Below, in pieces: positions 1 to 58,931 of a DNA stretch of 58,931 bases (positions are counted from its first letter, which is position 1; every line of letters begins with the position of its first letter). Where the stretch lies: NCBI GenBank assembly GCA_020722065.1, contig DYLK01000017.1, positions 1-58,931 on the forward strand, in the 5' to 3' direction. This stretch comes from Melioribacter roseus (GTDB lineage: Bacteria > Bacteroidota > Ignavibacteria > Ignavibacteriales > Melioribacteraceae). The notes under the pieces are model-generated. The model worked only from the letters and a program-made list of their open reading frames with translations. It made no database searches and was not told the DNA's origin. The translations under genes and the position numbers were made by a program.

Positions 1-27
1 TCTTGAGAAATAGATTAATATAAGAAA

Positions 28-125
28 GATTCTTCACTTCGTTCAGAATGACATTAGAATTATGAATTGGTTGATTGGGTGATTGATTGTTCACTCATTA
101 CTCGTTACTGATTACTGATCACTAA
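28..125. repeat. Intergenic repeat-like and low-complexity DNA upstream of rpsU
   Basis: No gene is visible in the first 200 bases. Positions 28-52 hold a sequence with a short inverted repeat, ATTCT at 29-33 and AGAAT at 46-50, around a TCACTTCGTTC core. Its reverse complement begins GTCATTCTGAACGAAG, which from memory resembles a dispersed intergenic repeat common in Bacteroidota and Ignavibacteria. Positions 68-125 are quasi-periodic, with runs of GATTG followed by ATTACT, GTTACT, GATTACT and GATCACT units. Only one copy lies in this window, so the repeat assignment is inference. Confidence 0.45.
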
Positions 126-201
126 TCTTCTCTCGGATAAATTCTCCAGCGTTTTTTTATTTAACATTTCAAATAATGTTACAAAAAAAAATATATTTTC
201 T

Positions 202-209
202 TATTTTTG
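202..209 (+). promoter_or_regulatory. Candidate rpsU promoter, -7 element TAnnTTTG
   Basis: TATTTTTG matches the TAnnTTTG -7 element of the Bacteroidota primary sigma factor and lies 51 bases before the rpsU ATG. A TTTG -33 element is not present at the expected distance; only TGTTAC is near. The same element precedes HU, mraZ, rfbB and the ATPase gene in this window. The spacing to the gene suits a short leader. The call rests on motif similarity only. Confidence 0.4.
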
Positions 210-259
210 TCCGCTTCAATTATTTATATAAATAAAAAACACACAAGGTGGTGAAAAAA

Positions 260-451
260 ATGGTTGGTATCGTTGTTCATGAGAACGAGAATATCGACAG
301 AGCTCTCAAGCGATTTAAGAAAAAGTATGAACGTTCTGGAATTCTTAAAGAATATAAAAAACGTACAGTTTTCGTAAAACCTTCAGTTGAAAAGCGTATG
401 ACGAAAATCAAAGCTCAACGTAGAATCGCTAAAGAAAATAGAGCGAGATAA
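260..451 (+). CDS. rpsU: Small ribosomal subunit protein bS21
   Basis: bS21 is a small basic protein that binds the small subunit next to the 3' end of 16S rRNA. The 63-residue product matches the family in length, with the N-terminal IVVHENENIDRALKRFKKK and a very basic C-terminal tail. The frame also opens at GTG 248 and GTG 251, but those codons form part of an AAGGTGGTG Shine-Dalgarno at 245-253 that sits six bases before ATG 260, so 260 is chosen. This is among the best anti-SD matches in the window. In Flavobacterium rpsU is known to carry a strong SD connected with autoregulation; the same here is inference. A hairpin terminator follows. Confidence 0.95.
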   Translation: MVGIVVHENENIDRALKRFKKKYERSGILKEYKKRTVFVKPSVEKRMTKIKAQRRIAKENRAR

Positions 452-455
452 TTTG

Positions 456-487
456 AATAAGGTTAACATTTGTTAGCCTTATTTTGT
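456..487 (+). terminator. Intrinsic terminator after rpsU
   Basis: AATAAGGTTAACA at 456-468 pairs with TGTTAGCCTTATT at 471-483 through a 13-base stem with one G-U wobble and a two-base loop. A T-rich tail follows on the plus strand. It overlaps the stop codon of the convergent gene (479-481), so it may act in both directions, though the minus-strand tail is poorer in T. Confidence 0.75.
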
Positions 488-1234
488 TTTAAAGCGTCTC
501 AAAAATTCTCTTGTTGTTTCGCTCAAAACTAATTTTGCACTTAATTCTGCACGGCGATTCATAATTTCTCCCCAATTATTTGTGTCAGATTTCATAATAT
601 TTTTAATTTGAAATATTGCTTCATTACTGTAATTCTCAATTTTCTTTAGTAGAATATTTATTTCAGTCTCAAGTTCAGTTACATCATTAAATATTTTATT
701 ATATAATCCTTTCTGATTTAACCAATTTGCACTTTTCCATTCTGTGTCAATTGTCATTTCGGCAAAAGCGGATTTCCCAATTTTTCTTTCAACTGCTGGA
801 GAAATAACAAAAGGGGCAATTCCAACTTGTAATTCGCTAAGTTTGGCTGTCGAATTATTCGTGGCAAAAACATAATCGCAAGCCGAAAGCAACCCAACGC
901 CACCGCCAACTACTTTTCCGATAACTTTTGCAATTACTAATTTTGGAGAATTGATAATTGCTAAAATTAATTTACCAAAACCGCTGAAAAATTCAATAGC
1001 AGTTTGAAAATCTGAGATTTCTAACATTTCATCGAATGAAGCACCGGCGCAAAATGATTGATTCCCCGTGCTCGAAATTACAATTGCGATAATATTTTCG
1101 TTATTTGATAGCATTTTAATTTCATTTTCTAAATCAATTAACATTTTGCTTGTTAATGAATTAGCTTTCGGATTGTGGAATTCAATTGCAGCTATTTTCC
1201 CATTTACAAAAGATTTTACATATTCATTTTCCAT
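479..1234 (-). CDS. Enoyl-CoA hydratase/isomerase family protein
   Basis: A 251-residue crotonase-fold protein that probably acts on an acyl-CoA thioester in the cytoplasm. The two oxyanion-hole segments are visible: FCAGASF (residues 61-67) and VVGGGVGLLSACD (108-120). Glu134 in KLSELQVGIAP aligns with one catalytic glutamate of enoyl-CoA hydratase. The start is ATG 1234, with GGAG six to seven bases upstream, and overlaps the stop of the HAD gene by one base, so the two are translationally coupled. Crotonase members differ widely in substrate (hydratase, isomerase, methylglutaconyl-CoA hydratase), and no neighbour fixes it. The family is secure, the exact reaction is not. Confidence 0.85.
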   Translation of the reverse strand: MENEYVKSFVNGKIAAIEFHNPKANSLTSKMLIDLENEIKMLSNNENIIAIVISSTGNQSFCAGASFDEMLEISDFQTAIEFFSGFGKLILAIINSPKLVIAKVIGKVVGGGVGLLSACDYVFATNNSTAKLSELQVGIAPFVISPAVERKIGKSAFAEMTIDTEWKSANWLNQKGLYNKIFNDVTELETEINILLKKIENYSNEAIFQIKNIMKSDTNNWGEIMNRRAELSAKLVLSETTREFLRRFKTK

Positions 1235-1881
1235 TATTTCTCCATCATATCTATTAAATCCGATAAGTCGTGAATAAGAAAATCGGGTTTCTCAATTTCC
1301 AATTTTTCCAATTTTCTATAACCAAAAGTTACGGCAATTGTCTTTGTGTTTGCGTTTTTGCCGGTTCTAATATCAATTTCTGTATCGCCAATCATAACTG
1401 TTTCAGAAGCATTTGTTTTAAGTGATGAGATAATTTGCAGTAATTGAGCTGGATTTGGTTTGTTTGGTAGATTTTCCTTTTTTCCACAAACAACATCAAA
1501 ATATTGTGTTAGATTGAAATATTTTAAAATGTATTCTGCTTGGTCTTGTCTTTTTGTAGTTAGCAAAGCAATTTTCTTCTTTTTAGATGACAAATATTGA
1601 AGCAAAATTTCTACATTCGGGAAAAGAGTTGAAGTATCAAGAATTTGTTCATAGTAATTCCGATATGCAGTGATAAAATTATCAAAATTAATATCGGTAA
1701 TGTTAAATTCCCTAAAAATATCATTAAAATGAAGTCCAATCAGTTGTTGGAATCTTTCTTCATCAAGTTCGTAATTATAATTCAGTTGTGCAAAAGCAAG
1801 TTTTGTGGCTAAAAATATGGTTTTGTGCGAAGAAACAAGAGTTCCATCTAAGTCAAAAACAAAAAGTTTAACATTATTCAT
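1234..1881 (-). CDS. HAD-family phosphatase, phosphoglycolate phosphatase-like
   Basis: A 215-residue haloacid dehalogenase-superfamily hydrolase. Motif I is FDLDGTLV with the nucleophile Asp10 and acid/base Asp12. Motif II is the Thr of LLTTK (residues 107-110), motif III is Lys141 in KPNP, and motif IV is GDTEID (165-170). A helical cap lies between residues 18 and 85, as in the Gph/PpaX group. Family members hydrolyse phosphoglycolate, pyrophosphate or sugar phosphates; the substrate cannot be read from sequence. It is the first gene of a two-gene minus-strand unit with the crotonase. No clear Shine-Dalgarno precedes the ATG. The 213 bases between this gene and the divergent apbE-like gene hold no further gene that I can see. 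Confidence 0.85.
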   Translation of the reverse strand: MNNVKLFVFDLDGTLVSSHKTIFLATKLAFAQLNYNYELDEERFQQLIGLHFNDIFREFNITDINFDNFITAYRNYYEQILDTSTLFPNVEILLQYLSSKKKKIALLTTKRQDQAEYILKYFNLTQYFDVVCGKKENLPNKPNPAQLLQIISSLKTNASETVMIGDTEIDIRTGKNANTKTIAVTFGYRKLEKLEIEKPDFLIHDLSDLIDMMEK

Positions 1882-2094
1882 TAAGGTTTTTTATCTATTT
1901 TGAAAATGGTTAGAAAATTAATGTTTTTTTGATTGGAGTTTGAAAGCGAATTAAATATTTTTTCATTAGTATTTTAAAAATACTTTAACAAACGACTTCA
2001 CTTTTCAGGAAATTCATTTCTTCTAATTTTATGTCGCTATTAAATTCACTTTAATTATCAGTTTATGATATTTTATATAGATGTAGATTAACTT

Positions 2095-3111
2095 ATGAAA
2101 AAATGCTTACTACTTGTTATTTTTCTCTTGTTAAGTTGTTCTGACGAAAATTCAGATAAAATTGCAATTTTGAGCGGGCAAACGATGGGGACAAGTTATT
2201 TAATCAAATATTTACCCGCCGATTCATCTGCAAATTTTCCAGATAAAAACTTAGTTCAAACCAAAATAGATTCAATTTTGATGAATATCAATCGACAAAT
2301 GTCAACTTATCTGAAAGAATCTGAAATTTCTCAATTCAATTTGCAAAATTCAACTGATTGGTTTAATGTTTCTGCTGACTTTGCTTTGGTTGTAAGGCAG
2401 GCAATTGCAATTAGCGAATTTTCCAACGGTGCTTTCGATGCTACAATTGGAAAAATTACCGACATTTGGCAAAAAAGTAGTTTGAACTCAAATATTCCTT
2501 TTCCCGCGGATTCAACTCTAAAATTGATGTTAAAAGATGTTAATTTCCGCGATTTATCAGTTAGATATTTCCCCCCTTCAATCAAAAAAGAAAATCCAAA
2601 TATTTATCTTGATTTATCTTCAATTGCAAAAGGATATGCAGTTGATAAAATTTCTGTTTATTTAGAATCTATCAAAATCAAGAACTACTTTATTGAAATT
2701 GGTGGGGAATACCGAGTTAAAGGAAAAGATTACAATAATAAAAATTGGTTTGTTGAAATTCCTTCTTCAAAAAATGGGGAGTATGAAAAGTTGACAGTGG
2801 AAAATAAATCCGTTGCCACTTCTGGTGGAAAGGTTAAATTGCAACCAAATGGAAAAGCGAAGTTTTCATCAGTGATAAATCCAAAAACTGGAAAACCAAT
2901 TAGTAATTCAGTTTATTCTGTAACAATTATCACTTCAAGTTGTATGATGGCAAACGGTTTTGCAATTGCGATTCATGTTTTGGGTGAAGAAAAAGGAATG
3001 GAATTGGCAGAAAATCTTAATCTTGCAGTTATGATGTTAGTTAAAAAGGATAATTTTCTTGAAATTAAAATGAACGAGCAGTTTCAAAAAATAAAAAATG
3101 GCGAGAAATAA
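2095..3111 (+). CDS. ApbE-like FAD:protein FMN transferase, lipoprotein, with altered active-site motifs
   Basis: ApbE enzymes attach FMN from FAD to a threonine of secreted or membrane redox proteins outside the cytoplasmic membrane. The 338-residue product has a lipobox (LLSC, Cys15), the TMGTSY motif (30-35) and a LDLSSIAKGYAVD segment (172-184), so the fold is clear. Three usually conserved positions differ. The HxxDPxTG motif reads SSVINPKTG (258-266), so both His and Asp are changed. The Mg-binding ADxxAT segment reads ANGFAI (286-291), with Asp to Asn287 and Thr to Ile291. It may be inactive or altered. It begins a long co-directional run and ends three bases before dapF. Confidence 0.8.
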   Translation: MKKCLLLVIFLLLSCSDENSDKIAILSGQTMGTSYLIKYLPADSSANFPDKNLVQTKIDSILMNINRQMSTYLKESEISQFNLQNSTDWFNVSADFALVVRQAIAISEFSNGAFDATIGKITDIWQKSSLNSNIPFPADSTLKLMLKDVNFRDLSVRYFPPSIKKENPNIYLDLSSIAKGYAVDKISVYLESIKIKNYFIEIGGEYRVKGKDYNNKNWFVEIPSSKNGEYEKLTVENKSVATSGGKVKLQPNGKAKFSSVINPKTGKPISNSVYSVTIITSSCMMANGFAIAIHVLGEEKGMELAENLNLAVMMLVKKDNFLEIKMNEQFQKIKNGEK

Positions 3112-3114
3112 ATA

Positions 3115-3969
3115 ATGAAATACAATTTTACAAAGCTAACCGGAGCGGGAAATGATTTCATCGTTTTTGACGGTATTTCAAACAAATTACCAAAACTAAG
3201 AAAGTCTGAAATTCAGAATTTATGTAATCGACATTTTGGAATCGGGGCTGATGGAATATTGTTGCTCGAAAAATCTGAAAAATATGATTTCAATCTTCTA
3301 TATTTCAACTCTGATGGAAGTTCTGGAATGCTTTGCGCCAATGGTGGAAGAAGTTCGATTTATTATTTTTCTGAAAAGTATAAGAAAACAAGACTTATTA
3401 CTTTTGAATGTTGTGGAAAGGAATATTCGGGGAAAAAAATTCAACAAAATGAAGCTAAATTTAATCTACCGAATGTAAAAGTTCCATCTGAAGAATGTTT
3501 TGATTTCGACGAAACAAGAAAATTCAAAATATATAGATTTGATACAGGTTCCCCGCATTTGGTTTTGGAATTTGAAAATCTGAAAAAACTAAAGATTTTA
3601 GATGAAAATGATGAATATGAGAATTTCAATTTTCATCAGATTGCTGAAAAAATAAGAAATCATAAGTTTTTTGGTAAAGGCGGAATAAATGTAAATATTA
3701 TCCAAAAAGGGGAAAATATTACAAAAATAAGAAGTTTTGAGCGTGGAGTTGAAGGTGAAACTTTAGCATGTGGCACTGGAATTATTGCAACGGCATTATT
3801 TTTGAATGTAATTAATGCTCAAAATTCTCCAATTGCAATTTTTTCAAAGAGTAATAAAAAATTTATCGTAAATTTTGAGAGAAATTTATCGAATTTTGTT
3901 AATCTTTCGCTAATTGGACATTCTCAAATTCTATTTAGTGGTGAAATTGAAATAATGGAGAAACTATGA
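3115..3969 (+). CDS. dapF: Diaminopimelate epimerase
   Basis: DapF converts LL- to meso-diaminopimelate, giving the lysine precursor and the peptidoglycan cross-linking residue. The 284-residue protein has the GAGNDF N-terminus (10-15). The two catalytic cysteines are Cys74, in a variant LCANGGRS instead of the usual MCGNGxRC, and Cys219 in GVEGETLACGTG. The phenylalanine-rich central linker and overall length fit the family. It lies three bases after the apbE-like gene and its stop overlaps the next start (ATGA). The MurE encoded at 24937-26394 has the DNPR meso-DAP motif, consistent with a DAP-type wall. Confidence 0.93.
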   Translation: MKYNFTKLTGAGNDFIVFDGISNKLPKLRKSEIQNLCNRHFGIGADGILLLEKSEKYDFNLLYFNSDGSSGMLCANGGRSSIYYFSEKYKKTRLITFECCGKEYSGKKIQQNEAKFNLPNVKVPSEECFDFDETRKFKIYRFDTGSPHLVLEFENLKKLKILDENDEYENFNFHQIAEKIRNHKFFGKGGINVNIIQKGENITKIRSFERGVEGETLACGTGIIATALFLNVINAQNSPIAIFSKSNKKFIVNFERNLSNFVNLSLIGHSQILFSGEIEIMEKL

Positions 3970-4262
3970 GCAAAGTAATATTTAGTGTATCTTATGTAGT
4001 AAAAGAAGAATATCGAGATGATTATTTTATTATCGCAAAAGAATTAAAAAATCTTATAAAAGCTGATGGATTACTTTACTACGATATTTATGAAGAAAAA
4101 ATGCGAAATCATTTTCGTGAGTTCTATGAATTTGCAAATGAGGAAGCATTTGAAAACTACGATGATTCCAATGAACTTGTAGCAATCTTGAATGAGAAAT
4201 TATCTCAATTAATTGAAGAAAAAACTTTAGCATACAAGACCTACAAACCAATTTTTGAATAA
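3966..4262 (+). CDS. Antibiotic biosynthesis monooxygenase (ABM) domain protein, putative quinol monooxygenase
   Basis: A 98-residue protein with the layout of a single ABM ferredoxin-like domain: a beta strand (IFSVSYVVKEE), a helix covering YFIIAKELKNLIK, then YYDIYEEK and a FREFYEFANEEAFENY segment before the last helix. Relatives include YgiN-type quinol monooxygenases and heme-degrading IsdG-type proteins, and no catalytic residue here separates these. Its ATG overlaps the dapF stop by four bases with GGAGA upstream, so it is coupled to dapF. No link to lysine synthesis is known. Function is uncertain. Confidence 0.6.
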   Translation: MSKVIFSVSYVVKEEYRDDYFIIAKELKNLIKADGLLYYDIYEEKMRNHFREFYEFANEEAFENYDDSNELVAILNEKLSQLIEEKTLAYKTYKPIFE

Positions 4263-4264
4263 CA

Positions 4265-5314
4265 ATGTTTGAATTTGTAGGCGCAATACATATTCATTCT
4301 AATTATTCTGATGGAACGGGCGATGTTCGTACAATAGCCGAAATTGCATCTGAAGTTGGGTTAGATTTTATAATTTTAACTGACCACAATACTTTGCGTG
4401 CAAAAGATGAAGGTTTTGAAAGAATGTATGGAAATACAATGCTACTTGTTGGAGTTGAAATAAACGACAAAGAAAACCTTAACCATTATCTGGCATTTAA
4501 TGTTGAAGAAGCATTTTCAACACGTCAACTTGCAGTTGAATACGTAAAACAAGTAAAAAATTCGGGTGGAATCGGGTTTTTAGCTCATCCGCACGAAAAA
4601 AGAAATTCAATGCCCGAGCATCCTCCATTTCCGTGGACAGCGTGGGAAAGTGAAGATTTCACTGGAATTGAGATTTGGAATCACATGTCTGAATGGATGG
4701 AAACTCTTACAGAAGAAAATAAATACAATCATTTTATTCATCCGCTAAAAACAATAAAAAATCCACCGCAAGAAACTTTGGAAAAATGGGATGAATTAAA
4801 TCAGAAAAGATTAGTTGTAGGAATTGGTGGAATTGATGCACATGCACATAAAGTGAATCTTCTTGGATTTTTTGAAGTGGAAGTGTTTCCGTATAAAGTT
4901 CTTTTTAAATCAATTAGAACTCATATTCTGACAGAAAAGAAGCTATCAAAGCAAAACACAACAAATTCTAATGAAAAAAACAAACAAATAATATATAATG
5001 CATTAGAAAAAGGAAGATGTTTTATTGCAAATTCATATTATGGAGATGCAAAAGGTTTTCGCTTTGTTGCGGAAGTTGAAGGAAAAATATTTAATATGGG
5101 AGAAACAATTCCACTTTCGGAAAAGATTTTACTCAAAGTTGAATCTTCTGACGAAAATTCAGAAATTAAATTAATTCGTAACGGAAAATTAATATTTGAA
5201 GAGGTTGGGAAGGAAGCTAAATTTCTTGTAAATTTAAGTGGTGTTTATCGGGTTGAAGTTTATAAGGAAAATTCCGCTTGGATATTCTCAAATCCGATTA
5301 GGATAGGTATTTAG
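4265..5314 (+). CDS. PHP-domain metal-dependent phosphoesterase
   Basis: A 349-residue protein whose N-terminus is a PHP domain. The HIHSNYSDG motif (residues 8-16) and LTDHNTL (39-45) supply metal ligands, LAHPHEKR around residue 97 a further one, and GGIDAHAHK near 194 the closing Asp-x-His motif. PHP proteins hydrolyse phosphate esters such as nucleoside or histidinol phosphates using two or three metals. The last 110 residues form a beta-rich module (VAEVEGKIFNMGE to YRVEVYKENSAWIFSNPI), common in CehA/McbA-type relatives. There is no signal peptide. The gene starts two bases after the ABM gene. Substrate unknown. Confidence 0.8.
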   Translation: MFEFVGAIHIHSNYSDGTGDVRTIAEIASEVGLDFIILTDHNTLRAKDEGFERMYGNTMLLVGVEINDKENLNHYLAFNVEEAFSTRQLAVEYVKQVKNSGGIGFLAHPHEKRNSMPEHPPFPWTAWESEDFTGIEIWNHMSEWMETLTEENKYNHFIHPLKTIKNPPQETLEKWDELNQKRLVVGIGGIDAHAHKVNLLGFFEVEVFPYKVLFKSIRTHILTEKKLSKQNTTNSNEKNKQIIYNALEKGRCFIANSYYGDAKGFRFVAEVEGKIFNMGETIPLSEKILLKVESSDENSEIKLIRNGKLIFEEVGKEAKFLVNLSGVYRVEVYKENSAWIFSNPIRIGI

Positions 5315-5363
5315 GATTTATTAAATTCAACATTTAAAATTTATAACATTGATTAGGTGATTT

Positions 5364-6065
5364 ATGTCTGACAACAAAAAAACAGTTCATGCAATTGAAA
5401 CAAAAGGAGATAACATATTAAATAGTTTCTTAAAATTGAAAGAGCTAATAATTAAAAACCAAAAGATGGTTTTCATAGGAATAATTGTAGTAATAGCACT
5501 TGTTGTTGTTGCAATTTTGGTGAACAACCGAGCAATTGCAAATAAAAAAGTGGCATCTGAAAAACTTTCTGCAATTATGGAAAATTATAGCAATTTTAAT
5601 TTTAATAAAGCATTAAATGGCGATTCACTTCAAGGAAAAGACGGTTTTGTAAAAATTGCAGATGAATATGGTTCAACAAATTCTGGAAATATTGCAAAAT
5701 TATTGGCTGGAAATTCCTACTATGCACTTTCCAATTTTGATAAAGCAATTGAATATTACGAAGATTTTTCAGGTTCAAGTAAAATGTTAAAAGCCGCTTC
5801 AATTGCTGGACAAGCTGCAGTTTATGAAGCAAAAAGGGATTTTGCAAAAGCTGCTGAATATTATTTAATTGCTTCAAAAGAAGACGAATTTAATCCTACA
5901 AATTCAGAATTGCTTCTTAAAGCATCAAACAACTTCATTAAAATAGGCGAATTAGAAAAAGCAGAAGAAATATTAAATACAATTAAAAAAGATTATCCAA
6001 AAACAAAAGCATCTCGCGAAATTGAGCGATATCTTGGAAAAATATCAGTTAAAAAATTAGGTTAA
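5364..6065 (+). CDS. Membrane-anchored tetratricopeptide-repeat protein
   Basis: A 233-residue protein with a 34-residue charged N-terminus, one transmembrane helix (about residues 35-54, MVFIGIIVVIALVVVAILV) and about 175 residues of helical repeats predicted outside the membrane. TPR-like units include SNFDKAIEYYEDF, RDFAKAAEYYLIA and GELEKAEEIL. The topology resembles YfgM/YbgF-type periplasmic TPR scaffolds. AGGTGAT precedes the ATG. It ends nine bases before efp and probably shares its transcript. The interaction partner is unknown. Confidence 0.75.
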   Translation: MSDNKKTVHAIETKGDNILNSFLKLKELIIKNQKMVFIGIIVVIALVVVAILVNNRAIANKKVASEKLSAIMENYSNFNFNKALNGDSLQGKDGFVKIADEYGSTNSGNIAKLLAGNSYYALSNFDKAIEYYEDFSGSSKMLKAASIAGQAAVYEAKRDFAKAAEYYLIASKEDEFNPTNSELLLKASNNFIKIGELEKAEEILNTIKKDYPKTKASREIERYLGKISVKKLG

Positions 6066-6074
6066 GGATTTACA

Positions 6075-6641
6075 ATGGCAGATACTTCAGATCTCAGAAA
6101 TGGTCTTATAATTAAATTTAAAAATGGTTTATATGTAGTTACTGAATTTCAACACGTAAAACCTGGGAAAGGTGGAGCATTTGTTCGAACAATGCTAAAA
6201 AATCTTAAAACTGGTAAAGTGCTCGACAATACATTCCGTTCGGGTGAATCACTTGATGTTGTGCGTGTTCAAAGAAAAAAATATCAATTCTTATACAAAG
6301 AAGCTAATGGATTTGTGTTGATGGATAACGATACTTACGACCAAATTACTGTTCCAGCTGAAATTATTGGAGATGCTTCACAATATCTTAAAGAAAGTAC
6401 TGAACTTGATATTTTATTAGACGATAAAGAAGAAATAATTACAGTCGAACCTCCAATATTTGTCGAACTTACAGTTACTTCAACCGAACCAGGATTTAAA
6501 GGTGACACTGCAACAAATGTTTTAAAACCTGCAACTATGGATACTGGTGCAATTATTAGTGTTCCACTTTTTGTAAACGAAGGAGATATTCTTAAAATAG
6601 ATACCAGAACTGGTGCCTATGTAGAAAGAATTAAAAAATAA
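6075..6641 (+). CDS. efp: Translation elongation factor P
   Basis: EF-P binds between the P and E sites and relieves ribosome stalling at polyproline stretches. The 188-residue protein has the three-domain length of the family. The loop carrying the modifiable residue reads KPGKGGAF with Lys32 at the tip, so it is the lysine rather than the arginine type. No modification enzyme (EpmA/EpmB type) is in the window. AAGGA lies six bases before the ATG. The order efp-accB-accC is conserved in many bacteria and supports the assignment. Confidence 0.96.
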
Positions 6642-6651
6642 AAGGTTCAAA

Positions 6652-7137
6652 ATGGATTTAGAATTAATCAAAAAACTAATTAAAGTTGTTGAGAAAAGTG
6701 AAATTACTGATTTAAGCGTAGAAGAAGGCGACTTAAAAATAAGTATTTCTAAGAAAAGTGAGAATGTTAATTATGTTTCTATTCCTCAACAAACTGCAGT
6801 CCAAGTTCAGCAACCGCAGGTAAACCAAAAAAATCATACTGAAATAATTGAACCTGCAACTTCCACTCAAACTAAAAGTTCTGAAGAGGTAATTTCCACA
6901 CATGAAGTAAAATCACCGATAGTCGGAACGTTTTACCGAGCTCCATCACCAGATGCTGATCCATTTGTTAAAGTTGGAGATCACGTTAGCGTTGGAACAA
7001 CTCTTTGCATTGTCGAAGCAATGAAGCTAATGAACGAAATTGAATCTGATGTAAGTGGAACTATTCTAAAAATATTGCCAGATAATGCTACCCCAGTTGA
7101 ATACAATCAAACGCTTTTTGTAATAAAGCCAGATTAA
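6652..7137 (+). CDS. accB: Biotin carboxyl carrier protein of acetyl-CoA carboxylase
   Basis: BCCP carries the biotin arm between biotin carboxylase and carboxyltransferase in the first step of fatty-acid synthesis. The biotinyl domain occupies about residues 84-161 with the EAMKLMNEI motif; Lys125 is the expected biotinylation site. An N-terminal helical region and a Gln/Thr/Ser-rich linker (about 44-80) complete the usual layout. AAAGG precedes the ATG, and the gene is eleven bases after efp and fourteen before accC. accA lies far away at 55570; accD is not in the window. Confidence 0.96.
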
Positions 7138-7151
7138 TCAAGAGGTTAAAT

Positions 7152-8486
7152 TTGTTTAATAAAATTTTAATTGCAAATCGCGGGGAAATTGCATTACGTG
7201 TAATTAGAACTTGCAAAGAAATGGGAATTAAAACTGTTGCGGTTTATTCAGAAGCTGATAGAGATTCAATGCACACAATGTTTGCTGATGAAGCCGTTTG
7301 CATCGGGCCCTATTCAAGTAGCGAAAGTTATCTTAAAATTCCAAACATACTTTCTGCTGCATCAATAACTGGAGCAGAAGCAATTCATCCAGGTTATGGA
7401 TTTTTGGCAGAAAATGCTGAATTTTCAGAAATTTGTGAAGAATCAAATATAAAATTTATTGGTCCATCGCCAGATATGATTCGCAAAATGGGAGACAAAG
7501 CTTTTGCAAAATCAACAATGAGGAAAGTTGGGGTTCCTGTGGTCCCCGGAAGTGATGGGGTGATTTCCAATGCTGATGAAGCTAAGAAAATTGCCGAAGA
7601 AGTTGGGTATCCTGTGTTATTAAAAGCATCGGCTGGTGGAGGCGGAAAAGGAATGCGAATTGTTAAAGCAGAATCAGAGTTACATAAACAATTTCAAGCT
7701 GCTTCTAACGAAGCACAAGCCGCTTTTGGAAATCCAGATATGTATCTCGAAAAATTTATAGAAAATCCGCGACACGTTGAAATTCAAATAATGGGAGATT
7801 CACACGGCAATGTTTACGCTTATGGCGAGCGTGATTGTTCCATACAAAGAAGACATCAAAAATTAATTGAAGAAACACCTTCTCCAATAATATCTTCTGC
7901 AACGCGGGAAAAAATGGAAAAGGCTGCAATCCTTGGAGCAAAATCGGTAAATTACGAAGGAGCCGGAACAGTTGAATTTTTGGTTGATAAATATCAAAAT
8001 TTTTATTTTATCGAAATGAATACACGAATTCAAGTTGAACATCCAATAACAGAAATGGTTCAAAATATCGATTTAATTAAAAATCAGATAATTGTTGCAT
8101 CTGGAGGGGAAATTGAAGATCCGCCTCGAGTTCCGATTGGACATTGTTTCGAATTCAGAATAAATGCTGAAGATCCAGATTTTAACTTCCGCCCTTCGCC
8201 AGGTAAAATTGAAATGATTCATTTCCCAGGTGGTTTTGGAATAAGGAACGATTCACATGCATATTCTGGATACACAATTCCACCTTATTACGATTCACTT
8301 ATTGGAAAATTAATTGTCTGGGGAGTTGATAGAAGTCACGCAATTTCTCGTGCAAAAAGAGCTTTTGAAGAATTTTTAATTAAAGGCGTAAAAACTACAA
8401 TTCCATTTCATCAAAAAGTTTTAGAAAACAAAGATTTTTTAAATTCAAACTATGATACATCATTTATTGAAAAAAATTTCAAGTAA
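7152..8486 (+). CDS. accC: Biotin carboxylase subunit of acetyl-CoA carboxylase
   Basis: AccC uses ATP and bicarbonate to carboxylate the biotin on AccB. The 444-residue protein has the N-terminal IANRGEIALRVIRT signature (7-20), the ATP-grasp glycine loop GGGGKGM (162-168), the RDCSIQRRHQK segment and EMNTRIQVEH. The start is TTG at 7152 with AGAGG upstream; the MFNKILIANRGEIA N-terminus matches the family, so the TTG is well supported. Because accC, pccA and pycA share this domain, the accB neighbour makes acetyl-CoA carboxylase the best reading. Confidence 0.95.
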   Translation: MFNKILIANRGEIALRVIRTCKEMGIKTVAVYSEADRDSMHTMFADEAVCIGPYSSSESYLKIPNILSAASITGAEAIHPGYGFLAENAEFSEICEESNIKFIGPSPDMIRKMGDKAFAKSTMRKVGVPVVPGSDGVISNADEAKKIAEEVGYPVLLKASAGGGGKGMRIVKAESELHKQFQAASNEAQAAFGNPDMYLEKFIENPRHVEIQIMGDSHGNVYAYGERDCSIQRRHQKLIEETPSPIISSATREKMEKAAILGAKSVNYEGAGTVEFLVDKYQNFYFIEMNTRIQVEHPITEMVQNIDLIKNQIIVASGGEIEDPPRVPIGHCFEFRINAEDPDFNFRPSPGKIEMIHFPGGFGIRNDSHAYSGYTIPPYYDSLIGKLIVWGVDRSHAISRAKRAFEEFLIKGVKTTIPFHQKVLENKDFLNSNYDTSFIEKNFK

Positions 8487-8503
8487 ATTATTAGAGGCTT
8501 AAT

Positions 8504-8884
8504 ATGAATATTCCATCAGGATACAAATTTTCAACTGACCACGAATGGGTAAAAGTTGAAGGAAATGTTGCTATAATTGGCATTTCAGATCACGCACAAA
8601 GCGAACTCGGTGATATTGTTTTTGTTGATGTTGACCCAGATATTGCAGAAACCTCAGCGGGAAGTTCATTTGGAACAATAGAAGCAGTAAAAACAGTTAG
8701 CGATTTGCTTGCCCCAGTTTCAGGGAAAGTAATTGAATTGAATTCAAATTTAGAAGATGAACCACAAATAATTAACTCCGAACCATATACAGATGGATGG
8801 ATTATTAAAGTTGAAATGTCTGATTCTTCAGAATTAGAAAATTTAATGACACCTGAAGAATATTTAGAATTTATTGGTGCTTAG
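8504..8884 (+). CDS. gcvH: Glycine cleavage system H protein
   Basis: GcvH carries lipoyl-lysine and shuttles the aminomethyl group among the glycine cleavage enzymes; in some bacteria it also relays lipoate. The 126-residue protein has the canonical YKFSTDHEWVKVEG start and the lipoylation site Lys63 in GTIEAVKTVSDL. Its C-terminus WIIKVEMSD..EYLEFIG is typical. AGAGG precedes the ATG. The gcvT and gcvP partners are not in the window, and the gene lies between accC and guaA, so it stands apart from its pathway. Confidence 0.95.
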   Translation: MNIPSGYKFSTDHEWVKVEGNVAIIGISDHAQSELGDIVFVDVDPDIAETSAGSSFGTIEAVKTVSDLLAPVSGKVIELNSNLEDEPQIINSEPYTDGWIIKVEMSDSSELENLMTPEEYLEFIGA

Positions 8885-8890
8885 TATTTA

Positions 8891-10432
8891 ATGACCACAA
8901 ACGAAACCGTATTAATTTTAGATTTCGGTTCGCAGTACACACAACTTATCGCTCGTAGAATTCGAGAAAGTAATGTTTTCTCGATTATCAAACCTTTCAA
9001 TTTTACAATTACTGAAATTGAAAAATTGGCTCCGGCTGGAATTATCCTTTCAGGCGGACCAATGAGCATTTATGATGAAAATTCTCCCAAAATTGATAAT
9101 AAAATTTTCGAGATGGGTATCCCAATTCTTGGAATATGTTACGGTTTGCAGTTAATTAGTTATTATTTTGGAGGAAAAGTTGAACCAGCCGAAAATCGCG
9201 AATACGGAAAAGCAGTCCTTCAGATAACTAATCTTGAATCAAAAATATTTAAGAATGTAAGAAATCAATCAGTTGTTTGGATGAGTCACGGTGATTATGT
9301 TACAGAATTACCAATCAATTTTACAGTTACTTCCAAAACTGAAAATTCCCCCGTTTGTTCAATTGAAAACGAAGAAAGAAGAATTTACGGTGTTCAATTT
9401 CATCCAGAAGTTGCGCATTCATTAGATGGAGAAAAAATAATCCAAAATTTTTTATTTGATGTTTGTAAACTTAGCGGAAATTGGACTTCTCAAAATTTTA
9501 TCGCAGAATCAATAATAAAAATTAAAGAAACTGTTGCAGATAATAAGGTTTTACTTGCTTTAAGCGGTGGTGTCGATTCGTCGGTAGCCGCCATTTTAAT
9601 GCACAAGGCTATTGGCGAAAATCTGATTTGTGTTCATGTTGATAATGGTTTGATGCGGAAAGATGAAAGTAGCCAAATTGTTAAAATGTTTGAAGAACAA
9701 TACAATTTGCATTTAATTCATTCAGATGCTACAGATGAATTTCTTTCTCAATTGGAAGAGATTGAAGACCCTGAACAAAAGCGAAAAATCATCGGCAAAA
9801 CTTTTATTGATGTTTTTGAACGAGAAAGTAAAAAATATGATGCCAAATATTTGGTGCAAGGAACTTTGTATCCAGATGTAATTGAATCAATTCCTGTGCA
9901 AGGAGCAAGTGTAACTATAAAAACACATCACAATGTTGGTGGTTTGCCTGCTCGAATGAATTTAAAATTAATCGAACCTTTCAAAGAATTATTCAAAGAC
10001 GAAGTTCGGCAAATAGGAAGAGATTTAGGTTTACCTGAATCTTTTATTGCTCGCCATCCATTCCCAGGACCAGGACTTGCGGTAAGAATTCTTGGAAAAA
10101 TAACAAGGGAAAGATTAACAATTTTGCGGGAAGCAGATGAAATTTACATCGAAGAGTTGAAAACACACAATATTTATAACGAAATTTGGCAAGCTTTTGC
10201 AGTACTTTTACCAATTAAAACCGTTGGAGTAATGGGCGATGCGAGAACTTATGAAAATGTAATTGCATTGCGAGCCGTTACTTCCACAGATGGAATGACT
10301 GCCGATTGGTATCCGTTAGATTATGGAATAATGGAAAAAATTTCAAATAAAATTATTAGAAACGTAAAAGGCGTCAATAGAGTTGTTTACGATATTAGCT
10401 CGAAACCGCCAGCAACAATTGAATGGGAATAA
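8891..10432 (+). CDS. guaA: GMP synthase (glutamine-hydrolysing)
   Basis: GuaA amidates XMP to GMP with ATP and glutamine in the cytoplasm. The 513-residue protein has a class I glutamine amidotransferase domain (1-190) with nucleophile Cys83 in ILGICYGLQL and the GVQFHPEVAHS His/Glu pair. The ATP pyrophosphatase domain carries the P-loop LALSGGVDSSVAA (from about residue 222). The dimerisation domain ends with the conserved KPPATIEWE C-terminus. No Shine-Dalgarno is evident. The stop overlaps the next start by one base (TAATG). Confidence 0.97.
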   Translation: MTTNETVLILDFGSQYTQLIARRIRESNVFSIIKPFNFTITEIEKLAPAGIILSGGPMSIYDENSPKIDNKIFEMGIPILGICYGLQLISYYFGGKVEPAENREYGKAVLQITNLESKIFKNVRNQSVVWMSHGDYVTELPINFTVTSKTENSPVCSIENEERRIYGVQFHPEVAHSLDGEKIIQNFLFDVCKLSGNWTSQNFIAESIIKIKETVADNKVLLALSGGVDSSVAAILMHKAIGENLICVHVDNGLMRKDESSQIVKMFEEQYNLHLIHSDATDEFLSQLEEIEDPEQKRKIIGKTFIDVFERESKKYDAKYLVQGTLYPDVIESIPVQGASVTIKTHHNVGGLPARMNLKLIEPFKELFKDEVRQIGRDLGLPESFIARHPFPGPGLAVRILGKITRERLTILREADEIYIEELKTHNIYNEIWQAFAVLLPIKTVGVMGDARTYENVIALRAVTSTDGMTADWYPLDYGIMEKISNKIIRNVKGVNRVVYDISSKPPATIEWE

Positions 10433-11292
10433 TGGATAATTTATCAGACAAATTAAATTTTGCTTCAAATTTAGAAGCAGAAGGAAATTATTTGCATGCA
10501 GTACAAATTTATCAGAAAATTCTTTTAGTTGAAGAAAATCGGAAAGTAATACTTCGTTTAGCAAATTTATATGAAAAAATGAATCATTCTGAAAAGGTGA
10601 TTTCAATGATTTCTGAGTATTTACAAAATAATCCGAATGATTTTGAAGTTAAAGAAGTGTTTGCACAATTTCTACTTCGAATAAATAAACCTGAATATTT
10701 GATTTCTAATTATCTTGATGATGACATTTCGCCAATGCTAACTTATTATTGTGCAATAGCTTATCTCAAATTGAAAGACAATGAAAACGCCTTGCTATAT
10801 TTCAAAAAAGTAATTGAAATGAAAGTTGAGAATGAATATTTAATTAAATCATACTTCATTTTAATTGAGTTACAAATCCAAAATCAAGATTTTTCAAATA
10901 GTTTAGTAAATCTTCAGATTCTGGAAAAAAAGTCAGATAATTTAGCTGAAGTTTATTTTTTATTCACAAAAGTGTATTTTCTAAAAAATCAATTCTATTT
11001 TGCTCAAGATTTTTGGCAAAAAGCAAAAAATAATGGTTGTAATAAAGCAGAATTTTTATATTTAGGCGGAAAAATTCATTTAGAATTAAAACAATACGAA
11101 GAAGCCGAAAAATGGTTTGAATTATATTTGAAATACAAAAAAAATAATTCAGAAATATTCTCGTTACTTAGTTACACAAATTATCGTCTCGAAAATTTTG
11201 AAAAAGCTGAAAAATATCTCGAAAAAGCTCTAAAAATTGATCCAAACAATAAAACAGCAAACCAATTAAAAAATCAATTAATTAATTTTTAA
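10432..11292 (+). CDS. Tetratricopeptide-repeat protein
   Basis: A 286-residue all-helical protein with serial TPR motifs, for example NLEAEGNYLHAVQIYQKIL near the N-terminus, YCAIAYLKLKDNENALLYFK in the middle and YRLENFEKAEKYLEKALKIDP at the end. It has no signal peptide or membrane segment, so a cytoplasmic protein-binding role is likely. ATG 10432 is preferred over the frame's earlier ATG at 10423 because it overlaps the guaA stop by a single base. It ends one base before radC. The partner is unknown. Confidence 0.75.
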   Translation: MDNLSDKLNFASNLEAEGNYLHAVQIYQKILLVEENRKVILRLANLYEKMNHSEKVISMISEYLQNNPNDFEVKEVFAQFLLRINKPEYLISNYLDDDISPMLTYYCAIAYLKLKDNENALLYFKKVIEMKVENEYLIKSYFILIELQIQNQDFSNSLVNLQILEKKSDNLAEVYFLFTKVYFLKNQFYFAQDFWQKAKNNGCNKAEFLYLGGKIHLELKQYEEAEKWFELYLKYKKNNSEIFSLLSYTNYRLENFEKAEKYLEKALKIDPNNKTANQLKNQLINF

Positions 11293-11293
11293 T

Positions 11294-11974
11294 ATGTCAA
11301 AAATTCAAGATTTACCTTCAGAAGATAGACCAATTGAAAAATTGATTCACAAAGGCTCAAGTTCTCTTTCAGATGCTGAGTTACTTGCAATTTTACTAAA
11401 ATCTGGTTTGAAAGGAAAATCAGTTATTGAGATTTCGCAAGAGATAATAAAAGAAGAAAGAAATATTGCAGGACTTTCTCTTCGAAGTGTTAAAGAATTG
11501 GCAAAAATTAAAGGAATTGGATTAAAAAAAGCTGCCACAGTTTCTGCAGCATTTGAAATTGGAAGGAGAATAATTTCTCAAAGTAAATGGCTAATTAATC
11601 AAAAATTTAATTCTCCCGAAGACTTTGCGAATGCACTAATTCCTCTCTTTCAATCGGAAGTAAAAGAAAAATTTATGGTGGCTTGTTTGAATAAATCAAA
11701 TAAACTTATTGATTTAAAGGAAATATTTGTCGGAAGTTTAGATGCAAGTATTGTTCATCCACGCGAAATATTTCGGGTCGCAATTGAAAATTCGTCAGCT
11801 GGAATAATTTTGATACATAATCATCCAAGCGAAAATCCCGAAGCAAGCGATGCAGATATTAAAATTACTAAACAAGTAATAGCGGCAGGAAAAATTCTTG
11901 ATATTCAAGTAATTGACCATATTATTATTGCTGGAAATAATTATCTTAGTTTTGTAGAAAAAAAATTATTTTAA
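11294..11974 (+). CDS. radC: RadC/YicR family JAB (MPN+) domain protein
   Basis: A 226-residue protein with a helix-hairpin-helix-like N-terminus (VKELAKIKGIGLKKAATV, about residues 65-82) and a C-terminal JAB metal-binding domain (about 105-226). The metal motif is visible in IILIHNHPSENPEASDAD, which supplies the His-x-His and the distal Asp. The old link to DNA repair is disputed and no biochemical activity is settled for the family. It follows the TPR gene with one base between them. Confidence 0.9.
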   Translation: MSKIQDLPSEDRPIEKLIHKGSSSLSDAELLAILLKSGLKGKSVIEISQEIIKEERNIAGLSLRSVKELAKIKGIGLKKAATVSAAFEIGRRIISQSKWLINQKFNSPEDFANALIPLFQSEVKEKFMVACLNKSNKLIDLKEIFVGSLDASIVHPREIFRVAIENSSAGIILIHNHPSENPEASDADIKITKQVIAAGKILDIQVIDHIIIAGNNYLSFVEKKLF

Positions 11975-12015
11975 TAACATAAAAAAACAAATTAATAAAT
12001 CCTTATGGAGGAAAG

Positions 12016-12291
12016 ATGTTAAAATCAAGTAAATTAGTTAAAATCGGCTTGGCTGCTCTTTTTGTAGCTTCAAGCATTGGTTTTACTGGTTGCACCGGAG
12101 TGAGCGAAGAAGAAATGGCTCAACTTGATGCATTAAAATCAGAAGTTTCTGCCTTAGAAAATGAATCAAGTAATTTACAAGGCGAAAAATCTAAACTTGA
12201 AAGAGATATAGCTGAAAGAAAAGCAGCTCTTGAAAAATGCAATCAAACAAAAGAACAATTAAACCAAAACCTTAATAAAGTAAGTAAATAA
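12016..12291 (+). CDS. Small coiled-coil lipoprotein
   Basis: A 91-residue protein with a signal peptide ending in the lipobox FTGC (Cys26) followed by a long heptad-rich helix (about residues 32-88, with Leu/Glu/Lys repeats such as LDALKSEVSALENESSNLQ). It resembles Lpp-type small lipoproteins in plan but not obviously in sequence. A strong GGAGG lies six bases before the ATG, suggesting high expression. It is ten bases upstream of a LysM protein that also has a long coiled coil, so the two may work together at the envelope. Confidence 0.75.
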   Translation: MLKSSKLVKIGLAALFVASSIGFTGCTGVSEEEMAQLDALKSEVSALENESSNLQGEKSKLERDIAERKAALEKCNQTKEQLNQNLNKVSK

Positions 12292-12301
12292 GGAGGAAAA
12301 C

Positions 12302-12991
12302 ATGAAAAACATAAAATTATTATTGATTTCCTTCTTAACACTTGCTTTTTCTGTGAATATTTATGCTCAAGAAGCAAAAGAAATGACACATGAAGAATGG
12401 GAATCTGAAATTAAACGATTAGGAGAAAACAAAGTTGAATTATCAACTGAAGTTGCTCAATTAAAAGAAGAAGTTGCTGCATTAAAAGTTCAATATTCTT
12501 CATTGCAAAATCCTGCCGATTGCGAAAAAGAACTTTTAGCTATGGTTGGTACAACAAGCATGGAAAAAGCTGCTTATGCAAAACAAGTTGAAATGCTTGA
12601 AAAGAAAATTAACGATAGAAACGGCAACAAAGAAGATTTACAAAATGAATTGAATACATTGAAATCTTCAATGATTAGTGCTTGTCCTGGATTGTTCGAC
12701 AAAGTACATAATCAATTACAACGTAAACTTGACGCTTGGGTGGACGAAGCTCCAAAAGAAGTTCTTTATACCGTTGTAAAAGGCGATTGTTTGTGGAATA
12801 TAGCAAAGAAAAAAGAAATTTATGGAAATGGTTTTGCTTGGCCAAAAATTTATAACGCAAATAAAGACCAAATAAAAAATCCAGATTTAATTTATCCAAA
12901 ACAAATCTTCAAAATTCCAAACCTTACTGAAGAAGAAAAAGCTAAATACGATAAATTAAGACAAAACTACAAACCTGCTCCAGCAAACTAA
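12302..12991 (+). CDS. Secreted LysM-domain protein with coiled coil
   Basis: A 229-residue protein. A signal peptide (about residues 1-22, ending in NIYAQ) is followed by a coiled coil (about 28-125) and a C-terminal LysM domain beginning YTVVKGDCLWNIAKKKEIYG and ending in IYPKQIFKIP. LysM binds N-acetylglucosamine-containing glycans such as peptidoglycan. No catalytic domain is seen, so a structural or tethering role in the periplasm is inferred. AAGGAGG precedes the ATG. A terminator follows, ending this unit. Confidence 0.85.
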   Translation: MKNIKLLLISFLTLAFSVNIYAQEAKEMTHEEWESEIKRLGENKVELSTEVAQLKEEVAALKVQYSSLQNPADCEKELLAMVGTTSMEKAAYAKQVEMLEKKINDRNGNKEDLQNELNTLKSSMISACPGLFDKVHNQLQRKLDAWVDEAPKEVLYTVVKGDCLWNIAKKKEIYGNGFAWPKIYNANKDQIKNPDLIYPKQIFKIPNLTEEEKAKYDKLRQNYKPAPAN

Positions 12992-13011
12992 ATTTTATTA
13001 GTTTTTATATT

Positions 13012-13049
13012 AAAGCTTTCCTTGTTTTTACAGGGAGAGCTTTTTTTTT
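13012..13049 (+). terminator. Intrinsic terminator after the LysM gene
   Basis: AAAGCTTTCCTTG at 13012-13024 pairs with CAGGGAGAGCTTT at 13031-13043 (G-U wobbles allowed) around a six-base loop, followed immediately by a run of T residues to 13049. It lies between the LysM gene and phoH. Confidence 0.85.
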
Positions 13050-13064
13050 AGGATTTTGAAATAA

Positions 13065-14048
13065 ATGAACATAATTGAAAAAAAAATTGAATTAGAAGAT
13101 TTAGATTTAGTTTCGTATTTGGGTGTAAATGATTCCAACATCAAACCAATAGAAGATAACTTTTCGGCATTTATTAGTGTTCGGGGAAATCAAGTTTACT
13201 TAAAAGGTATTGAAGTAGAGGTTTTAGCAATCGAAAAAATACTTAAGGAAATGAAATTTTCGTTAAATACCACAGGGAAATTAACACAGGAAGATGTACA
13301 AACAATAATCCGATTAAAAATTTCGGGAGATGAAATTGTACGAACTGAAGAAAGCGAAAATGTCATTCTCTATTCAAGAAAAGATGTAATAAAGCCAAAA
13401 AATAAATCGCAAGAAGAATACATGCGGGTTGTTCGGTCAAACGACATTATTTTTGCGATTGGTCCCGCGGGAACTGGAAAAACTTATTTAGCAGTAGCTT
13501 TTGCAGTTGGAGAGTTAAAAAAATCGCGTGTACAAAGAATAATTCTTGTTCGTCCCGCAGTTGAAGCTGGCGAAAGTTTGGGTTTTTTGCCTGGTGATTT
13601 TAAGGAAAAAATAGATCCGTATCTAAAGCCACTTTTTGATGCACTGCAAGATATGTTGCCCGCTGACCAACTCCGAAGTTATTTGGAAAAAGGTGTAATT
13701 GAAATTGTTCCACTTGCATATATGCGCGGTAGAACTTTGAATAATGCATTTGTGATACTTGATGAGGCACAAAATACAACAGAAATTCAAATGAAAATGT
13801 TTCTTACAAGATTAGGAGCTTACTCGCGGTCAATAATTACTGGAGATATCACACAAATTGATTTGCCAAATAAGCAACCAAGCGGTTTAATTCAAGCCTC
13901 CGAAATATTACGTGGAATAGAAGGAGTTGGATTTATTCAATTTGACAAGAAAGACGTTGTTAGGCACAGACTTGTTCGTGAAATAATTGATGCTTATGAA
14001 AAGCACAATTCTGTAGAAAATTCAAAAATAAATGGCACAAAGAAATAA
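13065..14048 (+). CDS. phoH: PhoH-like ATPase
   Basis: A 327-residue cytoplasmic P-loop ATPase of the PhoH family. Walker A is GPAGTGKT (residues 133-140) and Walker B is ILDEAQN (231-237). The first 110 residues form a small alpha/beta (KH-like) domain. RPAVEAGESLGFLPGDFKEK and the TGDITQIDLP segment are family signatures. PhoH proteins are linked to RNA metabolism but their precise role is unsettled; in many bacteria the gene is next to ybeY, which is not seen here. AGGA precedes the ATG. Confidence 0.92.
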   Translation: MNIIEKKIELEDLDLVSYLGVNDSNIKPIEDNFSAFISVRGNQVYLKGIEVEVLAIEKILKEMKFSLNTTGKLTQEDVQTIIRLKISGDEIVRTEESENVILYSRKDVIKPKNKSQEEYMRVVRSNDIIFAIGPAGTGKTYLAVAFAVGELKKSRVQRIILVRPAVEAGESLGFLPGDFKEKIDPYLKPLFDALQDMLPADQLRSYLEKGVIEIVPLAYMRGRTLNNAFVILDEAQNTTEIQMKMFLTRLGAYSRSIITGDITQIDLPNKQPSGLIQASEILRGIEGVGFIQFDKKDVVRHRLVREIIDAYEKHNSVENSKINGTKK

Positions 14049-14094
14049 GATTTACGTCAATTATAAAAAATTTCAATTAATTAAAGGAAAAGCT

Positions 14095-16245
14095 ATGAAT
14101 TACAATAATTTTAGTAAAAGTGTAAAAGTGGTTTTGTTGTTTTCAGTTTTAACAACTACTATACTATTCTCACAAAGTATATTTTTTAATCCAGATACTG
14201 TAAAAGCCACAAAGTTTGATATGGGTAAAATGTGGACTTTTGAAGATGCTCCCATTGAATACTTTGACTCGGTTTACCAATTTAAGCCAAATGAAGATTG
14301 GTTGCAAAAAGTGCGACTTTCTGCCTTAAAATTCGGTTCTTGGTGTTCAGCTTCATTTGTCTCGGCAGATGGCTTGGTAATGACAAATCATCATTGTGTT
14401 GATTTTATTACTGAAAAAATTGAAGAAGCTGGCGAAGATATTGCAACTAATGGATTTTATGCTCAAACTTTAGCTGACGAGAGAAAAGTCCCAGGTTTAT
14501 TTGTAGATCAATTAGTACTTATAGAAGATGTAACTGACGAAATTAATTCTGCTATTGAAGAAGGTAAATCAATTGAGGAAAAAACCGAAAAAAAATCTGC
14601 AAAAATTGAAGAAATTGAAAAACGTTTTGCAGAAGAAACGCAACTTATATGCAAAGTTACTGAACTTTATCAAGGTGGAAAATATTCGCTATATGGTTAC
14701 AGAAGATACGAAGATGTTAGAATGGTTTTAGTAAATGAACGTCAAGTAGGTTTATATGGTGGAGATCCTGATAATTTTACTTATCCACGTTATGATGCCG
14801 ATTTTGCATTTTTGCGTGTTTATGAAGATGGAAAGCCGTTAAAAACTGATAACTATTTCAAATGGAGCCCAAATGGGGCAGTTGCTGGGGAACCAATTTT
14901 TGTAATTGGAAATCCTGGAAGTACAGATAGATTAAAAACTGTTGCTCAAATGGAATTTGAGAGAGATTTTACTTATAGATTTACATCTTACTTACTTTCT
15001 AATAATGTGAAAATTCTATTAAACGAAATGAAATTGTTCCCAGAGAAGAAAGCTAAACTTGAAGGACCAACTTTCTATTTAGCGAATTCTGCAAAAGTTT
15101 ATGAATACATATATAAATCATTACAAGATCCATATTTAATTGCAAGAAAAAAAGCATTTGAAAAGGATTTTAAAACAAAAGTTATGAGTAACCCAGAATT
15201 ATCTTCAAAATACGGACATCTTTGGGAAGCAATTGCCGAAATTCAACAAGAATATAGAAAATATTCTGGTGAAATTTCTGCTTACACAATTAACCCAAGA
15301 TTGGCACCAGTTTACTTTAATTTGGCAAGCAAAATGGTAAGTTACGCTAAACAAATGCAGCTTCCTGAAAAAGAAAGAGACGCAAAATACAAAGGCGATA
15401 ATCTTGTAAAAACTAAAGAATCAATTAAAACAACAGAAATTGACGATTCTGTAGAACTTCAAAAATTGAAAATTCAAATTGATGTATTAAATATGGCTCT
15501 CGACAAAGATAATTGGGTTATTTCTAATTTCCTTGATATGAAAACAGGGAAAGACGCTGCACAATATTTACTCTCGAAATCTTTTTTAACTTCGCAAGAA
15601 AAAATCGAAAAATTCCTTGAATTGTCGCCTGAAGAAATTCTTAATTCTAACGACCCATTTATTCAATTCATTCTAAATACACAAGAAAAATTAGCTGAAC
15701 TTAAGAAAATTAAATCTGAAACGGCTAAAACTGAAGAAGTTCTTGAAAATACACTGGGAAGAGCAGTTTACGATGTTTTTGGAACAGACATTCCACCAGA
15801 TGCAACTTTTACTTTAAGAATAAGTGATGGTGTGATGAAAGGCTACAATTATAATGGAACAGTAGCTCCATATTTTACAACTTTTTACGGCTTATATGAT
15901 CGATTCAATTCGCACAATAAGGAATATCCTTGGAATTTGCCTGAGCGTTGGGCAACTCCACATAAAGATATGAATCTTGCAACACCTTACAATTTCGTTT
16001 CAACAAATGATATTGTCGGAGGAAATTCTGGAAGTCCAGTGATTAACAAAAATGCCGAAATTGTTGGAATTGCTTTCGATGGAAATATTGAATCACTTCC
16101 AGGTTCATTCCTTTATTCAACAGAAGCAAATAGAACAGTTTCAGTTGCTTCGGAAGGAATTATTGAATTACTCAACACAATTTTGGAAGCCAAACGACTT
16201 TCTGCCGAACTTGAAAATGGCGAAATTCCCGCAGATTATAAATAA
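14095..16245 (+). CDS. S46 family dipeptidyl peptidase, DPP7-like (first of two)
   Basis: S46 enzymes are secreted serine peptidases that release dipeptides from N-termini. ATG 14095 is chosen because AAAGGA precedes it and a signal peptide follows (1-27, ending LFSQ); the frame's earlier ATG at 14032 lies inside phoH. The product is 716 residues. The chymotrypsin-like triad is visible: His100 in GLVMTNHHC, Asp in NFTYPRYDADFAF and Ser645 in GGNSGSPV. Gly663, 18 residues after the serine in GIAFDGN, matches the DPP7-type S1 glycine rather than the DPP11 arginine, so hydrophobic P1 residues are expected. A perfect terminator separates it from the second copy. Confidence 0.92.
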   Translation: MNYNNFSKSVKVVLLFSVLTTTILFSQSIFFNPDTVKATKFDMGKMWTFEDAPIEYFDSVYQFKPNEDWLQKVRLSALKFGSWCSASFVSADGLVMTNHHCVDFITEKIEEAGEDIATNGFYAQTLADERKVPGLFVDQLVLIEDVTDEINSAIEEGKSIEEKTEKKSAKIEEIEKRFAEETQLICKVTELYQGGKYSLYGYRRYEDVRMVLVNERQVGLYGGDPDNFTYPRYDADFAFLRVYEDGKPLKTDNYFKWSPNGAVAGEPIFVIGNPGSTDRLKTVAQMEFERDFTYRFTSYLLSNNVKILLNEMKLFPEKKAKLEGPTFYLANSAKVYEYIYKSLQDPYLIARKKAFEKDFKTKVMSNPELSSKYGHLWEAIAEIQQEYRKYSGEISAYTINPRLAPVYFNLASKMVSYAKQMQLPEKERDAKYKGDNLVKTKESIKTTEIDDSVELQKLKIQIDVLNMALDKDNWVISNFLDMKTGKDAAQYLLSKSFLTSQEKIEKFLELSPEEILNSNDPFIQFILNTQEKLAELKKIKSETAKTEEVLENTLGRAVYDVFGTDIPPDATFTLRISDGVMKGYNYNGTVAPYFTTFYGLYDRFNSHNKEYPWNLPERWATPHKDMNLATPYNFVSTNDIVGGNSGSPVINKNAEIVGIAFDGNIESLPGSFLYSTEANRTVSVASEGIIELLNTILEAKRLSAELENGEIPADYK

Positions 16246-16252
16246 TTATTAC

Positions 16253-16288
16253 AAGGTTGTTTAAGTATAAAACTTAAACAACCTTTTT
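16253..16288 (+). terminator. Perfect terminator hairpin between the two S46 genes
   Basis: AAGGTTGTTTAAGT at 16253-16266 is an exact inverted repeat of ACTTAAACAACCTT at 16272-16285, with a five-base loop and a T-run. The 14-base perfect stem begins eight bases after the first S46 stop. The second S46 start is only 14 bases past it. Confidence 0.88.
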
Positions 16289-16301
16289 CTTCGAGGTAAA
16301 T

Positions 16302-18446
16302 GTGAAAAAAATCCTATTAATATCAATTCTTTTATCAAATCTAATTTTTGCTCAAAAAGAAATTTATTATGTAAATGATAATTGTGAAAATTCTTTCTCT
16401 TTGAATGATTTTGGGAATATGTGGACTTTTGATTCCGTTCCCGTTGATTCATTTTATGAACGATATGGTTTTAAACCAACTCAAAATTGGCTGGAGAAAG
16501 TGCAGAAATCAGCTCTTCAATTTGGAAATGGTTGTTCTGCTGCATTCGTTTCAGAAGATGGTTTGATTATGACAAATCATCATTGTGCAAGAAACTCTTT
16601 GTATTTAGTTGAACAAAAAGGAGAAAATTTACTTTGGGATGGATTTTATGCAAATTCATTAAAAGAAGAACGTAGAATTCCAGAAATTTTTGTAGATCAA
16701 CTAATTTCAATTTCTGATGTAACTCAAGAAATTCAAAATTCAATGCAAAATGGAAATTCCAATGATGAAAAAATTGCTCGAAAGAATGAAAAAATTTTAG
16801 AAATAGAAGAAAAAAATTCCAATGGGAAAGATATTATTGCAAAAGTAATTAGTCTTTATCAAGGAAATAAATATTCACTTTATCTATATAAAAGATATTT
16901 TGACGTAAGATTAGTAATGTCGCCAGATTTTCAGATAGCCGCAACTGGTTGGGATTGGGATAATTTTACTTGGCCTCGTTATGAATTGGATTTTATGTTT
17001 TTCCGTGCTTATGATGAAAATGGAAATCCAATTAAAACAAAATATTTCTTTCCACTTGCACAAAAACCAATTGAAAATGGTGAAACTGTATTTGTAATTG
17101 GAAGACCCGGCAGTACTGATCGTTTAATTTCTGTGAAGGAATTAGAATTTTTGCGAGATTTCACTTATCGACAACGACTTGCTGGTTTTAATTCACTTTA
17201 CGCAACTTATTTTTATCTTTTTGAAAATTATCCCGAAAAACATTCAGAATTACTAAATATGGTTATGGGAATGGGAAATGGAAGAAAATCTTATGGCGGT
17301 AGATTATTTAATCTTAAAAATGAAAAATTATTAGCAAGAAAAGTTGATTTTGAAACGAAATTGATTGAAAATTTACGAAAAGATGAAAAATTATCTGAAA
17401 AATATCTCCCAATCTTTGAAAAAATTAACAACACAATTGATGAGATGAAACAATTGTCAAACGAAGTGTTTGTGTTGAAAAATTCAAATTATTTTCAACC
17501 TTATCAAATGCAAATTGCAAATTTTATAAAAACTTTAATTTCCCAAATGAATTTGCCTAAAGAAGAGAGAAAATCGGATTTTTCTGATTCAAATTTACAA
17601 TCAACAATCGAAAAAAATATTCAGAAAACGAAGTTCGTTGGTTATGAATTTGAAAAGGAAAAGCATCAAACCGAGAATTACATTACTATGTTATATGAAA
17701 TTTTGGGGGAAAATCATCAAATAATTAAGGAAGTTTTTGGCAATTTGAACCGAAACGAAGCCACTAAAAATATATTGAATTCCTTTTTATTTGATTATGA
17801 AGCTACAAGGCAAATAGTTGATAATATTATCAATAAAAATAAGTTCCCAGAAAATAATTCATTTTTGAAAATAACAGAATTATCCAGAAGTAATAACATA
17901 CTAGAAAAAGCTGAAAAACTAACAAAATTAGATAATGATCTAACAATTTATAATAATTTGTACGCTGAAGCAGTTTTTGAAGTTTTTGGACAAAAAATTT
18001 CTCCCGACGCAACTTCAAGTTTGCGAATTTCTGATGGACAAGTTTTGGGTTACGAGTATAACGGAACTTTAGCCCCAGGGAAAACCACATTTTATGGTTT
18101 GTGGGATAAATATCTATCTTTCGGCTCAAAACCTTATCCTTGGGGATTACACACAAAATGGCAAACTCCACCAGTGGAATTAGATTTATCTACCCCAATT
18201 GGAATATCTTCAACAAATGATATTGTCGGCGGAAATTCAGGAAGTTCGATGATAAATCAGAAAGGTGAAGTTGTGGGTTTGGTTCACGATGGAAATTTAG
18301 AATCGCTTGCAGGACATTTTATTTTTGATAAAGAAAATAATCGGACAGTTGCGACAGATATTTTTGGAATTATTGAAGCATTAAAGTTCATTTATAAAAC
18401 GCCAAATCTTGTTTATGAATTACAAAACGGGAAATTAGAGGATTAG
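16302..18446 (+). CDS. S46 family dipeptidyl peptidase, DPP7-like (second of two)
   Basis: A 714-residue paralogue of the preceding gene with the same layout: signal peptide (MKKILLISILLSNLIFAQ), catalytic His in GLIMTNHHC, Asp in NFTWPRYELDF and Ser646 in GGNSGSS. The residue after the GNSGS motif is Ser rather than the usual Pro. Gly664, 18 residues after the serine, again predicts DPP7-like rather than acidic specificity. The start is GTG at 16302 with GAGGT upstream; the signal peptide follows at once, so the start is sound. It ends two bases before the adenosyltransferase gene. Divergence between the copies suggests different dipeptide preference, which is inference. Confidence 0.92.
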   Translation: MKKILLISILLSNLIFAQKEIYYVNDNCENSFSLNDFGNMWTFDSVPVDSFYERYGFKPTQNWLEKVQKSALQFGNGCSAAFVSEDGLIMTNHHCARNSLYLVEQKGENLLWDGFYANSLKEERRIPEIFVDQLISISDVTQEIQNSMQNGNSNDEKIARKNEKILEIEEKNSNGKDIIAKVISLYQGNKYSLYLYKRYFDVRLVMSPDFQIAATGWDWDNFTWPRYELDFMFFRAYDENGNPIKTKYFFPLAQKPIENGETVFVIGRPGSTDRLISVKELEFLRDFTYRQRLAGFNSLYATYFYLFENYPEKHSELLNMVMGMGNGRKSYGGRLFNLKNEKLLARKVDFETKLIENLRKDEKLSEKYLPIFEKINNTIDEMKQLSNEVFVLKNSNYFQPYQMQIANFIKTLISQMNLPKEERKSDFSDSNLQSTIEKNIQKTKFVGYEFEKEKHQTENYITMLYEILGENHQIIKEVFGNLNRNEATKNILNSFLFDYEATRQIVDNIINKNKFPENNSFLKITELSRSNNILEKAEKLTKLDNDLTIYNNLYAEAVFEVFGQKISPDATSSLRISDGQVLGYEYNGTLAPGKTTFYGLWDKYLSFGSKPYPWGLHTKWQTPPVELDLSTPIGISSTNDIVGGNSGSSMINQKGEVVGLVHDGNLESLAGHFIFDKENNRTVATDIFGIIEALKFIYKTPNLVYELQNGKLED

Positions 18447-18448
18447 AA

Positions 18449-18976
18449 ATGCTTGAAAAAGGTTATATACAAGTTTATACAGGAAATGGAAAAGGCAAAA
18501 CAACGGCTGCTTATGGAATAATTTTACGTGCATTTGGTAATAAAATGCCCGTTTTTTGTCTTCAGTTTATGAAAGATTATCCATATTCCGAAAAAGAAGC
18601 ATTCGCTTTATTATCAGAATTTGTAGAAGTTGAGCAAGTAGGGAATGACGATTTTGTGTTTCGGAAAGAATATCCTAATGAAAAAGAGAGAGAAATTGCA
18701 AAATCTGGTTTGGAATTAGTAAAAGAAAAAATGTTATCGGGCAAATATGATATTATAATTATTGATGAAGTTTGTGTGGCAATTTATTTCAAATTAATTG
18801 AAGAAGCAGAAGTAATAGAATTATTGAACGAGAAGCCAGAAAATGTTGAAGTTATTTTAACAGGGAGATATTGTCCAAAATCAATTTTGGAAAAAGCAGA
18901 CTTAGTCTCGGAAATTATGGAAGTAAATCATTATTATAAAAAAGGAATTTTAGCAAGAAAGGGAATTGATTCGTAA
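18449..18976 (+). CDS. cobO: Corrinoid adenosyltransferase, CobO/CobA type
   Basis: This family transfers the adenosyl group of ATP to cob(I)alamin or cobinamide, giving coenzyme B12. The 175-residue protein has the diagnostic P-loop TGNGKGKTTAAYG (residues 11-23), the LQFMK segment after the second strand, and the Walker B-like IIIDEVCVA. The C-terminus HYYKKGILARKGIDS is typical. AGAGGAT precedes the ATG. No other cobalamin gene is in the window, which fits B12 salvage rather than synthesis (inference). Its stop directly abuts the stop of the convergent gene. Confidence 0.9.
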   Translation: MLEKGYIQVYTGNGKGKTTAAYGIILRAFGNKMPVFCLQFMKDYPYSEKEAFALLSEFVEVEQVGNDDFVFRKEYPNEKEREIAKSGLELVKEKMLSGKYDIIIIDEVCVAIYFKLIEEAEVIELLNEKPENVEVILTGRYCPKSILEKADLVSEIMEVNHYYKKGILARKGIDS

Positions 18977-19624
18977 TTAATCGATCGAATCGTAAAACTT
19001 TTTGAAATCGCTTTCAATTGTAGTATTACTCTTTCCAACAACTTTATTTGGATCTATTTTCGTGCTTTCATCTTGTGTGTGATTAAGTTTGTTCAAAATT
19101 TTAATTCTTGCATCGCGATTTGGTATTTTCTTTTTGGGTTTTGGTATTTTAATTTCAACTTGTTCATTATTCGAATGTCTATCAAAATTTCTTGACCTCT
19201 TTTCGTCCCGAATTTTCTCTTCATACCCTCTACTTTCAGATCTTTTGGGATCTTCTCTTCTTTTATGGGAATCGTGTCGAGAAAAGGAAGAAGTGTGATG
19301 TTCTTGTCTGCTTTCTTGGTTGTGTGGTTTTCTTTCTTTCGAAGAGTGATGTGCATTTGAATTATGAGTGGAATCTATCTTTTTATCTTCTGAAGTTTTT
19401 GTAGTTGGTTTGATAGAAGAAATTGACCCTTTTACAATTTCTTTGTTTGTTTTCGAGTCTTTAACAGTCATTTTTAATTCATTAGAAGTATCAGCTGCTT
19501 TTTCGTGAGGTTGAAGAGCATCCTTTGTTTTAAACTTGTATGAAACGTAAGAAAAAACTAACACTGCAATGGCTAACACACCAAAAACTTTTACAGCAGT
19601 ATATATAATAGTAAGTAAATCCAT
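18977..19624 (-). CDS. Hypothetical single-pass membrane protein with a charged disordered tail
   Basis: A 215-residue protein I do not recognise. One transmembrane helix (about residues 7-27, IYTAVKVFGVLAIAVLVFSYV) is followed by a long low-complexity region rich in Ser, His, Arg, Lys and Glu (about 40-150). A somewhat conserved-looking basic C-terminal part (KIPKPKKKIPNRDARIKIL) ends in DFKKFYDSID. The region is also open in other frames, but the minus-strand reading has a plausible membrane anchor and ends exactly at the neighbouring stop codon. The disordered tail probably faces the cytoplasm. Function unknown. Confidence 0.6.
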   Translation of the reverse strand: MDLLTIIYTAVKVFGVLAIAVLVFSYVSYKFKTKDALQPHEKAADTSNELKMTVKDSKTNKEIVKGSISSIKPTTKTSEDKKIDSTHNSNAHHSSKERKPHNQESRQEHHTSSFSRHDSHKRREDPKRSESRGYEEKIRDEKRSRNFDRHSNNEQVEIKIPKPKKKIPNRDARIKILNKLNHTQDESTKIDPNKVVGKSNTTIESDFKKFYDSID

Positions 19625-19759
19625 TTATCTCAAATAAATAACTTTAAAAATTCAATTTTAATTATACAAAAATAATAAACAGAAATATAAAAAATATTCA
19701 TCTGTGTTAGTTAAATTGTTGAAATGAAATAATTTGTAAGGAATTTGTTGATTAAAATT

Positions 19760-19791
19760 TTTGAAAGTTGAAAATAAATTCGTTATCTTTT
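19760..19791 (+). promoter_or_regulatory. Candidate HU promoter, TTTG-N20-TATCTTTT
   Basis: TTTG at 19760-19763 is followed after 20 bases by TATCTTTT at 19784-19791, one base off the Bacteroidota -7 consensus TAnnTTTG. The HU start is 32 bases downstream. The remainder of the 198-base divergent spacer (19625-19822) is AT-rich with nothing else that I can identify. Confidence 0.45.
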
Positions 19792-19822
19792 CGTCCCTTT
19801 TTATAAATATATGTGAGTAGTA

Positions 19823-20125
19823 ATGTCCTTAAAAATGACAAAAGCTGATATTGTAGAGAAAGTAGCTTTAGGAACAGGTTTAACCAAATTAGAAACAGAA
19901 GCTATTATTGAAGGTTTTATGAATACTATTATTGATTCTTTGCGAGAAGGCAAAGGAATTGAAATTCGAGGTTTTGGGAGTTTTAAAGTAAAACAAAAAG
20001 AAGGAAGAAATGCAAGAAATCCAAGAACAGGGGAAAGTGTCTTTGTAAATAAGCATTTTGTGCCCGTATTTAAATTTTCAAAAGATTTTAAAATTGCGGT
20101 TGATAAAGGAAACAAAACAAAATAA
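19823..20125 (+). CDS. HU/IHF family DNA-binding protein
   Basis: A 100-residue nucleoid protein that bends DNA as a dimer. The N-terminal helices (MTKADIVEKVALGTGLTK) and the signature IEIRGFGSFKVKQKEGRNARNPRTGE, read in two overlapping parts (IEIRGFGSFKVKQ and ARNPRTGE), are typical; the arm proline lies in RNPRTG. HU and IHF subunits cannot be separated with certainty here. Either ATG 19823 or ATG 19835 could be the start. The stop overlaps the next start by one base. Confidence 0.92.
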   Translation: MSLKMTKADIVEKVALGTGLTKLETEAIIEGFMNTIIDSLREGKGIEIRGFGSFKVKQKEGRNARNPRTGESVFVNKHFVPVFKFSKDFKIAVDKGNKTK

Positions 20126-20820
20126 TGCCAAAGATTATTTGTAAATATTGCGGAAAAGAGAACCCAAATGAGGCAATATTTTGTATGCAATGTGGAAGTC
20201 GGCTACGCGGAAGTCAAGAAAATCATCATGACACAATCACAAAACCCAAAGAATTGAATATAAAATTACTTTTAATCATTATTGCAATTACGATAATTAT
20301 TGCTTTAGCCGTTTTGTACTTTGCTGGAATATTTGATTCTCCAACTACACAAATTTCCCAAGTAAATCAAAATGAACAAGTTCAGGAAGAACCAACACCA
20401 CAAATATTTGACTTAAAAACAGCACAAGAAATTAAGTCAATGGAAGATTTTGTCAGTACAAATCCAAAAGATTATCAAGCATTATTGCAATTAGGGAATA
20501 AGTATTTTGACACAAAACAATTTGAGAAAGCAATTGCTAAATATCAAATTTATTTAGCAAATAACGAACACGAACCAGATGTTTTGGTTGATCTTGGAGT
20601 ATGTTATTATAATCTTTCTGATTTTGTTAATGCAGAAAAAAATATGCGAGAAGCATTAAAAATTAATCCAAATCACCAAATAGGAAATTTGAATTTAGGA
20701 ATAGTTTTAAGTGCAGCAAATCATAGAGAAGAAGCAAAGTTATTTTGGCAAAAAGCGTACAATGCCAACCCAAATTCAGATTTTGGACAAAGAGCCAAAA
20801 GTTTTTTAGAAAATAAATAA
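20125..20820 (+). CDS. Zinc-ribbon, transmembrane and TPR protein
   Basis: A 231-residue protein with three parts. The N-terminus is a zinc ribbon with Cys6-x2-Cys9 and Cys20-x2-Cys23. A transmembrane helix spans about residues 46-68. The remainder after a Gln-rich linker is TPR (about 100-231), with units such as FEKAIAKYQIYLANNEHEPD and FVNAEKNMREALKINPN. The expected topology is ribbon inside and TPRs outside the membrane. It is coupled to HU by a TAATG overlap and is followed eleven bases later by the tiny ribosomal-type gene. The role is unknown. Confidence 0.75.
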   Translation: MPKIICKYCGKENPNEAIFCMQCGSRLRGSQENHHDTITKPKELNIKLLLIIIAITIIIALAVLYFAGIFDSPTTQISQVNQNEQVQEEPTPQIFDLKTAQEIKSMEDFVSTNPKDYQALLQLGNKYFDTKQFEKAIAKYQIYLANNEHEPDVLVDLGVCYYNLSDFVNAEKNMREALKINPNHQIGNLNLGIVLSAANHREEAKLFWQKAYNANPNSDFGQRAKSFLENK

Positions 20821-20831
20821 AGGAGGTTATC

Positions 20832-20930
20832 ATGCCTTGTGGTAAAAAAAGAAAAAGACATAAAATGTCTACGCACAAACGAAAAAAACGTCTAAGAAAA
20901 AATAGACATAAAAAGAAATTAGGTAGATAA
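20832..20930 (+). CDS. Tiny basic ribosomal-type protein, AURKAIP1/COX24 (bS22/mS38-like)
   Basis: A 32-residue, extremely basic product: MPCGKKRKRHKMSTHKRKK followed by RLRKNRHKKKLGR. It matches the short AURKAIP1/COX24-domain proteins annotated in Bacteroidota, which resemble mitochondrial mS38 and mycobacterial bS22 on the small ribosomal subunit. It is preceded by AAAGGAGGT, a complete nine-base complement to the usual 16S 3' end, seven bases before the ATG. That is the strongest Shine-Dalgarno in the window and supports both the gene and its start. It lies directly between the zinc-ribbon/TPR gene and tRNA-Thr. Confidence 0.85.
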   Translation: MPCGKKRKRHKMSTHKRKKRLRKNRHKKKLGR

Positions 20931-20941
20931 TTTTATTCAAA

Positions 20942-21014
20942 GCCGACTTAGCTCAGTTGGTAGAGCAGCTCATTCGTAATGAGCAGGTCATCGGTTCAAG
21001 TCCGATAGTCGGCT
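20942..21014 (+). tRNA. tRNA-Thr (anticodon CGT)
   Basis: A 73-base cloverleaf. The acceptor stem GCCGACT pairs with AGTCGGC, the D arm is GCTC/GAGC, the anticodon stem GCTCA pairs with TGAGC around the loop TTCGTAA (anticodon CGT, reads ACG), and the T arm ATCGG/CCGAT encloses TTCAAGT. The discriminator base is T and CCA is not encoded. It begins eleven bases after the bS22-like stop, so it may be co-transcribed with it. Confidence 0.97.
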
Positions 21015-21169
21015 CTTACCAAAACTATAATTTCCATTAAAAATACTCTTTTCTTTCCCCACACATTTCTACAAACAAAAATCATTACCTAAAAAAATTT
21101 TTTTCTAAAGTATTATTTCGTAAGATATTCTATAACAAGAATTTAACCTAATTTACTTCATTCTAAGGA

Positions 21170-21196
21170 TTGAATTTTTTCTCCTAAATATATTTG
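21170..21196 (+). promoter_or_regulatory. Candidate promoter of the dcw cluster
   Basis: TATATTTG at 21189-21196 matches TAnnTTTG exactly; TTG at 21170-21172 lies 16 bases upstream, a -35-like but not ideal element. The mraZ ATG is 76 bases past the -7 box. The rest of 21015-21188 is AT-rich with no other feature seen. Confidence 0.45.
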
Positions 21197-21232
21197 CATA
21201 ATCCATAGAAATGAATTATAATTGCATAGTAG

Positions 21233-21252
21233 TGGGGAAAAATGTTGAAAAA
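21233..21252 (+). promoter_or_regulatory. Possible degenerate MraZ-binding repeats
   Basis: MraZ of several bacteria binds direct repeats with a TGGG core at ten-base spacing upstream of its own gene. Here TGGGGAAAAA (21233-21242) is followed directly by TGTTGAAAAA (21243-21252), a ten-base direct repeat with two mismatches. It lies 21 bases before mraZ and downstream of the promoter candidate, suitable for autorepression. Only the first unit has the full core. Confidence 0.4.
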
Positions 21253-21272
21253 AGAATAAAAAAGTAGAAAAT

Positions 21273-21713
21273 ATGTTTCTTGGTAGCTTTAAATATTCAG
21301 TTGATTCGAAAGGCAGAATTGCTCTTCCAGCGAAATTAAGAAAATCTGTAAATCCCGCAGCTTCGGATAGATTTATAATTACACGAGGTACAGATAAAAA
21401 TATTGATATATATCCTTCTGATTACTGGGATGAATTAACAGCTGCCAAACTAAATTCACTAAATACTTTTGATCCTAATGATATGTTGTTTATTCGAATG
21501 TTTTTACAGGAAGCTACTGAAGAAACTTTGGATTCTCAAGCACGAATCATTTTACCCAAAAACTTGAAAGAATATGCGTCAATCGAAAATGATGTTTTGA
21601 TTATTGGAGCGGTTAAAAAAATTGAAGTATGGTCACCAATAAAATATGAAGAATATCTCTCCAAGGTTTCAAAATCTTACGAGGAAATAGCATTTGAAGT
21701 TATGAAAAAGTAA
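21273..21713 (+). CDS. mraZ: Transcriptional regulator MraZ
   Basis: MraZ has two SpoVT/AbrB-like swapped-hairpin domains and represses the dcw cluster. The 146-residue protein opens with FLGSFKYSVDSKGRIALPAK (first domain) and has the second repeat at TLDSQARIILPKNLKEYA (about 91-108). It is the first gene of the division and cell-wall cluster, six bases upstream of rsmH. No Shine-Dalgarno is evident. Confidence 0.95.
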   Translation: MFLGSFKYSVDSKGRIALPAKLRKSVNPAASDRFIITRGTDKNIDIYPSDYWDELTAAKLNSLNTFDPNDMLFIRMFLQEATEETLDSQARIILPKNLKEYASIENDVLIIGAVKKIEVWSPIKYEEYLSKVSKSYEEIAFEVMKK

Positions 21714-21718
21714 TTAGA

Positions 21719-22639
21719 ATGAATTATCATAAATCAGTTTTATTAAGTGAAACAGTTGAAAATCTAAATGTTAAAAAAAATGGAATTTATTTTGATGGAA
21801 CTTTAGGATTTGGTGGATTAACAAACGAACTTGTGAAATTGTTAGGAAGTGAATCAATTGTTATTGGAACTGATAAAGATAAAGTTGCATTTGAATTTTG
21901 TCAAAATAAATTTAAAAATGATAATCGTGTAAAATTATACAATACGTCTTTTTCAAACATTGATATAATTTCTAAGATTGAGTTCATTGACAAGTATGAT
22001 GGAATTACAGCTGATTTGGGAGTTTCATCTTTTCAGTTAGATAATGCAGTGTCTGGGTTTTCTTTCAAAGAAAATGCAAAGCTTGATTTTAGAATGGATA
22101 AAACATCTGAAATTACAGCAGCTGATGTGTTAAACACATTCAATGAAAAGCAAATTGCTGATATTATTTATAATTTTGGTGAAGAAAAAGCCTCACGAAA
22201 AATTGCAAAATTGGTAGTTGAAGCAAGGAAAGTTAAAAAGTTTGTTAATTCAGAAGATTTAGTAGAGATTATTAAAAAAGTTACTCCTGCAAATATGCTT
22301 AATAAAAGTTTATCGCGTGTTTTTCAGGCACTTAGAATTTACGTCAATGATGAACTTGGTGAATTGGAAACTTTTTTGAAAAAAAGTGTTGATTTACTCA
22401 AACCTGGTGGAAGAATCGCAATAATTTCCTTTCATTCACTTGAAGATAGAATTGTAAAAGAATTTTTTAAGTACGAAGAATCAGATTGTATTTGTCCACC
22501 AGAAAGTCCAATCTGCAATTGTAATAAAGAACAAAGACTAAAAATTATAACGAAAAAACCAATTATACCATCAGAACAAGAAGTAAAAGAAAATAGAAGA
22601 TCACGGAGCGCCAAATTACGAGTCGCAGAAAAAATATGA
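21719..22639 (+). CDS. rsmH: 16S rRNA (cytosine-1402-N4)-methyltransferase
   Basis: RsmH (MraW) methylates N4 of C1402 in 16S rRNA near the P site. The 306-residue protein starts YHKSVLLSETVENL, has the SAM-binding segment YFDGTLGFGGLT and the typical ITADLGVSSFQLD, and later IISFHSLEDRIVK and the C-terminal ENRRSRSAKLRVAEK. Its stop overlaps the ftsL-like start by four bases (ATGA). Confidence 0.96.
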   Translation: MNYHKSVLLSETVENLNVKKNGIYFDGTLGFGGLTNELVKLLGSESIVIGTDKDKVAFEFCQNKFKNDNRVKLYNTSFSNIDIISKIEFIDKYDGITADLGVSSFQLDNAVSGFSFKENAKLDFRMDKTSEITAADVLNTFNEKQIADIIYNFGEEKASRKIAKLVVEARKVKKFVNSEDLVEIIKKVTPANMLNKSLSRVFQALRIYVNDELGELETFLKKSVDLLKPGGRIAIISFHSLEDRIVKEFFKYEESDCICPPESPICNCNKEQRLKIITKKPIIPSEQEVKENRRSRSAKLRVAEKI

Positions 22640-22971
22640 AAAATCTTTTTGCCTTGAACCGCAATTTTCTAATTGTTGCATCAATTGTATTTGTAATTGC
22701 AGTAATTATTCATATTCTGAACATCAAGAATATTGATGAAATTGAAAAGATACTTCTCGAAAAAGGAAAAGAATTACAAAGTGCTATTTCAAAAATTGAA
22801 GACTTGAATGCTGAAAAACAGACTCTTCTATCATTAGAAAGAATTGAAAATATTGCGACAACACAACTTGCATTAATTCCAAATGCAGTTCAAAGTAAAA
22901 AAATTAAAGTAAACAAAAGAGAAATTGATCACATAAACAGTGGAATAACTGATAAATATGAATCGAATTAA
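22636..22971 (+). CDS. ftsL: FtsL-like cell division protein
   Basis: FtsL is a bitopic divisome protein that forms a coiled coil with FtsB/DivIC. The 111-residue product has a short cytoplasmic N-terminus, one transmembrane helix (about residues 11-29) and a coiled coil (about 33-70). Sequence conservation in this family is low; the assignment rests on topology and position between rsmH and ftsI. It overlaps both neighbours, four bases with rsmH and 14 with ftsI. Confidence 0.8.
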   Translation: MKNLFALNRNFLIVASIVFVIAVIIHILNIKNIDEIEKILLEKGKELQSAISKIEDLNAEKQTLLSLERIENIATTQLALIPNAVQSKKIKVNKREIDHINSGITDKYESN

Positions 22972-24940
22972 ATCCCGCACATATTTCATTGGCTCTTTTG
23001 TTGCCTTATTGTTTATCTTTATTGTTAAGGAATTGTACACAATTCAAATTGTAAAACATGATCATTTTACTTTCTTGGCAAAAAATCAACAAAATGTTTC
23101 CGTTGAAGTTGAAGCACAACGAGGAAGTATTTTTGATAGAAATGGGAAAATTCTTGCATTTACTCGCAATGAAATAACTTTTCAAATTGATAAAGTTGCA
23201 TTTGCAAAATTAAAAAAATATGAAAAGGATAGCCTTTTCGCTCGACTTGCACACGTTTTTGGAAAATCAAAGCAACATTACTTATCACTTATTAATCAAA
23301 GTGTTAGAAGAAACGTAGTTATTGAAAAATCTGTTCCGTTGCATAAATCATTTTTAATGTCAGATTTTGTAAATTCAGCATTAAAGCGAGAAATAGACAA
23401 TTCCCGTGTTTATCCAAATGGTACTTCGGCGGCACATCTTTTGGGATATTTGAATAAGGATAATTTTGCTGAAAATGGCATTGAAAAAGAATATAATAGC
23501 ATACTAAAAGGGCAAAATGGTATTTTAGTAAAGAAAAGGAATGCGAAACAAAGAATTTTGGGAATAGATGAAGAAAGTTCAATTTTTCCAATAAAAGGGA
23601 ATGATATTGTTTTAACTATCGACATTGATTATCAAAAAATACTTGAAAAATCGATGAAAGAAGGAATTGATAAATTCGGTGGAAATTCGGCTGTTGGGAT
23701 TATACAAAATCCGGAAACAGGAGAAATTCTTGCTTTGGCAAATCTACCGACTTACGATCCTAATTCATTTAACGAATTTGATGCTAATAATCTTAAAAAT
23801 AGAGCAGTCGCAGATGTTTATGAACCGGGATCTGTAATTAAGTCATTTACAATGGCGGGATTATTAGAGAATGGGATTATTAATGGTAATGAAATTATAA
23901 ATACAGAAAATGGTGTTTGTACAATTAACGGAGCAAAATTTGTTGATGAACATTCTTATAGCCAACTAACTTCAGTAGAAATACTACAGCATTCAAGCAA
24001 TGTAGGAATGGCAAAATTATCAGATAGAATTGAAAATGGAAAATTTTACAAAAATATGCGGGATTTTGGTTTTGGAATTAAAAGTAACGTAGATCTACCA
24101 AGCGAAATTTCTGGGAATTTAAAAACTCCAGATGATTTTTCAGGTGTATCAAAATATTATATGGCTGTTGGATACGAACTTCTTGCAACACCGATACAAA
24201 TTGTAACGGGTTATTCAGCTTTAGTAAATGGTGGAAAATTACTAAAACCATATATATTGAAAGAAATACTTGGAAATGATGGCATTAAAACAAAGCCAGA
24301 AATTATTAGAAATGTTATTTCCGAAAAGACTTCTACAAAACTAAAAAAATGGCTTGTTGGGGTTGTTGATGATGGAACGGGGAAAGCTGCAAAAGTTGCA
24401 AATTTATCTATTGGTGGCAAAACAGGCACTGCCAAAATATTGGTTAATAAACACTACCAAAGTAGAAACAACAACACAACTTTTGTTGGATTTTTCCCTG
24501 CAGAAAAACCAAAAATAGTATGCTATATATGGGTTTCTTCTCCCAAAAATCAATTTTTTGGTGGAACAGTTGCTGCCCCAATATTCCAGGATGTTGTTTC
24601 AAACCTTGTTACATTATTCCCAGAATTGGGCTCAAATAAGCAACAAAATACTCCACAATCTTATCAGGAAATGTTTGCACAATCTCAAAAATCAAGTGGG
24701 AATTTGATGAGAACGGCAAACGTTGGTGATGATAAAAAAACAACTTTTGCAAATGAAAATAATATTAGAACGCTAATGCCAAATTTGGTTGGAAAAAGTA
24801 AAAAGGAAGTTGTTTCAATTCTTTCGCCAATTGGTGTAAATTTTAGTTTTAAGGGAATTGGAACCGTAAAATCGCAATCGGTTCAGCCTGGGACTCCATT
24901 AAAAAAAGGAATATCAATAGTTTTGGATTGCAATAGATGA
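22958..24940 (+). CDS. ftsI: Septal peptidoglycan transpeptidase FtsI (PBP3) with PASTA domain
   Basis: FtsI cross-links septal peptidoglycan. The 660-residue protein has an N-terminal membrane anchor (about 8-26), a pedestal domain starting with EAQRGSIFDRNG, and a transpeptidase domain with Ser292-x-x-Lys295 in EPGSVIKSF, Ser346-Ser-Asn348 in QHSSNVG and Lys488-Thr-Gly in GGKTGTAK. One PASTA domain is at the C-terminus (about 608-660, starting MPNLVGKSKKEVV), as in Bacteroidota and Chlorobi. It lies between ftsL and murE, overlapping murE by four bases. Confidence 0.95.
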   Translation: MNRIKSRTYFIGSFVALLFIFIVKELYTIQIVKHDHFTFLAKNQQNVSVEVEAQRGSIFDRNGKILAFTRNEITFQIDKVAFAKLKKYEKDSLFARLAHVFGKSKQHYLSLINQSVRRNVVIEKSVPLHKSFLMSDFVNSALKREIDNSRVYPNGTSAAHLLGYLNKDNFAENGIEKEYNSILKGQNGILVKKRNAKQRILGIDEESSIFPIKGNDIVLTIDIDYQKILEKSMKEGIDKFGGNSAVGIIQNPETGEILALANLPTYDPNSFNEFDANNLKNRAVADVYEPGSVIKSFTMAGLLENGIINGNEIINTENGVCTINGAKFVDEHSYSQLTSVEILQHSSNVGMAKLSDRIENGKFYKNMRDFGFGIKSNVDLPSEISGNLKTPDDFSGVSKYYMAVGYELLATPIQIVTGYSALVNGGKLLKPYILKEILGNDGIKTKPEIIRNVISEKTSTKLKKWLVGVVDDGTGKAAKVANLSIGGKTGTAKILVNKHYQSRNNNTTFVGFFPAEKPKIVCYIWVSSPKNQFFGGTVAAPIFQDVVSNLVTLFPELGSNKQQNTPQSYQEMFAQSQKSSGNLMRTANVGDDKKTTFANENNIRTLMPNLVGKSKKEVVSILSPIGVNFSFKGIGTVKSQSVQPGTPLKKGISIVLDCNR

Positions 24941-26394
24941 TAAAATTAAGTGAAATATTGAATAAAATTTCATCAATTCAAGTAATTTCAAAAAATTATG
25001 ATGCAGATGTTAGCAATATTACTTCTGATTCGAGGAATGTGAATTCTGGTTCAATATTTGTTGCAATAAGTGGTTTTAAGTTTGATGGACATACATTTTT
25101 ACAAGATGTAATAAATAAAGGAGTTGCGGCTGTAATAATTGAAAAAAATGTGCTTCCCGATGAAATTTTTCTTCAGTCAAATGTAAGCAAAGTTTTAGTT
25201 CAAGATTCAAGAAAAGCTTTAGCGGAAATATCAAGCGAATTTTATGGAAATCCATCAAAATTGATGAAAATCTTTGGAATTACTGGAACAAAGGGAAAAT
25301 CTACAACAGCAATTTTTCTTTATGAAATAATTAAACATATCGAAGAAAAAGCTGGTTTAATTGGAACAATTGAAAATCGAATTGGCGATAAGAAAATTCC
25401 ATCCAAATTAACAACGCCCGAATCTCTACAAATTAATGAATATTTAGCTGAAATGTTAAATTCAAGAATTAAAAGTGCTGCAATTGAAATATCTTCACAT
25501 TCTCTGGAGTTAAAAAGAGTTTTTGGGTTAGATATTAAAATTGCTGGATTTACTAATCTTGCTTCGGATCATTTGGATTATCACAAAACGACTGAAAATT
25601 ATCTAAACGCTAAAAAAATATTATTCGATTCACTTTCTGAAAATTCAATTGCAATTGTAAATGCTGATGATGAAAGTTCATCTAAATTAGTAAAAAATTG
25701 CAAATCAAAAATCTTAACTTATGGTACAATAAAATCAGATTTTCAGATTCTAAATATTAAAACATCGCTCAATGGAACTTCATTTTCAATTAAAACAAAA
25801 GAGAATTTATACAATTTAACGACCAAATTAATTGGAGAATTTAACGCATTTAACGCCACTTTAGCTTTTGGAATGGCTACTTCAATTGGGTTTGATGTTC
25901 AAAAAACAATTGAAGCGATAAAAAATACACCGCAAATTCCAGGTAGATTTGAAGTGGTTCAAAAAAACGGTAAAACAGCAATTATAGATTACGCACACAC
26001 GGCAGGAAGTATGGAAGCAGCATTAGTTTCTTTGCGAAAAATTGTTGGAAATGATGTTAAAATATTCACAGTTTTTGGTGCTGGTGGCGATCGCGATAAA
26101 ACCAAACGTCCAGAAATGGGAAAAGTTGCTGAAAAATATAGTGATAAAGTTTTTGTAACTTCTGATAATCCACGAACTGAAAATCCAAATTTGATAATAG
26201 AAGATATTCTTGCTGGAATGAAAAATGTTCATTTTCACAATTCTGATAGAGAAATTGCAATTAAAACTGCTATAGACGAAGCGGATAATAAAACAGTTGT
26301 TATTATTGAGGGAAAGGGTCACGAAACTTACTCCGAAGTAAATGGAATTCGTACACACTTTGATGATAAAGAAATTGCGGAGAAATATTTATGA
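24937..26394 (+). CDS. murE: UDP-MurNAc-L-Ala-D-Glu:meso-DAP ligase
   Basis: MurE adds the third residue of the peptidoglycan stem peptide. The 485-residue protein has the ATP-binding loop GITGTKGKSTTA, the SSHSLEL motif and, in the C-terminal domain, SDNPRTENP. DNPR is the signature of meso-diaminopimelate rather than lysine selection, consistent with dapF at 3115. The start overlaps the ftsI stop by four bases and the stop overlaps murF by four. Confidence 0.96.
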   Translation: MIKLSEILNKISSIQVISKNYDADVSNITSDSRNVNSGSIFVAISGFKFDGHTFLQDVINKGVAAVIIEKNVLPDEIFLQSNVSKVLVQDSRKALAEISSEFYGNPSKLMKIFGITGTKGKSTTAIFLYEIIKHIEEKAGLIGTIENRIGDKKIPSKLTTPESLQINEYLAEMLNSRIKSAAIEISSHSLELKRVFGLDIKIAGFTNLASDHLDYHKTTENYLNAKKILFDSLSENSIAIVNADDESSSKLVKNCKSKILTYGTIKSDFQILNIKTSLNGTSFSIKTKENLYNLTTKLIGEFNAFNATLAFGMATSIGFDVQKTIEAIKNTPQIPGRFEVVQKNGKTAIIDYAHTAGSMEAALVSLRKIVGNDVKIFTVFGAGGDRDKTKRPEMGKVAEKYSDKVFVTSDNPRTENPNLIIEDILAGMKNVHFHNSDREIAIKTAIDEADNKTVVIIEGKGHETYSEVNGIRTHFDDKEIAEKYL

Positions 26395-27770
26395 GAAAAT
26401 CATTCTTTACAATTTCAGATTTATTCAATTTGTCTGGTTCTGTGATTTACAATCCCGATTCTTATCGAACAACTAAAAAAGTTGAAATAGATAGCCGAAA
26501 AGTAACAAAAGGAAGTATTTTTGTTGCAATAAAAGGGGAAAAGTTTGATGGACATGATTTTGTTGATGAAGCAATAAAAAACGGTGCAAAAGCGATAATT
26601 GTTAATTCAAAGAAGCTTAAAAAGTTTGAAGATTTGGAAATTCCAATAATTACTGTTCCTGATACTACAATTGCATTTGGGGAACTTGCAAGAGTAAAAA
26701 GAGAAAAATTAAATTATAAAATTATTGGAATAACTGGAAGTAACGGAAAAACATCAACAAAAGATATTCTAACCGAAATTCTTTCAGCAAAGTTTATTGT
26801 GTATAAAACTCAAGCAAACAACAATAATCATATTGGTGTGCCACTTACAATAATGCAAGCAAGTTCAGACTGTGAAGTTTTAATTCTGGAATTGGGAACA
26901 AATCATTTTGGTGAAATTGATTACATCTCGAAAATTGCTCAACCCGATTATGGATTAATAACCAACATTGGAAAATCACATCTTGAATTTTTGGTAGATG
27001 AAAATGGCGTTTTGAATGAAAAAATTGCATTGTTTTCGGTTGTTAATTCAAAAAATGGCACAATATTTCTAAATATTGATGATAAAAAGCTGGCAATGTT
27101 TTCCAACAAATTCGAGAAAGTTATCACAATTAGTTTTGAAAAGGAAGCAACTTATAAATTTGAAATACAAAATTATGATGAATTTGGTTTTGCTGAATTT
27201 ACACTTACAACAAAAGGGGAAAAATCGAATTTCAAGTCAAGTTTAGTTGGCGAAACTAACGTTAAAAATCTGGCTTTTTCAATTGCTATTGCATTAGAAA
27301 TGGGACTTTCTATTTCTGAAATAAAAAAAGCTATTAAAAATTTGCAAGTTACAAAAGGAAGATTCGAACAAATAAAAATGAGTAACTTCCTTTTAATTGA
27401 TGATACTTACAATTCTAATCCAAATTCAGTAAAAGGCGGGTTAGAAAATCTGAAGCACATCAAAATTCCAACAAAAAAGATTTTGATTTTGGGTGATATG
27501 TTTGAACTTGGTGAAAATTCTCAATTATTGCATCAAGAATTGAGCAAAACAATCAATTCAGTAAAATTTTCTGAAATTTATTTGATTGGGAAATTGACCG
27601 CAAGTTTACAAGGAAAGCTTAAAGCAAAGCACTATCATTTTAACACAATAACAGAGTTTTTATCTGAAATAGGGAAAATTAATTTTTCAGATTCAGTGGT
27701 TTATGTAAAAGGTTCTCGTGGTATGAGAATGGAACAAATTGTTAATTATCTAAAACAGGAATTAAAATGA
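26391..27770 (+). CDS. murF: UDP-MurNAc-tripeptide:D-Ala-D-Ala ligase
   Basis: MurF adds D-Ala-D-Ala to complete the UDP-MurNAc-pentapeptide in the cytoplasm. The 459-residue protein has GITGSNGKTSTKD as ATP-binding loop, ELGTNHFGEI in the central domain and LIDDTYNSNPNSV in the C-terminal domain, all family-specific. It is paralogous to the adjacent murE (both share SRKVTKGSIFVA-like and FDGHDF segments near the N-terminus), but murE lacks the DTYNSNP motif. Confidence 0.96.
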   Translation: MRKSFFTISDLFNLSGSVIYNPDSYRTTKKVEIDSRKVTKGSIFVAIKGEKFDGHDFVDEAIKNGAKAIIVNSKKLKKFEDLEIPIITVPDTTIAFGELARVKREKLNYKIIGITGSNGKTSTKDILTEILSAKFIVYKTQANNNNHIGVPLTIMQASSDCEVLILELGTNHFGEIDYISKIAQPDYGLITNIGKSHLEFLVDENGVLNEKIALFSVVNSKNGTIFLNIDDKKLAMFSNKFEKVITISFEKEATYKFEIQNYDEFGFAEFTLTTKGEKSNFKSSLVGETNVKNLAFSIAIALEMGLSISEIKKAIKNLQVTKGRFEQIKMSNFLLIDDTYNSNPNSVKGGLENLKHIKIPTKKILILGDMFELGENSQLLHQELSKTINSVKFSEIYLIGKLTASLQGKLKAKHYHFNTITEFLSEIGKINFSDSVVYVKGSRGMRMEQIVNYLKQELK

Positions 27771-28876
27771 TTTACTACATTTTTGATTACATAAACCGAA
27801 ATTTTCCTTTTCCAGGAAGTAATTTATTCAATTATCTTACTTTTCGTTCAGCTTTGGCTGCAATAACTTCACTTTTTCTTTCGTTTTATATTGCTCCGAA
27901 AGTAATTAGATATTTGAAAAATAGACAAATTGGAGAAGAAATAAGAAAAGAAGGTCCCGAAACTCATTTTGCTAAAGCTGGAACGCCAACAATGGGTGGA
28001 ATTATTATAATTATTTCAATTGTCGTTCCTGTTTTGTTGTGGTCAAATATTCTTAGTGTTTACATTTTGTTAACTTTGTTTGGAATGATATTTTTAAGCG
28101 TTGTTGGATTTTATGATGATTATCTAAAAGTAATCAAGAAAATGAAAGATGGTTTAATAGCACGTTATAAACTCATCGGACAAGTTATGGTAGGTTTTTT
28201 TGTTGGTTGTGTAATTTACTTTTTCCCTGAATTTCAGAATTTTGCTACTTTAACTACTGTCCCGTTTATCAAAGATATGAATTTAGATTATTCAGTTTTA
28301 TTCATTCCAGCAATGATTTTTATTATTACCGCAACTTCAAATGCAGTAAATCTAACTGATGGTTTGGATGGGCTTGCGAGTGGCTTGCTTGTTATTGTTA
28401 TGTTGGCTTTAGCATTCATGAGTTATGTATCTGGAAATGCAATTTATGCTGATTACTTGGATATTTTATTCTTACCTGGGAGTGGCGAACTTACAGTTTT
28501 TATATCTGCAATAATTGGTGCGCTATTGGGATTTTTGTGGTACAATTTTTATCCCGCACAAATATTTATGGGCGATACTGGTTCTTTGGCACTTGGCGGA
28601 GCAGTTGGGATTATTAGTGTTTTAATAAAAAAAGAACTTTTGCTTCCAATTCTTGCTGGTGTTTTCTTTCTTGAAACAGTAAGTGTGATAATTCAAACAT
28701 ACTATTTCAAATACACAAAGAAAAAATATGGTGTAGGAAAACGAGTTTTTAAAATGGCTCCGATTCACCATCATTTTGAAAAAGTTGGTTGGGCAGAACC
28801 TAAAATTGTTATGCGATTTTATATAATTGCTGTAATTTTAGCAATCATTAGTATGGCTTCATTTAAGGTAAGATAA
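27767..28876 (+). CDS. mraY: Phospho-MurNAc-pentapeptide translocase
   Basis: MraY transfers phospho-MurNAc-pentapeptide to undecaprenyl phosphate, making lipid I at the inner membrane. The 369-residue polytopic protein has the catalytic aspartates in GFYDDYLK and NLTDGLDGLASG, plus GTPTMGG and the cytoplasmic APIHHHFEKVGW loop near the C-terminus. It overlaps murF by four bases and murD by one. Confidence 0.96.
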   Translation: MIYYIFDYINRNFPFPGSNLFNYLTFRSALAAITSLFLSFYIAPKVIRYLKNRQIGEEIRKEGPETHFAKAGTPTMGGIIIIISIVVPVLLWSNILSVYILLTLFGMIFLSVVGFYDDYLKVIKKMKDGLIARYKLIGQVMVGFFVGCVIYFFPEFQNFATLTTVPFIKDMNLDYSVLFIPAMIFIITATSNAVNLTDGLDGLASGLLVIVMLALAFMSYVSGNAIYADYLDILFLPGSGELTVFISAIIGALLGFLWYNFYPAQIFMGDTGSLALGGAVGIISVLIKKELLLPILAGVFFLETVSVIIQTYYFKYTKKKYGVGKRVFKMAPIHHHFEKVGWAEPKIVMRFYIIAVILAIISMASFKVR

Positions 28877-30225
28877 TGAATATCAATGGTTTACATATTG
28901 GAATTATTGGTGCTGTACGAAGTGGAGTTTCTGCTGCATTACTTTGTAAAGAGAAAGGTGGAATTCCATTTGTAAGCGATTTTAGAAAATTGGAAGAAAT
29001 GCAAGAAGTTGCCGAAAAACTAAAATCTGAAAATATTGATTTTGAATTTGGTGTGCATTCCGAAAAACTTTTCAATTCTGATTTGATAATTACAAGTCCA
29101 GGTGTGCCTACAAATTCCTATCCAATTCAAGAAGCACTGAAAAGAGGCAAAAAAGTAATAAGTGAAATTGAATTTGCTTATCTTTTTTGTAAGTCAGAGA
29201 TAGTTGCTGTTACAGGTACAAACGGAAAAACAACAACCACGAGTTTGATTTCGCACATTTTGACTGAAGCTGGGAGAGAAAATATAGCTGCGGGCAACAT
29301 TGGATTTCCGTTTTCGCAAGCAGTTAGAGAAATTAGCGAAAATGGTGTAATTGTGCTTGAAGTATCAAGTTTTCAGCTTGATTTCGTTGAAAAATTCAAA
29401 CCGAATGTCGCAATTCTTCTAAATATTACTCCCGATCACATGGATAGATATGAAAATAATTTGCAAAAATATATTGATTCAAAAATGCGAATTGTTGAAA
29501 ATCAAACCGAAAATGATGTTTTTATCTTTAATGCAGAAGATGAAGTTATCTTAAGAAATTTGCCAGCAAATAAAAGTATGAATTATGGATTTTCTTTGAA
29601 AGAAAAGTTGCTTAATGGAATTTATCTTGAAAATGGAAAATTTATAATATCAGAAAACGGAAAAACTGAAGAAATAGCAGAATTATCTGAATTATCACTC
29701 CGTGGCGAACATAATTGGATGAATGCAATGTCGGCAATTCTAGCAAGCAAAAAAGTTGGAATTTCAAATATCAGTATCAAAAAAGCTATTTCTTCATTCA
29801 AAAGTGTTGAACATAGATTGGAATTAGTGAAAGAAGAAAATGGAATTAAATTTATTAACGATTCTAAGGCTACAAATCCAGATTCAACTTATTTTGCTTT
29901 GCGAAGTTTTGATGGAAATATTAAACTTGTTTTAGGTGGAAAAGACAAAGGAAATGATTATTCGCTAATTGAAGCTGAAGTTCTAAAAAGAGTGAAAAAA
30001 ATTTACGCCATTGGCTCATCAGCTCAAAAAGTATATGATTATTTTAAGGATAAAGTTGAAGTTGAGCTAATTGTTGAATTTGCTCCAGCAATAAAAAAAG
30101 CTATCTGCGAATGCAAACATGGGGAAGTATTATTATTTTCACCAGCTTGTGCAAGTTTTGATCAATTCAATAATTATGAAGAAAGAGGAAGAGAATTTAA
30201 GAAGTTGGTATTGGAAAATGAATAA
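28876..30225 (+). CDS. murD: UDP-MurNAc-L-Ala:D-Glu ligase
   Basis: MurD adds D-glutamate to UDP-MurNAc-L-Ala. The 449-residue protein has an N-terminal UDP-binding fold (IGIIGAVRSGVSAA), ATP loop VTGTNGKTTTTSLI, VSSFQLD, NITPDHMDRY and INDSKATNPDST. All are expected for MurD. It starts at the base where mraY stops, and its end overlaps the ftsW start by eight bases. Confidence 0.96.
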   Translation: MNINGLHIGIIGAVRSGVSAALLCKEKGGIPFVSDFRKLEEMQEVAEKLKSENIDFEFGVHSEKLFNSDLIITSPGVPTNSYPIQEALKRGKKVISEIEFAYLFCKSEIVAVTGTNGKTTTTSLISHILTEAGRENIAAGNIGFPFSQAVREISENGVIVLEVSSFQLDFVEKFKPNVAILLNITPDHMDRYENNLQKYIDSKMRIVENQTENDVFIFNAEDEVILRNLPANKSMNYGFSLKEKLLNGIYLENGKFIISENGKTEEIAELSELSLRGEHNWMNAMSAILASKKVGISNISIKKAISSFKSVEHRLELVKEENGIKFINDSKATNPDSTYFALRSFDGNIKLVLGGKDKGNDYSLIEAEVLKRVKKIYAIGSSAQKVYDYFKDKVEVELIVEFAPAIKKAICECKHGEVLLFSPACASFDQFNNYEERGREFKKLVLENE

Positions 30226-31369
30226 AGAAATATTACGAAATATTATCATTTTCATTGTGTTAATCTTAATTGTGTTCGGGGCTTGGATGGTTTTATCGTC
30301 AAGTGCAGGATTTAGTGCGGAAAAAGTAGGTGGATTTTCGAAGTTATTTTTCAAGCAAATAATTGCTTTGTTGGTTGCTATATTTATGTTTTTCATTGGA
30401 TTTGGAATGAACTACAAAGTGCTATCCAAATTTAGTATTTATCTTTATTTTGCTGCAGTTATATTGCTTGTAATTACTTTAACAAGTGGAAGTACGGCAA
30501 AAGGTGGAACACGTTGGTTAGATTTGGGAGTATTCTCATTCCAACCATCAGAATTTGCTAAAGTTGCTTTGATTATTCATCTTGCTACTTTGGGAATTCG
30601 AAAAGGCGAAAAGTTAAGATTGTTCAAAACAGGTTTACTACATCCATTAATTTTCATTGGAATAATTTCTGGATTAATAATGTTTCAACCAAATTTTAGT
30701 ACTGCAATAATTGTTGGAATTTTGGGATTAGCTGTTTTATATGTTGCTGGTGCAAGATTCCTTCATCTCGCAGGAACGATTGCTGTTTTGGGTTTAATAG
30801 TTGGATTTTTATTAATGACGGTTTCGCACACGAGAGCTAGAATATTAAATTGGTTTAATTCTTTTATTTCTGGTGAAGGCGAATTGCATTACCAAGTTCA
30901 GCAAGCTCATATTGCTTTAGGAAGTGGTGGACTTTTTGGTTTGGGCGTTGGAAATAGTCAGCAATCAAATCTTTTTGTTGCAGAAGGTTACGGCGATTTT
31001 ATATTTTCAATTGTTGGTGAAGAATGGGGTTTTTTGGGAACAGTTGCAATTGCCTCACTTTTTATGTTATTCTTCATTACCTCAATTTTGCTTATAAACG
31101 AAGTAGAAGATGAATATGGAAAGATTTTGATATTTGGGTTGAGTTTTAATATTACAATTTCTGCTATTATAAATATGATGGTTGTCCTAGGAATTGCTCC
31201 AACAACCGGAATTACATTACCTTTTATTAGTTACGGGGGAACTTCTTTAATCATATTTGCCTATTCGGTTGGAGTAATCTTAAATATTTCTCATGATGGT
31301 AAAACACTAACTTTTAATAGAAATTCTATAATGAACAAAGCGAAGGAAATATTTGAAAGACCAGAATAA
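30218..31369 (+). CDS. ftsW: SEDS peptidoglycan glycosyltransferase FtsW
   Basis: FtsW polymerises septal glycan strands together with FtsI. The true start is ATG 30218 (MNKEILRNIIIF), inside the last codons of murD; the longer frame from 30119 lies within murD and is not used. The 383-residue protein has about ten membrane helices, the RWLDLGVFSFQPSEFAK segment and the SEDS signature APTTGITLPFISYGG. FtsW rather than RodA is assigned from its location in the dcw cluster. Confidence 0.95.
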   Translation: MNKEILRNIIIFIVLILIVFGAWMVLSSSAGFSAEKVGGFSKLFFKQIIALLVAIFMFFIGFGMNYKVLSKFSIYLYFAAVILLVITLTSGSTAKGGTRWLDLGVFSFQPSEFAKVALIIHLATLGIRKGEKLRLFKTGLLHPLIFIGIISGLIMFQPNFSTAIIVGILGLAVLYVAGARFLHLAGTIAVLGLIVGFLLMTVSHTRARILNWFNSFISGEGELHYQVQQAHIALGSGGLFGLGVGNSQQSNLFVAEGYGDFIFSIVGEEWGFLGTVAIASLFMLFFITSILLINEVEDEYGKILIFGLSFNITISAIINMMVVLGIAPTTGITLPFISYGGTSLIIFAYSVGVILNISHDGKTLTFNRNSIMNKAKEIFERPE

Positions 31370-32447
31370 ATATCGCTTTATAATTGCTGCTGGTGGAACT
31401 GGCGGACATCTATTTCCGGCAATTGCTGTAGCGGACAAACTGAAAATTGTTTCTCCTAATTCTGAAATTTTGTTTGTTGGTACAAAAGACAAAATTGAAT
31501 CGCGTGTTGTACCACAAAAAGGTTATAATTTTAAACATATAAGTGTAGTTGGTTTTGCTCGAAGATTTTCAATCAAGAATTTGTTTTTCCCATTCAAATT
31601 GCTGTTTTCCATCTTGCAAGCTTTAGTAATTTGTATGAAATTTAAGCCACAAATTGCAATAGGAAGCGGGGCTTATGTTTCTGGTCCTGTTTTATGGGCT
31701 GCAAAAATTATGGGTGCCAAGTTAGTTTTGCTCGAACAAAACAGTTATCCAGGGGTTACAAATAGAATGTTAGAAAAGAACGCAAGTGAAATCTATTTGA
31801 GTTTTGAGGAGTCGAAGAAATATTTTAGAGAAAGTGAAAAATTGTATGTTACTGGAAATCCAATCAGATTGGAATTACATTTGATTGAAAAGCAAATTGC
31901 TTGCGAAAAATTAAAAATTGATTCAAATAAAATTACTTTATTTGTTACTGGCGGAAGTCTCGGAGCAAAATCCATTAACGAAGCTGTCCGAATTAATTTA
32001 GAAAAATTAGAAAGTTTGGGAATTAATATTTTATGGCAAACGGGGAAAAATTATTATGAAGAGTATAAAAACTTTTCCTCAGAAAGTACATTAATTTGGC
32101 CATTTATTGAAGATATGCAAGCAGTTTATTCTGCGGCTAATATAATTGTGGCACGTTCCGGAGCTTCGACAATTGCCGAAGTTGCTAATCTTGGAAAAGC
32201 AACCATTTTTATTCCTTCGCCAAATGTTGCTGCAAATCATCAATTTAAGAATGCTGAGGCATTATTTAATAAAAATGCAGCAATTCTTCTTAATGACAAA
32301 AACGCTTCCGAAAAGTTATTTGAAATAGTTAAGTCGTTAGTTGACAATGACTTAAAAATTAAAGAGTTAGAAAATAATATTACTCAATTTGCAAATGAAA
32401 ATGCAGTTGATGTAATTGTTGAACGAATATTAAAATTAGCGAGATAG
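31353..32447 (+). CDS. murG: Lipid II synthase (UDP-GlcNAc transferase)
   Basis: MurG adds GlcNAc to lipid I at the inner face of the membrane. The 364-residue GT28 protein has the N-terminal glycine loop AAGGTGGHLFPA, the GSGAYVSGPV segment, VTGGSLGAKSIN and the ARSGASTIAEV acceptor-site motif. The start is TTG 31353, overlapping ftsW by 17 bases, with AAGGA six bases upstream. No ATG lies nearby in frame before the essential glycine loop. Confidence 0.95.
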   Translation: MKDQNKYRFIIAAGGTGGHLFPAIAVADKLKIVSPNSEILFVGTKDKIESRVVPQKGYNFKHISVVGFARRFSIKNLFFPFKLLFSILQALVICMKFKPQIAIGSGAYVSGPVLWAAKIMGAKLVLLEQNSYPGVTNRMLEKNASEIYLSFEESKKYFRESEKLYVTGNPIRLELHLIEKQIACEKLKIDSNKITLFVTGGSLGAKSINEAVRINLEKLESLGINILWQTGKNYYEEYKNFSSESTLIWPFIEDMQAVYSAANIIVARSGASTIAEVANLGKATIFIPSPNVAANHQFKNAEALFNKNAAILLNDKNASEKLFEIVKSLVDNDLKIKELENNITQFANENAVDVIVERILKLAR

Positions 32448-32455
32448 AGTTTTTT

Positions 32456-33838
32456 ATGATGCAAAAATTTATAAATAAAATACATTTTGTTGGAATCGGC
32501 GGAATTGGAATGAGCGGTTTGGCTGAAATTTTATTAAGTCAAGGATTTCAAATTTCAGGTTCTGATTTAAATGAATCTGAAGTTACAGAACATTTACAAA
32601 ATCTTGGTATTGAAATTAGTTTTGGACACAAAGCAGCAAATCTGAAAGAAGCTGATGTCTTAGTTTATAGCTCGGCAGTTGGAAAAGAAAATCCAGAATT
32701 ACTTGAAGCACAGAAAAGAAAAATTCCTGTAATAAAAAGAGCTGAATTATTAGCCGAAACAATGCGAATGAAATATGGAATTGGAATCGCTGGAACTCAC
32801 GGTAAAACAACAACAACTTCGATGGTTGGTCTTGTGCTAACTGAAGGTGGAATTGACCCAACAATAATAGTTGGTGGAAAATTAAGTGGGCTTGGCGGCA
32901 CAAATGCTCGTTTAGGGAAAGGTGAATATATTGTTGTTGAAGCTGATGAGTTTGACAGAACATTTTTGCGTTTAACTCCAACAATTGCTGCTATAACAAC
33001 TTTAGAAAAAGAACATCTTGATATATATAAGGATTTGGACGACATAAAAGATGCTTTTGTCGAGTTTGCAAATAAAGTGCCATTTTATGGATTTGTTACT
33101 TTGTGTTTAGATGAACCAGCTTTGCAAGAAATTATACCGTTAATCAATAAAAAAATAATCACTTACGGAATAAATCCACAAGCGGATGTTCGGGCAATTG
33201 ATATTAACTATGATAACTATAAATCTAATTTTACTGTAAACTATTTTGGTAAAGTTTTGGGAGAAATAACTCTTCAAATCCCTGGAGAGCATAATGTAAA
33301 AAACTCTCTTGTTGCAGTAGTTATAGGAATGCAATTAGGATTAGAATTTAATAAAATTAAACAAGCTTTAGAAAAGTTTAATGGTGTATATCGCCGTTTT
33401 GAAACAAAATATTCCAATGGAATTCTTGTAATTGACGATTATGCACATCATCCAACAGAAATAAATGCAACATTAAGTGCGGTTAGATCTGGTTGGAAAC
33501 GTCGATTAGTTGCAGTATTTCAGCCTCATTTATTTTCCAGAACACGTGATTTTTACAAAGAATTTGGACGAGCTTTTCTAAATTCAGATATTTTTATTTG
33601 TACGGATATTTATCCAGCAAGAGAAAAACCTATTGAAGGAATAACTGGCGAAATTGTTGCTGAAGCCGCAAAGAAATTCGGTCATAAAAATGTAATATAT
33701 GAAGCAGATAAAAATAAAATTGCTGAATTACTTTCTGAAATAGTAAAAAAAGATGATATTGTTGTTACTATGGGTGCTGGCGATATCTGGAAAAAAGGAG
33801 AAGATTTTATCAAATTATACAAAGAGAAGAATTCTTGA
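32456..33838 (+). CDS. murC: UDP-MurNAc:L-alanine ligase
   Basis: MurC starts the stem peptide. The 460-residue protein has HFVGIGGIGMSGLAEIL at the N-terminus, the ATP loop AGTHGKTTTTSMV, EADEFDRTF and the C-terminal DDYAHHPTEINAT and FQPHLFSRTRDF segments. ATG 32456 and 32459 are adjacent alternatives. In this cluster murC is followed directly by ftsQ; murB and ddl, present here in many proteobacterial clusters, are absent, as is usual in Bacteroidota relatives. Confidence 0.96.
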   Translation: MMQKFINKIHFVGIGGIGMSGLAEILLSQGFQISGSDLNESEVTEHLQNLGIEISFGHKAANLKEADVLVYSSAVGKENPELLEAQKRKIPVIKRAELLAETMRMKYGIGIAGTHGKTTTTSMVGLVLTEGGIDPTIIVGGKLSGLGGTNARLGKGEYIVVEADEFDRTFLRLTPTIAAITTLEKEHLDIYKDLDDIKDAFVEFANKVPFYGFVTLCLDEPALQEIIPLINKKIITYGINPQADVRAIDINYDNYKSNFTVNYFGKVLGEITLQIPGEHNVKNSLVAVVIGMQLGLEFNKIKQALEKFNGVYRRFETKYSNGILVIDDYAHHPTEINATLSAVRSGWKRRLVAVFQPHLFSRTRDFYKEFGRAFLNSDIFICTDIYPAREKPIEGITGEIVAEAAKKFGHKNVIYEADKNKIAELLSEIVKKDDIVVTMGAGDIWKKGEDFIKLYKEKNS

Positions 33839-34599
33839 GTAAGATGAGAAAAATATTTGGAATTTCAGTATTATTCCTTATTACTTTGGTGATTTTCTAC
33901 ATTGGATTCGCTTTCGATGTTGACGAACCTTATGAAATCGAGTTGATTGAAATTGACCCAACTTATTATCTCCCAACGGAAGAATATTTTAAATTTGCCA
34001 ATTTGGTTGATAAAAATCTATATTCAGAATTAACTCTGCCAATTCTTAAAACAAGATTTGAAAAGCATCCTTACGTCGAAAAAGCAGATATCCTTTATGA
34101 AAGCGAAGGCAAAATTAAAGTTACTTTGACTGAAAAAAAGTTTATAGCTATGATTTTAAACAAAGGGAAAAATTTTGTAATTAGTTCAGATTTTGAACTT
34201 TTACCTATTTTACCTTTTAGTCAGAATATGATGTTGCCAATTATCAACAATGAAATTGATAACGACCTTAAAAACTTTGAGATTGTTTCTAAAAACAAAA
34301 ATTTTATAAAAGCTTTTAAAATATTAGATGCTGCAAGAATTATAAATCCTGTTTTATTTGATAAAATTTCAGAAGTTGATTTACTAAAAGATAAAAGTAT
34401 TGAAATATTTTTTATCTATTACGATTTTCCGACAAAACTTGGCGAAAAGGATTTTGTTGAAAAATTATATACTTTTAATATTCTATGGAACGAAATTACA
34501 TTACAAGCCGATAACGGAACTATTCAATATGTTGATTTAAGCTATAAAAATAAAGTATTTGTAGGTTTTAATACTAACGATTTTGGGAATATTAACTAA
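33835..34599 (+). CDS. ftsQ: Cell division protein FtsQ/DivIB
   Basis: FtsQ is a bitopic scaffold that links early and late divisome proteins. The 254-residue product has one N-terminal transmembrane helix (about residues 6-26), a POTRA-like segment (LPILKTRFEKHPYVEKADI) and an FtsQ domain ending with YVDLSYKNKVFVGF. The start is TTG 33835 overlapping the murC stop, or ATG 33844 three codons on. The family is weakly conserved but position between murC and ftsA is decisive. Confidence 0.88.
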   Translation: MSKMRKIFGISVLFLITLVIFYIGFAFDVDEPYEIELIEIDPTYYLPTEEYFKFANLVDKNLYSELTLPILKTRFEKHPYVEKADILYESEGKIKVTLTEKKFIAMILNKGKNFVISSDFELLPILPFSQNMMLPIINNEIDNDLKNFEIVSKNKNFIKAFKILDAARIINPVLFDKISEVDLLKDKSIEIFFIYYDFPTKLGEKDFVEKLYTFNILWNEITLQADNGTIQYVDLSYKNKVFVGFNTNDFGNIN

Positions 34600-35834
34600 T
34601 GAGTAGAAATATAGTAACCGCTTTGGATATTGGAACAACAAAAGTTGGTTGTGTTATTGCAGAAAAACTTGAAGAAAAGTTAATTGTAATTGGTGCTGGC
34701 GTTGTCCCATCAGAAGGAATGAGTAGAGGTACAATTACTAATATCGTTAAAATTACCAATGCAATAAGTGAAGCTGTACAAATTGCTTCAAAAGAAGCGG
34801 GAGTAAATGTTTCTTCACTAAATATTGGTGTTTCTGGAGAACATATTCAAACCATCCGACATCATGGTTACGTAACTATTGAATCCGAAGATAACGAAAT
34901 AAAGCAATCTGACGTTGATAAATTAGAATCAGAAGTTAGAAAATTACAGAATTCAGCAAATTTAGAAATTCTTCACATAATTCCTGAAAAATATATTATT
35001 GATGGGAATGATGATATTTCTGATCCTGTAGGTATGATTGGGAGAAAATTAGAAGCTGATAATAATGTTGTAATGGCTTCAATTTCAGCAATAGCAAATT
35101 TAGAAAGAGCAGTACAAAGAGCTGGTTATTCTGTAAAAGCCAAAGTACTTCAATCGCTCGCATCAAGTTATTCAGTTTTAACAGAGGAAGAAAAGCAACT
35201 TGGTGTTTTATTGATTGATATTGGAGGCGGTACAACTGATATTGCAATTTTTCATGATGGAAGAATGAAATTTAATGGAATAATTGGAAAAGCTGGAATT
35301 GAAATCACAAAATCAATTAGCGATACTTTTAACATTTTGGAGAAAGATGCTGAAAAAATTAAAATTGATTTTGGATTTGCCTCGCAAAAATCGATTGTAA
35401 CTAATTATGAAGTTACAATCAGAAATGATGGAGGGAATAATCCACAAAAAACAGATGTAAGTACAATTTCACAAATTATTTCACCTACTATTTCAAATCT
35501 TTTTCGTTACATCGATATGAAATTAGATCAGCATAAAATAAAAAAATTTGTTCGTACAGGAATTGTAATAACTGGTGGTGGTTCGAAAATGCGTGGAATT
35601 ATTGATTTTGCTAAAGAAATATTCGGGAAAAATGTTCGCTTGGGAATTCCTAGAAATATTGAATCAAGAGTTGGAATTAACATTTTGCATCCTGAATTTT
35701 CTACATTACTTGGATTAATTCAGAATGTACCAGCTTTTTCAGTTGAAAGTAAAGTTGAACAAAAAGAAAATAAGAAAAATATAGTAGTCAAAAATATTTT
35801 AGATAAAATTAGACAAATATTTAGTGAATTATAA
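34599..35834 (+). CDS. ftsA: Cell division protein FtsA
   Basis: FtsA is the actin-like membrane tether for FtsZ. The 411-residue protein has the phosphate-binding ALDIGTTKVGCVI, the phosphate-2 motif LLIDIGGGTTDIAIF and the adenosine loop ITGGGSKMRGI. The C-terminal helix KNILDKIRQIF is amphipathic and suits membrane targeting. Its ATG starts one base before the ftsQ stop ends. Confidence 0.96.
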   Translation: MSRNIVTALDIGTTKVGCVIAEKLEEKLIVIGAGVVPSEGMSRGTITNIVKITNAISEAVQIASKEAGVNVSSLNIGVSGEHIQTIRHHGYVTIESEDNEIKQSDVDKLESEVRKLQNSANLEILHIIPEKYIIDGNDDISDPVGMIGRKLEADNNVVMASISAIANLERAVQRAGYSVKAKVLQSLASSYSVLTEEEKQLGVLLIDIGGGTTDIAIFHDGRMKFNGIIGKAGIEITKSISDTFNILEKDAEKIKIDFGFASQKSIVTNYEVTIRNDGGNNPQKTDVSTISQIISPTISNLFRYIDMKLDQHKIKKFVRTGIVITGGGSKMRGIIDFAKEIFGKNVRLGIPRNIESRVGINILHPEFSTLLGLIQNVPAFSVESKVEQKENKKNIVVKNILDKIRQIFSEL

Positions 35835-35849
35835 TATTCAGGAGTAAAA

Positions 35850-37103
35850 ATGGAGAATAAAAGACGTTATTTTATGTTTGATAATGCGGATAGTCAAGTA
35901 GAGAAATCAGCCGCAAAATTAAAGGTAATCGGTGTTGGAGGTGGCGGTTGCAATGCTGTAGATTTTATGATTTCAAAAGGTTTGAGAGGTGTTGAATATA
36001 TCGCAGTAAATACTGACCTTCAGGTTTTGGAAGTCAGTAAAGCTCCCAAAAAAATATCAATTGGAAAGAATATTACTCGAGGACTTGGTGCTGGAGCTGA
36101 CCCTGAAATTGGGAGAAAAGCTATCGAAGAAAATCGTGAAGAATTGAAAGAAGTTCTTACTGGAAGTGATATGGTTTTTATTACAGCTGGAATGGGTGGT
36201 GGAACAGGTACGGGAGCTTCGTCAATTATTGCTGAAGAAGCTAAAAGTCTTGGAGCTTTAGTTGTTGCCGTAGTAACCGAGCCATTTAGTTGGGAAGGCA
36301 AGCAGAGAATGAGAAATGCCCAAGAGGGTATTGCTGCGTTAAGAAAGCATGTTGATAGCTTAATTGTAATTCCAAATAATCGCCTTCTAAATAATATGGA
36401 AAAAACAACTTCAGCTTTTGATGCGTTTGCACGACCAAATGAAGTTTTATTTGAAGCAACACAAGGAATTGCAGATATTATTAATATACGAGGAATTATT
36501 AACGTAGATTTTGCCGATGTACGTAAAGTAATGATTTCATCTGGAAAAGCCTTAATGGGAAGAGGAACAGCTCACGGAGAAAATCGTGCTATTGAAGCTG
36601 CTCAGAAAGCAATTTCTTCACCACTTTTAGAAAGTGTAAGTATTAAAGGTGCTAAAAAAGTACTTGTTAATTTTACAGGTTCTTCAAATCTTAAAATGGA
36701 AGAAATTGAACTTGGACAAAAAGTAATTACAGAAGCTGTTGGTGAAGATGCAGATATAATTTTTGGCTGGGTAATTAAAGAGGATATGGAAGAGTCGGTT
36801 GCTATTACTGTTATTGCTACAGGTTTTGATGAAAAATCAATTGAAATACAAAGTGAAAAACTTATTGTAAAAGAAACGCAAAAAGTTCACAAACAATCTC
36901 ATAAAGAAGATACTCTTTTACAAAATACAATTTTTGGAGAATTAGAAAAAAACTCCAATTTCCCTAAAACTGCAGAAAGCTTATTAGATTATCAAGAAAG
37001 ATTTATTTCAGTTGAAGAAAAAGAAAATGAAGAAAAAGCTAAAAATAATTCAGAAAATTCTTTCAAAAATCCCACTAATTTTTTAAAAATTCTTTACGAT
37101 TAA
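35850..37103 (+). CDS. ftsZ: Cell division GTPase FtsZ
   Basis: FtsZ is the tubulin-like GTPase of the Z-ring. The 417-residue protein has GVGGGGCNAVDFM, the tubulin signature AGMGGGTGTGASS and NVDFADVRKVM. About 18 residues precede the conserved core. After the core at about residue 335 comes a charged linker and a short C-terminal tail NPTNFLKILYD, which is the probable docking peptide for FtsA. AGGAG precedes the ATG. A terminator follows, so this is the last gene of the dcw unit. Confidence 0.97.
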   Translation: MENKRRYFMFDNADSQVEKSAAKLKVIGVGGGGCNAVDFMISKGLRGVEYIAVNTDLQVLEVSKAPKKISIGKNITRGLGAGADPEIGRKAIEENREELKEVLTGSDMVFITAGMGGGTGTGASSIIAEEAKSLGALVVAVVTEPFSWEGKQRMRNAQEGIAALRKHVDSLIVIPNNRLLNNMEKTTSAFDAFARPNEVLFEATQGIADIINIRGIINVDFADVRKVMISSGKALMGRGTAHGENRAIEAAQKAISSPLLESVSIKGAKKVLVNFTGSSNLKMEEIELGQKVITEAVGEDADIIFGWVIKEDMEESVAITVIATGFDEKSIEIQSEKLIVKETQKVHKQSHKEDTLLQNTIFGELEKNSNFPKTAESLLDYQERFISVEEKENEEKAKNNSENSFKNPTNFLKILYD

Positions 37104-37131
37104 AATTCTCTCAATTTTGCCCCTGAATATA

Positions 37132-37170
37132 GTGCAATCAAAATAAATTTTGGTTGCACTCTCCTTTTTC
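37132..37170 (+). terminator. Terminator at the end of the dcw cluster
   Basis: GTGCAATCAAAA at 37132-37143 pairs with TTTTGGTTGCAC at 37148-37159 (one wobble), leaving a four-base loop. A pyrimidine-rich tail with T runs follows. It begins 28 bases after the ftsZ stop. Confidence 0.8.
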
Positions 37171-37219
37171 TTCCTTTTTTATTTCTTACTTTATTAACAG
37201 TATTTGTGATGTTTTGTTT

Positions 37220-37227
37220 TATATTTG
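37220..37227 (+). promoter_or_regulatory. Candidate rfbB promoter -7 element
   Basis: TATATTTG matches the TAnnTTTG element exactly and lies 32 bases before the rfbB ATG, directly after the ftsZ terminator. A TTTG lies upstream at 37203-37206 but only 13 bases away, so a standard -33 element is not evident. This would start transcription of the polysaccharide region. Confidence 0.4.
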
Positions 37228-37258
37228 CACCTAATTCTAATTAAAATTTGGAAAAATA

Positions 37259-38272
37259 ATGCGAAATATTTTAGTTACTGGTGGTGCTGGTTTTATTGGT
37301 AGCAACTTTATAAATCATATTCTAAAAAGTCGAGATGATTGGTTTATAGTAAATTTAGATAAATTAACTTATGCTGGAAATCTTGAAAATCTCACAGAAA
37401 TTGAAAATAACAAGAATTATCAATTCGTTCGCGGTGATATTTCGAACCGTGAATTAGTAAACTATCTATTTGAAAAATATAATATTGATTCAGTAATAAA
37501 TTTTGCAGCAGAATCTCATGTTGACCGAAGTATTCTTGGTTCCGAAATCTTTTACAGAACAAATGTAATTGGAACAACTGTTCTTTTAGATGTAGCAAAA
37601 AAATTTGGTGTCGAAAAATTCCTTCAAGTTTCAACTGATGAGGTTTATGGAAGTCTTGGAGCAACTGGATTGTTTACTGAAAACACGCCAGTTTCGCCAA
37701 ATTCACCTTATTCTTCAAGTAAAGCTGGTGCTGATTTAGCCGCTTTATCTTATTATCATACTTTTGGTGCTCCAGTTACAATTACAAGGTGTTCTAATAA
37801 TTATGGTCCACTGCAATTCCCAGAAAAATTAATTCCTTTAATGATAATTAATGCTTTGCATAATAAAAAACTACCAGTTTATGGCGATGGATTGAATGTT
37901 CGCGATTGGATTTACGTAATTGACCACAATCGTGCTATTGAACTTGCATTTGAAAAGGGAAAAATCGGTGAAGTTTATAATGTTGGGGCTTCGCAAGAAA
38001 TGAAAAATATTGAAATTGTAAAGTTGATTTTGGGAATTTTAGGGAAAAGCGACTCACTTATTGAATATGTGAAAGATCGCCCAGGACACGATAGACGATA
38101 TGCAATTGATTCTTCTAAAATACAAAATGAACTTAGTTGGAAGCCAGAATTTAAATTTGAACAAGCAATTGTTAAAACTGTTGAGTGGTATCTTGCAAAC
38201 AAATCTTGGTGGGAAAGAATTATTAGAGGCGATTATTTGAAGTATTATGAAAATCAATATGGTAAAGTATAA
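37259..38272 (+). CDS. rfbB: dTDP-glucose 4,6-dehydratase
   Basis: RfbB converts dTDP-glucose to dTDP-4-keto-6-deoxyglucose, a precursor of deoxysugars such as rhamnose. The 337-residue short-chain dehydrogenase-fold protein has the NAD loop TGGAGFIGSNF (residues 7-17), AAESHVDRS, STDEVYGSLG and the catalytic Tyr/Lys in SPYSSSKAGAD. DNRVRDWIYV-like and RPGHDRRYAID segments are typical of RfbB. rfbA, rfbC and rfbD are not in the window. The left arm of a GxxExxY cassette begins within its stop codon. Confidence 0.95.
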   Translation: MRNILVTGGAGFIGSNFINHILKSRDDWFIVNLDKLTYAGNLENLTEIENNKNYQFVRGDISNRELVNYLFEKYNIDSVINFAAESHVDRSILGSEIFYRTNVIGTTVLLDVAKKFGVEKFLQVSTDEVYGSLGATGLFTENTPVSPNSPYSSSKAGADLAALSYYHTFGAPVTITRCSNNYGPLQFPEKLIPLMIINALHNKKLPVYGDGLNVRDWIYVIDHNRAIELAFEKGKIGEVYNVGASQEMKNIEIVKLILGILGKSDSLIEYVKDRPGHDRRYAIDSSKIQNELSWKPEFKFEQAIVKTVEWYLANKSWWERIIRGDYLKYYENQYGKV

Positions 38273-38300
38273 CCACAAAGGTTACAAAGAAGGCACTAAG
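38271..38300. repeat. Left inverted arm of decayed GxxExxY cassette
   Basis: A 30-base arm made of three related units ending in ACAAAG, ACAAAG and ACTAAG at arm positions 10, 19 and 30. It matches the reverse complement of 38575-38604 at 26 of 30 positions, with differences only at arm positions 11-13 and 27. It starts inside the rfbB stop codon and ends two bases before the pseudogene ATG. Confidence 0.85.
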
Positions 38301-38302
38301 AT

Positions 38303-38574
38303 ATGACCAAAGATAAAATTTGAAATATTGTTCTTGGTTAAGCGATTAAAGTCGAAAAACAGAAACCGTTGCCATTAATTTATGAAAAGATATAAAATTA
38401 GAAATAGGTTATAGAATAGATTTAATTATTGAAATAAAAGTAGATGATTCTCTTAATGACGTACATTTAGCACAAATTTTAACATATTTGAAATTATCTA
38501 ATAAAAAATTAGGATTATTAATAAACTTTAATGAAGCAAAGCTCAAAGATGGCTTAAAAAGAGTTGTAAATTAA
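38303..38574 (+). pseudogene. Decayed GxxExxY family gene (PD-(D/E)XK-like)
   Basis: Translated in pieces, this stretch matches the intact GxxExxY protein at 56563. MTKDKI, a stop, NIVLG, a stop, then [17 protein letters not shown] correspond to the N-terminus but lack about 28 residues, including the GxxExxY motif itself. After a frameshift, [19 protein letters not shown] and then [19 protein letters not shown] follow, ending [20 protein letters not shown] and a stop at 38574. A few codons between LIIE and EIK are also lost. So there are two in-frame stops, a frameshift and at least two deletions, and it cannot be functional. It resembles a paralogue, not a direct copy, of the 56563 gene. 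Confidence 0.85.
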
Positions 38575-38604
38575 CTTTGTGCCTTCTTTGTGTTCTTTGT
38601 GGTT
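38575..38604. repeat. Right inverted arm of decayed GxxExxY cassette
   Basis: The arm starts at the base after the pseudogene stop. It reads CTTTGTGCCTTCTTTGTG then TTCTTTGTGGTT and is the inverted partner of 38271-38300. It ends 18 bases before the ATG of the export gene, so the downstream gene's Shine-Dalgarno lies just outside it. Confidence 0.85.
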
Positions 38605-38622
38605 AAAAAAATAAAGGAAAAA

Positions 38623-40071
38623 ATGAAAAAAGCATTAATAATAATATTCATTAGCATCTCTGTTTATGCTCAAGATTTGAATATAAGTAATCCACAACTA
38701 TCAACAATGATATTATCGCAAATATCAGTAACAATTGGTGGAGATTTTGTAACAGAAGGAACATTTGACGCAAGTTCAAGCGAACGAGTTGATCAGCTTG
38801 TAACTAGACTTTTTAACCTCACAAGACAAGCAATGTATTCCACAGCAAGAGACAACCAAATGTTGAAACAAGTGCAGCAGAAATATGATAATTATGCTAA
38901 AAGAAACATAGAAATAAAACATATTGATGGAAGTTCTCAAAAAATTGACTTAGCAAAATTCCGTTTAGATGGAGATTATATAAATAATCCATACCTAAAA
39001 AATGGAGATGTGATAATTTTTCCTACATTAGATTTAGATAGGAATTTTATCTCAATTGACGGTGCAGTAAATAATCCAACCAAAATTCAATTTGTAGAAG
39101 GGGACGACTTACAAACTGCAATATTCTTTGCAAGAGGAATAAATTTAGCATATAATGATGTTACAAAAGCTGAAATTTCAAGAATTTCAGATGATGGAAA
39201 AACTGAAGAAACCAAAATTGTACCAATAAATGAAAAATATCCACTTAAAAGAGGGGATAGAATTCGTGTTCTGTTTACAGAAAATAATAAAAGAGATTAT
39301 AAAGTTCTTGTACTTGGAGAAGTTAAAAGTCCAGGATTTATATCAATTACAAAAGACAACACAAAAATATCAGAAGTAATAAAAAAGGCTGGAAATTTCA
39401 CAGACGAAGCTTCAAAGGAATTCGGGACAATATTAAGAGGTTATTCATCCACAAAATATTATGAAAATGTGATGATAAAAAATCAATTCAGCACAGATAT
39501 TTATTCAATGAGTTCATTTAATTATCTATTTGAAAATGAGAAATTAGAGTATTTTAAGATGCTTCGAACTGCAAACTTGACACTTGAAGATTCATTAATG
39601 TTTGCTATCGATAACAATTTAAGATCTATGGAATTTAGTCCAAATTTCAATTTCGCAAATATTGATAAAGAAGGAACTTATGAGAATAATTTTATAGTAA
39701 AAGATGGCGACATCATATTTATTCCGACTGAAGAAAATAGAGTTTATGTTTGGGGTGGAGTAAAAAATCCAGGATATTATACATTTTCGGAAAATTTGAG
39801 TATCCAAAACTATTTAGAACAAGCTGGTGGTTTTACAGAAACTGCAATTGGTGAAGATGAAATATATCTTATAAAAGGGAAAAATAGAGATTGGATAAAA
39901 ATTGAACCAGAAATGAGTAACTATAAAATAGAATCTGGTGATTATATTTATGCAAAAAAAACACCAACACGTAGTTTCGATTTCTATTTACGAAGAACTG
40001 GGGCAATTGCATCAATAGTTGGAACAGTAATAACAACATTATACTTAATTTATACAGCAACAGGAAAATAA
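38623..40071 (+). CDS. SLBB-domain polysaccharide export protein (Wza-related)
   Basis: Proteins of this kind form or line the outer-membrane exit of capsule or exopolysaccharide systems. ATG 38623 is chosen because AAAGGA lies upstream and a signal peptide follows at once (MKKALIIIFISISVYAQ); the frame's earlier start is in the cassette arm. The 482-residue product has several SLBB domains, recognisable from NPYLKNGDVIIFPTL, FISIDGAVNNPTKIQF, YKVLVLGEVKSPGFISI and VYVWGGVKNPGYYTF. A C-terminal hydrophobic helix (about 460-478) follows. The usual N-terminal Poly_export core (LGPGD motif) is not evident. It sits directly before the Wzz-like gene. Confidence 0.85.
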   Translation: MKKALIIIFISISVYAQDLNISNPQLSTMILSQISVTIGGDFVTEGTFDASSSERVDQLVTRLFNLTRQAMYSTARDNQMLKQVQQKYDNYAKRNIEIKHIDGSSQKIDLAKFRLDGDYINNPYLKNGDVIIFPTLDLDRNFISIDGAVNNPTKIQFVEGDDLQTAIFFARGINLAYNDVTKAEISRISDDGKTEETKIVPINEKYPLKRGDRIRVLFTENNKRDYKVLVLGEVKSPGFISITKDNTKISEVIKKAGNFTDEASKEFGTILRGYSSTKYYENVMIKNQFSTDIYSMSSFNYLFENEKLEYFKMLRTANLTLEDSLMFAIDNNLRSMEFSPNFNFANIDKEGTYENNFIVKDGDIIFIPTEENRVYVWGGVKNPGYYTFSENLSIQNYLEQAGGFTETAIGEDEIYLIKGKNRDWIKIEPEMSNYKIESGDYIYAKKTPTRSFDFYLRRTGAIASIVGTVITTLYLIYTATGK

Positions 40072-40074
40072 AAT

Positions 40075-41256
40075 ATGAAGTTTACAGATTATATGTCAAT
40101 TTTACTTAAATGGAAAAAGTTTTTAATAATAAATTTATTAATTGTGGGAATAATTACTACAGCTATTTCGTTAATGCTCCCAAATAAGTATAAAGCAACT
40201 TCAACTTTTATGATTCCTGCTGGAAAAGATTTTGGATTAGGAGGATTGGGCGGGTTACTTTCTGGACAATCATCTGCTCTTGATATTGGAACAAGATTAC
40301 TTGGAGTTACTGGAACAAACGAAGATATGATTTTAGGATTTATGAAAAGTAAAACAGTAATTGATAAAATTGCGAAAAAATATAACTTATATGAATATTA
40401 TGGAAATGAAGATAGAATTTATGAAGATTTATTTTTATCAATTAATGAAGATTTAATGTTTGATGCGAATGAATACGGTTTTATCGAAGCAAGCGTGATT
40501 CACGAAGATTCTGTAACTGCAAGCAAAATGGTTCGAGATTTTATTCATTTAGCCGATAGTATGAATATCTATTTTAATTTAGTTCAATCAAAGAATTTTA
40601 AGGAATTTGTAGAAAATAGATACAATCAAAATTTGCAAGATTTGAAAAAAGCCGAAGACGATTACTATGATTTTCAGAAAAAATATGGTGCATACGATAT
40701 ACCAGAACAAGTTAAAGCTTTAGTTTTAGCTTCTTCGCAGTTAGAAGCACAAGTTATTCAGAATGAGCTACTTTTGGCTAATTTGGGCAATTCCGTTGGG
40801 AAGAACACCCCAACTTATAAGGAACAACAGAATAATTTAGAAGAAATTAAAAAACAATTGAATAAAATATATCAAGGGAAGAATAAAGATGATTTTTACC
40901 TTTCATTGAAAGATATTCCAGATTTACAAATTGAATATATCAGAAAATACAGGGAATTAGAAATCCAAAATCAAACATTAAAGTTTACATACCCAGTTTT
41001 AGAACAGGCGAGAATGGATGAACAAAAAGAAATTCCAACAATTCAAATTATAGATGAAGCATTTGTTCCGCATAAAAAATATTCACCTCGCCGCAGTTTT
41101 ATTGTTATTGGAGTAGGATTTTTTAGCTTTATTGTTTTAATGATTGTTATACTTCGAGCAGAAAAAAAGAGTACAATTGAACCTTCCAATAAATTTGAAG
41201 AAATGGAATTCTCATTTTACAAGAAAATTGCAAGAAAATATAAAATAAGTTTATGA
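40075..41256 (+). CDS. Wzz-type polysaccharide chain-length regulator / co-polymerase
   Basis: A 393-residue inner-membrane protein with the Wzz plan: short cytoplasmic N-terminus, helix 1 (about 17-37), a large periplasmic domain with a long coiled coil (about 170-290) and a second helix (about 342-362) after the proline-containing VPHKKYSPRRS. No Walker motifs follow, so the tyrosine kinase part found in Wzc is absent. A glycine-rich FGLGGLGGLLSG loop (about 55-66) is typical of Bacteroidota members. It sets polymer length with Wzy. Its stop overlaps the next start (ATGA). Confidence 0.88.
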   Translation: MKFTDYMSILLKWKKFLIINLLIVGIITTAISLMLPNKYKATSTFMIPAGKDFGLGGLGGLLSGQSSALDIGTRLLGVTGTNEDMILGFMKSKTVIDKIAKKYNLYEYYGNEDRIYEDLFLSINEDLMFDANEYGFIEASVIHEDSVTASKMVRDFIHLADSMNIYFNLVQSKNFKEFVENRYNQNLQDLKKAEDDYYDFQKKYGAYDIPEQVKALVLASSQLEAQVIQNELLLANLGNSVGKNTPTYKEQQNNLEEIKKQLNKIYQGKNKDDFYLSLKDIPDLQIEYIRKYRELEIQNQTLKFTYPVLEQARMDEQKEIPTIQIIDEAFVPHKKYSPRRSFIVIGVGFFSFIVLMIVILRAEKKSTIEPSNKFEEMEFSFYKKIARKYKISL

Positions 41257-42548
41257 TATCACTTTGGCTTTCAATTTTCTTTGTAACATTTATTTTCTTC
41301 GGAAAATTTATTTATAAAAGATCTTTCAACCCAATCTTTCTTTATGTAAGTGCGTGGTCATTTACCATATTTCTTTATTCTCTTAAATTGATTGATTTTT
41401 CTGATATTTCAAATTTCACTTGGTTTATTGTAATTGCAGTCTTTTTTGCTTTTTTATCGGGTGTTATTATCAATCGATTACTATGGAATAATTCAATAAA
41501 TACGTTGGAATATGATGAAACTTGGTGGCTTTCGAAAGAAACTAATATAAAAAAAATCATTATGTACACTTCTTTAGTAGGTTTTTTAGTTTCTATTCAA
41601 CATTGGTACGTTTTAGTTAAAGAATTTGGGAGTATTCCTATGGTACTTCTAAATGCAAGTCAAATTTATGATATGCGAGTTGAAGGCGACCATTTAGGAA
41701 AAATTCCATATTTGGATCTTTTCTCTTATGTTGGTGTTTTTTTTAGTGCAATTTATTCAGCACTAAGAAATAAGTTTTCATATTTAGTCATTTTTCCACT
41801 TATAAATGTAATTTTAACAGATGCTGCAAGTTTAGCGAGAGCGGGTGTTTTTTTTGCGTTTGTACTTTTTGGAATTACTTTTATCACGAGTAGATATTTT
41901 TTTAAGTCAATATCAAAAAGAGATATTTATTCAAATAATACTAATATCATAATTACAACATTTCTCATTATAATTTTAGCAGTTGGAAGTGTATCATTAA
42001 TTAGGTTAATAAGAAATCCTTTAGGTGATTTCAAATCGACAAGTATTGAATTAAAAAAACTTAGTGAAACAGGAATAATTTCTTCATCAATTTATCTATA
42101 TTTTAGTTCACCAGTAGCTGTATTAAATGAATATCTTGATAAAAGGAAAGAAGTCGCTGTTTTCGGTGAAAACACTTTTTATCCAATTTATAATAATCTT
42201 AACAGAATTGGCGCCGAAGTGAATTTAAAACCATATCCGAAAGGATATTTTATCCCAATGTGGGTAAATTCGGCAACGTATATAAGAGAATTGGATGTTG
42301 ATTTCGGACCGTTGGGAGTATTCATTTTCCCATTTATACTCGGTTTTCTGTCAACGCATTTCTGGAAAAAGTTTTTTGATACTGGGAATTTAGTCTATAT
42401 AGTTCTTTATTCATTTACCACAATATTAATTATCTTTTCAATTTTTTATATAGGCACAAGACTTACTTTTTGGCTTTTTGGGTTAGTTTTTACAATAATT
42501 ACATCGATTTTTTTAAAAAGAAAAGGTGAAAAATCTCTAAATACTTAA
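41253..42548 (+). CDS. Wzy-like oligosaccharide repeat-unit polymerase
   Basis: A 431-residue polytopic membrane protein with roughly ten to twelve hydrophobic helices and a large loop in its second half (about 255-345), as in O-antigen and capsule polymerases. The loop contains Arg and aromatic residues (LIRLIRNPLGDFKS, YPKGYFIPMWVN) as expected, and the segment DVDFGPLGVFIFPFILG near the end is typical of the oligosaccharide repeat-unit polymerase family. Sequence similarity in Wzy is poor, so the call depends on topology and the position between Wzz-like and flippase genes. Confidence 0.75.
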   Translation: MISLWLSIFFVTFIFFGKFIYKRSFNPIFLYVSAWSFTIFLYSLKLIDFSDISNFTWFIVIAVFFAFLSGVIINRLLWNNSINTLEYDETWWLSKETNIKKIIMYTSLVGFLVSIQHWYVLVKEFGSIPMVLLNASQIYDMRVEGDHLGKIPYLDLFSYVGVFFSAIYSALRNKFSYLVIFPLINVILTDAASLARAGVFFAFVLFGITFITSRYFFKSISKRDIYSNNTNIIITTFLIIILAVGSVSLIRLIRNPLGDFKSTSIELKKLSETGIISSSIYLYFSSPVAVLNEYLDKRKEVAVFGENTFYPIYNNLNRIGAEVNLKPYPKGYFIPMWVNSATYIRELDVDFGPLGVFIFPFILGFLSTHFWKKFFDTGNLVYIVLYSFTTILIIFSIFYIGTRLTFWLFGLVFTIITSIFLKRKGEKSLNT

Positions 42549-43975
42549 AAAATATTATTTCAATTATTTTTGGAAGAGTTGGAGAACTAATTTTAACTTT
42601 TTTCTCAATTACTTTGCTAGTAAGAAGTTTGGGAGTAGAAAGCTATGGTACCTTTTCAGCAATAGTTGCTTCAACAACAATTTTATCCAAATTAATCGAT
42701 ATAGGTTTTTCACAAATAATATTCCGAGAATTTTCGGAAAAAATATCAAAAAAACATGTAATTAGCACAGCACTAACTATCAGAATTGTTCTATTTTTTA
42801 TCTTAATTATTACATATAATGTTTTCTGTGTTATTGCCAACATTTCAGAAATTGAGCAACTAATAACAAACATTATTTTGTTAAACATAATATTTTCTGC
42901 AAAATATAGGAATATTAGAGACATTATAGAAATTCCATTTAAAACCATTTTTAAGATGGATTTGGTAATGCTGGGAACATTTTTAGATTCTCTCTTTCTT
43001 GTTGCGTTTTTACTTCTTGTTATTAATAATGACTATTCGATTTTGCAGATTGCAATTTTTTATACATTATCAAACTTGCCTGGCTTCATTTTATTGATAT
43101 ATTTCATCAGAAAAAAGAAACTTTTCAGCTTCTTTTTCACTTTTAAGGATTGGAAATGGCTTGTAAAGGAATCTTTACCATTATTTGGAGCAGGATTATT
43201 AACTACAATTTACTTTCAATTCGATGTAGTTTTATTAAATATGTTGGTTTCAGCAAAAGAAACTGGACTTTATTCAGCAGCACTTAGAATTGGAGTCCCT
43301 TTAAGCATTTTGCCACTTTCTATTGTTACAACAATTTTCCCCTACATTGTTAAAACAAAGGATGAAAATAGAGAAAGAGCAAGAAAAATTATTGAAATTT
43401 CACTAAAAACATTAATTATTACCTTATATGTAATTTTCATTATTACTTTATTTAAATCGAACGAGATTCTCAATCTTTTATTTGGAAGAGAATTTAAAGC
43501 AGCAAATTTAACTGTGGTAGTTCTGTTTGCATCTTATATCTTTTATCACTCCGCAATTCTTTTGCAAAATTTAAGCACTATTCTTAACCAACAAATAGAA
43601 AATCTATATTATTCAGTAATATTAGTAGTTTTTTCGTTGATAGTATTATTTTTAACATTAAATGAATATGGGAATTTTGGTGCCGGAATAGCAAGATTAG
43701 TAAGTTCTTTTTTGGGATTTATTTATATGTATTTAATGATGAAAAAAACAGATTATTTCATAAATATTTTTAGAATAAAGTACCTCATTTTGTATATAAC
43801 AATTGTTTTATTTGGTTTTATAACTAAAGATTTTAATCTATTTTTCTTTTCAGCAACATTAATTTTATTTTCTATCCTTTTTGTTTATCTTCTAAAATTT
43901 TTAGATGCAGAAGATTTTTTAATTATTTATAAACTATTGAATGAGCCTAAATGGATGAAATTTCTAATAAAATAG
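42533..43975 (+). CDS. Wzx-type flippase with a non-canonical (ATC) apparent start
   Basis: A MATE-superfamily flippase that moves lipid-linked repeat units across the inner membrane; about twelve to fourteen helices. The first ATG/GTG/TTG in frame is TTG 42614, which would begin in the middle of helix 1 (IISIIFGRVGELILTFFS then ITLLVRSLG). In-frame coding continues upstream to a stop at 42527-42529. The natural N-terminus would be ATC 42533, giving (M)SKYLKNIISIIFGR and 480 residues, with AAAAGGTG ending four bases upstream. No canonical start exists between the stop and 42614, so ATC initiation, a lost start or a sequence error must be considered. It overlaps the Wzy end by 16 bases. Confidence 0.75.
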   Translation: MSKYLKNIISIIFGRVGELILTFFSITLLVRSLGVESYGTFSAIVASTTILSKLIDIGFSQIIFREFSEKISKKHVISTALTIRIVLFFILIITYNVFCVIANISEIEQLITNIILLNIIFSAKYRNIRDIIEIPFKTIFKMDLVMLGTFLDSLFLVAFLLLVINNDYSILQIAIFYTLSNLPGFILLIYFIRKKKLFSFFFTFKDWKWLVKESLPLFGAGLLTTIYFQFDVVLLNMLVSAKETGLYSAALRIGVPLSILPLSIVTTIFPYIVKTKDENRERARKIIEISLKTLIITLYVIFIITLFKSNEILNLLFGREFKAANLTVVVLFASYIFYHSAILLQNLSTILNQQIENLYYSVILVVFSLIVLFLTLNEYGNFGAGIARLVSSFLGFIYMYLMMKKTDYFINIFRIKYLILYITIVLFGFITKDFNLFFFSATLILFSILFVYLLKFLDAEDFLIIYKLLNEPKWMKFLIK

Positions 43976-44892
43976 ATTTGTCGATAATAATTATAAATTT
44001 TAATTCCTTCGAACTTTGTAAGCAAACAATCGAAACATTATATTTTCATACAAAAGATGTTTGCTTCGAAATAATTATTGTTGATAACAATTCCGTAGAT
44101 GATTCATTTGAAAAACTGAAAGTTCAATTCCCGAATTTATTATATATAAAAAACAATGAAAATCTTGGCTTTGCAAAAGCAAATAATATAGGGATGAAAA
44201 TCGCAAAAGGAAAATATTTATTGTTTCTGAATAATGATATAATCTTTTTGGAAAATTCATTAAAACAATTAATTGATTTTCTCGAATCAAAACAAAATCA
44301 ATCAATATTAATTGCACCGCAACTACTAAACATTGATTACTCTGTTCAAATGTCAATCTACTCTTTTCAAACACTTTGGCTAACTTTTACTACGAATTTC
44401 TTCTTATACTTATTATTTCCCAAATCAAAATATTTTAACAAGTACTATTTTTTTAATAAACAAAAATGGGAAATCGCTGAAGTTGATACAATTACAGGAG
44501 CATTTATTCTTGGGAAAAAGGATGAAATCCAAAAACTAAATGGATTTGATGAGGATTTTTTCTTTTATGGAGAAGATAATGATTTATGTTATAGATTTAG
44601 AAAAAATGGCGGAAAAGTTGTCTATTTTCCAAAAACAAAAATAATTCACTTGAAAGGCGGTTCTACGAAAGGAAATTCTTGGTTTGTCAGTAAAAACCGA
44701 ACAATTGCTATGTATAAACTTTTTGAGAAACATTTCAATTCACCCAAACGAGAAGTTGCAATTATCATTACTTATTTGGGAAATATAATTCGATTGTTTA
44801 TTTCTTTTATTTTTGAATTTATAAACAAAGGAGAGAAAGTTACAACTCAAAATTACTTTAAAACACTAAAAATCAATCCGTTTAAGCCATGA
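43951..44892 (+). CDS. Family 2 glycosyltransferase, rhamnosyltransferase-like
   Basis: A 313-residue cytoplasmic-face GT-A enzyme. The N-terminus SIIIINFNSFELCKQTIETL and IIVDNNSVDDSF bind the nucleotide; the metal motif is LFLNNDI (around residues 90-96). GFDEDFFFYGEDNDLCYRFR supplies the catalytic-loop acidic residues and the ED motif. A hydrophobic C-terminal stretch may touch the membrane. Relatives transfer rhamnose or similar sugars, but the donor cannot be read. It overlaps the flippase by 25 bases and the next gene by four. Confidence 0.85.
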   Translation: MDEISNKIDLSIIIINFNSFELCKQTIETLYFHTKDVCFEIIIVDNNSVDDSFEKLKVQFPNLLYIKNNENLGFAKANNIGMKIAKGKYLLFLNNDIIFLENSLKQLIDFLESKQNQSILIAPQLLNIDYSVQMSIYSFQTLWLTFTTNFFLYLLFPKSKYFNKYYFFNKQKWEIAEVDTITGAFILGKKDEIQKLNGFDEDFFFYGEDNDLCYRFRKNGGKVVYFPKTKIIHLKGGSTKGNSWFVSKNRTIAMYKLFEKHFNSPKREVAIIITYLGNIIRLFISFIFEFINKGEKVTTQNYFKTLKINPFKP

Positions 44893-46019
44893 AAAAAATC
44901 TTAGTTTTAACAACAGTTCATAAATGGAATGATAATAGAATCTTATTCAAAGAAATTGAGTCTCTGAAAAAACTCGATGCTGAAATACATTATTGTTGTC
45001 AGCATGAAAAAGATACTGATTTTATAGAAAATGGTGTTTATTTTCATCCATTACCCAAAACAAATTCATTGTACAAAAGGCTTTTTCTGCTTCAATATTT
45101 AACATTTATTAAAATTGGAAGAGAAAAATTTGATATTATCCATTTTCATGATCCCGAATTGATAATTTTAATGTGGATTGTAAAATTTCTTTTTAATACC
45201 AAAATTGTTTTTGATATACACGAAAATGTTTCAGAATCGCTCAAAACAAGAAAATATATTCCCAAAATACTTAGAAATTTTGTTTCAAGTTTGTATTCAC
45301 TTATCGAAAAGATGGTAATATCGTCTTTCGATTCTTTAATAATTGCTGAAAAATCTTACAGAAAAATATATGGTGAAAAAGCAATAGAAATATTAAATTA
45401 TCCAAGAATTCCAGAGAAGACTATAGATAAAGATTTCACTAGACTCATAAACTTTGCTTATGTTGGTAATATAACTGAATTAAGGGGAATATTTTTTATG
45501 CTCGAGATATTTAAAAAGATTTTTGATTCTAGGAAAAATGTAAAACTGTTTTTAATAGGACATTTTTCACCTCCCTTATTAGAAAGAAAAGTTGAAAAAT
45601 TTATTAAGGAGAATAACTTAGAAAAAGGAGTTGTTATTTTGGGACCAAAACATATTCTGGAAGTATATAAAATTTTGGAGGATGTGCATATAGGTTTTGC
45701 AATGCTAAAACCTATAGGTAATTATATTGAGTCTTTACCAACAAAGATATTCGATTATATGGTTAGTGGAATCCCAGTTGTTGTTTCAAATTTTGATATT
45801 TATGATGAATATGTTACTATTCCTAACACTGGAATAAAAGTGAAATATGGTGACATTGAAAATAGTACAAAACAAATTATTGAGATACTAGATAATAAAG
45901 AGAAATTAAGAATAATGAGTGACAATGGAGTTATATTAACAAATTCAAAATGGAATTGGTTGAGCCAGGAGAAAAAGCTATTGCAACTTTATGTGTCACT
46001 TTTGACTAAAGACTGTTAA
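44889..46019 (+). CDS. Family 4 glycosyltransferase (GT-B fold)
   Basis: A 376-residue GT-B enzyme that probably adds a sugar to the lipid-linked repeat unit. Visible features are KILVLTTVHKWNDNRILF at the N-terminus, IIHFHDPELI in the first domain, FAYVGNITELRGI at the start of the second and the donor-site segment ESLPTKIFDYMVSGIPVVVS (the usual EGLPxxxxEAMA-like position). It starts in the stop of the preceding GT2 gene. Donor and acceptor unknown. Confidence 0.82.
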   Translation: MKKILVLTTVHKWNDNRILFKEIESLKKLDAEIHYCCQHEKDTDFIENGVYFHPLPKTNSLYKRLFLLQYLTFIKIGREKFDIIHFHDPELIILMWIVKFLFNTKIVFDIHENVSESLKTRKYIPKILRNFVSSLYSLIEKMVISSFDSLIIAEKSYRKIYGEKAIEILNYPRIPEKTIDKDFTRLINFAYVGNITELRGIFFMLEIFKKIFDSRKNVKLFLIGHFSPPLLERKVEKFIKENNLEKGVVILGPKHILEVYKILEDVHIGFAMLKPIGNYIESLPTKIFDYMVSGIPVVVSNFDIYDEYVTIPNTGIKVKYGDIENSTKQIIEILDNKEKLRIMSDNGVILTNSKWNWLSQEKKLLQLYVSLLTKDC

Positions 46020-46048
46020 ATCAGTCAACAATTGAAAAATACCAGCTT

Positions 46049-47299
46049 ATGAAAAAAAATATTAAAATCTTACTTTTAACAGAATATTTCCCTCCTGAAA
46101 CAGGGGCTGGTGCAACTAGAGCTTTTGAACATTCAAAGAGATGGGTTAATGCTGGAGCAGAAGTTACAGTATTAACATGTATGCCTCATTATCCAACAGG
46201 AATTATTCCACCCAAATATAAAGGGAAATTGCTTTATAGAGAGGAAATTGAAGGTGTACAAATTATAAGAACTTTTACATATGCCGTTGCAAGCAAAGGG
46301 TTCTTTAAAAGGTTTTTTGCATATTTTGCTTTTATGGTCTCAAGTATTGTGCAAGGAGCAATAGTTTTAGGAAAACACGATTTATTAATAGCAACAAGTC
46401 CACCATTTTCAATAGGAATAAGTGGACTAATTTTAAGTAAGTTAAAAAATATTCCATTGGTTTTGGAGGTACGTGATTTATGGCCTGAATCACTTATTCA
46501 ATTAGGACATATAAAAAATAAAACACTTATCAAACTACTTGAATGGATTGAATTGAAAATTTATAATACTGCAGAATTAATTATAAGTGTTACAGACTCA
46601 TATTGTCCAATCATTTCACAGAAAGGTATTGATTCAAATAAAATTAAAGTAATTAAGAATGGTGTTGATGTTGATTTTTTCCATCCCTTAGAGAAGGATA
46701 TAGAATTAATTAATGAACTCAAATACAAAGAGAAAACTATTATTTCATACTTTGGCAATTTTGGTTTATCTCAACCAATAGATAAAATTATAGATGTTGC
46801 TAGAATGATTAAAGATAGAAAAGAAATTCAGTTTTTACTTATTGGTGATGGTGAAAGAAGAAGAGAAATCATCAGTTCTATAGAAAAATTTGATTTGGTG
46901 AATGTTACAATTCTTAATTCTGTCTCAAAAGAGGAACTAAGAAAATATTATTCAATTTCAGATTTAATGATAGTTCCTCTGCAAAATATACCACTATTTA
47001 AAACTGTTATACCATCAAAAATATTTGAAATAATGGCAATGGGTAAGATGATACTTTTAGGAGTCGAAGGGGAGGCGAAAAGTATTGTTGAAAGTGCAAA
47101 TTCAGGACTTTTTTTTGAACCAGAAAATGCCGAGGAAATGAAGAATAAAATTTTAGAAATATCTAATTCAAAAAATTCTATTAAGAAGTATGGGAATAAT
47201 GGGAGAGCTTTTGTTGAAAAATATTTTGATAGAAATAAAATAGCAATAGATTATTTAGAATTATTAAAATGCCACATGCACAAAAGGGAAAAATCATAA
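46049..47299 (+). CDS. Family 4 glycosyltransferase, WbuB/WcaI-like
   Basis: A 416-residue GT-B enzyme. It opens with KILLLTEYFPPETGAGATRA and MPHYPTGIIPPKYKG, the pattern of WbuB-like (fucosamine transferase) and WcaI-like proteins. VLEVRDLWPESLIQLG lies in the first domain and LIGDGERRREI and PSKIFEIMAMGKMIL in the second, forming the nucleotide-sugar site. It follows the previous gene after 29 bases. The sugar specificity is inferred only from resemblance. Confidence 0.82.
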   Translation: MKKNIKILLLTEYFPPETGAGATRAFEHSKRWVNAGAEVTVLTCMPHYPTGIIPPKYKGKLLYREEIEGVQIIRTFTYAVASKGFFKRFFAYFAFMVSSIVQGAIVLGKHDLLIATSPPFSIGISGLILSKLKNIPLVLEVRDLWPESLIQLGHIKNKTLIKLLEWIELKIYNTAELIISVTDSYCPIISQKGIDSNKIKVIKNGVDVDFFHPLEKDIELINELKYKEKTIISYFGNFGLSQPIDKIIDVARMIKDRKEIQFLLIGDGERRREIISSIEKFDLVNVTILNSVSKEELRKYYSISDLMIVPLQNIPLFKTVIPSKIFEIMAMGKMILLGVEGEAKSIVESANSGLFFEPENAEEMKNKILEISNSKNSIKKYGNNGRAFVEKYFDRNKIAIDYLELLKCHMHKREKS

Positions 47300-47309
47300 A
47301 GGTAAAATT

Positions 47310-48386
47310 ATGAAGAGAAGAGAACACTTAGAAAAAGCACTAGATTTTATAGAAGAAAGTATTGATCCTGTTACATTTGGAAGTAGAGCTTTCTACTCAA
47401 AAATATATTATCCGATTAATAATTGGTCTGGGTCATACCCTGAAACAACGGGCTATATAATTCCAACATTATTAGAAGTATCTAAAAAAAATAAATCTTA
47501 TTTAAGATATCAAAATTTAGCAATTAAAATGGCTGATTGGATTATAGAGATACAATATGCTGATGGTGGATTACCTGGTTTAATCTACAAAAAACACACT
47601 AATAATGAACCAAGTGTTTTCAATGGTGCTCAAATGATAAAAGGATTATTAGCTGCTTATAAACAAACCAATGATAATAAATATTTAGAAGCTGCATATA
47701 AAAATGCAAAATGGATTGTTTCTTACCAAGAAAACAATGGTTCATGGATTAAGTATGCATATAACAATGAATTTTTCCCAAGCTATTATACTAGAGTTGC
47801 TTGGCCCTTGCTGTTAGTTGGTAAAATTCAAAATGACCAAAATATAATAAATGCTGCAAAAAAAACACTTGAGTTAATATCGTCAAAACAGCTTGAAAAT
47901 AGTTTCATTCAAGATTCCGGATTTAAACCCAATAGCTATGCTTTTTTACATACAATATCTTATACAATTAGAGGATTTTTAGAATCCTCCAAACTACTCG
48001 GTTCAGAAAAATATTTTTTAATTGCACGTGATTTTGCTGAGCATTTTCTCAATATATTTAATAACTATGGTAAATTGTCTGGGGCATATTATGAAGACTT
48101 TAAACCAGTTAATTGGTTTAGGTGCTTAACCGGTGAGAGTCAAATGGTCATTATTTGGCTAAAACTTTTTAATGAGACAAATGATTTGAAATGGTATGAT
48201 GCATCAACAAAATTATTAGATTCTATTTGTCTTACTCAACCAATGAATGATTCGTTTCTGTTAAAAAAAGGTGGTTTACCAGGTTCGAAGCCATATTATG
48301 GACGTTATATTTCATTTAGACAACCAAATTGGGCTAGCAAATTCTTTATTGACGCAATTTTACTAGAAGATAAAATGAGGCCTTAA
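47310..48386 (+). CDS. (Alpha/alpha)-toroid protein of a polysaccharide locus
   Basis: A 358-residue soluble protein without signal peptide. It consists of helical hairpins with aromatic and glycine turns: WSGSYPETTGYIIPTLL, WIIEIQYADGGLPGLIY, WIVSYQENNGSWIKYAY, TRVAWPLLLVGKI and RCLTGESQMVIIWLKL. That pattern resembles six-hairpin/terpene-cyclase-like barrels seen in glycoside-processing or epimerase-like proteins. I cannot assign an activity. Its position straight after three glycosyltransferases suggests sugar modification or trimming. It is followed by a long non-coding stretch. Confidence 0.6.
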   Translation: MKRREHLEKALDFIEESIDPVTFGSRAFYSKIYYPINNWSGSYPETTGYIIPTLLEVSKKNKSYLRYQNLAIKMADWIIEIQYADGGLPGLIYKKHTNNEPSVFNGAQMIKGLLAAYKQTNDNKYLEAAYKNAKWIVSYQENNGSWIKYAYNNEFFPSYYTRVAWPLLLVGKIQNDQNIINAAKKTLELISSKQLENSFIQDSGFKPNSYAFLHTISYTIRGFLESSKLLGSEKYFLIARDFAEHFLNIFNNYGKLSGAYYEDFKPVNWFRCLTGESQMVIIWLKLFNETNDLKWYDASTKLLDSICLTQPMNDSFLLKKGGLPGSKPYYGRYISFRQPNWASKFFIDAILLEDKMRP

Positions 48387-48440
48387 TTTTTGTTAACTTT
48401 GAAAAACCTAAAATTAAAATAAATGAATATATCGATTACT

Positions 48441-48474
48441 AAAATACTGAAAGATTGCATTCAGCATTTTATTT
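48441..48474 (+). terminator. Possible terminator after the toroid gene
   Basis: AAAATACTGAA at 48441-48451 pairs with TTCAGCATTTT at 48460-48470 with one mismatch and an eight-base loop, followed by ATTT. The T tract is short and the stem AT-rich, so the call is weak. It lies 55 bases after the last gene of the run. Confidence 0.35.
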
Positions 48475-48790
48475 AACCCCTTTGGATTTTTTATTAAATA
48501 AGATTAGAAATAAACTACAAATTAGAGTTGGAATTGGAAAATACTAAAGATATTAGAAGTAATTATTGACTAATTTGTAAACAATAGTCCATTTTTTTGA
48601 TGAATCATGGCAACAAATATATTCAAGCTACACTTTCTTTAGTAAATGACGAAGTAAAAAAACATAAATTTCGGAACTTGCAACAACATTAAAACTTAAG
48701 AGAAAACTTTTAAGCGATAGTGTTACAACTTTAAAACTGGATAAATTTTGGATATAATCAACATTATGTGGAGTAACTTTGAACTATTTT

Positions 48791-48891
48791 ACTCGTGAAA
48801 TTTATACAAAAAAATTGAACCATTCATTGGCAAAAATCTAATTAAAGTTATTGTTGGTAAACGTCGTACATGCAAAAGTATTTTTTCGTGA
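48791..48891 (+). pseudogene. N-terminal remnant of an AAA/DUF4143-type ATPase, Walker A broken
   Basis: The reading TREIYTKKIEPFIGKNLIKV then IVGKRRTCKSIFS, ending in TGA at 48889-48891, matches the N-terminus of DUF4143-type ATPases, which normally read like FIGxxLIKVIVGxRRxGKS. The Walker A position that should be Gly is Cys (GKRRTCKS), a one-base change, and the frame ends thirteen bases beyond that codon's end. No clear continuation follows and no start is visible upstream. It differs from the intact ATPase downstream, which has GMRRTGKT. Confidence 0.7.
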
Positions 48892-48961
48892 GTTTTGACG
48901 CCCAGTTAAGAAAATTTGTTATAAGCACCTATTTCTTTATTAAATGGCTAATTCCCACATT

Positions 48962-49027
48962 ATTCGACAAAAATATATAAAATCTGTCGAATACTAATCG
49001 ACAAAATTATATAAAATTTGTCGATTA
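48962..49027. repeat. Tandem pair of near-identical palindromes
   Basis: Two 27-base units, 48964-48990 and 48998-49024, agree at 25 of 27 positions with a 34-base period. Each is an imperfect palindrome bounded by TCGACA and TGTCGA. The outer arms extend further: ATTCGACA (48962-48969) with TGTCGAAT (48985-48992), and TAATCGACAAA (48995-49005) with TTTGTCGATTA (49017-49027). The extending bases differ between the units yet still pair. They lie just upstream of the promoter candidate, so they could be operators or a recombination site. Confidence 0.85.
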
Positions 49028-49031
49028 GGAT

Positions 49032-49062
49032 TTTGTTTAATGATTTTAAGTTTTTATTTTTG
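49032..49062 (+). promoter_or_regulatory. Promoter of the ATPase gene, TTTG-N19-TATTTTTG
   Basis: TTTG at 49032-49035, exactly 19 bases, then TATTTTTG at 49055-49062: a full match to the Bacteroidota consensus TTTG-N19-TAnnTTTG. The ATG of the ATPase gene begins at 49066, only three bases after the -7 element, so the transcript would start at or just past the start codon. A leaderless mRNA is therefore predicted if transcription starts at the usual distance. Confidence 0.6.
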
Positions 49063-49065
49063 CCT

Positions 49066-50247
49066 ATGATTTTTGAACGAGAAATAGAAAAACAGCTTTT
49101 TGAACAAGTTGATACAAAGCAAGTTATTGTTCTAACAGGTATGCGAAGGACAGGTAAAACAACTGTACTTAAATCCATCTTTAATAAAATTCCTTCGCCA
49201 AATAAATATTATTTTGACATCGAAAATATTATAGAGAGGAAAACTTTTGAGGAAAATGATTACAATAATATTGTGAAAAATCTAAAAGCGTATGGAATTT
49301 CACCAAATGAAAAGGCGTACATTTTTATTGATGAAATTCAACTTATGCCGAATTTAACTTCTGTACTAAAATATCTTTACGATAACTACGATATTAAGTT
49401 TTTCGTTTCAGGGTCAAGTGGCTTTTATTTGAAAAATTTATTCCCAGAATCGCTTGCCGGAAGGAAAATAATATTTGAACTATTTCCGCTAACTTTTCGA
49501 GAATTCCTAAAATTTAAGAATATTTTAATTGAAAATTATGATGATTTTCAATCCAAAGTATTAAATAAAAACCGAATTTTGCACGAAAAACTAACCAAAT
49601 ATTATGATGAATATTTGAAATATGGTGGATTTCCACAAGTTGTTCTTGAAGAAAATGTTCAACAAAAGGGATATATCTTGTCTGATATTTTTTCATCATA
49701 TTTTCAAAAAGATTTGATGAGTTTAGCGGATTTTCGGAAAGTTGATTCGTTCAAAAAGATGATATTTTTGCTTTTGGAACGAGTTGGCTCAAAAATCGAC
49801 ATCACAAAACTTGCCTCACTTGTAGGAATTAGCCGAGATTCGGTTTATTCTTTTCTGAATTTGCTCGAAGGTTCGTATTTTATTCATTTTATTTCTCCAT
49901 TTACAAAGAATAAAGATTTAGAAATTAGTGGTACTCGAAAATTCTATTTTTGCGACACAGGATTGATTAATCAATTTTCGTCAGTTTCTGAAGGAGCAAT
50001 TTTAGAAAATTCAGTCTTTCTTAATCTGAAACAAAATGGAACAATAAATTATTTTCAAAAACGAAATGGAATGGAAATAGACTTTATTCTTAACGGAAAA
50101 TCTGCTTTTGAAGTAAAAAAAACAGGTGATTTTTCGGACATAAATAAATTACATAAACTTTCAAATAAAATTGGAATTGACCAATATTTTCTAATTTCTG
50201 CGAATTATCTCGATTTTGAAAATACAATTCCAACAACTTTAATATAA
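49066..50247 (+). CDS. AAA/DUF4143-type ATPase
   Basis: A 393-residue P-loop protein of the AAA_14/DUF4143 group common in Bacteroidota and archaea. Walker A is GMRRTGKT (residues 25-32) and Walker B is FIDEIQL. SGSSGFYLKN and FELFPLTFREFLKFK are family signatures, and the C-terminal domain ends with a nuclease-like KRNGMEIDFILNGKSAFEVK. ATG 49066 is used because the family N-terminus starts there; the frame extends to 49018 through palindromic DNA. The role of this family is not known. It lies within a polysaccharide region but looks unrelated to it, and a decayed relative precedes it. Confidence 0.88.
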   Translation: MIFEREIEKQLFEQVDTKQVIVLTGMRRTGKTTVLKSIFNKIPSPNKYYFDIENIIERKTFEENDYNNIVKNLKAYGISPNEKAYIFIDEIQLMPNLTSVLKYLYDNYDIKFFVSGSSGFYLKNLFPESLAGRKIIFELFPLTFREFLKFKNILIENYDDFQSKVLNKNRILHEKLTKYYDEYLKYGGFPQVVLEENVQQKGYILSDIFSSYFQKDLMSLADFRKVDSFKKMIFLLLERVGSKIDITKLASLVGISRDSVYSFLNLLEGSYFIHFISPFTKNKDLEISGTRKFYFCDTGLINQFSSVSEGAILENSVFLNLKQNGTINYFQKRNGMEIDFILNGKSAFEVKKTGDFSDINKLHKLSNKIGIDQYFLISANYLDFENTIPTTLI

Positions 50248-50249
50248 CT

Positions 50250-51437
50250 ATGAAATCAGATATTATAATAATTGGTGCTGGAATTGTTGGTTTGGCAACG
50301 GCATTGAGCATTTTAGAAAAAAATCCAAAATTAAAAATCATTATTCTCGAAAAAGAAAATCGAGTTGCGTTTCATCAAACAGGACACAATAGCGGAGTAA
50401 TTCATTCTGGAATTTACTACAAAACTGGTAGTTTGAAAGCAACAAATACACGATTAGGGTACGAAAAGTTGCTCAATTTTTGCGATGAAAATCAAATTAA
50501 ATATGAAATTTGTGGAAAAGTGATTGCTGCAACAAAAGAAGATGAAATTCCATATTTGAAGATTTTGTTTGAACGAGGAAAAGCTAACGGTTTGCAAAAT
50601 TTGGAATATCTAGACGAGAAATCAATCAAAAATTATGAACCAAATGTTGCGGGAATTCAAGGAATTTATGTCCCACAAACTGGAATTATTAATTACACCG
50701 CAGTTTCGGAAAAATATGCTGAAATAATCGAGGAAAAAGGAAGCGAAATTCATTTCAATCAGAAAGTTATTGGTATTTCAGAAAATCTAAATTCAATTGA
50801 AGTATTTACACAAAATGGGAAATTTTACGCCGAGAAATTAATTTCGTGTTCGGGACTTTTTTCAGATAGAATCTCACAAATGACGCAAGGAAAGATTGAT
50901 ATTCGCATAATTCCGTTTCGCGGGGAATATTATAAATTATCAGAACAAAAGAAAAATTTAGTGAAGAATTTGGTTTATCCTGTTCCAGACCCAAATTTCC
51001 CATTTCTGGGAGTTCATTTCACGCGAATGATTTCGGGCGAAGTTGAAGCTGGTCCGAATGCCGTTCTTTCGTTCAAGCGAGAAGGTTACAAGAAAACAGA
51101 TTTCGACCTAACCGATTCACTTGAAACATTTACTTGGCCTGGTTTTAGAAAGGTTGCTAAAAAATATTGGAAAGTTGGAATTGGCGAGTTTTATCGTTCA
51201 TACAACAAAAAAGCATTTGTTTCAGCTTTGCAAAGGTTAATTCCATCAATTCAAGAAGAAGATTTAACGCCAGGTGGTTCTGGAATTAGAGCACAAGCTT
51301 GCAAAATTAACGGTGAACTTTTGGATGATTTTGCTATTTTGCAAGACAAAAATGTCATTCATGTTTTAAATGCACCTTCGCCAGCAGCAACAGCAAGTTT
51401 GGCAATTGGTGAGAAAATTGCCAACTTTGTTTTATAG
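50250..51437 (+). CDS. lhgO: L-2-hydroxyglutarate oxidase/dehydrogenase
   Basis: LhgO oxidises L-2-hydroxyglutarate to 2-oxoglutarate using FAD and passes electrons to the quinone pool or oxygen. The 395-residue protein has the FAD loop IIIIGAGIVGLATAL (residues 5-19), the family signature FHQTGHNSGVIHSGIYYKTG and the C-terminal PGGSGIRAQAC segment. It starts two bases after the ATPase stop, apparently on the same transcript, although the functions are unrelated. The related glycerol-3-phosphate and D-amino-acid oxidases lack the GHNSGVIHSG signature. Confidence 0.88.
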   Translation: MKSDIIIIGAGIVGLATALSILEKNPKLKIIILEKENRVAFHQTGHNSGVIHSGIYYKTGSLKATNTRLGYEKLLNFCDENQIKYEICGKVIAATKEDEIPYLKILFERGKANGLQNLEYLDEKSIKNYEPNVAGIQGIYVPQTGIINYTAVSEKYAEIIEEKGSEIHFNQKVIGISENLNSIEVFTQNGKFYAEKLISCSGLFSDRISQMTQGKIDIRIIPFRGEYYKLSEQKKNLVKNLVYPVPDPNFPFLGVHFTRMISGEVEAGPNAVLSFKREGYKKTDFDLTDSLETFTWPGFRKVAKKYWKVGIGEFYRSYNKKAFVSALQRLIPSIQEEDLTPGGSGIRAQACKINGELLDDFAILQDKNVIHVLNAPSPAATASLAIGEKIANFVL

Positions 51438-51463
51438 AACTATCCAAAAAATCATAAAAATCT

Positions 51464-52870
51464 ATGAATAAAACACTTGAAAAAATATCACTCATTTTTA
51501 TTGATTTCTTAACAATTAATCTCGCTTGGATTTTCTATTACTATTTTAGAGTGGAAAGTGGTTTATTCGAAATGGTTATTAAGCCTTCTTATTTTTTGCC
51601 GATGTTGGTGATTTATTTTTATTGGGCTTTTCTCTTTTTCGCAGTTGGAATGTATCGTTTGTGGTTTGCAAATTCACGTTTCGAAGAAATTTCCAAATTG
51701 TTCAAAACAACATTTATCGGTGTTTTTGTACTTTTTTCACTAATATTTTTTGATGATATTGGGCGTCCAGGTGTTACAAACACTCGTTATTTAATTTTGA
51801 TTTATTGGGGAATTTTAACATTCGCAGTTTCACTTGGAAGATTATTTTTTAGAGCTTTACAAAGATATTTGCTAATTGCAGGTTACGGCAGAAGAAATGT
51901 CCTTATTATCGGATTTAATAAAAAATCAAAAGAGTTGCTAAAATCCATAATAAGAAATCGTCCACTTGGTCTGGATGTTGTTGGATTTATCGCTGTTGAA
52001 GATAAAAATATTGGCAAAAGTTATAATACAGTAAATGTTCTCTCAAATCTTGATGGAATTGAAGAACAAATTAAATTGAATAACATAAAAGAAATAATTA
52101 TCTCAATCGAAGAAACGAATCACGATGAATTGATAAAAGTGATTTCTCGATGCGATTCACTTGGAGTTGTGATAAAAGTTGTTCCAGATATTTATCAAAT
52201 GCTTACGGGACAAGTACGTTCGGCGTCAGTTTATGGAATTCCACTTATTGAAGTAAATCCTAAATTATTATCAGATTTTGAAAGAAAAATTAAAAGATTG
52301 ATGGATATTTTAATTTCATTATTCTTATTAATCTTCTCTTCTCCAATAATTCTTTTAACCGCAATTGCAATAAAATTGGAAAGCAAAGGACCAATTATCT
52401 ACAAACAAGAAAGAGTTGGTTTGAAAGGGAAAAAGTTTACCATATTCAAATTTAGATCGATGGTTCAAGATGCAGAAAAAAATACAGGTGCAATTTGGGC
52501 AAGTAAAATTGATTCGAGAATTACAAAAGTTGGGAATTTCATTCGAAAAGTGAGAATTGACGAAATTCCACAAATGTATAATGTATTAAAAGGCGAAATG
52601 AGTTTAGTTGGACCTCGACCAGAAAGACCAATTTTTGTGGAACAATTTGCCAAAGAAATTCCATTTTATAAAAGAAGATTATTGGTAAAACCAGGTTTAA
52701 CAGGCTGGGCTCAAGTAAAACATAAATATGATGAAGATATTGAAGATGTAAAAAACAAGTTGAATTACGATCTTTTTTATATTGAGAATATCTCTGTTAG
52801 AATGGATTTGAAAATATTATTTAGAACAATTTTTGTTGTAATTTTAGGAAAAGGACATTTTGAAAAATGA
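51464..52870 (+). CDS. Polyprenyl-phosphate glycosyl-1-phosphate transferase (WbaP/WcaJ type)
   Basis: This enzyme starts repeat-unit assembly by moving a sugar-1-phosphate onto undecaprenyl phosphate. The 468-residue protein has four to five N-terminal helices (1-~135), a Rossmann-like CoA_binding_3 domain (about 140-255) and a C-terminal phosphoglycosyl transferase domain. The last starts with a membrane-inserted helix (MDILISLFLLIFSSPIILL) and carries KFRSMVQDAEK, the catalytic Asp-Glu in VRIDEIPQMYNVL and LVGPRPERP. All active-site elements are present, so this is the likely initiating transferase of the locus. It overlaps the next gene by four bases. Confidence 0.92.
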   Translation: MNKTLEKISLIFIDFLTINLAWIFYYYFRVESGLFEMVIKPSYFLPMLVIYFYWAFLFFAVGMYRLWFANSRFEEISKLFKTTFIGVFVLFSLIFFDDIGRPGVTNTRYLILIYWGILTFAVSLGRLFFRALQRYLLIAGYGRRNVLIIGFNKKSKELLKSIIRNRPLGLDVVGFIAVEDKNIGKSYNTVNVLSNLDGIEEQIKLNNIKEIIISIEETNHDELIKVISRCDSLGVVIKVVPDIYQMLTGQVRSASVYGIPLIEVNPKLLSDFERKIKRLMDILISLFLLIFSSPIILLTAIAIKLESKGPIIYKQERVGLKGKKFTIFKFRSMVQDAEKNTGAIWASKIDSRITKVGNFIRKVRIDEIPQMYNVLKGEMSLVGPRPERPIFVEQFAKEIPFYKRRLLVKPGLTGWAQVKHKYDEDIEDVKNKLNYDLFYIENISVRMDLKILFRTIFVVILGKGHFEK

Positions 52871-53583
52871 GAACAATTATTATAATTCCAACATACAACG
52901 AAATGGAAAACATTGAAAATCTTTTGAATGTGCTTGGAGAATTATATCCAGATTTTAATATTCTTATTGTTGATGATAATTCTCCAGATAAAACTTGGGA
53001 ATATGTTGAAAATAGAAGCAAAATAAACGAAAAAATTCATCTATTGAAACGAATGGGGAAATTAGGACTTGGTACTGCTTATGTTGAAGGATTTAAGTTT
53101 GCAATAAAAAATCAGTTTGATTATGTTGTTCAAATGGATGCCGATTTTTCTCACGACCCGAAAATGATTGCGGAAATGATTGAGAAATTGAGCGAATTCG
53201 ATTTAGTTATCGGAAGTAGATATATTGAAGGCGTGAATGTTATAAATTGGCCAATTTCGAGATTGTTGTTAAGTTATTTTGCAAATCTTTATACTCGGAT
53301 AATAACTCGTTTACCAATTCACGACGCAACCGCGGGTTTTAAAGCATTTAGAATAAAGGTTTTGGAATCAATAAATCTTGATAAAATTCGTTCAAACGGT
53401 TATGCTTTTCAGATTGAAATGAATTTCAAAGCGTGGAAAAAAGGATTTAGACTGAAAGAAATACCAATTGTTTTTACAGATAGAAGCGAAGGCACTTCAA
53501 AAATGTCGAAATCAATTGTTTATGAAGCCGTTTTTATGGTATGGAAATTACGTTTTAGAAGTATTTTTGGACTTCTTAAATAA
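52867..53583 (+). CDS. Polyprenol-phosphate mannosyltransferase-like GT2
   Basis: A 238-residue GT-A enzyme resembling dolichol-phosphate mannose synthase. IIPTYNEMENIENLL, LIVDDNSPDKTWE and the metal motif VQMDADFSHDP are all visible, as is IHDATAGFKAFR. There is no C-terminal transmembrane extension, as in the short DPM1 group. It makes a polyprenyl-linked monosaccharide used as donor on the outer side of the membrane. The stop is shared with the next gene's start (TAATG). Confidence 0.9.
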   Translation: MRTIIIIPTYNEMENIENLLNVLGELYPDFNILIVDDNSPDKTWEYVENRSKINEKIHLLKRMGKLGLGTAYVEGFKFAIKNQFDYVVQMDADFSHDPKMIAEMIEKLSEFDLVIGSRYIEGVNVINWPISRLLLSYFANLYTRIITRLPIHDATAGFKAFRIKVLESINLDKIRSNGYAFQIEMNFKAWKKGFRLKEIPIVFTDRSEGTSKMSKSIVYEAVFMVWKLRFRSIFGLLK

Positions 53584-55577
53584 TGAAAGACATCTCAATT
53601 ATAATTGTTAATTATAATGTAAAAGAGTTCGTATTAAACTTAATTTCATCTATTGAAAAATCTTCAAAAAATCTTGCAGTTGAAGTAATAATTGTTGATA
53701 ATGCATCGAGCGATGGAAGTGTCGAACTAATTAGGAATCGATTCCCAAATGTAAAATTAATAGTAAATTCGGAAAATATTGGTTTTGGAAAAGCGAATAA
53801 TCAGGGGATTGAAATTGCAAAAGGGAAATTCATACTTTTCTTAAATCCTGATACAGTTCTGAAAGAAGATACACTTCATAAAATGGTAGATTTTCTTAAT
53901 TCCAATCCCAAAATTGGAATGGCAACTTGCAAAGTGCTAAATCCAGATGGAAGTCTGCAACTTGCTTGCCGAAGAAGTTATCCAACTCCTTGGGTTTCGT
54001 TTACAAAAATTGCTGGTTTAAGCAAAATTTTTCCTAAATCAAAAATATTTGCTCAATATAATCTCACTTATCTTCCAGAAAATGCAACTTATGAAGTTGA
54101 CGCAATTTCGGGTTCATTTATGTTCTTGAAAAGGGAAATTTTGGATAAAGTAAAAGGTTTTGATTCAGATTTTTTTATGTATGGCGAAGATTTGGATTTG
54201 TGCTATCGAGTTCGAGAAAATGGTTACAAGATTTTTTATTTCTACGAAACAGAAATAATTCATTATAAAGGCGAAAGCACAAAAAGAAGCAATATTGATG
54301 AAACACGAGTTTTTTATAATGCGATGTCGCTTTTTGTTGAGAAGCATTTTTCATCATCATTTTTAGTGAAAATTATTCTTAAAGTCGCAATTCAGATTAA
54401 AGAATCTTTGGCATTTTTATCAAAAAACAGAATAGCAATTTTGCCAGCTTTACTCGATTTTTCCCTATTTGCTTTGATGCTTTTTATTGCCGAAAATTAT
54501 TACAAGAAGAACACAACTTGGGTGGGTTTTCCAAATGAAATAAAACCTTGGATTTTTTTAATTCCAGCCTTTTTTCAAGTAATTTTATCATTTTTTGTTG
54601 GCGTTTATAAATCTACAAGTTTAAGTGTTAGTAGAACAATTCTCGCACTTTTTATCGGATTAATCTTAATTTCTTCCTCAACTTTCTTTTTGAAACAATA
54701 CGCATTTAGTAGAGCTGTAGTTTTAATTACATATTCTCTTACGTTTTTTGTTTACGCAGTTTACCGAATTATACTTAAAATATTTTTTCATGTTGGGAAT
54801 AAAAGCCATTTTTCTAGAAAAAGGGCGTTGTTGGTTGGCTCGGAAAATGAATTGTCAATCTTCATTGAAAAATTAAAGAAAAATTATCTTTTTAAAGATG
54901 AAGTGATTGGGTTGATTTCAAAAAATATGGACGAAATTGGGAAAGTAATTTTCGACAAAACCATTCTAGGAACTTTTGAAAACATAAACAAAGTAATTCA
55001 AAGTCACAAAATTGGAAAAGTGATTTTTCTCTCGAAAGAAATTGATTTTACTCAGATTTTCAATGTAGTTGGCTCGGCGAAAAGTAGCGAAATTGAATTT
55101 ATGATTGCTGGCGATGAACTTGATTATCTCGTTGGAAAATCAACGGTTACAATTCTTGATGAAATATCTTTCCATAAATTGAATTACAATATTTCACAAG
55201 ATTATCACCAAATTACTAAACGTATATTAGATGTTACAATTTCTTTACCAATTTTGGTTTTAATTTTCCCTTTTGTATTTTTGAAGAAAATTTTTGGTTC
55301 AAAAGGCTTTTTTTCGGAAATTATCATGGAAATACCATCTGTATTTTTTGGGAAAAAATCACTTGTTGGACCACGAAAACAAGATTTAACAGAAGAATTG
55401 TACCTTGGTAAAGTTGGACTTTTTGGACTTTGGTTCACAGAAAATGTGCATCAAGAAGATTCTGAGGAAATTAATAAACTGAATTTATTTTATGCAAAAA
55501 ACCAAAATATTTGGTTGGATTTAGATATTCTTGGTAAGTCAGTTTTGAAAATATTTTATGGAGAAAATAATGGCTAA
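53583..55577 (+). CDS. GT2 fused to a degenerate phosphoglycosyl transferase
   Basis: A 664-residue two-part protein. Residues 1 to about 270 form a GT2 enzyme ([51 protein letters not shown]). After about 280 there are four membrane helices (280-395), a Rossmann-like part ([15 protein letters not shown]) and a C-terminal piece resembling phosphoglycosyl transferases: [20 protein letters not shown] and [12 protein letters not shown]. The catalytic middle of that domain is absent: there is no KFRSM segment and no Asp-Glu before the VGPR motif. The second half is therefore probably non-catalytic and may act as membrane anchor or regulator. It overlaps accA by eight bases. Confidence 0.85.
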
Positions 55578-56520
55578 AACAATTTTGGATTTTGAAAAAC
55601 CTATCATTGAATTAGAAAATAAGATAGAAGAAATGCGACAATATCAAGAAAATTTAGATATTGACGAAGAAGTTGCAAGTCTTGAAAAGAAAGTAGAAGA
55701 CTTAAAACGCTCAATTTATCAGAATTTAACAAGATGGCAACGCGTTCAACTCGCTCGGCATTCCGAACGACCTTATACTCTCGATTATATTACAATGATG
55801 ACAGAAGATTTTGTGGAATTGCACGGAGATAGACTCTATAGAGATGATAAAGCAATTGTTGGTGGTTTTGCTAAACTTAACGAACAAAAAGTTATGATTA
55901 TCGGACATCAAAAAGGAAGAGATACAAAATCAAATCTTTACAGAAATTTTGGAATGCCAAATCCAGAAGGTTACAGAAAAGCTTTGCGACTTATGAAGTT
56001 AGCAGAAAAATTCAATATACCAATTGTAACTATGATTGATACTCCTGGTGCTTTCCCTGGTTTAGAAGCAGAAGAAAATGGACAAGCCGAAGCAATAGCT
56101 CGTAATTTGTTTGAAATGTCGCAATTAACTGTTCCAATAATTGTAGTAATTATTGGTGAAGGTGCTAGTGGCGGAGCTTTGGGAATTGGTGTTGGAGATA
56201 GAATTCTTATGCTTGAAAATACTTGGTATTCTGTGATTAGTCCAGAATCATGTTCAAGTATTCTTTGGCGTAGTTGGGAGTTCAAAGAACAAGCTGCCGA
56301 AGCTCTAAAACTTACTCCAACCGATCTTCTTTCTCAAGGAATAATTGATAGAATCGTTGAAGAACCACTTGGCGGAGCTCATAAAAATCCAAAATCAATG
56401 GCTAATACATTAAAAAATGTGCTGCTTGAAGAAATTACTGAATTAAAAAAACTTCCGAAAGATAAACTTGTAAATAAACGGCTTGAAAAGTTTAGTGATA
56501 TGGGGGTTTTTGTTGAATAA
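55570..56520 (+). CDS. accA: Acetyl-CoA carboxylase carboxyltransferase subunit alpha
   Basis: AccA pairs with AccD to move carboxyl from biotin to acetyl-CoA, making malonyl-CoA. ATG 55570 ([12 protein letters not shown]) is chosen because GGAG lies seven bases upstream; the frame's earlier ATG is within the preceding gene. The 316-residue protein has [23 protein letters not shown], the acyl-CoA site [19 protein letters not shown] and the oxyanion segment [15 protein letters not shown]. It overlaps the glycosyltransferase gene by eight bases, so it may be translationally coupled to it. accB and accC are 48 kb away. Confidence 0.96.
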
Positions 56521-56524
56521 CTTG

Positions 56525-56562
56525 TTTTCACGCAAAGTACGCAAAGAACCGCAAAGGTCGCT
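56525..56562. repeat. Left inverted arm of intact GxxExxY cassette
   Basis: Three CGCAAAG units end at arm positions 13, 22 and 32, followed by GTCGCT, and the GxxExxY ATG comes next without a gap. The arm begins four bases after the accA stop. It pairs as an inverted repeat with 56941-56982 at roughly 80 percent, with one gap. The spacing of 9 and 10 bases between units resembles the 9 and 11 found in the decayed cassette at 38271. Confidence 0.85.
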
Positions 56563-56940
56563 ATGAATGAAAATGAAATTGCTTATAAAGTTATTGGAAT
56601 TGCAATCCAAATTCATAAGGATTTAGGTCCAGGTATTTTTGAATCTGTTTATGAAAAGGTTTTGCAATATGAATTAATTCAAGCTGGATTGGAAACTCGT
56701 TCTCAAGTTCCACTTCCATTAATTTATAAAGGAATTGAATTTGAAGCAGGATTTAGAGTTGATCTTTTAATTGAAAATAAAGTCATAATTGAAATTAAAT
56801 CAATAGAAAATATTGCTCCAATTCACTTTTCGCAATTATTAACATATTTAAGATTATCGAATATAAAATTAGGATTACTAATAAATTTTAACACAAAGAT
56901 TTTGAAAGAAGGCATACATCGAGTTGTAAATAATTTATAA
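56563..56940 (+). CDS. GxxExxY family protein (PD-(D/E)XK-like)
   Basis: A 125-residue protein with the motif that names the family: Gly24-Ile-Phe-Glu27-Ser-Val-Tyr30 in LGPGIFESVYEKVL. The nuclease-like core follows: Asp67 in FRVDLLIENK, Glu77 and Lys79 in IIEIKS, and Gln91/Tyr95 in SQLLTYLRLS, the pattern of PD-(D/E)XK enzymes. The C-terminus is [20 protein letters not shown]. No activity is proven for the family. The ORF is bounded exactly by inverted arms, and a decayed relative with similar arms is at 38303. Confidence 0.9.
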   Translation: MNENEIAYKVIGIAIQIHKDLGPGIFESVYEKVLQYELIQAGLETRSQVPLPLIYKGIEFEAGFRVDLLIENKVIIEIKSIENIAPIHFSQLLTYLRLSNIKLGLLINFNTKILKEGIHRVVNNL

Positions 56941-56982
56941 CTTAGCGGACTTTGCGAAATCTTAGCGGACTTTGCGAGAAAA
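56941..56982. repeat. Right inverted arm of intact GxxExxY cassette
   Basis: The arm starts at the base after the GxxExxY stop. It is itself a direct duplication: CTTAGCGGACTTTGCGA occurs at 56941-56957 and again at 56961-56977. It is the inverted partner of 56525-56562. It ends one base before the thioesterase ATG at 56984, so the cassette also supplies that gene's 5' leader. Confidence 0.85.
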
Positions 56983-56983
56983 T

Positions 56984-57409
56984 ATGATAGTACACAGACA
57001 TGAAATACGGGTTAGATACGCCGACACAGATAAAATGCAATTTGTATATAACGGCAAATATTTAGAATATTTTGAAGTCGGACGAACAGAATTATTACGC
57101 TCATTAGGATTGCCATACTCAGAAGTAGAAAAGCGTGGTTATCAACTACCACTTGTTGAAGCAAATATTAAATATAAATCAGCAGCATTTTATGATGATT
57201 TACTAATAATAGAATCAAGTTATCAGCTTGAAACAACACCAATTATCCAAATAAATTATACTATTTACAGAAAAGAAACAATGGAAATTATTGCTGAAGG
57301 TTTTACCAAACATATCTTTATAAAAGAAGAAACAAAAAAAGCCGTTAGACCGCCAGAATTTTACATACAAGCTATCCAAAATGCAGAAGAAAATGCTCGA
57401 GAAAATTAA
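56984..57409 (+). CDS. 4HBT/YbgC-type acyl-CoA thioesterase
   Basis: A 141-residue hotdog-fold thioesterase. The family signature RVRYADTDKMQFVYNGKYLE (with the catalytic Asp in YADTD) and FEVGRTELLRSLG are near the N-terminus. Members cleave short or aromatic acyl-CoA thioesters. ATG 56984 is preferred over TTG 56972, which lies inside the cassette's right arm; the family N-terminus begins at 56984. No clear Shine-Dalgarno is seen, perhaps because the cassette separated it from its original leader (inference). It overlaps the following flippase gene by 29 bases. Confidence 0.85.
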   Translation: MIVHRHEIRVRYADTDKMQFVYNGKYLEYFEVGRTELLRSLGLPYSEVEKRGYQLPLVEANIKYKSAAFYDDLLIIESSYQLETTPIIQINYTIYRKETMEIIAEGFTKHIFIKEETKKAVRPPEFYIQAIQNAEENAREN

Positions 57410-58835
57410 ACAACTTACAAAAGACACAGCTATTTACGGAATTAGTACAATTGTAGGCAGATTTCTTGGCTTTTTGCTTGTTCCATTTTATACAAATATT
57501 TTTCCACCGGATCAGCTAGGAATTTACTCAAACATTTATGCTTATTTAGCATTTTTTAATATTGTTTATATTTACGGAATGGATGTTGCATTTATGAAAT
57601 ATGCTTCGTTGGAAGAAGAGAGCAAAAAAATTATAACCATTTTTTCAACGACTTATTTTACAATTATCTTCTCTTCAATTTTGCTTTCATTTATACTTTT
57701 TCTCTTCAAGAATCCTATTGTGGAATTTTCAAAAATATCAGGCAATCTTGAGATAATTTTATACTATTTGCTCATAATTCTGTTTTTTGATACACTCGTT
57801 CTTGTTCCTTTTGCACATTTACGATTACAGCGAAAAGCCAAAAAATTTGCTTTTTTGAAGATAGTAAATATCGTTGTAAATATTGCCTTAAATTATGTTT
57901 TAATAGTACATTATAAAATGGGAATTGATGGAATATTTTTAGCAAATATGATTTCCTCAATACTCACATTTTTAATGCTTATTTCTGAAATTCTTAAATA
58001 TCTACAATTCTCATTTGATTTCTCATTCTTAAAAATGTTGTTCAAATTCGGATTTCCTTACTTACCAGCAAGTTTAGCCGCAATGATTGTCCAAGTAATT
58101 GATAGACCCTTGATGCTAATTTTGTCAAACGAAACACAATTGGGAATTTATTCTGCAAACTACAAATTGGGAATTTTTATGATGTTGGTTGTTTCGATGT
58201 TTCAATATGCTTGGCAACCATTTTTCTTAAATAACGCAAAAGAAGAAAATGCAAAAGAAATTTTTGCAAAAGTGATGTTACTTTATATTGTAGTTGCAAG
58301 TTTAATTTGGTTTTCGGTTTCATTATTTATCCCCGAAATTATTCATTTAGAGTTTTTCCCTGGCAAATATTTAATTGGTGAGAAATATTGGTCGGGAGTA
58401 GGAATTGTACCAATAATATTACTTGGATATTTGTTCCACGGAATTTATGTAAACTTTCAAGCAGGAATTTACATCAAGGAAAAAACCAAATTTTTCCCAT
58501 ATATAACATTTTCTGGAGCAATTGTTAATTTGGTGATAAACATACTTTTCATCCCAAAATATGGAATTTGGGGCGCTGCATTTGCAACATTATTAAGCTA
58601 TTTTACAATGGCTTTAATTGCGTTCATTTTCTCGAATAAAACATATCCAATAAATTACGAGTATAGAAAAATTGGAATTGTTTTACTACTGATAACACTG
58701 AGTTTTATTGGATTATATTCTTTTGATATAAATTCAATTTTAGTAAAATCGTTATTACTGATTGTTTTTTTATCATTTCTCGTCATTACTAATATTTTGA
58801 ATGTAAAAACAATAAAACAAATTATAAGAAAGTAG
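57381..58835 (+). CDS. Polysaccharide flippase, Wzx/MVF family (second in window)
   Basis: A 484-residue membrane protein with about fourteen helices, of the oligosaccharide flippase group. It begins TKDTAIYGISTIVGRFLGFL, and LVPFYTNIFPPDQLGIYS with its PxxLGxY pattern is characteristic. The central FKFGFPYLPASLAAMIVQVIDRPL lies at the start of the second half. The start may be ATG 57381 or 57393 (MLEKIKQL). It differs clearly from the flippase at 42533, so two separate lipid-linked substrates are possible. The stop codon overlaps a REP-like hairpin. Confidence 0.88.
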   Translation: MQKKMLEKIKQLTKDTAIYGISTIVGRFLGFLLVPFYTNIFPPDQLGIYSNIYAYLAFFNIVYIYGMDVAFMKYASLEEESKKIITIFSTTYFTIIFSSILLSFILFLFKNPIVEFSKISGNLEIILYYLLIILFFDTLVLVPFAHLRLQRKAKKFAFLKIVNIVVNIALNYVLIVHYKMGIDGIFLANMISSILTFLMLISEILKYLQFSFDFSFLKMLFKFGFPYLPASLAAMIVQVIDRPLMLILSNETQLGIYSANYKLGIFMMLVVSMFQYAWQPFFLNNAKEENAKEIFAKVMLLYIVVASLIWFSVSLFIPEIIHLEFFPGKYLIGEKYWSGVGIVPIILLGYLFHGIYVNFQAGIYIKEKTKFFPYITFSGAIVNLVINILFIPKYGIWGAAFATLLSYFTMALIAFIFSNKTYPINYEYRKIGIVLLLITLSFIGLYSFDINSILVKSLLLIVFLSFLVITNILNVKTIKQIIRK

Positions 58836-58903
58836 AGACGGGACTTGTCCCGTCTTGAAAGATAAAAGTGATTTTTTAAAAGACGCCACAAGTGGCGTCT
58901 CTA
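58833..58903. repeat. Pair of inverted REP-like hairpins
   Basis: AGACGGGAC at 58836-58844 pairs with GTCCCGTCT at 58847-58855, and AGACGCCAC at 58881-58889 pairs with GTGGCGTCT at 58892-58900; both loops are two bases. The reverse complement of the second, with its flank, has the form GTAGAGACG...CGTCTT like the first, so the two are copies of one element in opposite orientation. They differ where the first stem has GGGAC/GTCCC and the second GCCAC/GTGGC. The first overlaps the flippase stop and may act as terminator. Confidence 0.8.
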
Positions 58904-58931
58904 CGGATAATGTAACTCTTGGGAATATTGA

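Follow-up and report, generated by a model that had tools for sequence, protein, structure and literature searches.

A nuclease-like gene between inverted arms

Between accA and a thioesterase gene, the window (by which we mean the whole 58,931-nucleotide stretch of Melioribacter roseus DNA that was analyzed) carries a small GxxExxY gene with inverted repeat arms on its two sides. The question that this locus raises is how gene and arms belong together: whether the protein acts on the ends that surround it, whether the gene moves itself, or whether the two simply share a site. The features concerned are collected in Table 1.

Table 1. Features of the two GxxExxY cassettes in the window and of the genes beside the intact one
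Feature	Position	Strand	Remarks
Left arm of decayed cassette	38272..38302	+	ACCACAAAGG TTACAAAGAAGG CACTAAG; read directly
Decayed GxxExxY gene	38303..38574	+	In frame only at profile positions 52-116
Right arm of decayed cassette	38575..38604	-	Sequence reading; unit cluster in window scan
accA, left neighbor	55573..56520	+	NF004344, E 3.3e-156; start in open reading frame list, 55558
Left arm	56525..56562	+	TTTTCA, then three CGCAAAG units starting at 56531, 56540, and 56550; read directly
GxxExxY gene	56563..56940	+	Intact open reading frame, 125 aa, PD-(D/E)XK nuclease-like
Right arm	56941..56983	-	Four inverted units (on - strand: CGCAAAG, CGCTAAG, CGCAAAG, CGCTAAG) plus AAAAT end adjoining thioesterase start
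4HBT-type thioesterase, right neighbor	56984..57409	+	Start ATG 56984 is our choice; start in open reading frame list, TTG 56972

An earlier note, made by reading the DNA letters, had described an intact GxxExxY gene between accA and a thioesterase, touched at start and stop by arms of CGCAAAG units spaced 9 and about 10 bases and free of any target duplication. Gene and location stand, the former with matches to TIGR04256 and PF13366 and the latter with both neighbors identified. The account of the arms stands in half: the right arm lies directly 3′ of the stop codon, but 6 nt separate the last unit of the left arm from the ATG, and while the left-arm unit starts are spaced 9 and 10 nt (as read from the sequence), the reverse-complement units of the right arm, at 56941, 56950, 56961, and 56970, are spaced 9, 11, and 9 nt, with CGCTAAG in two of the four. 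The right arm also holds an exact 17-nt direct repeat with a spacing of 20. CTTG and ATG flank the 56525-56983 element without a direct repeat, so the absence of a target-site duplication at its outer ends holds as well, the ancestral accA/thioesterase spacer being too diverged for the exact element ends to be placed. Tandem Repeats Finder, run on the window, reported neither arm.

The genome contains four matches to the family: the intact gene, the decayed copy at 38271, and two others (L002 and L003). The decayed copy has CACAAAG-type arms, different in sequence from those of the intact cassette, as had been noted before, and the congeners L142 and L146 have intact copies at the same site. 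The arms of L002 are of an ACACGGA/ACACAGAT type, and at L003 the inverted match is no more than weak (score 8). A scan of all 58.9 kb of the window for clusters of CRCNRAK units finds them in two places and no others, the 56525 cassette and the right-hand arm of the decayed copy at 38271. The pattern CGCAAAGN{0,8}CGCAAAG has no other exact match in the 2.38-Mb genome, and because there is no second exact CGCAAAG pair, this exact-match search returned no gene-free satellites of the window's arm type there. Separately, the congeners L144, L145, and L148 carry GxxExxY at what appears to be one site with arms that differ (ACACGGAT versus ACGCAGAT/ACGCTGAT), and in each of them the left arm matches the right.

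A predicted PD-(D/E)XK nuclease

By its modeled fold and active-site residues, the GxxExxY protein is a PD-(D/E)XK nuclease. The window's protein matches TIGR04256 (GxxExxY; E 3.2e-42, 143.5 bits against a curated cutoff of 35) and PF13366 (PDDEXK_3; E 8.4e-41, 139.4 bits against a curated cutoff of 22); no other family was matched at an E of ≤0.001, and no HuH (Y1) transposase was among the matches. At least 99% of 136 sequences keep G24, E27, Y30, D67, E77, K79, Q91, Y95, and N108; the D...ExK active-site residues D67, E77, and K79 stand at a frequency of 1.0 (they are also invariant in A1), and QxxxY stands at 0.99 to 1.0. We take this D-ExK-QxxxY set to be that of RecB/Cas4-type nucleases.

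The predicted structure (pLDDT 96.3) finds its best fold matches among PD-(D/E)XK nucleases, namely, SSO0001 (Z 9.6), which is presumably a Cas4, and lambda exonuclease (Foldseek E 4e-3); the Holliday junction resolvase Hjc matches at Z 6.9, in the tool's "common" range. These fold matches are middling, with none from Foldseek at an E of ≤0.001, and the GxxExxY profile found no solved relative by sequence at an E of ≤1. The gene is under purifying selection, with a median dN/dS of 0.117 (114 of 120 pairs). The protein is thus likely, on residues and modeled fold, to be an active DNA nuclease.

Inverted arms across the family and in a second gene family

The sample comprised 77 relatives from species genomes, the window's genus and family, and a number of short stretches. 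In one locus set, 19 of 81 loci were dropped for broken open reading frames or short flanks; 274 matches became 260 after removal of duplicates, with 136 full GxxExxY genes and 85 full four-helix-bundle genes (TIGR02436, from the same genomes). Flanks were long enough for arm scoring at 133 and 82 of these, respectively, and the left-right mismatch test described below used 134 and 82.

Inverted arms scoring at least 13 enclose 70 of the 133 GxxExxY genes, compared with 9 of 372 other open reading frames at these loci; when arms are mispaired, 37 of 1319 reach that score. The score is below 13 at the other 63 GxxExxY genes. Unit spacing favors 9 nt (402 versus 17 in the single shuffle that served as the periodicity control) and also takes values of 8, 10, and 11. 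The control open reading frames have a lesser excess of their own, at lags of 7, 9, and 14, which presumably reflects neighboring repeats.

Of the four-helix-bundle genes, 40 of 82 likewise lie within inverted arms, and here the period is 7 nt (708 versus 30 in the shuffle), with further peaks at 14 and 21. The unit sequence varies freely; in L176-L203 and L272-L311, which hold four-helix-bundle genes of the family, the 7-nt period is strict and the units again vary. Because arm likeness correlates weakly with the protein (r of ~0.13, reached in 0 to 2 of 500 permutations), we claim no clade code for these arms. As an observation in its own right, GxxExxY and four-helix-bundle cassettes lie less than about 2 kb apart in six genomes, as judged by eye among the matches listed (G045:C4, G056:C19, G069:C13, G043:C299, G051:C74, and G053:C40).

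Arm unit class follows protein clade

Most GxxExxY units fit either CRCNNAG (G class) or CRCNNAT (T class). The two arms agree in class at 83 of the 84 readable genes (60 GG, 23 TT, and 1 GT), the class being undecided on one or both sides at 52 of 136. On the 136-protein tree, a single branch (support 99) sets 19 of 21 T-class genes apart from all 64 G-class genes, with L026 and L041 as the exceptions, and arm class changes only twice over the 85 classed genes (51 of 136 were left unclassed for this test), against a mean of 19.2 and a minimum of 15 with shuffled labels. The covariation between arm sequence and protein clade that had been proposed as a check on the cassette is therefore found. 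Host lineage was considered as the cause of arm class and ruled out because both classes occur together in 10 genomes, among them that of the window. Protein identity also tracks the 5-mer likeness of the arms, with an r of 0.346 for the whole set and of 0.476 when only the window's family is taken, values that none of 500 permutations reaches. This test left out near-orthologous pairs, i.e., those above 80% identity or with similar outer flanks.

When the two arms of one locus are compared, the variable positions of the units match at 0.77, compared with 0.49 when arms are mispaired, and the spacer bases match at 0.43, compared with 0.31. Recognition of the units is favored because their variable positions match far more than the bases between them.

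Gene-free copies depend on the gene family

In 32 GxxExxY-bearing genomes, CGCAAAGN{0,8}CGCAAAG has 308 matches, compared with 9 for the reversed pattern. At 25 of 30 fetched places, the flank holds no GxxExxY relative, as judged by tblastn with the window's protein over 1.5 kb, a query and a range with which divergent neighbors may be missed. At the scale of the phylum, GxxExxY is carried by 74 of 148 sampled genomes. These 74 have 1022 pattern matches (the genes' own arms included) against 129 for the control, while the 74 genomes lacking the gene have 185 against 188 (Mann-Whitney p of 5.8e-7), and at least 8 matches occur in 33 genomes of the former group and 3 of the latter. Gene-free G-class copies are thus in excess only where GxxExxY is present, with 3 of 74 negative genomes as exceptions. 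In the three fully listed genomes (G155, G174, and G208), 28 of 30 matches are separated from any GxxExxY match by more than 500 nt. At two places, arm pairs recur every ~200 to 470 nt, like tandemly arrayed palindromes (G119:C1:2009476-2010398 and G174:C1:794744-796615).

Empty and differently filled sites

Empty sites, whose existence the earlier note had left to comparative genomics, are present at two places. In two congeners with thioesterases ~70% identical to the window's, the accA/thioesterase gap is 39 to 40 nt and gene-free; in a third (L083; G003:C48), with a thioesterase 91% identical, the gap is filled by a TIGR02436 four-helix-bundle gene in inverted arms of 7-nt units. Over 30 loci of the host family, the gap holds GxxExxY once and a four-helix-bundle gene once, and it is at most 60 nt long in 14; the rest contain assorted gene-free sequences, some palindromic (L171 and L173, by eye), and in two cases a different open reading frame.

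The second place lies in Chryseobacterium, between genes that we take to be murC and ftsQ. GxxExxY occupies this site in 18 of 58 species (60 genomes were searched and 58 read, L344 and L357 having no ftsQ in the stretch although L357 has GxxExxY; of the 18 calls, L315, L348, and L353 gave no full open reading frame by the motif rule). Turnover at this orthologous site is high: on a murC tree of 57 species, from which L347 with its 8-nt gap was dropped, presence of the gene requires at least 15 changes, against a shuffled mean of 15.5, and the expectation that presence follows the species tree was accordingly rejected. Arms are found at gene-free sites, as closed palindromes with the same arms in L323, L352, and L329 and as lone left arms in L317, L322, L324, L330, and L331 (by eye). 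In some species the gene lies inside the inner palindrome, and in others it lies beside a closed one. The spacer in L314-L373 also holds many unlike gene-free palindromes, and L354 and L355 have other small open reading frames beside repeat units.

Distances between the GxxExxY genes correlate with those between murC genes (r of 0.685, 15 genes), and repeated loss is for that reason the likelier cause of the patchy presence; descent at the site would be mostly vertical. The L318 and L319 genes are 1.5% apart while their murC genes are 8.6% apart, which suggests some exchange between these two. Within genomes, we found no recent copying of GxxExxY (best identity 75%, median ~40%, 86 pairs). Carriage by phages or plasmids was also tried and rejected, with 0 matches in 50,697 phage records, matches in 8 of 72,556 plasmids, and, in a pattern-limited search, 2 loci in viral contigs. 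With regard to homing, empty alleles are present and descent at murC/ftsQ appears mostly vertical. Of the possibilities raised in the earlier note, these comparisons of sequence support a nuclease that has cognate ends. The gene may or may not also move itself in a homing-like way: no transposition event is seen, the copies within a genome are old, gene distances correlate with those of murC, and there is no target duplication.

Preferred reading and its rivals

By analogy, we favor a REPIN/RAYT-like pair, a GxxExxY nuclease with its own cognate palindromic repeat, because of the unit matching, the clade code, and the dependence of the gene-free copies on the gene in trans; on balance, we hold this to be slightly more likely than not. 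GxxExxY would be a minimal PD-(D/E)XK nuclease that binds and so recognizes its own family of palindromic repeats, each an inverted pair of arms with two to four CRCNNAK units about 9 nt apart, and its gene would sit within or beside one such palindrome. The enzyme may cut DNA, and it would keep and spread the gene-free palindromes in trans by moving or copying them, as a RAYT would its REPINs. The window's copy would be one such cassette in a conserved gene spacer.

A broader version, possible but doubtful in our view, takes in both gene families. In Bacteroidota and their relatives, small nucleases of unrelated origin would each have a unit code to themselves, laid down in the inverted ends around their genes, GxxExxY reading CRCNNAK spaced by ~9 nt with the last base set by clade and the four-helix-bundle proteins reading 7-nt units of free sequence. 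The gene-free palindromes would be satellites of those that bear a gene, with both kinds competing for the same spacers; the second kind would include the 23S rRNA intervening sequence as a special case.

Of the rivals to the nuclease with a cognate repeat, the one that survives best, although we consider it unlikely, makes the arms resident host palindromes and the GxxExxY and four-helix-bundle genes independent passengers settled in the loops, perhaps via hairpin recognition, with the enzyme not moving the repeats. Two unrelated genes do occupy the same accA/thioesterase gap in close congeners, each with arms of its own, the Chryseobacterium gene sits inside or beside a palindrome depending on the species, and several kinds of gene-free palindrome fill the same gaps. 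Resident repeats need not, however, have an arm class that tracks the protein clade, nor need their G-class gene-free copies lose all excess in genomes without the gene, as these do.

Less probable still is an element acting at the level of RNA, like the 23S rRNA intervening sequence, whose arms would pair in the transcript so that RNase III cuts the cassette from the operon mRNA and spares the neighbors. Intervening sequences carry an S23p open reading frame bounded by terminal inverted repeats, and RNase III excises them (PMC4990558); the cassette of the congener has a gene of the same four-helix-bundle kind. A paired RNA stem was looked for through wobble asymmetry among left-right mismatches and gave no signal: G-U wobbles on the sense strand numbered 103 versus 89 for GxxExxY (p of 0.35) and 51 versus 55 for the four-helix-bundle arms (p of 0.77). 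The bases between units are also little conserved, and many copies have no gene. Left-right unit matching without wobble bias fits a protein reading DNA units better than it fits an RNA stem.

It is about equally improbable that the arms are operators, through which the protein would control its own and its neighbors' expression as part of a defense or stress system without mobility. In favor of this, each end of the gene adjoins an arm, selection on the gene is purifying, and close species differ greatly in whether they carry it, as with defense genes; against this, the arms are symmetric and stand at the downstream end too, and many lie far from any GxxExxY gene, as the 28 of 30 matches in the fully listed genomes illustrate. 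We give very little weight to a neutral origin, with tandem units arising by slippage and copied between arms by hairpin-templated repair and with the clade link reflecting common descent of each cassette, for although gene distances follow those of the host at one site and arms within a locus match beyond their class consensus, the preferred period differs by gene family (~9 versus 7 nt), the low dN/dS argues otherwise, and the permutation test excluded near-orthologous pairs.

Comparison with known systems

In the open-access papers searched, GxxExxY is named in passing and PF13366 is named, with no role or repeat association given for the family; the arm strings are absent, and no description of such cassettes was found among those on heptamer repeats, intervening sequences, REPINs and RAYTs, or interspersed repeats. 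Arms that go with the type of enzyme, and that many bacteria also have without the gene, point to an undescribed partnership of nuclease and repeats. GxxExxY is a common annotation without an assigned role, and its link to a repeat of its own with a clade-specific code opens the way to a direct functional test and suggests where one class of intergenic palindromes may come from.

Insertion sequences and MITEs differ from the window's element in that it has no target-site duplication. Cyanobacterial STRRs are heptanucleotide direct repeats, and they resemble the arms of the four-helix-bundle cassettes in their 7-nt tandem units, as does the heptanucleotide direct repeat TAACTGA of Beggiatoaceae, Cyanobacteria, and Bacteroidetes, whereas GxxExxY arms are spaced by ~9 nt. 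A regulatory role was proposed for TAACTGA (PMC4679880), and the term "four helix" is absent from that paper's main text.

The 23S rRNA intervening sequences share with our cassettes an open reading frame between terminal inverted repeats, and the congener's four-helix-bundle gene belongs to an S23p-like family (TIGR02436). In contrast to them, the GxxExxY cassette lies between the protein genes accA and thioesterase, encodes a predicted nuclease, and has arms without a sign of selection on RNA pairing. The four-helix-bundle parallel would tie these long-puzzling rRNA elements to a wider class of cassettes.

REPINs, dispersed through intergenic DNA, are inverted pairs of short palindromic repeats cognate to a RAYT gene that is itself flanked by repeats; the repeat type goes with the enzyme clade, and the RAYT, a HuH (Y1) transposase, would keep and spread REPINs in trans. 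Similarly, inverted palindromic repeats flank the GxxExxY gene, the repeat type goes with the clade, gene-free repeats are abundant only with the enzyme at the scale of the phylum, and the old, divergent copies within genomes resemble RAYT genes. The differences are that GxxExxY is a 125-aa protein of predicted PD-(D/E)XK fold where RAYT is a transposase and that its arms are built of tandem units ~9 nt apart where a REPIN is a single palindrome. REPIN-RAYT systems (PMC3116915, PMC3733652) are among the closest comparators, and if the enzyme does move or copy its repeats, the cassette would represent a partnership of the same kind built on a different nuclease fold.
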